Part shown: piece after piece, positions 1 through 24,776 of the stretch | Position numbering within the stretch: position 1 is the first letter of the stretch | Layout: every line of letters begins with the position of its first letter | Virus record (IMG/VR): IMGVR_UViG_3300013372_002862 | Span: 1 to 24,776 of that record | Strand: one strand, 5' to 3' | DNA: 24,776 bases | Source of the DNA: a virus | Notes under the pieces: generated by a model | What the model was told of the DNA's origin: nothing | Database searches by the model: none | What the model saw: the letters and a program-made list of their open reading frames with translations, nothing else | Made by a program: the position numbers and the translations under genes

Positions 1-1014
1 GCGAGGAAGATTCAACTTAACTCTGCTTATGGTGCTATCGGCAATCAGTATTTCCGTTATTACAAACTAGCAAACGCTGAGGCAATCACCTTGTCTGGTC
101 AGGTTTCTATCCGTTGGATTGAAAACAAGATGAATGCCTATCTCAATAAGATTCTAAAAACAGACGGAGTAGATTATGTTATTGCTTCTGATACTGACTC
201 TATCTATCTTAATATGGGTCCTCTGGTTGAAAGTGTATACAAGGGAAGAGAGAAAACTACTCAGAGCGTTGTTTCGTTCCTTGATAAGGTCTGTCAGGTG
301 GAATTTGAGAAGTATATTGAAGGTTGCTACCAAGAACTGGCTGAGTATGTGAATGCTTATGATCAGAAGATGCAGATGAAGCGTGAGAACATTGCAGAGC
401 GTGGAATTTGGACTGCTAAGAAACGATACATTCTGAATGTCTGGGATAGTGAAGGTGTTCGTTATGAAGAACCTAAACTGAAAATGATGGGTATTGAGGC
501 AGTTAAGTCTTCTACTCCTGCACCTTGTCGTCAGATGATTAAAGATGGTTTAAAACTGATGATGAGTGGGACGGAAGAGGATGTAATTAATTTTATTGAT
601 AAATGCCGTGAAGAGTTTAAATCTTTACCACCAGAACAAATTGCTTTTCCAAGAACTGCTTCCGATGTTCGTAAGTATTATTCTTCTTCGACAATCTATG
701 CTCAAAAAACTCCAATTCATATTCGTGGAGCACTTCTTTTCAATCATTATATAAAAGAGAAAAAACTGACTAATAAGTATTCGCTTATTGCTAATGGTGA
801 GAAGATTAAGTTTGTATATTTGAAGAAACCAAATATCATTCAGGAAAATATTATCTCCTTTATTCAAGACTTTCCAAAAGAACTTGGTCTTGACAAATAC
901 ATCGACTATGAACTACAATTTGAAAAGAGTTTTGTAGAACCACTCAAATCTATCCTTGATTCTATTGGGTGGAATGTGGAAAAAACTGTAAACCTTGAAT
1001 TATTTTTTGCTTAA
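1..1014 (+). CDS. 43: DNA polymerase gp43, C-terminal part (5' end outside window)
   Basis: This is the C-terminal 337 residues of a family B replicative DNA polymerase, T4 gp43 type, which copies the phage genome with the clamp and UvsX/gp41/gp61 machinery. The reading frame is open from base 1, so the gene begins upstream. Visible landmarks are the Kx3NSxYG motif (residues from NSAYGAIGN near base 22), the catalytic DTDSIY metal-binding motif near base 190 (RB69 D621/D623), the KKRYILNVWD stretch of the palm/thumb, and the thumb sequence GIEAVKSSTP. The C-terminus ends in LELFFA, close to T4's LDFLFG. The stop overlaps the start of the next small gene (TAATG). The exonuclease domain is not in the window. 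The call is secure. Confidence 0.97.
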   Translation, partial: ARKIQLNSAYGAIGNQYFRYYKLANAEAITLSGQVSIRWIENKMNAYLNKILKTDGVDYVIASDTDSIYLNMGPLVESVYKGREKTTQSVVSFLDKVCQVEFEKYIEGCYQELAEYVNAYDQKMQMKRENIAERGIWTAKKRYILNVWDSEGVRYEEPKLKMMGIEAVKSSTPAPCRQMIKDGLKLMMSGTEEDVINFIDKCREEFKSLPPEQIAFPRTASDVRKYYSSSTIYAQKTPIHIRGALLFNHYIKEKKLTNKYSLIANGEKIKFVYLKKPNIIQENIISFIQDFPKELGLDKYIDYELQFEKSFVEPLKSILDSIGWNVEKTVNLELFFA

Positions 1015-1178
1015 TGGATTTGCCTATTAATGATAAAGAGCTTGATACTATTATTAAAGCACTTGGTTTTGGTGGAGATGCCGCTTTGTATCATAAACTG
1101 AAACTAGTCAAAGAACTTAAAGAACAAGGTTTACCTTATAAAAAAATACTTCGTGAACAGTACGGGATGGTAGTGTAA
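1014..1178 (+). CDS. Small conserved-type protein between gp43 and UvsX (54 aa)
   Basis: A 54-residue reading frame fits exactly between gp43 and uvsX. Its ATG overlaps the gp43 stop (TAATG) and its own stop overlaps the uvsX ATG (TAATG), so translational coupling is likely. The protein starts MDLPINDKELDTIIKAL and is probably all helix, with a basic centre (KLKLVKELKEQG) and no membrane segment or metal motif. I do not recognise a function. Its position in the replication operon suggests a role in replication or recombination, but that rests on context only. Confidence 0.8.
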   Translation: MDLPINDKELDTIIKALGFGGDAALYHKLKLVKELKEQGLPYKKILREQYGMVV

Positions 1179-2185
1179 TGGATTTCCTTAAAGAAATTGT
1201 AAAAGAAGTTGGTGGTGAGTATACAAAACTTGCCTCTGATATTGATGAGACTGAGACTTATGTTGATACGGGTTCGTACATCTTTAATGCACTGGTTTCA
1301 GGTAGCATATTTGGCGGTGTATCTGGTAATAAGATTACTGCTATTGCTGGAGAGTCTTCTACTGGAAAGACTTTCTTCTCTCTCGCTGTGGTTAAGAATT
1401 TTCTTGATAATAACCCCGATGGTTATTGTCTCTACTTTGATACTGAAGCTGCTATCACCAAATCTCTTGTAGAGTCTCGTGGAATTGATACTTCTCGTCT
1501 TGTGGTTGTCAATGTTGTAACAGTAGAAGAGTTTCGTGGGAAAGCACTTAAAGCAGTGGATTTATACTTAAAAAAACCAGAAGGAGAACGTAAACCTTGT
1601 ATGTTTGTGTTAGACTCTTTGGGTATGCTCTCAACCGAAAAGGAAATTACTGATGCACTGAATGATAAACAAGTTCGTGATATGACCAAATCTCAACTGG
1701 TCAAAGGTGCTTTCCGTATGCTTACTCTTAAGTTGGGGCAGGCAAACATTCCAATGATTGTCACAAATCATACTTATGATGTCATCGGCGCTTACGTTCC
1801 AACTAAAGAAATGGGTGGTGGTAGTGGTCTTAAGTATGCTGCTTCTACTATCATATATCTTGGCAAAAAGAAAGAAAAAGATGGAACAGAAGTTGTTGGA
1901 AACATTATTAAGGCAAAGACTGCTAAGTCTCGTTTGAGTAAAGAAAATCAAGAAGTTGAAGTGCGTCTATTTTATGATGAGCGTGGTCTTGATCGATATT
2001 ATGGTCTTTTAGAACTTGGTGAAACTGCTGGACTTTGGAAAAATGTTGCGGGACGGTATGAAATCAATGGTAAAAAACTTTATGCAAAAGAAATTCTAAA
2101 ACATCCAGATCAATATTTTACTGAAGAAGTAATGCAGCAACTTGATGCTGCCGCGAAACAACAATTCTCTTATGGAACGAATTGA
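1178..2185 (+). CDS. uvsX: UvsX recombinase (RecA-like)
   Basis: This is the phage RecA/UvsX strand-exchange protein, which coats ssDNA, pairs it with homologous duplex and drives recombination-dependent replication and repair. The 335-aa product has Walker A GESSTGKT at residues 58-65 and Walker B CMFVLDSLG at about 141-149. A segment near residues 185-197 (IPMIVTNHTYD) matches the RecA core, followed by the flexible loop EMGGGSGLKYAAS. Length is somewhat shorter than T4 UvsX (about 390). It lies in the T4-typical order 43-uvsX-41. The stop overlaps the start of gp41 by 14 nt. Confidence 0.96.
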   Translation: MDFLKEIVKEVGGEYTKLASDIDETETYVDTGSYIFNALVSGSIFGGVSGNKITAIAGESSTGKTFFSLAVVKNFLDNNPDGYCLYFDTEAAITKSLVESRGIDTSRLVVVNVVTVEEFRGKALKAVDLYLKKPEGERKPCMFVLDSLGMLSTEKEITDALNDKQVRDMTKSQLVKGAFRMLTLKLGQANIPMIVTNHTYDVIGAYVPTKEMGGGSGLKYAASTIIYLGKKKEKDGTEVVGNIIKAKTAKSRLSKENQEVEVRLFYDERGLDRYYGLLELGETAGLWKNVAGRYEINGKKLYAKEILKHPDQYFTEEVMQQLDAAAKQQFSYGTN

Positions 2186-3551
2186 GACAACTATTCTCAG
2201 AAACCTAATATTTAATGAAGATTACTCACGCAAAGTTATTCCTTTCATACAATCAGATTATTTTGAGAAAAAGTCCGAAAAGATTATTTTTGAAGAAATT
2301 GTTGAATTTATTGTCAAATATGGTTCAGCAATCACGATTGAAGCACTCAATATTGAGGTAGAAAATCGTACTGATCTCAATGAGACAGAAGTTAAAGAGA
2401 TACGAGAAATAAATTCTTCTCTAAATAATGCTCCTGTGGAAAGACAATGGTTACTTGATACCACTGAAAAGTGGTGTCGTGATCGTGCTATTTACTTAGC
2501 ATTGATGGAGTCAATTCATATTGCTGACGGAAATAACGAAAAGAAAAATCGTGATGCGATTCCAAGTATTCTTTCAGATGCCTTAGCGGTATCATTTGAC
2601 AATAATGTCGGACATGATTATCTTCAAAACTACGAGGAGCGATATGAGTTTTATCACCGCAAGGAAGATAAGATCGAGTTTGATCTGGAATATTTCAACA
2701 AAATCACAAAGGGTGGTCTCCCTAGTAAGACTCTCAATATTGCTCTCGCTGGAACCGGTGTTGGAAAATCACTATTCATGTGTCATGTGGCTAGTTCCGT
2801 CTTACTGCAAGGCAGGTCCGTTCTCTATATCACTCTTGAAATGGCAGAAGAGCGAATTGCAGAAAGGATTGATGCAAACCTTCTTAATGTACCGATTCAG
2901 CAATTGGTTGATTTACCACGTCAAATGTTTGAAAACAAAGTAAATAGTATTGCGAAGAAGACACAAGGATCTTTGGTAATCAAAGAATATCCAACTGCTT
3001 CTGCTCATGCTGGACATTTTAAGGCACTTCTCAATGAACTTGCTCTCAAAAAGTCATTTAGACCTGATATTATTTTCATTGATTACCTTAATATATGTGC
3101 TTCCAGTAGGTATAAGTCAAACCTTTCTGTCAATTCATATTCATATATCAAAGCGATTGCTGAAGAACTTAGGGGACTCGCCGTTGAGTTTAACGTCCCG
3201 ATTGTCTCCGCTACTCAGACCACTCGTTCAGGTTTTGGTTCTTCTGATGTTGAACTTACTGATACTTCTGAGTCCTTTGGTCTTCCTGCTACTGCTGATC
3301 TTATGTTTGCCCTTATTAGTACTGAAGAGTTGGAGCAGTTGGGACAGATCATGGTGAAACAACTCAAAAATAGATACAATGATCCCACTATTTACAAGCG
3401 TTTTATTGTGGGTATTGATCGTGCTAAAATGAGATTGTATGATTGTGAGCAGTCAGCACAAAAAGATATACTTGACTCTGGAAACGAAGACGAGTATAAT
3501 GATAACGAAGACAAGAAACCCAAAAAGTCGTTTGAAGGATTTAAATTTTAA
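2172..3551 (+). CDS. 41: Replicative DNA helicase gp41 (DnaB-like)
   Basis: This is the hexameric 5'-3' helicase of the T4-type primosome, which unwinds the fork and works with primase gp61. The 459-aa product begins MERIETTILRNLIF, matching the T4 gp41 start better than an in-frame ATG 30 nt upstream. Walker A GTGVGKS is at residues 194-200, the DnaB-type H1a/H2 segment LYITLEMAEERIAER at 218-232, Walker B IIFIDY at about 300-305, and a later conserved SATQTTRSGFG stretch. The N-terminal helical domain is DnaB-N-like. The C-terminus is acidic (EDEYNDNED), a common feature of phage replication proteins. It overlaps uvsX by 14 nt and shares TAATG with mazG. Confidence 0.96.
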   Translation: MERIETTILRNLIFNEDYSRKVIPFIQSDYFEKKSEKIIFEEIVEFIVKYGSAITIEALNIEVENRTDLNETEVKEIREINSSLNNAPVERQWLLDTTEKWCRDRAIYLALMESIHIADGNNEKKNRDAIPSILSDALAVSFDNNVGHDYLQNYEERYEFYHRKEDKIEFDLEYFNKITKGGLPSKTLNIALAGTGVGKSLFMCHVASSVLLQGRSVLYITLEMAEERIAERIDANLLNVPIQQLVDLPRQMFENKVNSIAKKTQGSLVIKEYPTASAHAGHFKALLNELALKKSFRPDIIFIDYLNICASSRYKSNLSVNSYSYIKAIAEELRGLAVEFNVPIVSATQTTRSGFGSSDVELTDTSESFGLPATADLMFALISTEELEQLGQIMVKQLKNRYNDPTIYKRFIVGIDRAKMRLYDCEQSAQKDILDSGNEDEYNDNEDKKPKKSFEGFKF

Positions 3552-3967
3552 TGGAAACTGCTAAACACGTTAATTTTAACAAGTATGCTGAGTTTGTCGA
3601 TGCCGTAACTTCTGATGCATCGAAAGACTTTCTTGCTCTCTCCGATCGTCTGGTTCAACTAGATGAAAAGGGCGCTAATATTGAGCGCCTCCTGACCGCT
3701 GGTGTTGGCATCAATGCTGAGGGTGGTGAGTTTCTTGAAATTATCAAGAAAATGATTTTTCAAGGGAAACCATATAACGAGGATAATCGTGAGCATCTGA
3801 TTATCGAACTGGGTGATATTATGTGGTATGTTGCTCAAGCATGTATTGCACTTGATGTAACTCTTGATGATGTTGTTGCACGAAATGTTCAAAAACTTCT
3901 GAAGCGTTATCCTGAGGGTGCTTTTGATGTTTATTTTTCCGAAAATCGTGCTGCTGACGATCGATGA
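3551..3967 (+). CDS. mazG: MazG-family nucleotide pyrophosphohydrolase
   Basis: A 138-aa all-alpha NTP pyrophosphohydrolase of the MazG superfamily. The metal-binding signature is visible as E57-x2-E60 (in AEGGEFLEI) and E86-x2-D89 (in ELGDIMWY), followed by the helix with N112 and K115 (RNVQKLLKRYP). Such enzymes hydrolyse NTPs/dNTPs or regulatory nucleotides. In cyanophages mazG is often treated as an auxiliary metabolic gene, with deoxynucleotide or ppGpp control proposed; the substrate cannot be told from sequence. The start overlaps the gp41 stop and the end overlaps the next small gene by ATGA. It probably belongs to the same early/middle operon as gp41. Confidence 0.92.
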   Translation: METAKHVNFNKYAEFVDAVTSDASKDFLALSDRLVQLDEKGANIERLLTAGVGINAEGGEFLEIIKKMIFQGKPYNEDNREHLIIELGDIMWYVAQACIALDVTLDDVVARNVQKLLKRYPEGAFDVYFSENRAADDR

Positions 3968-4137
3968 AGAAAGTCACTCTTAAAATGGATTTTGGAACTG
4001 CTAATGCTGTGAGAGAAGCAGTTTATCAATCGCAAAATGGATATAGTAAAGAATATCCTCCAATCAGGATTGTAAATCTTAGAGAAGTTTTACAAACCCT
4101 TGATGATCAAATTGAAGACCTTAACATTATTGAATAA
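3964..4137 (+). CDS. Small hypothetical protein after MazG (57 aa)
   Basis: A 57-residue frame starts in an ATGA overlap with the mazG stop and ends at a TAA inside an AATAAATA motif. The product begins MKKVTLKMDFGTANAVREAV and has an acidic helical C-terminus (QTLDDQIEDLNIIE). It has no membrane segment and no motif I recognise. The overlap and coding bias support a real gene that is translationally coupled to mazG. It closes the left replication operon before the tRNA genes. Confidence 0.78.
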   Translation: MKKVTLKMDFGTANAVREAVYQSQNGYSKEYPPIRIVNLREVLQTLDDQIEDLNIIE

Positions 4138-4140
4138 ATA
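4133..4140 (+). promoter_or_regulatory. Late-promoter-like AATAAATA upstream of tRNA genes
   Basis: The octamer AATAAATA matches the T4-type late promoter (NATAAATA) and lies 20 nt before tRNA-Ala. It overlaps the stop codon of the preceding small gene. AT-rich sequence makes chance matches fairly likely. Confidence 0.4.
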
Positions 4141-4160
4141 CTTGACCCTTCGGGGTTCTT

Positions 4161-4234
4161 GGGGAATTAGCTCAGTCTGGTAGAGCGCCTGCTTTGCAAG
4201 CAGGATGTCAGCGGTTCGAGTCCGCTATTCTCCA
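4161..4234 (+). tRNA. tRNA-Ala (anticodon TGC)
   Basis: A full cloverleaf can be folded. The acceptor stem GGGGAAT pairs with ATTCTCC, with a G3-U70 pair that is the identity element of alanine tRNAs. The D arm is GCTC/GAGC, the anticodon stem CCTGC/GCAGG with loop TTTGCAA (anticodon TGC), and the T arm AGCGG-TTCGAGT-CCGCT. The discriminator is A and CCA is not encoded. It would help decode GCN alanine codons in late phage genes. Confidence 0.96.
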
Positions 4235-4256
4235 TTCGCTATTCGCAAATAGCGAA
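4235..4256 (+). other. Perfect 9-bp hairpin between the two tRNAs
   Basis: TTCGCTATT (4235-4243) pairs perfectly with AATAGCGAA (4248-4256) around the loop CGCA. It starts immediately after the tRNA-Ala discriminator base and ends 4 nt before tRNA-Leu. There is no T-tract, so a processing element is more likely than a terminator. Confidence 0.75.
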
Positions 4257-4260
4257 AACT

Positions 4261-4342
4261 GCTCAAGTGGCGGAATTGGTAGACGCGCTGGGTTTAGGTT
4301 CCAGTAGATTTATCTGTGGAGGTTCAAGTCCTCTCTTGAGCA
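4261..4342 (+). tRNA. tRNA-Leu (anticodon TAG)
   Basis: This is a class II tRNA with a long variable arm. The acceptor stem GCTCAAG pairs with CTTGAGC, followed by discriminator A. The anticodon stem CTGGG/TCCAG carries loop TTTAGGT (anticodon TAG, leucine). A variable arm precedes the T arm GGAGG-TTCAAGT-CCTCT. CCA is not encoded. Together with tRNA-Ala it forms a two-tRNA cluster, probably cotranscribed. Confidence 0.95.
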
Positions 4343-4349
4343 CTAAATA
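4343..4349 (+). promoter_or_regulatory. Late-promoter-like CTAAATA upstream of the 4363 gene
   Basis: CTAAATA, a variant of the late-promoter core, starts one base after the end of tRNA-Leu and ends 13 nt before the next ATG. If used, it would give a leader of only a few bases. The evidence is motif and position only. Confidence 0.4.
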
Positions 4350-4362
4350 TCAATAAAAACTA

Positions 4363-5058
4363 ATGGCAGGGGAACAGGGGTTTCTTTACGAGGGTAGAGT
4401 TCACAATAGATTGAAAGCAAAAGGATTGGTTCCTAAAAACTTTCAACCTGCTGGATCAGATCCAAATGCCCCTGATGCAATGTTTATTTACAATGGGGTT
4501 CAGTATAAACTTGAGGTTAAACTTGATCTTAAGGCTGATTATGGGCAAGGTAGTTTTGAGTATGATACTGATAATGGAATTTGGAAACTGGGTGGTGCAA
4601 ATACACCTGCAGCAGAAGAACTTCGTACTCTTATGAGATCTGTTGGTATTGAAGCATTTGCAAATAGGGAATGGGGACCAAAAGGACCTCCAAATAAAGG
4701 AACTGTCGATCCCAAACAGTTTACACAAGAAATGGTTTCCTCAGATTATCTTAGATTTACTGATAGATTTCTCTCTTTACAGTCACGTGCTTTGCATAGT
4801 TATTATGCAGCAAAGCAAACATACTATATTCAAATTGGTGGATATGGTATGTACTATATGGCAACAAATCCAGCCAAACTTCCAATACCTCAATTTAATC
4901 CTGGTTTAAGAATTCGTATTAGATTAAAAAGGGGTGGAAGTTCTCCAATTTATAACTATCGATTTACAACCGCTCTCCAAATTACCTCAAAACCACCAAA
5001 ATCAAAGTACAATATTGATAATGGTGTTGACTTTCTTCTTGCAACTTATAATCGATGA
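4363..5058 (+). CDS. Hypothetical protein with PD-(D/E)XK nuclease-like N-terminus
   Basis: A 231-aa protein with no family name I can assign securely. Its first 65 residues show the layout of a PD-(D/E)XK nuclease core: E10 in an opening helix (LYEGRVHNRLK), P37-D38 (APDAMFIY), then E51-V52-K53 at the end of a strand (YKLEVK) and Q62 after it. Known members cut DNA, for example Holliday-junction or restriction nucleases. Whether this one does is inference. The C-terminal half is rich in Tyr and basic residues (LRIRIRLKRGG). It follows the tRNAs, has no clear Shine-Dalgarno sequence, and overlaps the next gene by ATGA. A structural role is an alternative. Confidence 0.75.
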   Translation: MAGEQGFLYEGRVHNRLKAKGLVPKNFQPAGSDPNAPDAMFIYNGVQYKLEVKLDLKADYGQGSFEYDTDNGIWKLGGANTPAAEELRTLMRSVGIEAFANREWGPKGPPNKGTVDPKQFTQEMVSSDYLRFTDRFLSLQSRALHSYYAAKQTYYIQIGGYGMYYMATNPAKLPIPQFNPGLRIRIRLKRGGSSPIYNYRFTTALQITSKPPKSKYNIDNGVDFLLATYNR

Positions 5059-5270
5059 TTGATTATATTAAACCTTTAATAGAAAAATTTAAAGGTAAAA
5101 AATTTAATGATTTTTTTGAATATGTTTATTTAACATTTCAAAAGGAGATTGACTTAAAAAAGAAAAAACAGGACAAGGATAAATATATAAAGATTAGACA
5201 AAGTATTTTAAAATACATTATTGCAAACGAACGAGCAATATCAGTTGAACTTAATAAAAACAGTAAGTAA
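5055..5270 (+). CDS. Small lysine-rich hypothetical protein (71 aa)
   Basis: A 71-residue, strongly basic, probably all-helical protein (MIDYIKPLIEKFKGKKFNDF at the start, then a KKKKQDKDK run). It overlaps the gene before it (ATGA) and the one after it (TAATG), so it is very likely translated in a coupled unit with them. It has no membrane segment and no motif I recognise. High lysine content could mean nucleic-acid contact, but A-rich codon use also favours lysine. Confidence 0.78.
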   Translation: MIDYIKPLIEKFKGKKFNDFFEYVYLTFQKEIDLKKKKQDKDKYIKIRQSILKYIIANERAISVELNKNSK

Positions 5271-6538
5271 TGAAAAGTTTTTTCCAATTTTTAACCGAAA
5301 CAACTGCAACCCAACAAGCTGCAAGACTTGGGTTGCAGGGGGATGGTCATGGTGGTTGGTATAAGGATGGTGAGTTTGTTGCAAAGACTGAGAAAGGCAG
5401 ATTAAAATTTTATAATAAGCGTCAAGTAGTTGGTAAAGATTCTGCTCAGACAGAAACTGAAAAGAATATCTCAGATCCAAATTTTGTAGATCCTGCATTA
5501 CAACAACAGCAGGCACCTGTTCCTCAACCAGTTGCTCAGGAAACACCTCCTGCTAATTTTCTTCCCGTTGAAAAGACAAAGGGAACATTGACGATTGCAT
5601 TTGGTCGTTTCAATCCTCCACATCTGGGACATCTCCAATTAATGGATACCGCTGCAGCGTCCGCAGAGCAAGAAGGTAGTGATTATATGATTGTTCCCTC
5701 TCGCAGTCAAGATAAAAAAAAGAATCCACTTGATGCCGATACAAAAGTATCACTTATGAGATCTATGTTTCCACAACATAGTGAAAGGATTATGAATGAT
5801 GCAAGCACAAAAACTATTTTTGATGTTCTTAAAAGGGCACATAATGATGGATATGCAAATGTGAGAATTGTTGGTGGTGCCGATAGAGTAAAAGAGTTTG
5901 ATAAACTCGCCAACAACTATAATGGTAATCTTTATGCTTTTGATAATATTGAGGTAGTTTCTGCAGGTGATCGTGATCCTGATTCGGATGGTGTCGAAGG
6001 TCTTTCTGCTTCTAGGATGAGACTTGCTGCTGCTGAGGGAGATTTTAAAACTTTCCGTTTGGGAATGCCGCCAGAGATGAAACCAAAAGATGCAAGAGCA
6101 GTTTTTGATACAGTTCGTCAGGCAATGGGTATTCAAGATCAAGTTGTAGAAGTTTGGGAAATTGCTCCTAAGTTTGATCAAAGAACTCTTCGTGAAAATT
6201 ATTTGAGTGAGGCAATCTTTAAAATTGGTCAGTTGGTGGAAAACCTTAATACTGGTTTAATTGGAAGAATTATCCGTAGAGGAACTAACTATTTGATTTG
6301 TGTTACAGAAGATCGCATCATGTTCAAGTCTTGGATCAAAGATGTGATGGAATATACAGAGGTTAAAATGGATAGAATGTATAGAACTCCAGGAAAACCA
6401 AATACACTTGTTGGTACAAAAGGGTATTTGAGGTATGCCGCAAAGCAATCTTCTGGTTCTGGATTGGGAAAAGAAAATATTCAATCTGGTGGTAAGACAT
6501 TTTTTGATTTCATAAATAAGTATAGAAAAAGTAAGTAA
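5270..6538 (+). CDS. Nucleotidyltransferase-fold (cytidylyltransferase-like) protein, possibly virion-packaged
   Basis: A 422-aa multidomain protein. Residues about 105-285 are a HIGH-type nucleotidyltransferase (cytidylyltransferase/NMN adenylyltransferase superfamily): FGRFNPPHLGH at 111-121 with the HxGH motif (H118, H121), GGADR at 202-206, and GLSASRMR at 244-251 in the place of the ISSTxxR motif. Such enzymes join a nucleotide to a phosphorylated substrate; the substrate here is unknown. Residues 1-10 (MKSFFQFLTE) resemble T4 internal-protein targeting peptides that end in (L/I)xE for cleavage by the gp21 protease. A Gln/Pro-rich linker (78-100) separates this from the enzyme. The C-terminal 140 residues carry a small beta module (GLIGRIIRRGTNYLI). 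It is coupled to the gene upstream by TAATG. Confidence 0.88.
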   Translation: MKSFFQFLTETTATQQAARLGLQGDGHGGWYKDGEFVAKTEKGRLKFYNKRQVVGKDSAQTETEKNISDPNFVDPALQQQQAPVPQPVAQETPPANFLPVEKTKGTLTIAFGRFNPPHLGHLQLMDTAAASAEQEGSDYMIVPSRSQDKKKNPLDADTKVSLMRSMFPQHSERIMNDASTKTIFDVLKRAHNDGYANVRIVGGADRVKEFDKLANNYNGNLYAFDNIEVVSAGDRDPDSDGVEGLSASRMRLAAAEGDFKTFRLGMPPEMKPKDARAVFDTVRQAMGIQDQVVEVWEIAPKFDQRTLRENYLSEAIFKIGQLVENLNTGLIGRIIRRGTNYLICVTEDRIMFKSWIKDVMEYTEVKMDRMYRTPGKPNTLVGTKGYLRYAAKQSSGSGLGKENIQSGGKTFFDFINKYRKSK

Positions 6539-6551
6539 TCAATCTTCTCCA

Positions 6552-8390
6552 ATGAGTAACAATATTTTTGAAGAACTTCCATCTAGAAAAGGTGGTGAAG
6601 CAAAACCTGGAGCTGATGCTGCTGCTGGCATCGAAAAAAAAGCAAGACAACTTGTTTATGATTCTCGTTATGAAGTTAAAAAAATGTTGGCAGGTAAAAG
6701 AGCAGATCCTGCAACTCAAGAAAGAATGGTTCTACAAAGAATTGCAAAGTCAACGTCAATTCCTGCTGTAAGGGCAAGAGCAAGGCAAATGGTGTCTAAG
6801 AAAGCTGCTGTTGCAGAAGACTTTGTTCCTATGATGGAAGATGCTGCTGCAATTAATGTTGCGAAGGCAATGTTTAAAGTCTTTGTTGAAGGTGTTGAAG
6901 AAGCAATTCCAGATTACTTAGAGGAACTGCATGGATTAGACGACAAAAAATATAAGATCAGAGTCACAGATCCTAAGACTGGAAATTCTTATGTAAGATA
7001 TGGAACTCGTGAAAAGATTACTCAATTGAGAGCAAAAGGTCTTAAAGTTGAAATGACTGAGTATGGTGATCCAAGAGAAGGTGAAAGAAAGCGTGGAGAA
7101 AGTACAGCAAAAGCATTAGGTGGTGGTGGAAAAAAACTTGATCCAGTAGGAAAAGAAGATTCTGATGTTGATAATGATGGTAAGCATAATGACCCAAATG
7201 ATAAGTATATTATGAAGCGTCGTAAGGCAATTGGTGCTGCGATTGAAAAAAGAAAAACTGTTTCTGACTCTTATAAACCAGAAGGTGAAGTACTCGAAGA
7301 AAACCCATTAGTAGGTCTTGGTATTAAAGCAGGTCTTGCAGCAGGAACTGCACTCGCAGGTAAAATGGTTTATGATAAAGCAAAGGGTGTTGCTGGTAAA
7401 TTGGAGCAACAAAATGCAGAAAAACAGAAACAAATTAATACTCTTTTGCAAAAAAATTCTTACGAAGAAGAAGGTAAGTTAGTTGAATCTAAAAAAAATA
7501 AAAAAACAACTGAACCACGTTGGCAAGATAGTGATGGTGATGGTAAGTGGTATGAACCTGGTCAGGATGTGAAAAAAGAAGATTATCTATGGACAGAGGG
7601 TACTGATAGCACTGAGGGACAAAATAAGGGAAAAATTACTGGTAAAGGTGTAGATAACTATTCTTCCGGTGTTGTAAAGGTTTCTCCTGAAGATGGTACA
7701 CAATCTAATATGAAGGGTCCAAAATCTGTTTATGCTCATACTGAGTTGGAGGGTGAAGTTCTCGCTGAAAGAGCAAAGAGTAAAGCACAGCAGCGTTTCA
7801 TGGGAATGGTTTATGCTGCCAAGAAGGGTGAGAAACCAATGTCACCAGAAGTAGCAGCAGCTGCTAAGGGTATGACAAAAAAAGAAGCAAAGAAGTTTGC
7901 TAAAACTAAGCATAAAGGTCTTCCCGAAAAAGTAGAAGAAGCGACAGATTGTAGTTGTGATGATACTAGTGGCAATAAAGAAAAGGAAAGAGATTCTCGT
8001 GGTGATTATGCAAAAATTAATTTGATTAAAAATAAGTTAAGATCGATGGGTTCTAAGAATCCAATCGTAATGGTTGCTGGATATGAACCAGAAGGTGAGA
8101 TTTTGGATGAAAGAAGAGCAGAAGATAAAGGAAAACCAAGACCTAAAAGAGATCGTGCAATGGAAATAGTAAGATCAATGCCTAGCACACGTCAAGGTCT
8201 TATGACTCGAAGTGGTAAAACAGTTGCTCAACATGAAGGGGAAAGAGGTGTTTCGGAACGTGATCGTCCTAAAAGACCTGAACAGACAACTGCTGATAGA
8301 CTTGCTTTAAAAAAACAAAAAGAACAAGCAGCAAAAGCAGCAGCAGAAAGAGCAGAAAGAGAGGAAGAGAGAAGACGTAGACTTGCCTGA
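6552..8390 (+). CDS. Large charged probable virion protein with DUF3008-like segment
   Basis: A 612-aa, very Lys/Glu/Ala-rich, low-complexity protein. Residues about 408-461 (KSKAQQRFMGMVYAAKKGE onward to KHKGLPEKV) match the small DUF3008 family found in bacteria and phages. Two Asp-rich loops, DSDVDNDG (203-210) and DSDGDGKW (326-333), look like calcium-binding loops. The motif EGE(V/I)LxE occurs three times at 244, 400 and 514, each ending in a possible prohead-protease (L/I)xE site. A Gly/Ala hydrophobic stretch lies near residues 253-275 (GLGIKAGLAAGTALAGKM). The C-terminus is a basic/acidic helix (AERAEREEERRRRLA). No enzyme domain is visible. A virion or internal-head role is inferred from composition and neighbours. 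No clear Shine-Dalgarno sequence precedes the ATG. Confidence 0.85.
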   Translation: MSNNIFEELPSRKGGEAKPGADAAAGIEKKARQLVYDSRYEVKKMLAGKRADPATQERMVLQRIAKSTSIPAVRARARQMVSKKAAVAEDFVPMMEDAAAINVAKAMFKVFVEGVEEAIPDYLEELHGLDDKKYKIRVTDPKTGNSYVRYGTREKITQLRAKGLKVEMTEYGDPREGERKRGESTAKALGGGGKKLDPVGKEDSDVDNDGKHNDPNDKYIMKRRKAIGAAIEKRKTVSDSYKPEGEVLEENPLVGLGIKAGLAAGTALAGKMVYDKAKGVAGKLEQQNAEKQKQINTLLQKNSYEEEGKLVESKKNKKTTEPRWQDSDGDGKWYEPGQDVKKEDYLWTEGTDSTEGQNKGKITGKGVDNYSSGVVKVSPEDGTQSNMKGPKSVYAHTELEGEVLAERAKSKAQQRFMGMVYAAKKGEKPMSPEVAAAAKGMTKKEAKKFAKTKHKGLPEKVEEATDCSCDDTSGNKEKERDSRGDYAKINLIKNKLRSMGSKNPIVMVAGYEPEGEILDERRAEDKGKPRPKRDRAMEIVRSMPSTRQGLMTRSGKTVAQHEGERGVSERDRPKRPEQTTADRLALKKQKEQAAKAAAERAEREEERRRRLA

Positions 8391-8393
8391 TAT

Positions 8394-8400
8394 CTAAATA
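8394..8400 (+). promoter_or_regulatory. Late-promoter-like CTAAATA
   Basis: CTAAATA lies just after the stop of the 612-aa gene and 30 nt before an ATG with a strong GGAGG Shine-Dalgarno (8421-8425). It would serve the two small genes that end at the terminator near 8748. Confidence 0.5.
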
Positions 8401-8430
8401 GGACAGGATACTCTTAACACGGAGGACATC

Positions 8431-8604
8431 ATGGGTGCAGTAGTAGCAGTGGTAAAACCACTTTTAATTTCAATTGCAACACATCCAGCAGTTAAAAATC
8501 TTGTTCTCGACTTACTGAAAAAGTATGTTGATAGCACAGATAATAGTATTGACAATGTAGTTTATACACTTGTTAAAGAAAAACTTTTTACCCCTGAAGC
8601 ATGA
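8431..8604 (+). CDS. Small hydrophobic hypothetical protein (57 aa)
   Basis: A 57-residue protein with a strong Shine-Dalgarno sequence (GGAGG, 5 nt before ATG). The N-terminal half is hydrophobic (MGAVVAVVKPLLISIATH) and could lie in or on a membrane; the C-terminal half is a mixed helix (NVVYTLVKEKLF). It overlaps the next gene by ATGA. I recognise no family. Paired with the following membrane-type protein, a lysis accessory or virion-associated role is possible but unproven. Confidence 0.78.
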   Translation: MGAVVAVVKPLLISIATHPAVKNLVLDLLKKYVDSTDNSIDNVVYTLVKEKLFTPEA

Positions 8605-8765
8605 TTACTTGCTTTGTAACTAACTGGAGTGTAACCCTTGTCCTTGGTCTATTGTTAACTGCCTCTGAGTGGTTATCAAAAACAAAAAGATTTAAAGCGA
8701 ATGGGTTACTCGATTTGGCTACTAATTTTTTAAGATTAGTTTTACGTAAAGGAGACAAAAATTAA
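8601..8765 (+). CDS. Small single-span membrane protein (54 aa)
   Basis: A 54-residue product begins MITCFVTNWSVTLVLGLLLT, giving one likely membrane helix (about residues 3-21), followed by a basic amphipathic tail (LRLVLRKGDKN). The start lies in an ATGA overlap with the gene before it. The last codons form the 5' half of the terminator stem, so transcription stops right after the gene. Holin-like or other small membrane roles are possible; a single span and short length do not decide it. Confidence 0.75.
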   Translation: MITCFVTNWSVTLVLGLLLTASEWLSKTKRFKANGLLDLATNFLRLVLRKGDKN

Positions 8766-8780
8766 AAGTCTCCTTTTTTT
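8748..8780 (+). terminator. Rho-independent terminator after the small membrane protein
   Basis: AAAGGAGAC (8748-8756) pairs with GTCTCCTTT (8768-8776) around an AT-rich loop and runs into a seven-T tract. The stop codon of the preceding gene lies in the loop. The last T of the tract is the first base of a TATAAATA late promoter. Confidence 0.9.
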
Positions 8781-8787
8781 ATAAATA
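8780..8787 (+). promoter_or_regulatory. T4-type late promoter TATAAATA
   Basis: A perfect match to the T4 late promoter core, 31 nt before the ATG at 8819. Expected transcription would start near 8793 and read the probable virion protein gene and those after it. Confidence 0.8.
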
Positions 8788-8818
8788 CCAATAGAAAAGA
8801 ATTCATAGGTAAGGAAAC

Positions 8819-9379
8819 ATGTCTCTTTGGGGCAATAAAGATTTAGTTGGACAGGCTGGAACCGTTCAAATCAACCTTTCAACAGAAACTATTACTGGAA
8901 CTGGAACAACGTTCGCTACGACTGGATTTGTAGTAACGGAAGGTGATGTTATCGTAGTTGGCGCTGGTGCAACCTATGGTCATGCGGTTATTTCTTCTGT
9001 AACAAGCAACACTATTGCATCAATTGCTACGACTCAGTATTTGATCCCTCACCCAACAACTGGAATCATTACAGCAGCATCTTATTTCATTACACAAAGA
9101 CCTATTTCTTCTATTGAAGATTCTGTTTATAAAGCACCTGATGCAAAATCAAACAGATATTCTTCGGTCTTTGGTGTAGACGTAACTGAGGCAACAGTTG
9201 CTGGTGTAACAACTGTTGGTGGCAAATCGGCGGCATATAAAGTTGCTCATGCTGGTTGGGTTGGAGTTACCACCTATACTGACATGCACGGCAATTTCAG
9301 AGTTAAGTCTGAAACATTAGTTGCTGGAAGTATGATTACTGGTGATGCTGTCGATGATACTAGATTCCCAGACGCTTGA
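8819..9379 (+). CDS. Probable virion structural protein (186 aa, beta-rich)
   Basis: A 186-aa protein rich in Thr, Val, Gly and Ala with repeated strand patterns such as TETITGTGTTFATTGF (about residues 22-37) and GDVIVVGAGATYGHAVISSV. This is the style of phage head/neck decoration or completion proteins. It starts MSLWGNKDLVGQ after an AAGGA ribosome-binding site and sits first behind a perfect late promoter, which fits a late structural role. No enzyme motif is visible. I recall similar proteins among cyanomyovirus virion proteins, but I cannot assign a T4 gene number. Confidence 0.85.
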   Translation: MSLWGNKDLVGQAGTVQINLSTETITGTGTTFATTGFVVTEGDVIVVGAGATYGHAVISSVTSNTIASIATTQYLIPHPTTGIITAASYFITQRPISSIEDSVYKAPDAKSNRYSSVFGVDVTEATVAGVTTVGGKSAAYKVAHAGWVGVTTYTDMHGNFRVKSETLVAGSMITGDAVDDTRFPDA

Positions 9380-9388
9380 TAATATGGT

Positions 9389-9760
9389 ATGAGATTTGAC
9401 GAGTTGAATGAGGGCAACTATTTGCTCTTTGCTATAAAATTCTACAACAATCCTCAGGCAGTCACGAGAGATGATTTTGAGGCTGATTTGAAGCGAATTC
9501 GTTATATTAAAAGATTATTGAAAAGATATAAAAATACTGGTGAGTTAAAAGTTCATTTAATACTTAATCATCTTATTATTCTGTTTAATGTATTTGATGA
9601 TGCAACAGTTCCGCTGCTTTTTTATCATTTAGAACAAGACCTTTGGCCATCTATAAAAAGTTTTTTGGTTTTTCTGAACCGTATTCCGGAATATCCAAAA
9701 ACTAAAATAAATGAGATTGAACTAGATCAAAATTGTTTAAGTCAGTTGCAAACAATCTAA
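9389..9760 (+). CDS. Conserved-type hypothetical protein (123 aa)
   Basis: A 123-aa, all-helical protein (MRFDELNEGNYLLFAIKFYN at the start) with a basic central helix (KRIRYIKRLLKRYKNTG) and hydrophobic helices NHLIILFNVF and LFYHLEQDLW. The hydrophobic stretches look buried rather than membrane-spanning. I have the impression of a widely shared T4-like phage family, but I know no function. It follows the probable virion gene by 9 nt and shares TAATG with the next gene, so it belongs to the late unit. Confidence 0.82.
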   Translation: MRFDELNEGNYLLFAIKFYNNPQAVTRDDFEADLKRIRYIKRLLKRYKNTGELKVHLILNHLIILFNVFDDATVPLLFYHLEQDLWPSIKSFLVFLNRIPEYPKTKINEIELDQNCLSQLQTI

Positions 9761-9954
9761 TGGACATTAATAAAATTATTGACATTATTCGCACTATAAA
9801 AGAAGAGAACGGTCCAACTGTAAGTCTAGGTGCTGGTCAAATTGCAGGCACAGTGGAAGCAGGTGATGATCCTCCTGTCAGAAAGAAAAATAGATATATT
9901 TACGGTACAGGGTTCCGTAAAAACTGGTTGCAAAAAAGGAAACCACAGCAGTAA
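9760..9954 (+). CDS. Small basic hypothetical protein (64 aa)
   Basis: The start was chosen at the TAATG overlap with the preceding stop; an in-frame ATG 27 nt upstream would lie inside the other gene and is less likely. The 64-aa product has a short helix (MDINKIIDIIRTIKEENG), a Gly-rich turn (SLGAGQIAGTVEAGDDPP), and a basic tail (RKKNRYIYGTGFRKNWL). No function is recognised. It lies in a run of short late-type genes. Confidence 0.8.
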   Translation: MDINKIIDIIRTIKEENGPTVSLGAGQIAGTVEAGDDPPVRKKNRYIYGTGFRKNWLQKRKPQQ

Positions 9955-9958
9955 AGAA

Positions 9959-10381
9959 ATGTTTAATCCATCATCCACAGAAACAAAAATAGCTCTGCTT
10001 GAAGAGCGTATTAATGTTTACGAACAGATGATGGAGCGTATTGATACTGCGATTCAAAAGATTGGGGAGACAAGTCAAAATATTAGTCAAATGCTTGCTA
10101 TTCATAATGAAAAGATTGAGCAGTGTAATCGCACAGATAATATTATTGTTAAAATGATTGAAGATATTAAGGAATCTTCAAGGACACAGCATGAAGCAAT
10201 CAGTAGAGAACTTGGAGAAAGAATAGAAAAAATAGAAGTAAAAGTGGAGTCAATATCTCAGTTTAAGTGGAAAGCAATTGGAGCAATTGCAATAGTTGCC
10301 TTTTTGATAGGCACCATTCCAACAGCAACTATTTTCTTGACACGTGCAACATCACAGAGTACAATAGAGAGAACGAAGTAA
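9959..10381 (+). CDS. Coiled-coil protein with C-terminal membrane anchor (140 aa)
   Basis: The chosen ATG gives MFNPSSTETKIALLEERINV and a 140-aa product; an upstream in-frame ATG at 9830 would overlap the previous gene by more than 120 nt. Residues about 8-100 are a long heptad-rich coiled coil, followed by one membrane helix at about 106-126 (IGAIAIVAFLIGTIPTATIF) and a short tail. This is the architecture of XhlA-type proteins that aid holins, though many phage membrane proteins look alike. The 3' end contains a strong sigma70 promoter for the following primase gene. Confidence 0.83.
   Translation: MFNPSSTETKIALLEERINVYEQMMERIDTAIQKIGETSQNISQMLAIHNEKIEQCNRTDNIIVKMIEDIKESSRTQHEAISRELGERIEKIEVKVESISQFKWKAIGAIAIVAFLIGTIPTATIFLTRATSQSTIERTK
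10337..10365 (+). promoter_or_regulatory. Sigma70-type promoter TTGACA-N17-TACAAT for gp61-nrdA-nrdB
   Basis: TTGACA at 10337-10342 and TACAAT at 10360-10365 are 17 bp apart, 11 of 12 consensus bases. Transcription would start near 10372, 23 nt before the primase ATG. It lies inside the 3' end of the coiled-coil gene. It would let host RNA polymerase read the replication genes early, independent of the late block before them. Confidence 0.75.
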
Positions 10382-10394
10382 TACCCCTTTTATA

Positions 10395-11366
10395 ATGGAT
10401 CTGATTGACTCCAAGTACATTGGACTTGTTTCGTCACGCTTGCAAAAATTTAAGAGAGTCAAGGCAGATCTCTACAACTTCCGCTGCCCTATCTGTGGTG
10501 ACTCTCAACGCAATAAAACAAAGGCAAGAGGATACTTGTATCCTGTCAAGAATAACACAAACTTTAAGTGCCATAACTGTGGAGCAAGTTTATCCTTTAA
10601 TAACTTTCTCAAAGAGTTAGATCCCGCGCTTCATAAGCAATACACACTGGAAAAGTTTAAAGAGGGGTATACGGGTAGAAATTTCGTGGTTGAGGAACCC
10701 AAGTTTGAGTTTACAAAACCAGTTTTCAAAAAGAAACTGGATTTACCAAAAGCATCAGAAATCCCCATAGCCAAAGAGTATCTAGAAAAGCGAAAAGTAG
10801 ATCCTGAAAAGTTTTATTTTGCTCACAAATTTAAACAGTGGGCAAATTCTCAAAAACAAACTTTTAACACTACTTCTAGTGATGAGAGTCGTATTATTAT
10901 ACCATTATATGATAAAGACTCTAACTTGATAGGATTTCAGGGAAGAGCACTTGGACCCTCTCCCAATAAATACATCACTGTAATGCTTTCTGATGAATCG
11001 CCCAAACTTTATGGACTTAATCAGGTGGATTCTTCGGAACCCATTTATATTGTTGAGGGACCCTTCGACTCCACGTTTGTCAAAAATGCTGTTGCTATGT
11101 GTGGGTCCGACGTTGATATTAGGTCGTTTAATTGGAGCGATTATATTTACGTTTTTGATAACGAACCACGTAATCGAGAAATCGTCAACCGAATATCAAA
11201 AACCATCGATAGAGGTGATAAAGTGATTATCTGGCCAACAATCATCCAACAAAAAGATATTAATGACATGGTTTTAGCTGGACTTAACGTTATGGATGTG
11301 TTAAAATCAAATATCTACTCAGGTTTAGAAGCAAAAATTAAGTTTAACAACTGGAAGAAAATATGA
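10395..11366 (+). CDS. 61: DNA primase gp61 (DnaG-like)
   Basis: The primase makes RNA primers for lagging-strand synthesis and pairs with the gp41 helicase. The 323-aa product is close to the T4 gp61 length (342). A zinc ribbon is visible as C31-x2-C34 (CPICGDS) and C59-x2-C62 (CHNCGAS). The middle segment (IIPLYDKDSNLIGFQGRAL) matches the DnaG catalytic core. The Toprim domain shows IYIVEGPFDS with the catalytic Glu and a DxE/DxD-like acidic strand IYVFDNEPRN. It overlaps nrdA by ATGA. A strong sigma70 promoter lies 30 nt upstream. Confidence 0.95.
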   Translation: MDLIDSKYIGLVSSRLQKFKRVKADLYNFRCPICGDSQRNKTKARGYLYPVKNNTNFKCHNCGASLSFNNFLKELDPALHKQYTLEKFKEGYTGRNFVVEEPKFEFTKPVFKKKLDLPKASEIPIAKEYLEKRKVDPEKFYFAHKFKQWANSQKQTFNTTSSDESRIIIPLYDKDSNLIGFQGRALGPSPNKYITVMLSDESPKLYGLNQVDSSEPIYIVEGPFDSTFVKNAVAMCGSDVDIRSFNWSDYIYVFDNEPRNREIVNRISKTIDRGDKVIIWPTIIQQKDINDMVLAGLNVMDVLKSNIYSGLEAKIKFNNWKKI

Positions 11367-13660
11367 GCAACGGAACAAAAGTCGTTAAAAGAGATGGTCA
11401 AACTGAGCCTCTTGATTTAAATAAACTCCATATTATGGTTGAAGAAGCCTGCAAAGATTTAGCAGGAGTATCGGCATCTCAGGTAGAAATGCAATCAGGA
11501 ATTCAGTTTTATGATGGCATTACCACTGCAGAGATTCAGGAGATCCTGGTACGCTCTGCCAGCGACCTTATCAGCTTAGAGAACCCCAATTATCAATTCG
11601 TCGCTGCCCGCCTACTTCTGTTCGCTCTCCGCAAGCAGTTGTTTGGTCGTATGCATGAATGCCCAACAGTTAAGCAGCACGTCCTCCGTGCCGTCGAGAG
11701 AGGCGTCTATGATGCAGAGATTCTTGACCTGTATACTGATGAGGAATTTGAAAAACTCGAGTCCTTTATTGATCACAGTCGTGACTATTTGTTTACTTAC
11801 GCTGGTTTACGTCAAGTTGTAGATAAGTATCTTGTACAAGATAGAAGTTCTAATGAACTTTATGAAACACCGCAGTTTATGTATCTTTTGATTTCTGCAA
11901 CTATCTTTTCAAAATATCCAAAAGAAACACGTTTAGATTACGTTAAAAAGTATTATGACGCAATCAGCAAACACAAAATCAACATCCCAACGCCAATCAT
12001 GGCAGGAGTGCGAACTCCGCTTAGACAATATGCTAGCTGTGTCCTTGTTGACGTTGATGACACCCTCGATAGTATCTTTAGCAGTGATATGGCTATTGGC
12101 AGATACGTTGCACAGAGGGCGGGGATCGGCATCAACGCTGGTCGAATCCGTGGCATCAACGCTAAAATTAGAGGGGGAGAAGTTCAACACACGGGTGTTG
12201 TACCATTTCTCAAGAAGTTTGAAGCAACTGTCAGATGTTGCACGCAAAATGGCATACGAGGTGGATCCGCGACAGTACACTTCCCCATCTGGCACCAAGA
12301 AATAGAGGATATTCTAGTATTAAAAAATAACAAAGGAACCGAAGATAATCGTGTTCGCAAGTTAGATTACTCTATTCAAATTAGTAAGTTGTTCTATGAA
12401 CGATTCATCCGTAACGAAGAAATCTCTCTCTTCTCTCCACATGCTGTTCCTGGTCTGTATGATGCTTTTGGCACTGGTGGATTTGACGAGTTATATGTTC
12501 GTTATGAACAAGATGAGTCTATTCCAAGAAAAACTATCGGAGCTCAAGAACTCTTTCTGGACCTCCTGAAAGAACGTGCTGAAACTGGTCGTGTTTATAT
12601 CATGAACATTGATCATTGCAACTCTCACTCATCTTTTATGGATAAGGTTGAGATGAGCAATCTGTGCCAGGAAATCACTCTTCCAACGAAACCCATTCAA
12701 CACATTGATGATCCTGATGGTGAGATTGCTCTTTGCATTCTTTCTGCCATCAATGTTGGTAAACTTAAAACAATGGATGAACTGGAAACTCTTTGTGACC
12801 TTTCGGTTCGTTCTTTGGATGAATTGATTGATTTTCAGGGATATCCCGTCAGAGCGGCAGAACTCGCCACCAGAGCACGTCGTTCACTTGGAGTAGGATT
12901 TATTGGTCTGGCACATTATCTCGCCAAACATGGGGAGAATTACAATGATTCTGGTGCCTGGAAATTAGTTCATGATTTGACTGAGGCATTTCAATATTAT
13001 TTGATTCAAGCAACTGTCAATCTTGCAAAAGAAAAAGGCCCTTGTGAGTATAGTAACCGAACCAAATATGGCAATGGAATTCTCCCCATTGATACATACA
13101 AGAAGGACGTTGATGAAATAGTTTCTAATGAGCTCAGGTATGATTGGGAGCATCTTAGAGAGCAGGTACTCAAATATGGGGTACGGAACTCAACATTGTC
13201 CGCACAGATGCCATCGGAGAGCAGTTCCGTTGTGTCAAATGCAACCAACGGAATCGAACCACCTAGAGGATACTTGTCCATTAAGAAGTCAAAGAAAGGA
13301 CCACTCAAACAGATTGTTCCCCAATATCAGACTCTTAAAAACAATTATACGCTGCTCTGGGATATGCCTAGCAATCGTGGTTATATTCATATTGTTGCAG
13401 TTATGCAAAAATTCTTTGATCAGGCGATTTCTGGAAACTGGTCCTATAATCCAGAAAATTATCCAGACAATGAAGTTCCTACTTCAGTAATGGCACAAGA
13501 CCTTTTGACTACATATAAGTACGGTTGGAAAACCAGCTATTATCAAAACACATATGATGCAAAGACTGATGAAGTAGAAGATTCCAAACCATCTCTCACT
13601 GATTTAGTCAATGATATTTTAAATACGGAGGAAGAAGATTGTGAGTCTTGTAAGATTTAA
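11363..13660 (+). CDS. nrdA: Ribonucleoside-diphosphate reductase class Ia, alpha subunit (NrdA)
   Basis: The large subunit reduces ribonucleoside diphosphates to deoxyribonucleotides for phage DNA synthesis, using the radical from NrdB. The 765-aa product matches E. coli NrdA length. It has an N-terminal ATP-cone-like region (VVKRDGQTEPLDLNKLH). The active-site cysteines are C226 (YASCVLV, E. coli C225), C435 and E437 (NLCQE, C439/E441) and C458 (ALCILS, C462). The radical-transfer tyrosine pair is in TSYYQNT, and the redox tail is C760-x2-C763. The N-terminal third contains patches clearly richer in GC than the rest. It starts in an ATGA overlap with gp61. Confidence 0.97.
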   Translation: MSNGTKVVKRDGQTEPLDLNKLHIMVEEACKDLAGVSASQVEMQSGIQFYDGITTAEIQEILVRSASDLISLENPNYQFVAARLLLFALRKQLFGRMHECPTVKQHVLRAVERGVYDAEILDLYTDEEFEKLESFIDHSRDYLFTYAGLRQVVDKYLVQDRSSNELYETPQFMYLLISATIFSKYPKETRLDYVKKYYDAISKHKINIPTPIMAGVRTPLRQYASCVLVDVDDTLDSIFSSDMAIGRYVAQRAGIGINAGRIRGINAKIRGGEVQHTGVVPFLKKFEATVRCCTQNGIRGGSATVHFPIWHQEIEDILVLKNNKGTEDNRVRKLDYSIQISKLFYERFIRNEEISLFSPHAVPGLYDAFGTGGFDELYVRYEQDESIPRKTIGAQELFLDLLKERAETGRVYIMNIDHCNSHSSFMDKVEMSNLCQEITLPTKPIQHIDDPDGEIALCILSAINVGKLKTMDELETLCDLSVRSLDELIDFQGYPVRAAELATRARRSLGVGFIGLAHYLAKHGENYNDSGAWKLVHDLTEAFQYYLIQATVNLAKEKGPCEYSNRTKYGNGILPIDTYKKDVDEIVSNELRYDWEHLREQVLKYGVRNSTLSAQMPSESSSVVSNATNGIEPPRGYLSIKKSKKGPLKQIVPQYQTLKNNYTLLWDMPSNRGYIHIVAVMQKFFDQAISGNWSYNPENYPDNEVPTSVMAQDLLTTYKYGWKTSYYQNTYDAKTDEVEDSKPSLTDLVNDILNTEEEDCESCKI

Positions 13661-13682
13661 AACCAAACTAGAGGAGAAACCA

Positions 13683-14825
13683 ATGGTCGAATCAATGACC
13701 GTTTTTAACTCTGAGGAAGTTGATACTAAAAAACAACCAATGTTTTTTGGAAAACCACTAGGAATACAAAGATACGATTCTTACAAGTATCCAATTTTTG
13801 ATAAACTTACAACTCAACAACTAGGATATTTTTGGAGACCCGAAGAGGTTTCTTTACAAAAAGATAGGGCAGACTATCAAACGCTTCGCCCAGAGCAGAA
13901 GCATATTTTTACCAGCAACTTGAAGTATCAGGTTATGCTGGATTCCGTTCAGGGTCGTGGTCCTGGTATGGCATTTGCTCCATACTGTTCCCTCCCTGAA
14001 CTGGAAGCATGTATGAAAGTATGGGAGTTTATGGAGATGATCCATTCTCGTTCATACACCTATATCATTAAAAACGTTTATTCGGACCCATCTGAAGTCT
14101 TTGATACTATCCTTAAAGAGGATCGTATTATGGAACGTGCCACGAGTGTTACTCAGGCATATAACGATTTTATTAATAGTGCCCATCATTATGATAATAC
14201 AAATGAGTGGGTTCACGCTTTGGAACAAGTACCATACGCACAAGAGGCAAGGTATGAACTCAAACGAAAACTTTTCAGAGCAGTTGCAAACGTTAATATT
14301 CTTGAAGGTATTCGCTTTTACGTCAGCTTCGCTTGTAGTTTTGCGTTTGGCGAACTCAAGCTTATGGAGGGAAGTGCAAAGATCATCTCACTGATTGCTC
14401 GTGATGAAAACCAGCATTTAGTTATTACCCAAAACATTTTAAATAAGTGGAAAGAAGGTGATGATCCAGAAATGGTAAGTATCTCCAAAGAAGAAGAACA
14501 ATGGTTTTATAAAACCTTTGACAATGCCGTAAATCAAGAAAAACTTTGGGCAGAATATTTGTTCAAAGATGGTTCGATGATTGGTTTGAATGACAAATTG
14601 CTACAACAGTATGTTGAATGGATTGCAAATCGTAGAATGAAAGCAATTGGACTCAAACCGCTTTATGATATTTCTGCAAAAAATAATCCACTTCCTTGGA
14701 CTGAGCATTGGATTTCCTCTAAAGGTCTTCAAGTGGCACCACAGCAAACGCAAGTGCAGTCATATATTGTTGGTGGTATTAAGCAGGATGTTACCAAAGA
14801 CTCTTTTGCTGGGTTCCAGTTGTGA
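13683..14825 (+). CDS. nrdB: Ribonucleoside-diphosphate reductase class Ia, beta subunit (NrdB)
   Basis: The small subunit holds the diiron-tyrosyl radical cofactor used by NrdA. The ATG at 13683 has a strong AGGAG six nt upstream, giving 381 aa (T4 388), and is preferred over an in-frame GTG at 13641 inside nrdA. The E. coli ligands are recognisable: the Asp in MLDSVQGR (D84), Glu and His in EFMEMIHSRSY (E115, H118), the radical Tyr in HSRSYTYII (Y122), the Glu closing FACSFAFGE (E204), and Glu/His in IARDENQHL (E238, H241). It ends directly against a sigma70 promoter and a homing endonuclease gene. Confidence 0.97.
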   Translation: MVESMTVFNSEEVDTKKQPMFFGKPLGIQRYDSYKYPIFDKLTTQQLGYFWRPEEVSLQKDRADYQTLRPEQKHIFTSNLKYQVMLDSVQGRGPGMAFAPYCSLPELEACMKVWEFMEMIHSRSYTYIIKNVYSDPSEVFDTILKEDRIMERATSVTQAYNDFINSAHHYDNTNEWVHALEQVPYAQEARYELKRKLFRAVANVNILEGIRFYVSFACSFAFGELKLMEGSAKIISLIARDENQHLVITQNILNKWKEGDDPEMVSISKEEEQWFYKTFDNAVNQEKLWAEYLFKDGSMIGLNDKLLQQYVEWIANRRMKAIGLKPLYDISAKNNPLPWTEHWISSKGLQVAPQQTQVQSYIVGGIKQDVTKDSFAGFQL

Positions 14826-14854
14826 TTGACATTAAGACTGAAATAGTGTATTAT
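14826..14854 (+). promoter_or_regulatory. Sigma70-type promoter TTGACA-N17-TATTAT before the homing endonuclease
   Basis: TTGACA (14826-14831) and TATTAT (14849-14854) are spaced by exactly 17 bp, starting one base after the nrdB stop. Transcription would start near 14861, downstream of the 5' arm of the leader inverted repeat. Confidence 0.7.
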
Positions 14855-14884
14855 ATAAATAATAATAGGTAAGTTCAGTCTTAA
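14832..14884 (+). promoter_or_regulatory. 11-bp inverted repeat enclosing promoters and ribosome-binding site
   Basis: TTAAGACTGAA (14832-14842) and TTCAGTCTTAA (14874-14884) are perfect inverted copies around a 31-nt loop. The second arm ends one base before the ATG at 14886. The loop holds the sigma70 -10 element, the TATAAATA late promoter and the only Shine-Dalgarno-like AGG (14867-14869). Transcripts read through from nrdB would fold the hairpin over the start; transcripts begun at either local promoter would lack the 5' arm. This parallels the leader of I-TevI in phage T4. Confidence 0.7.
14854..14861 (+). promoter_or_regulatory. T4-type late promoter TATAAATA
   Basis: A perfect late-promoter core 25 nt before the homing endonuclease ATG, overlapping the last base of the sigma70 -10 element. 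Expected start is near 14867, inside the loop of the inverted repeat. Confidence 0.75.
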
Positions 14885-14885
14885 A

Positions 14886-15500
14886 ATGAATAATTATATT
14901 CTTTACTACTACTTAAGGGAGGACTTTTGTTCTCCCTTTTATGTTGGTTATGGTCGTCCAAGAAGGATTAATTCTAGACATTCTAGAAGAAATGGTGCGG
15001 AACTTTTACCACCCAAAGAAAGAAGATGGGTTGTTAAATCTGGTTTATCTAAAGAAGAAGCAATAGAACTTGAGATAAAACATATTGCACTTTGGAAAAG
15101 AGAGTGTGATGGTGGAGTTTTATTGAATCAAAATCTTGGTGGGGAGGGGAAACCTAGAGGACAAAAAACAAAAGGATTTTCTGGAAGAAAGCATAGCGAA
15201 GAAGCAAAGAAAAGAATAAGTGAAAAGGTTGCTGGTAAAAATAATCCAAGATATGGAATTAAACTTTCGCAAGAAATAAAAACTAAAATAAGTCAAAATA
15301 GAACTCCACAGTTTGGGAAAGATAATCCAAACTCTAAAACTTGGAAAATTACTTCTCCAGAAAATAAAGAATATGTTATTGTTGGTGGATTGAAAGAGTT
15401 TTGCAAATCTCAAAATATTTCTTATGCCACTATGAACGCGGCAATACTTTATGAAAGAAAAGGACCGAGAAAAAATGGATGGTCAATTGAGAAAATTTAG
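14886..15500 (+). CDS. GIY-YIG homing endonuclease with NUMOD3 repeats (Seg-like)
   Basis: A 204-aa free-standing homing endonuclease of the T4 Seg/I-TevI type, which cuts phage DNA lacking the gene and spreads by repair. The GIY-YIG core lies in residues 4-90: YYY at 7-9 in the GIY place, YVG at 19-21 in the YIG place, R26/R27, the catalytic Glu in EEAIELEIKHIALW (about E63), and LLNQNLGGEGKP. Two NUMOD3-like DNA-binding motifs follow (GFSGRKHSEEAKKRISEK, then GIKLSQEIKTKIS). The C-terminal 50 residues form a NUMOD1/helix-turn-helix-like domain (WKITSPENKEYVIVGGLKEF). It sits directly behind nrdB, a common homing target. The start region is controlled by an unusual hairpin leader. Confidence 0.93.
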   Translation: MNNYILYYYLREDFCSPFYVGYGRPRRINSRHSRRNGAELLPPKERRWVVKSGLSKEEAIELEIKHIALWKRECDGGVLLNQNLGGEGKPRGQKTKGFSGRKHSEEAKKRISEKVAGKNNPRYGIKLSQEIKTKISQNRTPQFGKDNPNSKTWKITSPENKEYVIVGGLKEFCKSQNISYATMNAAILYERKGPRKNGWSIEKI

Positions 15501-15888
15501 AATATCACTACCTGAAGATGAGTGTGTGATAAAACTTCAGGAGTATTGTAATTTCTCCTCTACTTTATTAAAAGTTCCAGTTATTAAAAAACCATTATGT
15601 ATTGATGCAAACTGTCACAATAATGTAAATTATTATGTGAAAACTTATGGTGGGAAAAAAATAAGTGGTTATTATTTGATTACAGATACTGAAGATGTGA
15701 CTTATGGATGTGCAATATATCATAGTATTTGGAAGAACACTTATGGAGATTTGGTAGATATAACTCCATTTGAAGATGGTAGAGAATATAATATTTTTTC
15801 CGTGATGAATACTACAGAATATTACTCTGGGGTTGCATATGATGGAGAAAGATATAAATTATTAGAACCAGGACTTAACATAATCTAA
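15475..15888 (+). CDS. Hypothetical protein with possible Cys-His-Asp site (137 aa)
   Basis: The ATG at 15475 has AGGA ten nt upstream and overlaps the endonuclease gene by 26 nt; an in-frame ATG at 15451 is less likely. The product has no family name I know. Conserved-looking positions fall in the order of a papain/transglutaminase-like thiol hydrolase: C42 and C47-H48 (LCIDANCHNNVNYY), GYYL at 65-68, H83 (IYHSIWKN) and D95 (GDLVDITPF). That reading is inference; the motifs could also bind a metal. It shares TAATG with the next small gene. Confidence 0.8.
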   Translation: MDGQLRKFRISLPEDECVIKLQEYCNFSSTLLKVPVIKKPLCIDANCHNNVNYYVKTYGGKKISGYYLITDTEDVTYGCAIYHSIWKNTYGDLVDITPFEDGREYNIFSVMNTTEYYSGVAYDGERYKLLEPGLNII

Positions 15889-16046
15889 TGTCACAAAAGA
15901 CACTTTTTCAGGATTCCAACTTTGAATGGGATAAAAATAAGATAATAGATGCTTATAAAAAAGCAGCAGAGTATGATGATTTCTTATTTGGAGATTTTGA
16001 TTATTCTGATATTTGGTTAAAAGAAAATGAAAAAGAGGGTCAATGA
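15888..16046 (+). CDS. Small acidic hypothetical protein (52 aa)
   Basis: A 52-residue acidic protein (MSQKTLFQDSNFEWDKNKII at the start, FGDFDYSDIW in the middle). Its ATG overlaps the stop of the gene upstream (TAATG), and its TGA stop falls inside the terminator hairpin at 16031-16055. No function or family is recognised. It ends the transcription unit that begins with the homing endonuclease. Confidence 0.75.
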   Translation: MSQKTLFQDSNFEWDKNKIIDAYKKAAEYDDFLFGDFDYSDIWLKENEKEGQ

Positions 16047-16057
16047 CCCTCTTTTTT
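16031..16057 (+). terminator. Rho-independent terminator, 11-bp stem
   Basis: AAAAGAGGGTC (16031-16041) pairs perfectly with GACCCTCTTTT (16045-16055) around the loop AAT and continues into the T-tract. The tract's last T starts the TATAAATA late promoter at 16057. Confidence 0.92.
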
Positions 16058-16064
16058 ATAAATA
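16057..16064 (+). promoter_or_regulatory. T4-type late promoter TATAAATA
   Basis: A perfect late-promoter core, 26 nt before the ATG at 16090, fused to the preceding terminator's T-tract. Expected transcription start is about 16070. Confidence 0.82.
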
Positions 16065-16087
16065 ACTTTATAGGAAAAAGTTATTTA
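16059..16087 (+). promoter_or_regulatory. 11-bp inverted repeat overlapping late promoter and leader
   Basis: TAAATAACTTT (16059-16069) and AAAGTTATTTA (16077-16087) pair perfectly around ATAGGAA, which carries the Shine-Dalgarno. The 5' arm overlaps the late promoter, so a transcript starting near 16070 would lack it. Read-through RNA would keep both arms. It is AT-only apart from one G-C pair. Confidence 0.5.
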
Positions 16088-16089
16088 AA

Positions 16090-17310
16090 ATGTCTGATTT
16101 TACACAAAAACATCATAAAGATTTGATGGAGGCGTATGCCTCTATCTACAAACAATCTGTGCAGGAAGATATAGTAGAAGATATTGAGTATCAGGAATAT
16201 GAAATTGATGCTGATTTTATTTTAGAGTCAGTAAAGCATTACCTTATTAATTTTGGTTATGCTGAGAATGAAAAGAAAGCAATATCAATGATTCCTCATT
16301 TAAGTGAGGGGTGGTTTTGTGGTATAGTTTCTGATATTATTGTTGAAAATCATTTCATTGAATGTGTAAATTCCATGATTGACAGTGGATATAATCTCAG
16401 TGAATTTGCCGTTGATGAATTATTTGAAATTTATTGTGGTCATTTAAATAACTTTATAAGTGAGCAAAATATAACTGAAGAAACTTTAAGTGAGGCAATT
16501 CCTCTTGCTATTCCAGCAGCAGCTGCCGCTGCTCCATATGTTTTACCGGCAATTGGTGCCGCTGCATATGGTATGAAAGGTTTGATGGATAGAAGGAAAA
16601 ATTCTCAAACTGATGCAGCATCACAAAGGTGGTTAGAAACGGGATCTTTTGAAGCAAGAAAAGAAAAAGATCCTGCTAGAGTAAAGGCATCAAGAGAAGC
16701 TGCTCAAAGGGCGCAGCAACAAAGACAGCAAGCCACACAAACAGCACAAAAACCACAAGGGAAAACAACACAAGTAACAAGACCACAAATAACAGGTGAT
16801 GCTGGTGCCACAGCAGGTGGTGCTCCCCCAACTCCACCTAGTGGGGGAAGTGGTCCAACTCCACCAAAAGGACCAAAAATTGATCCATTACAAACTGTAA
16901 AGGATATTTTTAAAGCAGGTAAAGAATTTGTTGGTAAAGGAAAAGGACCTGTTAATCAAGTTTTAGGAAAACCAGCACGTGAAAGATTTTTTGGAACAAC
17001 TCGTGCTGGGCAAATAACTAGGGGTGCAACAGCAGGAGGATTATCTGCACTTGATATCGGTGGAAAAATTGCAGATCCTTCCAAACCAAGTTTAATTTCT
17101 AAGTTGGGTTCTGTTGGACCAGGTGCCACCGGAACTGTTTTACAAACTTTGGGCAATATTCCAGGAGTCAAAGGAACTTCTATGGGAACTGGTGCAAGGG
17201 GCACTGGAGAGGCACTTAGACAAGTTGGTAGAGAAATGAGAGATCAGTCATCTGCTAATAAAACAGAAGCAGAAAGACAAAGAATACAAAATCTTTTCCC
17301 AAAAAAGTAA
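16090..17310 (+). CDS. Probable virion-associated protein, Ala/Gly/Pro-rich (406 aa)
   Basis: A 406-aa protein in three parts. Residues 1-134 are acidic and helical; residues 11-21 (DLMEAYASIYK) contain an LxE-A site like those cut by T4 prohead protease. Residues about 137-165 form an Ala-rich hydrophobic segment (PLAIPAAAAAAPYVLPAI) that could span a membrane. The rest is basic, Gln-rich (QRAQQQRQQATQTAQ), then Pro/Gly-rich and Gly-rich. No enzyme domain is visible. Late promoter, composition and neighbours suggest a structural or ejected virion protein. The next gene follows after 9 nt and is probably co-transcribed. Confidence 0.82.
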   Translation: MSDFTQKHHKDLMEAYASIYKQSVQEDIVEDIEYQEYEIDADFILESVKHYLINFGYAENEKKAISMIPHLSEGWFCGIVSDIIVENHFIECVNSMIDSGYNLSEFAVDELFEIYCGHLNNFISEQNITEETLSEAIPLAIPAAAAAAPYVLPAIGAAAYGMKGLMDRRKNSQTDAASQRWLETGSFEARKEKDPARVKASREAAQRAQQQRQQATQTAQKPQGKTTQVTRPQITGDAGATAGGAPPTPPSGGSGPTPPKGPKIDPLQTVKDIFKAGKEFVGKGKGPVNQVLGKPARERFFGTTRAGQITRGATAGGLSALDIGGKIADPSKPSLISKLGSVGPGATGTVLQTLGNIPGVKGTSMGTGARGTGEALRQVGREMRDQSSANKTEAERQRIQNLFPKK

Positions 17311-17319
17311 GGTAGAATT

Positions 17320-18999
17320 ATGAAAAAAATAACAAACATTCAAGAAAAGATTGTTCCTGTTTCAACTACCAAAGGTGGTAAACAAGGATTTATATACAAA
17401 GATACTGAAACTGGTAAAACTGTTGGTGGATTTGTAGAGGTATCAAAACTTACTTCCGATCAAACAAAGGAAATTTCAAAATATACTCAACCTGGTGGTA
17501 ATCAGGGATATAAACTAGATCCTGGTGCATTAAAATCAGCAAAACCAAAAGACAGTCGTTTAGACTCTCCTATTGCAGGTCCAGGTCCAAAAGGAAATGA
17601 AGTTGGTTCAAGACCTGCTCCCGCTAGACCTTCTGTTGCAACCCCAGCAGCACCTGCTCCCTCTAGACCTTCTGTTGCAACCCCAGCACCCGCTAGACCT
17701 TCTGCTGCAACTCCAGCAGCACCTGCGCCCGCTCCTGCGGCACCTAAATCATCACCAGTATCTGACTATATGAAGGCTGCTGCCGCTGCCAGAAAGAGCG
17801 GAGACCCCGCACAGATGGCAAAAGTGAGAGATATGGGTATGGATATTTGGAGAAAATCAAATCCAAAACTTGCTGCTGCCGCTGATGAAAGAGCAAGAAT
17901 TCGTGGAACTGCTCAAACTGATAATCCTTTGATGAAGGATATGAGAAGCAGACTGCCTGCAACTCCCACTGTTCAAGCACCAGAAGTTAAAAATCTTGGT
18001 CTTGGACAACAATCATTATCACAGAATCCAAATGCTGGAAGATCACCAGAACCAGCACAACCAAAATTTGCCGTAAGCAAAAATGCTACCATGAACAAGA
18101 CTGCTGAAACTCTTTCTAAAAATCCGCTTAAAAAAGAAGCATATGATATTGTTTTAGATTATCTTCTTTCTGAAGGTCATGCAGACACTCTCTCAGAGGC
18201 ACATTATGTAATGATGCAAATGGATGCAGAACATATTCAGAATATTGTGATTCAAGAGCGTGCTTGGTGGGATCCTGCTGGTGCTTTTACTAAAACCCCA
18301 CAAGAAAAAGCAAAAGAAACTAAAACTCCTGGATATAATCCAGATAAAGGAACAACTCAATTAGGAACTCCTAAAACTGGATATAAAGATAAAGTTTACG
18401 CTCCACGTGGTGGAGTTCCTGGTGCAATAGTTAAAGGAAAACCTGAAACTTGGGCTCCTGTTGTTAAGAATGATCCTGGTGTTAGTGCTGGTATGCAAAG
18501 ATATGCAACTCTCCGTGGTAATGCACAATTAGATAAAGATCGTCAAGCAAATCGTAAGGCAAGAAGAGACGCTGCTGCCGATGCTGCATTTGATAGAAAG
18601 TATGCCGATGTACTCAAAAATCCATACACTGAGCGTGAAGGTCTTGGTCCTCGTCCAAAAGCACAATCTGCTGCAACTACAACTAGAATTTCTCCAAAAC
18701 CTGTTGCCACTACACCAAAACCACAACCACCAACTATTCAATCTCAGAATGTGACTGCTGGTGGTATTAAGTATGAGAGAAGAACTCCAACTTCAGCAGA
18801 ATTTGCCGCCGCCAAAGCAGCAGGTGGTGGTGAGGCAGGTGTGAAGGCAGCGGTTGATGTTGCTAAGTCAAATCAAGTTGCTGCAACGTCACCAACACCA
18901 GATCTTAAACCAGAATCTTCTAAAAAGAAAAGTCTTGCTGATACTGTTAAAGAACTTCAAGCAATGCGAAAGAGTTCGGAAGAAAGACAACAGCAATGA
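17320..18999 (+). CDS. Probable virion structural protein with Ala/Pro repeats (559 aa)
   Basis: A 559-aa low-complexity protein preceded by AAGGT. It opens with a small, probably beta, region (KGGKQGFIYKDTETGKTVGG). Residues about 95-145 are Ala/Pro repeats built on RPS(V/A)ATPA. A conserved-looking block follows (DYMKAAAAARKSGDPAQM, then MGMDIWRKSNPKLAAAADE), which I associate with cyanophage virion proteins. A helical block (VLDYLLSEGHADTLSEAH) lies near residues 278-295. The rest is Lys/Ala/Pro-rich. It shares the late promoter at 16057 and ends at a terminator. Function unknown. Confidence 0.83.
   Translation: MKKITNIQEKIVPVSTTKGGKQGFIYKDTETGKTVGGFVEVSKLTSDQTKEISKYTQPGGNQGYKLDPGALKSAKPKDSRLDSPIAGPGPKGNEVGSRPAPARPSVATPAAPAPSRPSVATPAPARPSAATPAAPAPAPAAPKSSPVSDYMKAAAAARKSGDPAQMAKVRDMGMDIWRKSNPKLAAAADERARIRGTAQTDNPLMKDMRSRLPATPTVQAPEVKNLGLGQQSLSQNPNAGRSPEPAQPKFAVSKNATMNKTAETLSKNPLKKEAYDIVLDYLLSEGHADTLSEAHYVMMQMDAEHIQNIVIQERAWWDPAGAFTKTPQEKAKETKTPGYNPDKGTTQLGTPKTGYKDKVYAPRGGVPGAIVKGKPETWAPVVKNDPGVSAGMQRYATLRGNAQLDKDRQANRKARRDAAADAAFDRKYADVLKNPYTEREGLGPRPKAQSAATTTRISPKPVATTPKPQPPTIQSQNVTAGGIKYERRTPTSAEFAAAKAAGGGEAGVKAAVDVAKSNQVAATSPTPDLKPESSKKKSLADTVKELQAMRKSSEERQQQ
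17624..17720 (+). repeat. Imperfect tandem repeat in the Ala/Pro segment
   Basis: The sequence CTAGACCTTCTG begins three related units at 17624, 17663 and 17693, with spacings of 39 and 30 nt (13 and 10 codons). They encode RPS(V/A)ATPA repeats. In-frame unit gain or loss is the likely origin of the length difference. Confidence 0.8.
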
Positions 19000-19002
19000 T
19001 TT

Positions 19003-19027
19003 AAAGAGGGTTTCGACCCTCTTTTTT
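19003..19027 (+). terminator. Rho-independent terminator between convergent genes
   Basis: AAAGAGGGT (19003-19011) pairs with ACCCTCTTT (19016-19024) around a TTCG loop and runs into T's on the plus strand. It lies between the plus-strand 559-aa gene and the minus-strand gene ending at 19029. On the minus strand the trailing tract is only CTCTTT, so it acts best on the plus strand. Confidence 0.9.
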
Positions 19028-19028
19028 A

Positions 19029-19370
19029 TTATCTTGTGATTGTTTTTTTAACCAATGCAGTTCCTTCAACAACTCTTGTTGTAGTTCCATCCGGTTTTTT
19101 CAGAAGTAAATCATAAAAATATTTTCCTGGTTTTATTGTTGAACTTATTGCAGCACTGAGAAGAAGTTTAACTCTACCCGTTGTTCTATCACTACCAAAT
19201 TCTATTGTAAAATCAGCACTTTTTGATGAAGATTCATATCTTTTCAATTGGGCACATCCTTCATACCCAGTCAAATTAAGAGAACTATTAGTTTGACTAT
19301 CTTCCAATAAGAAAGATTGTTCAAAATCTGTTCCCGTATGAATAACAATATTACTAACGTATACAGTCAT
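19029..19370 (-). CDS. Beta-rich probable virion/fibre-associated protein, copy 1 (113 aa)
   Basis: A 113-aa protein starting MTVYVSNIVIHTGTDFEQSF, with alternating strand patterns, an NLTGY turn and a DRTTGRVKLLLSAAISSTIK segment, ending in a strand VVEGTALVKK. It is clearly homologous to the neighbouring minus-strand gene at 19393-19737 along its whole length. The pattern (VTL/DTGTDF, NLTG, KPGxYxYDLLL) is that of small beta-sandwich domains found on phage fibres or baseplates, such as BppU-type N-terminal domains; this is inference. It has a late-promoter match upstream on the minus strand. Confidence 0.83.
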   Translation of the reverse strand: MTVYVSNIVIHTGTDFEQSFLLEDSQTNSSLNLTGYEGCAQLKRYESSSKSADFTIEFGSDRTTGRVKLLLSAAISSTIKPGKYFYDLLLKKPDGTTTRVVEGTALVKKTITR

Positions 19371-19382
19371 CTCTTTTTTAAT

Positions 19383-19390
19383 TATTTATT
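19383..19390 (-). promoter_or_regulatory. Late promoter AATAAATA on the minus strand
   Basis: The minus strand reads AATAAATA, 12 nt before the ATG at 19370. TTTTTAA and TTAAAAA arms flank the motif, but they are pure A/T and weak as a hairpin. Confidence 0.55.
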
Positions 19391-19392
19391 TT

Positions 19393-19737
19393 TTAAAAAC
19401 AACCAGTAGAGATTCCTGCTCTCACTAATACATTTCCTTCAACGCCGATTGCTTTATTGCCATTTGGACGTATTAACAAAACGTCATAAACATATCTTCC
19501 AGGTTTGACAGTTGAAGTAACAGTACTTGCCATTGATATTTGTATTTTTCCATTTGTCCTATCCAAGAATGATACACCAAAACCAACATATGATGATGTA
19601 TCTGGACTTTTTCTCATATAACAACTTGCAGCAAACCCAGTAAGATTTACTGGAAGTCCCCCAGACTGTTCAAGTTCAAATATTTCACTAAAATCGTCAT
19701 TCGTGTCAATTACAAGATTTCTTACATATACTGACAT
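19393..19737 (-). CDS. Beta-rich probable virion/fibre-associated protein, copy 2 (114 aa)
   Basis: A 114-aa paralogue of the minus-strand neighbour. Both share M(S/T)VYVxNxVI, a following DF, NLTG(F/Y), DRT(N/T)G(K/R), T(S)TxKPG(R/K)YxYDxLL and VEGxxLV. The pair arose by tandem duplication and has diverged. No catalytic motif is visible. A small beta-sandwich on the virion surface or fibre is the best guess from the family look. It has its own late-promoter match (GATAAATA) 23 nt upstream and runs opposite to all other protein genes in the window. Confidence 0.83.
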   Translation of the reverse strand: MSVYVRNLVIDTNDDFSEIFELEQSGGLPVNLTGFAASCYMRKSPDTSSYVGFGVSFLDRTNGKIQISMASTVTSTVKPGRYVYDVLLIRPNGNKAIGVEGNVLVRAGISTGCF

Positions 19738-19760
19738 TTGTAGTATAAGACTTTATTGAG

Positions 19761-19768
19761 TATTTATC
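19761..19768 (-). promoter_or_regulatory. Late promoter GATAAATA on the minus strand
   Basis: The minus strand reads GATAAATA, 23 nt before the ATG at 19737. It lies back to back with plus-strand promoters for the GIY-YIG gene at 19853. Confidence 0.65.
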
Positions 19769-19774
19769 AACCCC

Positions 19775-19803
19775 TTGACAAACACTCAAAACATAAGTAG
19801 AAT
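19775..19803 (+). promoter_or_regulatory. Sigma70-type promoter TTGACA-N17-TAGAAT
   Basis: TTGACA (19775-19780) and TAGAAT (19798-19803) are separated by 17 bp. Transcription would start near 19810, about 43 nt before the GIY-YIG gene. Confidence 0.65.
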
Positions 19804-19821
19804 CGCTTTGCTAGGGTTGAA

Positions 19822-19829
19822 GATAAATA
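19822..19829 (+). promoter_or_regulatory. T4-type late promoter GATAAATA
   Basis: A late-promoter match 23 nt before the ATG at 19853. As at the first homing endonuclease, a sigma70 and a late promoter lie in series. Confidence 0.65.
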
Positions 19830-19852
19830 ATATCTCATAAAGATCTTATAGT

Positions 19853-20302
19853 ATGAGTTATGAAAACCCTTGGAGATTCAATGGGGAAATTTTTGAGTCT
19901 TCTGATATTCAAGATTATTTTGGTTTTGTATATCTTATATCTTGTAGTAGTACCAATCGTAAATACTGGGGTAGAAAGTATTTTTGGTCTTTTAGAACTC
20001 CTCCGGGAAAGAAGAGAAAGGTAAGACAAGAATCAGATTGGAAAAAATACTATGGTTCTTGTCCGGAGTTAAAAGAAGATATTAAAAATTATGGGAAGGA
20101 ATATTTTCAGAGAGAGATAATAAGTCTTCATAAAACAAGAGCAGATTGTAACTACGAAGAAACAAAACAGCTTTTCCTAAATAATGTGTTGAAAGAGTCA
20201 CTTGACGATGGAACACCGGCGTTCTATAATAGCAATATTCTAGGACGCTATTTAAGAAAAGATTATGGTAACTTTGGAAGAAACTCTGCAGACAACACAT
20301 GA
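19853..20302 (+). CDS. GIY-YIG family putative endonuclease (149 aa)
   Basis: A 149-aa single-domain GIY-YIG protein of the kind shared by T4-like phages. GFVYLI at 24-29 stands for the GIY strand and KYWGRKYF at 37-44 for the YIG strand with the following Arg/Lys. A basic loop (GKKRKVRQESDWKKYYGS) follows. The helix CNYEETKQLF (99-108) carries the likely catalytic Glu. It has no NUMOD domains, so DNA targeting may be limited to the core. Cleavage activity is inferred from the family. It overlaps the next gene by 38 nt. Two promoters lie upstream. Confidence 0.88.
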   Translation: MSYENPWRFNGEIFESSDIQDYFGFVYLISCSSTNRKYWGRKYFWSFRTPPGKKRKVRQESDWKKYYGSCPELKEDIKNYGKEYFQREIISLHKTRADCNYEETKQLFLNNVLKESLDDGTPAFYNSNILGRYLRKDYGNFGRNSADNT

Positions 20303-20456
20303 TTGGGCACTTGACCGCATTCATACTCTCTGTGACAAAAAATGTATTGAAAATGCCCATGCGATTCAATCTGAATTTAGTGAATGGTTGAATCCGGATA
20401 TTTCAGATCATGATATTTTCTCATTAGAGTTCATAGGAGAGGAAAATGACACTTGA
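20265..20456 (+). CDS. Small acidic hypothetical protein (63 aa)
   Basis: A 63-residue acidic protein (MVTLEETLQTTHDWALDRIH at the start, SDHDIFSLEFIGEENDT at the end). It overlaps the endonuclease gene by 38 nt and the peptidase gene by 11 nt. It has a cysteine pair (LCDKKC) but no complete metal motif. No function is recognised. The nested overlaps support translation as part of the lysis-gene unit. Confidence 0.72.
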   Translation: MVTLEETLQTTHDWALDRIHTLCDKKCIENAHAIQSEFSEWLNPDISDHDIFSLEFIGEENDT

Positions 20457-21117
20457 CCTTCACAACTTTTTTAAGTTTTACGACGACAGCAATTCAAATC
20501 ACGTGGCAGCAGTTCAATGGTTAGAGGATAACCTACCTGCTCAATTCTTAGATGATGCAGAAACTGATTGGATTGGAATTTTCAGAACAAAACCACCAAC
20601 TCCGGAAGTTCTTGCAGTTCCATATTTTAATCAAGTAGATAATTACAGAGATGCACATAGAACTTGCAACAGTTCATCGTGCGCTATGTGCCTTGCTTTC
20701 CTCAAACCAGGAAGCATCAAAGGCGACGATGAATATGTTAAGAAAGTATTTGCGATTGGCGACACGACTGATCACTCCGTACAGACGAAAGTTCTTGCGG
20801 GTTATGGCATTAAGTCACACTTTAGTTACAATCTTTCTTTTGCTGACATTGATAAGAGTCTTGATGCTGGGAAACCTGTTGTTATTGGTATCCTGCATAG
20901 GGGTTCTTTATCTAATCCTACTGGTGGGCACATGTGTGTAGTTATCGGTAAGACTCCCGATGGTAAGGGTTATTATATTAACGATCCATATGGTTCACTC
21001 AACGATAACTATACTGGTCCAGTGACAAATGGTAAAAAAACCATTTATACAAAAGCAGTTCTCAAGCATCGCTGGTGTCCAGGAGGAAATGATGGATGGG
21101 GAAGAATATTCGATTAA
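20446..21117 (+). CDS. C39-like cysteine peptidase with shared N-terminal domain
   Basis: A 223-aa protein in two parts. Residues 3-37 (DLHNFFKFYD, then AVQWLEDNLP) form a domain also found at the start of the lysozyme downstream, 28 of 35 residues identical. Residues about 57-215 are a Peptidase_C39_2-like papain fold: VPYFNQVDN, nucleophile C74 (HRTCNSSSCAM), H162 (GGHMCVVIG) and D180 (YYINDPYG). Such enzymes cut peptides, including peptidoglycan cross-bridges, so a role in lysis or DNA entry is likely. The Shine-Dalgarno AGGAG is next to the start. Confidence 0.88.
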   Translation: MTLDLHNFFKFYDDSNSNHVAAVQWLEDNLPAQFLDDAETDWIGIFRTKPPTPEVLAVPYFNQVDNYRDAHRTCNSSSCAMCLAFLKPGSIKGDDEYVKKVFAIGDTTDHSVQTKVLAGYGIKSHFSYNLSFADIDKSLDAGKPVVIGILHRGSLSNPTGGHMCVVIGKTPDGKGYYINDPYGSLNDNYTGPVTNGKKTIYTKAVLKHRWCPGGNDGWGRIFD

Positions 21118-21229
21118 TTTCAAAAGAAAGATGCTTAAGATCATAAAGGATCTTACAAATAACGGTAAACATAAAGAAGCAAACGACCTTTATCAAAAGT
21201 ATTTCGGAGGACTAAATGGCAAGAATTGA
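21092..21229 (+). CDS. Small helical protein between the two lytic genes (45 aa)
   Basis: The start at 21092 is set by AGGAGG five nt upstream; a neighbouring ATG at 21089 is too close to it. The gene overlaps the peptidase by 26 nt and the lysozyme by 14 nt. The 45-residue product (MDGEEYSINFKRKMLKIIKD at the start) is one or two charged helices ending in LYQKYFGGLNGKN. I do not recognise it. Tight nesting between the peptidase and lysozyme suggests a helper of either. Confidence 0.75.
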   Translation: MDGEEYSINFKRKMLKIIKDLTNNGKHKEANDLYQKYFGGLNGKN

Positions 21230-21887
21230 TTTACATAACTTCTTCAAGTTTTATGACGAGAAGAATCCTAATCACGTTAAAGCGGTTCAATGGTTAGAAG
21301 ATAATCTCCCAGTTAAGTTCTTAGATGACAATGTTGATTGGGCGGAGATTTATAGAGGAAAAAAGGGTAATGCGGCACCAGCATCAGCACCATCTGCTGC
21401 CGCTCCTGTGACGGGTGGTGATGATGTTCCTATGATGGGCATCAAGTTGATCAAAGAGTTTGAAGGATGCCACTTGAAGGCATATCCTGACCCTCTCACC
21501 GGTGGTCTGCCAATCACAATTGGTTGGGGTTCAACTCGTAAGAAAGATGGTTCTGCATTCAAACTTGGTGATCAAATTACCCAACAGGAAGCTGATGAAC
21601 TATTGATCAGTCAGTGTAAGAATCAATTTCTCCCTGCACTTCGTAAGATCCCACATTGGAATGAAATGTCAGATGGAAAAAGAGGCGCTCTGCTCAGCTT
21701 TGCTTATAATCTTGGTGCCGGTTTTTACGGTGGTGATAACTTTAATACTATTACTAAACGCCTGAAGAATAAAGAGTGGGATCTAGTTCCCGATGCTCTT
21801 TATCTCTACCGCAATCCTGGTTCAAATGTTGAGGCAGGTTTAGCACGTAGAAGAAAGGCAGAAGGAGATGCCTGGAAAAAAGGATAA
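21216..21887 (+). CDS. GH24 lysozyme (endolysin) with shared N-terminal domain
   Basis: A 223-aa muramidase. Residues 4-38 repeat the N-terminal domain of the upstream peptidase. An Ala/Pro/Ser linker (about 51-68, NAAPASAPSAAAPV) leads to a GH24 catalytic domain from about 73. The T4 lysozyme triad positions are E83 (KEFEGC), D92 (AYPDP) and T101 (ITIGWGS), with a short insertion (GGLP) between D92 and T101. It cleaves the MurNAc-GlcNAc bond. No signal peptide is present, so release would need a holin unless it is virion-borne. The start has a strong GGAGG, and the stop overlaps a late promoter. Confidence 0.93.
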   Translation: MARIDLHNFFKFYDEKNPNHVKAVQWLEDNLPVKFLDDNVDWAEIYRGKKGNAAPASAPSAAAPVTGGDDVPMMGIKLIKEFEGCHLKAYPDPLTGGLPITIGWGSTRKKDGSAFKLGDQITQQEADELLISQCKNQFLPALRKIPHWNEMSDGKRGALLSFAYNLGAGFYGGDNFNTITKRLKNKEWDLVPDALYLYRNPGSNVEAGLARRRKAEGDAWKKG

Positions 21888-21890
21888 ATA
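21883..21890 (+). promoter_or_regulatory. T4-type late promoter GATAAATA
   Basis: A late-promoter match overlapping the lysozyme stop codon. Transcription would start near 21896 and give a leader of about 135 nt before the ATG at 22031, long enough to hold the 20-bp hairpin. Confidence 0.65.
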
Positions 21891-21942
21891 GTTACAATCA
21901 TTACTGATTCTTGATCTTAACTGGTCTGAATCTACATACTCC

Positions 21943-22026
21943 GAGTCCTCTGTGACTTGGTGAATACTTTACTTTTAAACAACTTAGGTTTGTTTTGTTT
22001 AGTACACACTAAGTCATAGAGGACTT
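21943..22026 (+). promoter_or_regulatory. 20-bp leader hairpin burying the ribosome-binding site
   Basis: Bases 21943-21962 pair with 22007-22026 without a mismatch, with three G-U pairs (21943-22026, 21952-22017, 21959-22010), around a 44-nt loop. Key halves are AGTCCTCTGTGACTT and AAGTCATAGAGGACT. The Shine-Dalgarno AGAGG (22018-22022) lies inside the stem, four bases from the 3' end and eight from the ATG. Only CTTTTATATG follows, so it is not a normal terminator. A translation-control or RNA-stability element is the best reading. Confidence 0.8.
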
Positions 22027-22030
22027 TTAT

Positions 22031-24670
22031 ATGTCTTACGCTACAAAGGCGCTTGCTGCTGCGTCTGCTTTGTTGATGGGTAGTAGTGCAATCGCTGCAC
22101 CCCTTACTTTACAGGGGAACTATGTAAAGATTGGAGTTAACGATGCTGGAACCGTTGGTTCTGGTGGAGCAACTTCTCCTGGTATTCAGTATGATTCAAC
22201 TGGAACTGCAACGTTTAATCCAGCATACGATTACCTGACTCCTGGAAATCCTTTTGAAGGATTTACTGTTAGAGGTAAAGATGGTTCAACTGTTCTTTTC
22301 AACTATTATAATAACAATAATAGTGTTGGAGGAGCACAGATTACTGGAACACTTGTAGATTATTCTGGTGTTTCATATCGCGGATTGACTTATGATAATC
22401 GTGCCGTATGGTCTGGTTCAAAAACAGAGTTTAATATAGAGCACGACTATCGTTTCAATGATAATCAACAGTTTGTTGATATCAATACTCGTTTAGAGTT
22501 TTTGATTAATGTTCCTACCCTTTACTTTGGTAGATTTACAGATCCTGATGCAAGAGCAGCAGCAGGAGATAGTTCTAGAACAGATAATACTAGAGGATAT
22601 GCTGGTGGTATTCCAGCAACCAACGTTGTCCTTTCCGAAGCACTTGTATCAAAGTACGCATTAGGTTTGTTCACAGGTCAAGTTGGTGGAGTAAACTCTG
22701 GAATCAGTGCTGGTTGGTCCACAAACCCAGAAGATTATTATAACGGAACTGATGGTGGTCCAAGCGGAGACCATACCATTGGTCTTGGATTTATGTTCTC
22801 TGGTGTTAATGCAGGGGACATCATTAACGTTCAGTATGCATATATCTTTGGACCTTCTGCGTTTGCTGCTGGATCTGGCGCAGTTTCTGGTGGTGCTGGC
22901 GGATCTACACCATCAACCTTTACTGTTACTGACGTAGGTGCTGCTTCTGCTCCAACTGCACCTGCTCCTACAACTCCCCCTGCACCAACAGTCACAGGAA
23001 CTTCCACATCGGATTCTGTATCAACCTCATCTTCATCATCAACAAGAACTGAAACTTCTTATGTAACAAGAACAGTTTCTTCAACAGATGCTGATGGAAA
23101 TCCAGTTGTAAGAACTTATACTGATACAGTTGTAACAACCATTCCAGTTACTACAACAACCACTGTTACAACTCCTGTTACCACAACAACTTACTCTGAT
23201 AGTTCTACTACATCTTCGAGTGGAACTCCTGTAACTACAACTTCTTCTGTTGATGGAACAGGAACTTCTGTTGTTTCTGCAACTGTATTGGATTCAACCG
23301 CAGTTACAAGAAATGTAACAACTTCTGCGGATACATCATCTTCAAGAACAGGATCCAGAACAGTTACCAGAACTGTAACTGATACTGATGCATCTGGAAA
23401 TCCAAGAACTAGAACTTATACTGATACTATTCTGGATACTACACCAGTCACCACAACTACAACATCATCCACACCTATAACCACGATTTATTATGCAGAT
23501 GGTTCTACATCTGTTGTAAATGGAACAACTACAACCACATCTACTTCTGCTGATGGAACTGTAAGTTCTTCCACGATTGCGACTGCTCTTGATGCAACCG
23601 CAGTTACAAGACCTTCTGTATCATCTTCATCAGTTCAGTCCACAACTCTTCCAGTTATAAATGTAACTTTGACTGAACACGCTGCATCTGAGAACAAAGG
23701 AGTTCAAAAGATTGCAAGACATCATACAACAACTACCACAACTCCAATGGTAAAAACTGTTGTAACCACCCCAGTTACAACCACCTCTTATTCTGCTGGA
23801 ACTGAGACTGTAACTAACGGAACACCTGTTACAACTTACGAACTCTGGAATGATGTTGGTATCTCACACGCATATGATAACTTGTTTGGTCGTGTAGATC
23901 AGTTAGAAGTTCTTGACGGAATCAATGATGGTATTAATGGACTTCTCAATCACGAACCAACAGCAGGTAATCAGAGATTAAGAGTATTTGAGAACAATAG
24001 ATTCGTTCAATCCTACAATGCTGATGCTTATAAAGCAGATTCCAAGATCTTCGGTGGTGGTTTTGAGTTTGATGTAACCAAAGGTTGGACAGTTGGATTC
24101 CAGTATAATAGAGTCAACATAAACCTCAATGGTGTTGATTCAAGAACACAACAGAGCAAAGATCACTTCGGTGTATTCAGTGAGATTAGGGGTAATACTT
24201 TAACCCTGAATACAAATGCTGCGATTGCAAACAGCAACTATAAGTACAACAGAACCGTAGAAGGTGTCTTTAATAATGAAGGATCAACCACTGGTTCTGA
24301 GTGGTGGGTATCTAATAGACTTTATATGCACGTAACCAAATGGTTGCATCCATTCTTCGGATATACTGTTCAGAATGTAAGAAGAAATGCTTACAATGAA
24401 ACTGGTTCTATTCAATCTGCAAGAGCAGTTGAATCTCATAACCAAACTACACATATTGGTGAGGCAGGAGTTAAGTTAGAAACTCGTTTTGGTGGTAAGA
24501 AAAATAACCTCTTTGGGGTTAGTGTAGAGGGTGCTTATGGAACTGATAGTTCTTATGGTGTAAGTGCTTCTGTTGACTATAAAGAGATTTTGTATGTTGA
24601 AGGTTCTCACGGTGTAAACAACGGAGTTACTAACAATTCTATTGCTGGTAAGATCAAGTTTAGGTTCTAA
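22031..24670 (+). CDS. Secreted Ser/Thr-repeat protein with C-terminal beta-barrel (probable outer-membrane protein)
   Basis: An 879-aa protein with an export signal, rare for a phage gene. Residues 1-22 form a Sec signal peptide: basic start (MSYATK), hydrophobic core (ALAAASALLMG) and cleavage at A-I-A before residue 23. Residues about 24-300 are a beta-rich domain (LQGNYVKIGVNDAGTVGSGG). Residues about 310-640 are extremely Ser/Thr-rich repeats with a 100-residue period. Residues about 669-879 are alternating amphipathic strands (GGGFEFDVTKGWTVGFQYNR onward) ending KIKFRF, with the terminal Phe expected for BAM-inserted outer-membrane barrels. The plan resembles an autotransporter. Superinfection exclusion, lysis or virion attachment are possible roles; none is shown. 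It follows the lysozyme and a hairpin leader. Confidence 0.85.
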   Translation: MSYATKALAAASALLMGSSAIAAPLTLQGNYVKIGVNDAGTVGSGGATSPGIQYDSTGTATFNPAYDYLTPGNPFEGFTVRGKDGSTVLFNYYNNNNSVGGAQITGTLVDYSGVSYRGLTYDNRAVWSGSKTEFNIEHDYRFNDNQQFVDINTRLEFLINVPTLYFGRFTDPDARAAAGDSSRTDNTRGYAGGIPATNVVLSEALVSKYALGLFTGQVGGVNSGISAGWSTNPEDYYNGTDGGPSGDHTIGLGFMFSGVNAGDIINVQYAYIFGPSAFAAGSGAVSGGAGGSTPSTFTVTDVGAASAPTAPAPTTPPAPTVTGTSTSDSVSTSSSSSTRTETSYVTRTVSSTDADGNPVVRTYTDTVVTTIPVTTTTTVTTPVTTTTYSDSSTTSSSGTPVTTTSSVDGTGTSVVSATVLDSTAVTRNVTTSADTSSSRTGSRTVTRTVTDTDASGNPRTRTYTDTILDTTPVTTTTTSSTPITTIYYADGSTSVVNGTTTTTSTSADGTVSSSTIATALDATAVTRPSVSSSSVQSTTLPVINVTLTEHAASENKGVQKIARHHTTTTTTPMVKTVVTTPVTTTSYSAGTETVTNGTPVTTYELWNDVGISHAYDNLFGRVDQLEVLDGINDGINGLLNHEPTAGNQRLRVFENNRFVQSYNADAYKADSKIFGGGFEFDVTKGWTVGFQYNRVNINLNGVDSRTQQSKDHFGVFSEIRGNTLTLNTNAAIANSNYKYNRTVEGVFNNEGSTTGSEWWVSNRLYMHVTKWLHPFFGYTVQNVRRNAYNETGSIQSARAVESHNQTTHIGEAGVKLETRFGGKKNNLFGVSVEGAYGTDSSYGVSASVDYKEILYVEGSHGVNNGVTNNSIAGKIKFRF
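23053..23650 (+). repeat. Two diverged 300-bp tandem repeats in the Ser/Thr-rich region
   Basis: Two copies, starting near 23053 and 23353, are exactly 300 bp out of phase: GATGCTGATGGAAATCCA at 23087 matches GATGCATCTGGAAATCCA at 23387. Each encodes TVxxTDADGNP-type, RTYTDT, PVTTTTT and TAVTR landmarks. A shorter third copy is visible near 23725 (TTTTTTPMVKTVVTTPVTTT). The repeats are in frame. Confidence 0.8.
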
Positions 24671-24674
24671 AATC

Positions 24675-24681
24675 CTAAATA
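24675..24681 (+). promoter_or_regulatory. Late-promoter-like CTAAATA after the outer-membrane protein
   Basis: CTAAATA lies 26 nt before the ATG at 24707. No terminator hairpin is visible between the outer-membrane gene and this motif. Confidence 0.4.
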
Positions 24682-24706
24682 AGAAGGACATCAATCACAC
24701 GGACTG

Positions 24707-24776
24707 ATGGATAAGAAAAAAGAAAACGCTATGGGACAAGTTATTCGTATTGCGATTTTGGGTTGGTCTGCTGCCC
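24707..24776 (+). CDS. Start of a small membrane-type protein (cut by window end)
   Basis: The frame opens MDKKKENAMGQVIRIAIL and remains open to the window end (GWSAA). A basic start followed by a hydrophobic stretch suggests a membrane protein, and its place after the lysozyme would suit a holin-type gene. Too little is visible to decide. An alternative start is the second ATG eight codons in. Confidence 0.5.
   Translation, partial: MDKKKENAMGQVIRIAILGWSAA

Follow-up and report, generated by a model that had tools for sequence, protein, structure and literature searches.

A homing endonuclease gene that sits behind nrdB in the genome of a cyanobacterial virus is preceded by a hairpin leader that probably works in the manner of the T4 I-TevI and Aeh1 mobE hairpin leaders: RNA reading through from upstream would be silent, and late RNA started inside the leader would be translated. 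The window (the whole stretch of DNA that was analysed, 24,776 bases in length) carries this leader within a mobile cassette, and selfish endonuclease genes more generally appear to bring their own silencers along. The arms of the hairpin, its promoter box, their conservation, the compensatory change between the arms and the absence of the leader from empty sites are read directly from the sequences compared. The transcript starts and the translational repression are steps that we infer. The relevant elements are:

13641–14825, + strand: nrdB, ribonucleotide reductase small subunit (Pfam PF00268, E 1e-54; ORF)
14823–14825, + strand: nrdB stop codon TGA; nrdB is the host gene 5' of the inserted cassette
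14826–14831, + strand: TTGACA, -35-like (sequence)
14832–14842, + strand: 5' arm, TTAAGACTGAA (inverted repeat, folding, covariation)
14849–14854, + strand: TATTAT, -10-like, 17 nt from TTGACA (sequence)
14854–14861, + strand: TATAAATA, T4-type late promoter box in the hairpin loop (sequence, conservation)
14867–14869, + strand: AGG, Shine-Dalgarno proposed in the initial annotation (16 nt from the ATG, not conserved)
14874–14884, + strand: 3' arm, TTCAGTCTTAA, the stretch just before the AUG (folding, predicted accessibility)
14886–15500, + strand: GIY-YIG homing endonuclease gene, 204 aa, with NUMOD3 (PF07460, E 4.6e-10; phrog_314)
15451–15888, + strand: 145-aa ORF overlapping the endonuclease 3' end (ORF; within the stretch absent at the S-SRM01 empty site)
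15888–16046, + strand: 52-aa gene (homologue directly after nrdB in S-SRM01)

The 5' arm begins 6 nt past the nrdB stop and is perfectly complementary, over 11 bp, to the 3' arm; a single A lies between the end of the latter (14884) and the endonuclease ATG at 14886. These coordinates confirm the initial annotation, which had described an 11-bp perfect inverted repeat around a late promoter with one arm ending one base before the ATG. No other exact 11-bp inverted repeat with a loop of 20–45 nt occurs in the window. The TTGACA and TATTAT elements, with their 17-nt spacer, give a sigma70 score of 11/12.

In the proposed account, RNA made by read-through from nrdB would hold both arms and fold into the hairpin, which would close the 12 nt before the AUG, so that little endonuclease would be made early. 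Late RNA would begin within the loop at TATAAATA, without the 5' arm, and would be translated. The helix may act by blocking 30S loading at a start region that is poor in Shine-Dalgarno sequence; unlike in T4, the Shine-Dalgarno is not conserved.

Predicted folding agrees with this account in part. For RNA of positions 14826–14900 the predicted folding energy is -15.6 kcal/mol (z -3.48; none of 200 shuffles does as well), and RNA that starts at 14861 or 14867 is not unusually structured (z +0.7); this is the comparison with and without the 5' arm suggested when the leader was first described. The excess falls as the flanks are lengthened, to z -2.54 for 14820–14920 and z -1.46 for 14780–14920. 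A start-region helix that requires upstream sequence, as in the T4-type hairpin leader, is thus present, and the late promoter is so placed that late RNA, from its presumed start sites, would lack the 5' arm. The 12 nt before the AUG have a mean unpaired probability of 0.07 in the read-through RNA versus 0.56 in the late-start RNA, and are less accessible in the read-through form in 39 of 40 distinct leaders. The AUG triplet itself goes the opposite way (0.58 unpaired in read-through and 0.43 in late RNA, across the 40 distinct leaders), and no consensus Shine-Dalgarno lies sequestered about 8 nt from the AUG. In these predictions the hairpin would hide the 12 nt ahead of the AUG, but neither the AUG nor a conserved Shine-Dalgarno. 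In late RNA from the window, the unpaired fraction of the 3' arm depends on the 3' end chosen: 0.21 when folded to 14930, and 0.6 when folded to 14990.

A scan of IMG/VR yielded relatives of the endonuclease gene, of which the best 80 of 109 were kept; together with the window these give 81 leaders. An nrdB-like C-terminus precedes the leader in all 81. The box TATAAATA is exact in 79 (the other two have one change each), and a continuous helix with a score of at least 22 surrounds the late box in 79, the helix being broken in L018 and L038. An alignment of 38 distinct leaders has 90.4% of its cells paired, and two-sided changes—those that alter both partners of a pair—are found at 7 of 16 pairs, in 23 cells. 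Shuffles give 3.6 pairs and 8.0 cells, with 0 of 500 reaching either observed value, and controls with a slid structure give at most 3 pairs and at most 15 cells. The count of further pair types in these 38 leaders is unremarkable: 39 of 500 shuffles reach it. The initial annotation's pairing of a hairpin with a late promoter is accordingly conserved, and the compensatory changes whose absence would have spoken against it are present. Two other elements that it named fared less well. A sigma70 -10 element does exist in the window, as TATTAT, but the TTGACN-17-TATWAT pair is found in only 56 of the 81 leaders, and a sigma70 promoter was rejected as a core part of the leader. The Shine-Dalgarno proposed in the loop was likewise rejected as a conserved element: AGG is found no more than 20 nt from the start in 41 of the 81, and AGG, GGA and GAG are all absent from that interval in 33 of 81.

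The gene behind the leader encodes a protein of 204 aa that matches phrog_314 ('homing endonuclease', E 2.7e-15); its Pfam search gave no GIY-YIG hit and a PDB sequence search gave no hit. In an alignment of 23 related proteins, Y7, Y19, G21, R27, E63 and N81 are invariant, and we take Y7, Y19, R27, E63 and N81 to be the GIY-YIG catalytic positions, with residue roles assigned after I-TevI. The downstream 145-aa ORF has a weak phrog_37148 match only. It was found in two of four other contigs with a window-type endonuclease (G003 and G006), and was not found in G004 and G005, where the endonuclease is a short form. Within the first endonuclease codons, at 14915–14938, lies a 10-bp stem with five G-C pairs followed by a T-rich stretch, which looks like an intrinsic terminator; by reading, G001 has something similar.

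An empty insertion site is provided by S-SRM01, in which a homologue of the 52-aa gene (57% over 35 aa, tblastn E 8e-8) comes immediately after nrdB; S-SKS1 has a weak match to the same gene (E 0.015). It follows that the leader, the endonuclease gene and the 145-aa ORF make up the inserted stretch. nrdB was located in 13 of 13 genomes examined, and a hairpin follows it only in G001 and G002, both of them IMG/VR genomes that carry the window-type gene. The 11 named genomes without the insertion have no such leader behind nrdB: five lack any late box within 260 nt of nrdB, and in the remaining six the best helix around a late box near nrdB scores 12–18. This comparison of sites with and without the gene, proposed alongside the original description, indicates that the leader arrived with the cassette. 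A mobile cassette of leader, GIY-YIG homing endonuclease gene and 145-aa ORF therefore sits behind nrdB, with cleavage and homing as putative activities. A second GIY-YIG-like family (about 244 aa; L082, L108, L111 and others) was seen, by reading, to have a compact hairpin leader behind an nrdB-like end, and the two endonuclease families seem to compete for one nrdB site.

The same layout precedes other endonuclease genes. A pattern scan with the arm fixed as ACTGAA found it before three further families, at no fewer than 16, 7 and 3 loci beside at least 32 of the window family; that these families share an arm reflects the analyst's choice of pattern. One member of each further family matches phrog_314 or HNH endonuclease families, and 60 of 118 loci among the ACTGAA matches listed lie outside the four families. 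An arm-free scan was made of seven cyanophage genomes, covering 237 NATAAATA sites that have an ORF no more than 50 nt away; it seeks the 3' arm only between the late box and the start, and expected counts come from 20 swaps of upstream regions. Helix scores of at least 24 were observed at 17 sites versus 0.8 expected, of at least 30 at 9 versus 0, and of at least 18 at 39 versus 20.5. Because Pfam gives little for these endonucleases (8 of the 20 top ORFs have a hit that reaches the family cut-off), PHROGs was used instead. At scores of at least 22, 16 of 20 ORFs match a PHROGs endonuclease family, and two more are identified by BLAST (L236:16059, 52% to L259; L237:17663, 63% over 98 aa to L249). 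Homing-endonuclease-like ORFs thus number 18 of 20 at these scores versus 17 of 208 below (phmmer), in seven genomes that are rich in endonucleases because five were chosen for holding a relative of the gene. Two of the 17 lower-scoring ORFs are extended forms of genes in the top set, and a few further endonuclease hits appear in the PHROGs lists for the 208 lower ORFs; Fisher's p is 3e-15 with 17 lower-scoring endonucleases, and 4e-13 if 25 are assumed. The two non-endonuclease high scorers, L247:17685-17978 (B23; 98 aa, phrog_4134) and L226:694-1929 (DSL-LC03; 412 aa, unmatched), are either chance or further users of the design.

In a second set of 210 late-box sites, scores of at least 22 were counted for each genome against expectation: G001 has 8 of 45 (0.25 expected), G002 4 of 35 (0.3), the window 1 of 8 (0.15), S-PM2 2 of 33 (0.85), S-CRM01 1 of 30 (0.4) and Klebsiella phage Miro 2 of 22 (0.3). 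T4 has no genome-wide excess, with 0 of 37 sites at this score and 0.95 expected. Some genomes use the hairpin-late-promoter design often, but not every genome does. Among the eight of G001, five match endonuclease families, one belongs to the window family and two are not endonucleases. The scan also recovers the T4 gene e leader, with a score of 19. The T4 sites that score 20 belong to the divergent genes 26/51, where two Shine-Dalgarno-like stretches mirror each other.

By reading, 12 of the 18 endonuclease leaders from the seven-genome scan have a long loop. Leaders of this terminator type were collected with three endonuclease queries, the first represented by its best 80 of 297, giving 136 loci (L444, L450, L456, L464 and L465, whose matches do not start near residue 1, were left out by hand, and three more were too short). 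The 136 loci contain 92 distinct leaders, 85 with and 7 without the late box, which are related to one another, so that counts made on them are of non-independent events. The helix score is at least 18 in 82 of the 92 and at least 22 in 78, and a terminator lies between the arms in 79 of the 82. Each unit has the order (i) late-type box P1, (ii) a few bases, (iii) stem-loop, (iv) terminator, (v) TATAAATA (P2), (vi) target arm and (vii) ATG; the antisense arm consists of the loop and the 5' strand of the stem-loop. In 77 of the 79, a P1 box ([AC]TAAATA) stands 6–13 nt ahead of the arm, versus 5 of 479 windows further upstream. Its sequence is NATAAATA in 55 of the 77 and CTAAATA, with C as second base, in the other 22; that all P1 boxes are promoters is presumed from their sequence. 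The end of P1 is 52–76 nt from the start of P2, P2 is 2–5 nt from the target, and the target is 5–16 nt from the ATG (24 in one leader). A first folding test, which asked for the arm in a hairpin loop, gave no signal (21 of 79 versus 174 of 790 shuffles). The terminator finder often removed the 3' strand of the stem; with a direct stem score in its place, a local stem scoring at least 12 is found in 54 of 77 leaders versus 10.9 by shuffling. The MA01 gene, which is 42% identical to the window's endonuclease, carries a full terminator-type unit, which places the compact and terminator types within one endonuclease lineage. On one contig, two endonuclease genes (L356 and L381) share one and the same antisense arm, AGTTGACTGCA, and could therefore silence each other.

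The two types of leader together bear on how the window's repeat should be read. It could be a DNA operator, a repeat that binds the endonuclease itself or another protein and shuts the late promoter between its half-sites; as I-TevI binds an operator over its own late promoter in autorepression (PMC2988022, in the portion consulted), such a role would have a precedent, and the arm sequence GACTGAA is, in its own right, well conserved across the window family. Mismatches in the core helix of that family are 6 G-U and 6 A-C, so the window family alone does not separate RNA pairing from a DNA palindrome. The terminator-type leaders do: across 54 distinct arm pairs the mismatches are 18 G-U, 1 A-C and 11 others (p 8e-5; the set was picked with a G-U-tolerant score, after which a Watson-Crick seed score of 16 was required), which is not expected of a DNA palindrome and points to pairing in RNA of the coding strand. 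Related leaders also rewrite their arms wholesale and keep complementarity, with 52 distinct arms among the 79 terminator-type leaders. We consider a DNA operator unlikely on these grounds.

Still less probable is an element of the nrdB 3' end, in which the hairpin would protect or process the nrdB message and have no role for the endonuclease. Such an element would suit a 5' arm that starts so close behind the nrdB stop, but none of the 11 named genomes that lack the insertion has the hairpin after nrdB, and late-promoter helices also precede endonucleases that lie behind other genes (S-CREM2, MA01, B23). That the repeat arose by chance and has no function is hardly credible: repeats of this kind can arise in AT-rich DNA, and when the local 200 bases are shuffled by mononucleotide, 5 of 2000 shuffles produce one, yet the helix is kept in nearly all of the 81 leaders, with compensatory change. 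The preferred reading is therefore still that of a T4-type hairpin leader acting through RNA.

A blind search for terminator-type units was made in 13 genomes, combining [AC]TAAATA, a terminator, and NATAAATA 45–80 nt further on (a range set after measuring the known units), with neither complementarity nor gene type required. It returned 14 units, and all 14 have an antisense match to the next start region with a score of at least 21. Twelve precede a gene with a PHROGs endonuclease match (for S-CREM2 L208, a partial HNH match only), and the genes behind the other two resemble endonucleases (L236:16059, and MA01 L219, phmmer E 8e-20 to L249). For the six units of S-SRM01 and the four of G001, 10 of 10 arms pair best with their own target, at -19 to -25 kcal/mol versus -5 to -18 for the others.

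These units raise the prospect, which we regard as evenly balanced, that many free-standing homing endonuclease genes of T4-like cyanophages travel with their own antisense small-RNA gene, the window's leader being a stripped cis form. P1 would make an RNA of about 50–65 nt whose stem-loop exposes 8–17 nt complementary to the start region of the next mRNA; the intrinsic terminator would close the small RNA, and the endonuclease mRNA would start at P2, a few bases on, beginning with the target. Small RNA and target would be rewritten together, giving each endonuclease a private silencer, in keeping with the 10 of 10 arms that pair best with their own target. Such an RNA could also work in trans, in the way of plasmid copy-control RNAs, against the same gene of a co-infecting phage. 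The combination of P1, stem-loop and terminator has no easy explanation unless a short antisense RNA is made separately. A purely cis-acting leader is nonetheless conceivable, although we incline slightly against it: the terminator would stop most read-through, the long helix would silence the rest, and P1 would simply be the ancestral promoter of the site. This scheme calls for no additional RNA and agrees with the compact type seen in the window; by reading, the stop of the upstream frame often overlaps P1, and the 22 CTAAATA boxes depart from the NATAAATA consensus. Against it, P1 keeps its fixed place before the arm even though the upstream sequences (by reading) differ, which argues that P1 belongs to the unit, and the local stem that presents the arm would compete with the cis helix.

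Hairpin leaders are on record for T4 I-TevI, I-TevII, I-TevIII and segB, and for Aeh1 mobE (PMC2988022, PMC3014915). As far as the consulted portions of these sources go, the window's leader shares with them a homing endonuclease gene, a start-region helix formed only in upstream-initiated RNA, and a late promoter so placed that late RNA lacks the 5' arm; mobE and I-TevIII are also found at nrd genes, like the window's endonuclease. The cyanophage leaders differ in that the helix is without a conserved Shine-Dalgarno, the arms lie on both sides of the late promoter, and the design is found upstream of genes of GIY-YIG, HNH and endonuclease VII type alike. For T4 or Aeh1 leaders, the same portions of PMC2988022 and PMC3014915 mention no variant with P1 and terminator. 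The T4 gene e leader resembles the window's in having a late promoter beside a helix that closes the start region (PMC3014915, as consulted). It differs in that its gene is not an endonuclease, its helix is short and it has no terminator type.

Parallels to the terminator-type units are found among phage RNAs. The c4 antisense RNA of phages P1 and P7 (Rfam RF01695) lies on the same strand as its target and directly upstream of it, and pairs with the translation start region; it regulates icd/ant, in temperate phages, and arises by processing of a common transcript. The terminator-type leaders likewise have their antisense sequence on the same strand, directly upstream of the target start region, and unlike c4 they have a late-promoter box and their own terminator. 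c4 is cited in PMC2864571 and PMC12197685. CfrI of cyanophage S-PM2, an RNA of about 225 nt antisense to a homing endonuclease gene and psbA, comes from a T4-like cyanophage and is likewise associated with a homing endonuclease gene; in the excerpts consulted (PMC2984593, PMC12197685) it is not described as a tandem promoter-terminator unit. PeSL cassettes also place a promoter and stem-loop between genes of T4-like phages (PMC4503421, in the part consulted); they have early promoters and are tied to gene shuffling, whereas the units described here are flanked by late-type boxes and match, in antisense, the start of the next gene. CfrI apart, a search of largely open-access literature, by titles and the openings of abstracts, showed among the papers listed no precedent for a cyanophage endonuclease leader of hairpin or antisense type.

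Early silencing of homing endonucleases would, on this account, be a recognisable cyanophage design that extends beyond a few T4 examples. GIY-YIG, HNH and endonuclease VII types share it, and other late-promoter genes in the seven genomes hardly use it. The units of the terminator type offer a sequence signature for finding new homing endonucleases, and they would imply a large number of phage small RNAs not yet annotated, whose individual targets are known. If such RNAs act in trans, one selfish gene could exclude another during co-infection.

Some further features were noted at individual loci. An HNH gene (846-1253) in L227:684-1318 of DSL-LC03 has a compact leader within a tRNA cluster; its 5' arm adjoins an apparent 5' tRNA fragment, and its 3' end overlaps tRNA-Thr by 6 nt. 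In S-SRM01, an HNH endonuclease with a hairpin leader of score 21 (L235:13079-13495) lies, by reading, directly after a tRNA-like 3' end, which is reminiscent of T4 segB in the tRNA region. An Rfam search of seven loci (140,000 bases, several with terminator-type leaders) gave 21 matches at the gathering score; no family matches the unit, and c4 (RF01695) is not among the 21. The 211-kb contig of G001, which carries the window-type gene, has matches to the Rfam wcaG and abiF RNAs at L325:5801-5898 and 13559-13595.

What the first reader, a model, noticed from the sequence alone, without database searches (positions are those of the whole stretch)
21943..22026. 20-bp leader hairpin burying the ribosome-binding site of the secreted protein
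Two arms of 20 bases pair without mismatch, with three G-U pairs, around a 44-nt loop, and the AGAGG Shine-Dalgarno lies within the stem. Unlike the homing-endonuclease case, the nearest late promoter (21883) is upstream of both arms, so even late RNA would fold. Something else must open it (a phage or host factor, a ribosome, temperature, processing), or it keeps expression of a toxic export protein low.
Basis: partly seen in the sequence, partly recalled or inferred. Interest (0 to 1): 0.86.

Follow-up and report, generated by a model that had tools for sequence, protein, structure and literature searches.

The report
Conserved RNA switch hiding start site
In viruses of freshwater cyanobacteria, the messenger RNA of a surface-barrel protein begins with a long, evolutionarily conserved RNA hairpin that buries the place where translation starts, and one strand of it can also fold on itself, so the leader looks like a switch that keeps the gene shut until something opens it.

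Summary
The hairpin is real, at the stated coordinates: 20 uninterrupted pairs (3 G-U), 44-nt loop. It is the longest such helix in the window; 20 shuffles never exceeded 18. Relatives of the downstream autotransporter-like gene gave 57 distinct leaders from T4-like cyanophages, and an equivalent hairpin was found in all, weakest in L088. In 39 aligned leaders, 98% of structure cells pair and 22 of 46 pairs show changes on both sides (shuffled 3.5; 0/500). G-U outnumbers A-C 127 to 8, so the plus-strand RNA folds.

Two corrections. The Shine-Dalgarno is not the conserved target: 20 of 57 leaders lack one, yet the helix still ends a few bases before the ATG. And the 5' arm has a second conserved partner: it folds locally (Pa, 21941-21947/21954-21960), excluding the long helix; Pa covaries too. 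A second leader class has the same logic without detectable sequence similarity.

The late promoter lies upstream of both arms, never between them, so late mRNA should be made closed; folding favours the closed state by 13-29 kcal/mol. Most likely a translational lock with a bistable 5' arm. The opener is unknown; host RNase III is my best guess (about 30%). No Rfam family matches. Transcript ends and translation are untested.

The parts
21883..21890 (+). Late promoter motif GATAAATA, just after the lysozyme stop codon region; transcript start expected a few bases downstream (about 21896, inferred)
   Evidence: NATAAATA at -101 to -150 from the ATG in most of the 57 leaders, a one-base variant (ACTAAATA) in several, none seen between the arms; NATAAATA is the reported cyanophage late promoter (PMC2984593)
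21906..21932 (+). P1, upstream hairpin (21906-21910/21928-21932 and 21913-21916/21923-21926)
   Evidence: Helices 1 and 2 of alignment A9: 99% of cells paired, 6 of 9 pairs with changes on both sides
21934..21938 (+). P0 5' strand ACAUA, pairs with UAUGU 22030-22034, which contains the start codon
   Evidence: Helix 3 of A9: 98.4% of cells paired, only one-sided changes; window fold
21941..21960 (+). Pa, local hairpin CCGAGUC-CUCUGU-GACUUGG (21941-21947/21954-21960), mutually exclusive with P2
   Evidence: Prefix folds; covariation; 5' arm region folds better than shuffles (p<=0.05) in 32 of 57 leaders, 3' arm in 0 of 57
21943..21962 (+). P2 5' arm
21965..22004 (+). P3, imperfect apical hairpin within the loop
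   Evidence: Window fold and CM structure; mostly invariant, a few changes on both sides
22007..22026 (+). P2 3' arm, ending 4 nt before the ATG
22018..22023 (+). Shine-Dalgarno-like AGAGGA inside the 3' arm; not conserved across the family
   Evidence: Present in 37 of 57 leaders, absent in 20
22031..24670 (+). Regulated gene: 879 aa, N-terminal signal-peptide-like stretch, Ser/Thr-rich middle, C-terminal barrel-like domain ending KIKFRF
   Evidence: ORF; one of ten relatives matches Pfam PF03797 Autotransporter at 4.6e-13, the window protein itself does not reach the threshold; weak PDB match to EstA, E 0.12

Best explanation
It is a cis-acting RNA lock in the late mRNA of a phage autotransporter-like outer-membrane protein. 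A late transcript starting near 21896 folds into P1, then the 5' arm folds locally as Pa, then the strand next to the start codon is made and displaces Pa to form the long helix P2 (topped by P3), with P0 also pairing the AUG. In that state the 30S subunit cannot bind, so the mRNA is made closed. Pa is a conserved competitor of P2: it holds the 5' arm before its partner exists and can recapture it once P2 is opened. Shown here: P2, P1 and Pa are conserved RNA structures, and P2 and Pa cannot coexist. Inferred from position and energies: translation is blocked. Inferred, weakly (about 30%): the opener is host RNase III cutting the roughly 20-bp helix, as at phage lambda N and T7 leaders (general knowledge); a phage or host RNA-binding protein or helicase is the main alternative.
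For: Helix and fold significance. 57 distinct leaders upstream of homologous genes, each with an equivalent helix by duplex folding, 17-29 pairs. A9: 98.0% of cells paired, 22 of 46 pairs with changes on both sides against 3.5 in shuffles, 0/500; slid partners 29-46% paired. Pa: 90.8% of cells, 9 cells changed on both sides against 2.4, 0/500; on an alignment fitted to P2 rather than Pa, 94.0% against 90.6%, 0/500. P2 has 127 G-U pairs against 8 A-C mismatches, as expected of the + strand RNA. A covariance model from 18 leaders recovers full length the divergent L008, L017, L083, L089, L002, L082, L098, L099 and, more weakly, L108, none of them in the model, and finds one sense-strand leader per record in 8 of 10 phage records. 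The leader persists where the upstream ORF found is not the lysozyme (L008, L082, L083, L088, L104). Late promoter upstream of both arms. Closed state favoured by 12.8-28.7 kcal/mol. Cyanobacteria carry 1-3 RNase III genes and Synechococcus PCC 7002 enzymes cut many E. coli RNase III substrates (PMC10989914).
Against: No experiment: transcript ends, RNA structure in the cell and translation are unknown. No opener is identified. Energies come from a model at 37 C. Pa is shifted in the alignment for the divergent leaders and its covariation rests partly on hand-set strands (A5) and on few independent events; in class A its 5' strand also belongs to P2, although the two outer pairs do not. Class B (13 leaders) was not recovered by the covariance model, and its anti-structure rests on one-sided changes.
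Confidence: 0.68

Rival explanations
1. T4 gene e / soc / I-TevI type control: the hairpin silences only read-through transcripts, and late transcripts start inside the structure, lack the 5' arm and are translated freely.
For: Same position and effect in T4, where early transcripts of e, soc, 49 and I-TevI are closed this way (PMC3014915).
Against: In T4 gene e the late promoters sit in the region encoding the 5' strand; here NATAAATA is upstream of both arms in nearly all leaders and no such motif was seen between the arms.
Confidence: 0.12
2. Delayed folding as in the MS2 maturation gene: Pa keeps the 3' arm free for a short time so that only nascent mRNA is translated.
For: Pa forms first, P2 replaces it; MS2 and hok precedents described in PMC6733600.
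Against: In equilibrium folds of growing transcripts P2 displaces Pa at about nt 118-120, before the AUG is made, and the direct-path barrier estimates are low, about 2-10 kcal/mol. No true kinetic simulation was run.
Confidence: 0.1
3. Terminator/antiterminator attenuator: P2 plus the following U-run ends transcription just before the ATG, Pa allows read-through.
For: At least 4 T in the last 6 bases before the ATG in 56 of 57 leaders, against 9 of 85 and 5 of 63 genes in stretches of DSL-LC02 and DSL-LC03; mutually exclusive helices fit an attenuator.
Against: The U-run is short and often interrupted (UUCUU, UUUCU); the terminator scan does not list the site, while it lists a classic one at 19003-19024; the 44-nt loop is unlike the terminators seen nearby; the stem keeps a fixed distance to the ATG and stays with the downstream gene when the upstream ORF differs.
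Confidence: 0.12
4. A factor-sensing switch: a phage or host protein, RNA or small molecule binds Pa or the P2/P3 internal loop during transcription and holds the leader open.
For: Pa is conserved in addition to P2; several divergent Pa loops are UUCG or UACG closed by C-G (L017, L082, L008).
Against: No ligand, no binding protein, and internal-loop sequence conservation may be mere relatedness; the closed state is far more stable than the open one.
Confidence: 0.2
5. Constitutive damping: the hairpin only keeps expression of an abundant late gene low, with no opening event.
For: Needs no unknown factor; very stable closed state.
Against: Does not account for conservation of Pa; a weak start site would do the same more simply.
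Confidence: 0.15

Closest known systems
T4 genes e, soc, 49 and I-TevI leaders (RBS sequestered in an RNA helix)
   Same: T4-like phage; start region buried in a long-range helix; conserved in relatives of gene e; adjacent to a late promoter motif
   Different: Here the late promoter is upstream of both arms, so late mRNA carries the whole structure; there is an alternative hairpin of the 5' arm; the Shine-Dalgarno is not conserved; the gene encodes an autotransporter-like protein
MS2 maturation-gene leader and hok / aapA type I toxin mRNAs (metastable hairpin before an inert final fold)
   Same: A local hairpin forms first and is replaced by a more stable long-range helix that hides the start site
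   Different: P2 is predicted to form before the AUG exists; no antitoxin or 3'-end processing seen; double-stranded DNA phage late mRNA
Phage lambda N and cIII leaders (RNase III and alternative folds control translation); from general knowledge, not read here
   Same: Long stem near the start site; alternative structures
   Different: No cleavage data; sequence unrelated; host is a cyanobacterium
Translational riboswitch expression platforms
   Same: Three-strand logic: one strand pairs either upstream or with the start region
   Different: No aptamer or ligand found; no Rfam match

Membership tests
T4 e/soc/I-TevI type RBS-sequestering leader | Start region paired in a helix conserved in relatives | tested here: met
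T4 e/soc/I-TevI type RBS-sequestering leader | Late promoter within or downstream of the 5' strand, so that late mRNA escapes | tested here: not met
   NATAAATA upstream of both arms, none between; transcript starts not mapped
MS2-type delayed folding | Metastable local hairpin precedes the final fold | tested here: met
   In silico only
MS2-type delayed folding | Start site exposed for a useful time while the metastable hairpin lasts | tested here: inconclusive
   Equilibrium prefix folds argue against it; no kinetic simulation
RNase III-controlled leader | Double-stranded stretch of about 20 bp or more near the start site | tested here: met
   20 perfect bp in the window; 17-29 pairs in 57 leaders, several with bulges or mismatches
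RNase III-controlled leader | Cleavage by RNase III changes translation | not testable with these tools
   Needs infected-cell RNA or in vitro cleavage
Intrinsic terminator / attenuator | Short G+C-rich stem with small loop followed by a U-tract | tested here: not met
   Not listed by the scan; a U-run is present but short and interrupted
Any described RNA family (Rfam 15) | Match at the gathering score | tested here: not met
   Best matches are far below their gathering scores
RNA thermometer | Marginally stable helix that melts at physiological temperature | tested here: not met
   Closed state 12.8-28.7 kcal/mol below open at 37 C; no melting computed
Autotransporter (downstream protein) | C-terminal autotransporter beta-domain PF03797 | tested here: inconclusive

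The most novel reading that the evidence does not exclude
A trans-factor-responsive RNA switch in the late mRNA of lytic T4-like cyanophages, in which a conserved anti-sequestor hairpin and a start-site-sequestering helix compete for one strand, found in two leader classes without detectable sequence similarity, that times production of a phage outer-membrane barrel protein.
Probability: 0.22. Interest if true: 0.82.

Novelty: new variant of a known kind. Interest (0 to 1): 0.62.

Why it matters
Start-site hairpins in T4-like phages are understood as brakes on early RNA that late RNA escapes. This one should be carried by the late RNA itself, so it poses a concrete question: what opens it? It is a conserved RNA structure with compensatory changes in dozens of freshwater cyanophage leaders, absent from Rfam, attached to an unstudied phage autotransporter-like gene family, and its predictions are testable with simple reporters.

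Tried and rejected
RNAalifold on the 44-leader MAFFT alignment A3 gave no pairs, because the divergent leaders and arm-length changes are misaligned; replaced by stem-only alignment A5 and the model-fitted A9. DNA-level palindrome or binding site: rejected, as arm sequences change while pairing stays and G-U exceeds A-C. Simple terminator of the upstream lysozyme gene: disfavoured, as the leader stays with the downstream gene. Conserved Shine-Dalgarno burial: rejected. A complementary RNA elsewhere in the window: the only 11-base complements of the loop are its own antisense strand and one chance site at 22671. Host relatives of the gene: none confirmed in genome contigs by pattern search. Self-folding of the 3' arm as a mirror of Pa: not significant in any of 57 leaders. 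One count on class B failed because the structure string had the wrong length; it was replaced by reading the strands.

Full report
Observation. The arms 21943-21962 and 22007-22026 pair over 20 bases without mismatch, with three G-U pairs, around 44 nt. With G-U allowed and span up to 200 it is the longest uninterrupted helix in the window; the next is 16 bp, and 20 Markov shuffles of the window gave maxima of 14-18. The leader folds at -55.3 kcal/mol against a shuffled mean of -29.7 (z -7.4). AGAGGA at 22018-22023 is in the 3' arm, and UAUGU 22030-22034, which includes the AUG, pairs with ACAUA 21934-21938.

Context. The window is a T4-like cyanophage fragment with DNA polymerase, RecA-like, helicase, ribonucleotide reductase, C39 peptidase and lysozyme ORFs. 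The gene behind the leader encodes 879 aa with a signal-peptide-like start and a C-terminal barrel-like region. The window protein matches no Pfam family, but one of ten relatives matches Autotransporter PF03797 at 4.6e-13, and the annotated DSL-LC03 relative is called autotransporter outer membrane beta-barrel domain protein. Relatives were found in IMG/VR contigs and in Synechococcus phages DSL-LC02 and DSL-LC03; none was confirmed in bacterial genomes.

Conservation of the long helix. From these loci 57 distinct leaders with a start codon were extracted. By duplex folding all have a long-range helix ending 0-5 nt before the ATG, with 17-29 pairs including P3-side pairs; L088 is the weakest at -12.5 kcal/mol. 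On 22 distinct stem sets the inner nine pairs of P2 are 89.3% paired, with 12 two-sided changes against 2.9 in shuffles. In a model-fitted alignment of 39 leaders 98.0% of cells pair and 22 of 46 pairs have changes on both sides against 3.5 in shuffles, 0 of 500; slid versions reach at most 46% paired. That alignment leans towards the structure because it was fitted to it, and shuffles do not correct for relatedness, so the strength should be read with that in mind. Leaders that were not in the model (L008, L017, L083, L089, L098, L099, L002, L082 and weakly L108) were recovered full length. In ten phage records the model finds one sense-strand leader in each of eight, and none in S-PM2 or S-CREM1. 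P2 holds 127 G-U pairs against 8 A-C mismatches, which points to the + strand RNA rather than to DNA or the opposite strand.

The Shine-Dalgarno is not what is kept. A Shine-Dalgarno-like word is present in 37 leaders and absent in 20, namely all 13 of class B and seven others, although the helix is still there. A T-rich stretch before the ATG is nearly universal (at least 4 T of 6 in 56 of 57), against 9 of 85 and 5 of 63 genes in two phage stretches.

A second partner for the 5' arm. Folding of the leader without its 3' arm shows a local hairpin in the 5' arm, CCGAGUC-CUCUGU-GACUUGG in the window. The 5' arm region folds better than its shuffles (p at most 0.05) in 32 of 57 leaders, the 3' arm region in none, so this is not just a by-product of palindromic arms. 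Its seven pairs are 90.8% kept, with 9 two-sided changes against 2.4, and 94.0% against 90.6% on the alignment fitted to P2. The two outer C-G pairs lie outside P2. In L008 the 5' strand of Pa lies outside P2 altogether and closes a UACG loop with nine pairs; L017 and L082 have UUCG loops. In class B the 5' arm GAGUUG pairs instead with an upstream strand that varies (CAACUC, CAGCUC, CGACUC) but keeps pairing, and the covariance model of the other class finds none of the four class B leaders that were searched. The same three-strand logic thus occurs in two leader classes without detectable sequence similarity; common descent cannot be excluded.

Mechanism. NATAAATA, the reported cyanophage late promoter (PMC2984593), lies upstream of both arms in most leaders, with a one-base variant in several, and not between the arms. 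Late RNA should therefore carry the whole structure, unlike T4 gene e, where late promoters remove the 5' strand (PMC3014915). The closed state is favoured by 12.8-28.7 kcal/mol, with direct-path barriers of about 2-10 kcal/mol. In folds of growing transcripts Pa dominates from about nt 66 to 114, then P2 takes over before the AUG exists, which argues against a simple MS2-like translation window, although no kinetic simulation was done. I therefore read the leader as a translational lock made closed, with Pa as a conserved competitor that holds or recaptures the 5' arm. The opener is not identified. RNase III is favoured only because the helix is long and not constrained in sequence, and because cyanobacteria have RNase III enzymes that cut many E. 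coli substrates (PMC10989914).

Novelty. No Rfam family matches. A few searches of the held open-access papers turned up no description of this leader, but that library is incomplete. I rate it a new variant of the known phage start-site-sequestering leader.

Noticed in passing
20446-20620 and 21216-21400: The C39 peptidase and the lysozyme begin with the same module (LHNFFKFYDxxNxNHVxAVQWLEDNLP); PHROG 3617 covers both proteins in different parts, so they look like halves of one fused protein of other phages.
   Followed up: partly
19003-19024: Classic intrinsic terminator AAAGAGGGTTTCGACCCTCTTT followed by T-rich sequence, useful as a contrast to the leader hairpin.
   Followed up: no
19029-19370 and 19393-19737 (minus strand): Two neighbouring similar ORFs; the second matches PHROG 3304 (L-shaped tail fiber protein assembly).
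   Followed up: no
14886-15500 and 19853-20302: Two ORFs that look like GIY-YIG type homing endonucleases (judged by eye).
   Followed up: no
L027:3995: This gene is about 84% identical in protein to the window gene over residues 2-457 yet has a class B leader, so leader and signal-peptide start may be exchanged as a unit.
   Followed up: partly
L016:160-230: A GACCCCT..AGGGGTC hairpin with a T-run precedes a small ORF with a signal-peptide-like start and a Shine-Dalgarno AAAGGAG: an ordinary terminator and start in the same phages.
   Followed up: no
L096, L097: Distant relatives of the barrel (23-28% identity) have ordinary purine-rich ribosome sites and were not seen to carry the hairpin.
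   Followed up: partly

Follow-up and report, generated by a model that had tools for sequence, protein, structure and literature searches.

A predicted autotransporter with an exchangeable passenger encoded beside phage lysis genes

The stretch of viral DNA analyzed here (an IMG/VR virus record of 24,776 nucleotides, hereafter the window) carries, directly behind two endolysin genes, a gene whose product is almost certainly a classical (type Va) autotransporter, an identity that rests on computed evidence. Known phage products include holins, spanins, small outer-membrane proteins and curli-pore components; in the open-access literature we came upon no study devoted to a classical autotransporter encoded by a virus. 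The parts of the system are of known kinds, and a few phage proteins already bear autotransporter names by automatic annotation. We give a probability of about 0.6 to the reading as a whole, namely that the protein is displayed late in infection and that its exchangeable passenger masks or remodels glycans. Taken separately, display on the surface of the infected cell is very probable, with export, membrane insertion and timing predicted, while the masking or remodelling of surface glycans is a function that we propose tentatively and at somewhat less than even odds. The features on which the analysis is based are listed in Table 1.

Table 1. Features of the autotransporter locus, with positions in the window
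Feature	Position	Strand	Basis or detail
C39-type peptidase, endolysin-like	20446..21117	+	PF13529 52.6 bits; PHROG endolysin 10051
Phage lysozyme, directly upstream of autotransporter	21216..21887	+	PF00959 78.8 bits; PHROG endolysin matches
T4-late-promoter-like box ATAAATA, overlapping the lysozyme stop	21884..21890	+	in loci with the gene, not in gene-less loci
Leader hairpin, 20-bp main stem over ribosome-binding site (RBS)	21943..22026	+	folding z, covariation, conservation
Autotransporter gene, 879 aa	22031..24670	+	ATG 22031, stop 24668-24670
Signal peptide, aa 1-23, approximate cleavage site	22031..22099	+	sequence, hydropathy, conserved across family
Type A passenger, aa 24-307, predicted beta-supersandwich	22100..22951	+	model, fold matches, bacterial homologues
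Ser/Thr-rich stalk, roughly 100-aa repeats	22952..23854	+	composition, repeat spacing
Pre-barrel helix, aa 624-638 (cf. pore helix of autotransporters)	23900..23944	+	AlphaFold model
12-strand outer-membrane barrel, PF03797, C-terminus KFRF	23978..24667	+	Pfam, AlphaFold model, fold comparison
Start of small membrane-protein gene, DUF6450-like, cut by window end	24708..24776	+	sequence; PF20048 in relatives

Judged from its conservation, the reading frame is a real gene and not a chance ORF, because open, full-length homologues are present in dozens of contigs and the barrel is under purifying selection (median dN/dS 0.12). Relatives of the protein are numerous in IMG/VR (225 in one scan). By inspection, the window has the ribonucleotide reductase, RecA-like and helicase-like genes typical of T4-like cyanophages, and its endolysins are related to those of Kyanoviridae; we take the virus to be a T4-like cyanophage of freshwater cyanobacteria. 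A preliminary description of the DNA had recognized in the 879-aa frame a signal peptide, a beta-rich passenger, Ser/Thr repeats and a Phe-ending barrel, all of which we confirmed. The signal-peptide call combines sequence features, hydropathy and conservation: Lys6 is followed by a hydrophobic core (10-residue Kyte-Doolittle mean of up to 2.15 from residue 7) and by A-x-A sites seen around residues 21-23, and this leader recurs throughout the family. Serine and threonine account for 48% of residues 303-608, and the repeat unit of the stalk is apparent both in 300-nt spacings in the DNA and in the lengths of homologues, which step by about 100 aa.

Scans of the full-length protein against Pfam, PHROGs and NCBIfam gave no convincing family match, probably because of its biased composition, and scanning the barrel alone solved the problem. 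The isolated barrel matches PF03797 (Autotransporter) at 51.9 bits (gathering cut-off 26), and the same family is matched by the barrels of 23 of 27 relatives. An AlphaFold model built from 35 sequences (pLDDT 74.4, pTM 0.69) contains one helix and 12 strands, the latter spanning approximately residues 650 to 875, with Phe as the terminal residue. The barrel had earlier been placed at residues 660-879, close to its modelled position, and a structure prediction that could have returned no barrel at all returned the 12 strands. The best structural match is NalP (Z 27.4, rmsd 2.4 over 253 residues, VIA-align), and the best 19 Foldseek and best 18 VIA-align matches are autotransporters without exception, including NalP, EstA, AaaA, EspP, Hbp, AIDA-I and BrkA. 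All 69 distinct barrels compared are 260-261 aa long and end in KFRF or KFKF, thus in a terminal Phe; the glycine of the E. coli beta-signal consensus is missing from its usual place. Of the features that define type Va, PF03797, a predicted single-chain 12-strand barrel with its helix, a Sec signal peptide and a C-terminal aromatic residue are found, and a passenger on the cell surface is predicted. The initial suggestion of a secreted, autotransporter-like outer-membrane protein is therefore upheld by the Pfam match, the predicted fold and bacterial homologues that carry the same passengers on PF03797 barrels.

Two other identities were considered for the barrel and rejected. A trimeric type Vc (YadA) autotransporter would have the YadA anchor PF03895, for which the Pfam scan of the barrel gave no match, and four strands per chain rather than about 12. 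The cyanophage outer-membrane protein family PF24653 (Phage_OMP) was ruled out, as a Pfam scan of the window barrel and its relatives gave no match to it. We also note that the barrel region (23888-24667) was missed by the full-length scans and revealed by the isolated domain, and other phage proteins with low-complexity stalks may therefore be overlooked in annotation.

Four unrelated N-terminal passenger types are found on the one conserved barrel: A, carried by the window protein, B (HTNSIGY), C (TDFEGG) and D. The tree of barrels has at least 18 switches of passenger type, where three would suffice, and the starred branches of the tree alone force 4-5 switches in each large passenger type. 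The leader/signal module is likewise reassorted (14 changes), and the passengers themselves are under purifying selection (dN/dS 0.14-0.20). Exchange of passengers on a conserved barrel is as expected of an exposed, selected tip. Types A and B also head bacterial proteins. In bacterial MAGs, type B is the first domain after the signal peptide; three of these proteins carry PF03797 at 99-201 bits and two more have a similar layout. Type A heads a bacterial autotransporter of 1186 aa with PATR repeats and PF03797 (152 bits), and also heads a bacterial protein of 331 aa, the tail of which resembles PEP-CTERM with a score short of the cut-off. These passengers are therefore common to phages and bacterial surface proteins. 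Types A and C had no match among named phages. For the barrel, short sequence patterns found none in bacterial genomes, and the barrel profile had no match in six bacterial genomes with a type B homologue. In type B passengers of phages and bacteria (for example L022 1371-1796 and L139 1129-2775), A-x-A stands directly before HTNS or HTVS/HTIS, and mature type B would therefore start with His; another His is conserved as well (WH or YH), and in sequence the pattern resembles that of copper histidine-brace proteins.

The model of the type A passenger, built from 26 sequences, is of moderate confidence (pLDDT 67.8, pTM 0.77) and resembles beta-supersandwich domains found in glycoside hydrolases and phosphorylases, with dextran dextrinase (Z 16.1, rmsd 3.2 over 218 residues), GH116 (Z 15.6) and GH94 (Z ~14) as best matches. 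In such glycan-active enzymes the beta-supersandwich domain accompanies a separate catalytic domain. Since the fold is also that of non-catalytic domains, glycan binding by passenger A is only suggested; we regard the passenger as an exchangeable and probably glycan-directed module.

Divergent relatives with the same architecture are present in large contigs (L197, 161 kb; L199, 221 kb; L201, 105 kb), and the barrel profile of the window family recognizes those of L197 and L199 at E ~1e-37. The leader hairpin described below is absent from these divergent relatives. In L199 the autotransporter follows a GH19-like enzyme and Rz-like spanins, whereas in L197 it lies between CsgF and CsgG, followed by curlin-repeat proteins. 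This company, together with the stalked passenger, would suit an adhesin that attaches infected cells or their debris to further cells and so brings new hosts near the progeny, as in the 'sibling capture' proposed for phage curli (PMC7029224). However, no binding partner is known, expression beside lysis genes leaves little time before lysis, and no clumping was seen in the methylophage study with CsgGF, and we consider the adhesin explanation unlikely. The curli-like operon is an observation in its own right: at L197 3449-8367 (also in L196 and L203), CsgF, CsgG and curlin repeats score above Pfam cut-offs, with the autotransporter inside. Phage curli pores have been described, with roles in lysis regulation or sibling capture proposed (PMC9004378, PMC7029224); the published modules are said to lack csgA and csgB, whereas curlin repeats are present here. 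In tblastn, further phage sequences (OQ572407 57190-57957, MT837328 6243-7040 and MT836653 2652-3440) align to the barrel of a bacterial autotransporter with 22-27% identity.

The location next to lysis genes, pointed out in the preliminary description, is borne out by the C39-type peptidase and the lysozyme upstream of the gene, and is a regular one: a lysozyme gene lies at most 400 bp upstream of the autotransporter in 45 of the 56 distinct loci with enough upstream sequence. Viewed from the lysozyme, the autotransporter is the next gene in 31 and lacking in 44 of the 75 closest lysozyme loci, a sample that was drawn from the closest 80 loci, mostly on contig fragments, and is no census. Where the gene is lacking, mostly a DUF6450 membrane-protein gene follows about 20 bp after the lysozyme; where it is present, it sits between the lysozyme and the small membrane protein. 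No copy was found anywhere in contigs of up to 115 kb that lack the autotransporter at the lysozyme site, and a single one in each of the five contigs that have it there. Because the remaining lysis cassette is intact in loci without the gene, the autotransporter is facultative and not required by the cassette, and its optional presence there fits an accessory, host-surface role. Relatives of the autotransporter lie directly after the endolysins of two Synechococcus phages assembled from Dishui Lake metagenomes, DSL-LC02 and DSL-LC03 (PMC10611076), both with large glycosyltransferase clusters a few kb upstream; in other named Kyanoviridae whose endolysins are related, no autotransporter is annotated next to these.

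The same neighborhood would suit a lysis factor, in which late insertion of the barrel weakens the outer membrane in place of spanins. The gene comes directly after two endolysin genes, the copy in L199 also adjoins lysis genes, and no spanin candidate was seen within the window. L199 nevertheless has its Rz-like spanins too, the copy in L197 is in a curli-like operon instead, and exchange of the passenger would be unexpected if the barrel alone mattered. An essential role in lysis is less likely on sequence grounds, because relatives with the same lysis genes do without the autotransporter, and we regard the lysis-factor explanation in general as distinctly improbable. A virion or tail-fibre protein, as thought for the YadA-domain proteins already reported in some phages, one of them in a structural proteome (PMC9146016, PMC10654107), is highly implausible given the signal peptide, the complete single-chain barrel, the missing YadA anchor and the location of the gene outside a structural gene cluster.

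The ATAAATA box at the lysozyme stop is present in loci with the gene and absent in ten gene-less loci inspected. Of the late promoter proposed initially, the box at 21884 and its absence from gene-less relatives thus stand in favor, while the motif is not enriched in the window as a whole (11 found, 7.65 expected by chance). The leader hairpin has a folding z of -6.8, and in the RNAalifold consensus 10 of 22 pairs have two-sided changes. It is found in nearly all distinct cyanophage leaders, its stems altered yet paired, with one clear exception (L187) in which the upstream sequence differs. No other gene start in the window has a structure as strong, no such hairpin follows the lysozyme in gene-less relatives, and Rfam has no family for the leader. 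Box and hairpin thus travel with the autotransporter gene, and the hairpin likely gates its expression. The short U run after the stem in most leaders would also allow a transcription terminator between lysozyme and autotransporter with no translational gate. However, the loop is long and this run has just 3-5 nt, the distance from stem to AUG is a constant 2-6 nt with the RBS region covered by the stem, and relatives without the autotransporter have no such hairpin at this place, making a terminator rather unlikely.

Stable leader structures over the RBS are likewise known for T4 gene e, soc and I-TevI (PMC2988022), and the gene studied here is presumed late. In the I-TevI scheme the shortness of late transcripts prevents the hairpin from forming (PMC2988022), unlike in the window, where ATAAATA (21884) lies upstream of the whole hairpin (21943-22026). 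The resemblance to the T4-type switch is therefore partial: the RBS is covered as in T4, but the box is placed differently, and either translation is released in another way or the transcripts that matter start elsewhere than at the box.

Taking the gated autotransporter as the preferred reading, the box just upstream would lead to late expression with the lysis genes, while the hairpin over the RBS would gate translation. The host Sec system would export the protein, and the host Omp85/BAM machinery would insert its barrel in the outer membrane; the passenger would then pass through the barrel and stand outside the infected cell on the Ser/Thr stalk. Together, stalk and barrel would form a fixed display platform with a tip that differs between phages. 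By masking or remodelling surface glycans, the tip may shut out rival phages and stop progeny from binding again to the cell or its debris. Such masking or remodelling would account for the presumed late expression, the swapping of tips, the dispensability of the gene and the passenger fold.

Bacterial type Va proteins (NalP, EstA, EspP, AIDA-I) likewise consist of a signal peptide, an N-terminal passenger, a helix and a 12-strand, F-ending barrel, and members of the class have passengers in common with the phage family. The phage protein differs in being encoded in a lysis cassette, in having no beta-helix passenger that we could find, and in its Ser/Thr repeat stalk, leader hairpin and rapid passenger exchange. 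Three BFVD proteins of uncultured Caudovirales (A0A6J5R861, A0A6J5L9T3 and A0A6J5KUW0) resemble it in barrel fold (E down to 1e-9), come from phages too and carry the name 'Autotransporter beta-domain containing protein' by automatic annotation only; the same is true of the autotransporter name of WJZ47857 from DSL-LC03, a direct relative of the window protein. We found no study of function, modules or regulation for any of these. The CsgG/CsgF of pelagimyophages and methylophage Melnitz are also phage-encoded outer-membrane secretion proteins and share one operon with the autotransporter in L197, but form a type VIII secretion pore, whereas the window protein is a single-chain autotransporter. 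PF24653 proteins, present in DSL-LC02 as well, are likewise phage-encoded outer-membrane barrels, but have about 120 aa and no passenger.

On a wider scale, T4-like cyanophages of fresh water, along with at least three further lineages of phages, may use a type V display platform, the passenger of which is swapped cassette-like by recombination, recoding the infected-cell surface in phage competition, with synthesis in cyanophages gated by an undescribed, co-travelling class of RBS-hiding leader RNA; we offer this as a conjecture that is somewhat less likely than not to hold. If the preferred reading is right, infected cyanobacteria would display phage-made surface proteins shortly before lysis, with a bearing on superinfection, receptor loss and the trapping of progeny by debris in lakes. 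The exchange of passengers that bacterial autotransporters also carry indicates a part for phages in how the surface proteins of bacteria evolve. Since the cassette is optional and its slot fixed, its effect is testable with natural phages that have or lack it.

Some further features of the locus and its relatives deserve mention. At their N-termini the two window endolysins resemble each other over a module of about 50 aa (LHNFFKFYD...), which may point to duplication or to the splitting of a fused gene, and S-CREM1 has one larger lysozyme gene at the corresponding place. The DUF6450 protein (24708-24776 in the window; L192 6324-6665), which carries no functional annotation, is a candidate for the missing holin in view of its two hydrophobic stretches. 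In the reservoir cyanophage S-SRM01 (NC_070963, L209), a gene annotated as porin (184931-186391) lies about 4 kb after the endolysins. Finally, a minus-strand pair of similar adjacent genes in the window (19029-19370 and 19393-19737, ~113 aa) has an ATAAATA box just upstream of each.
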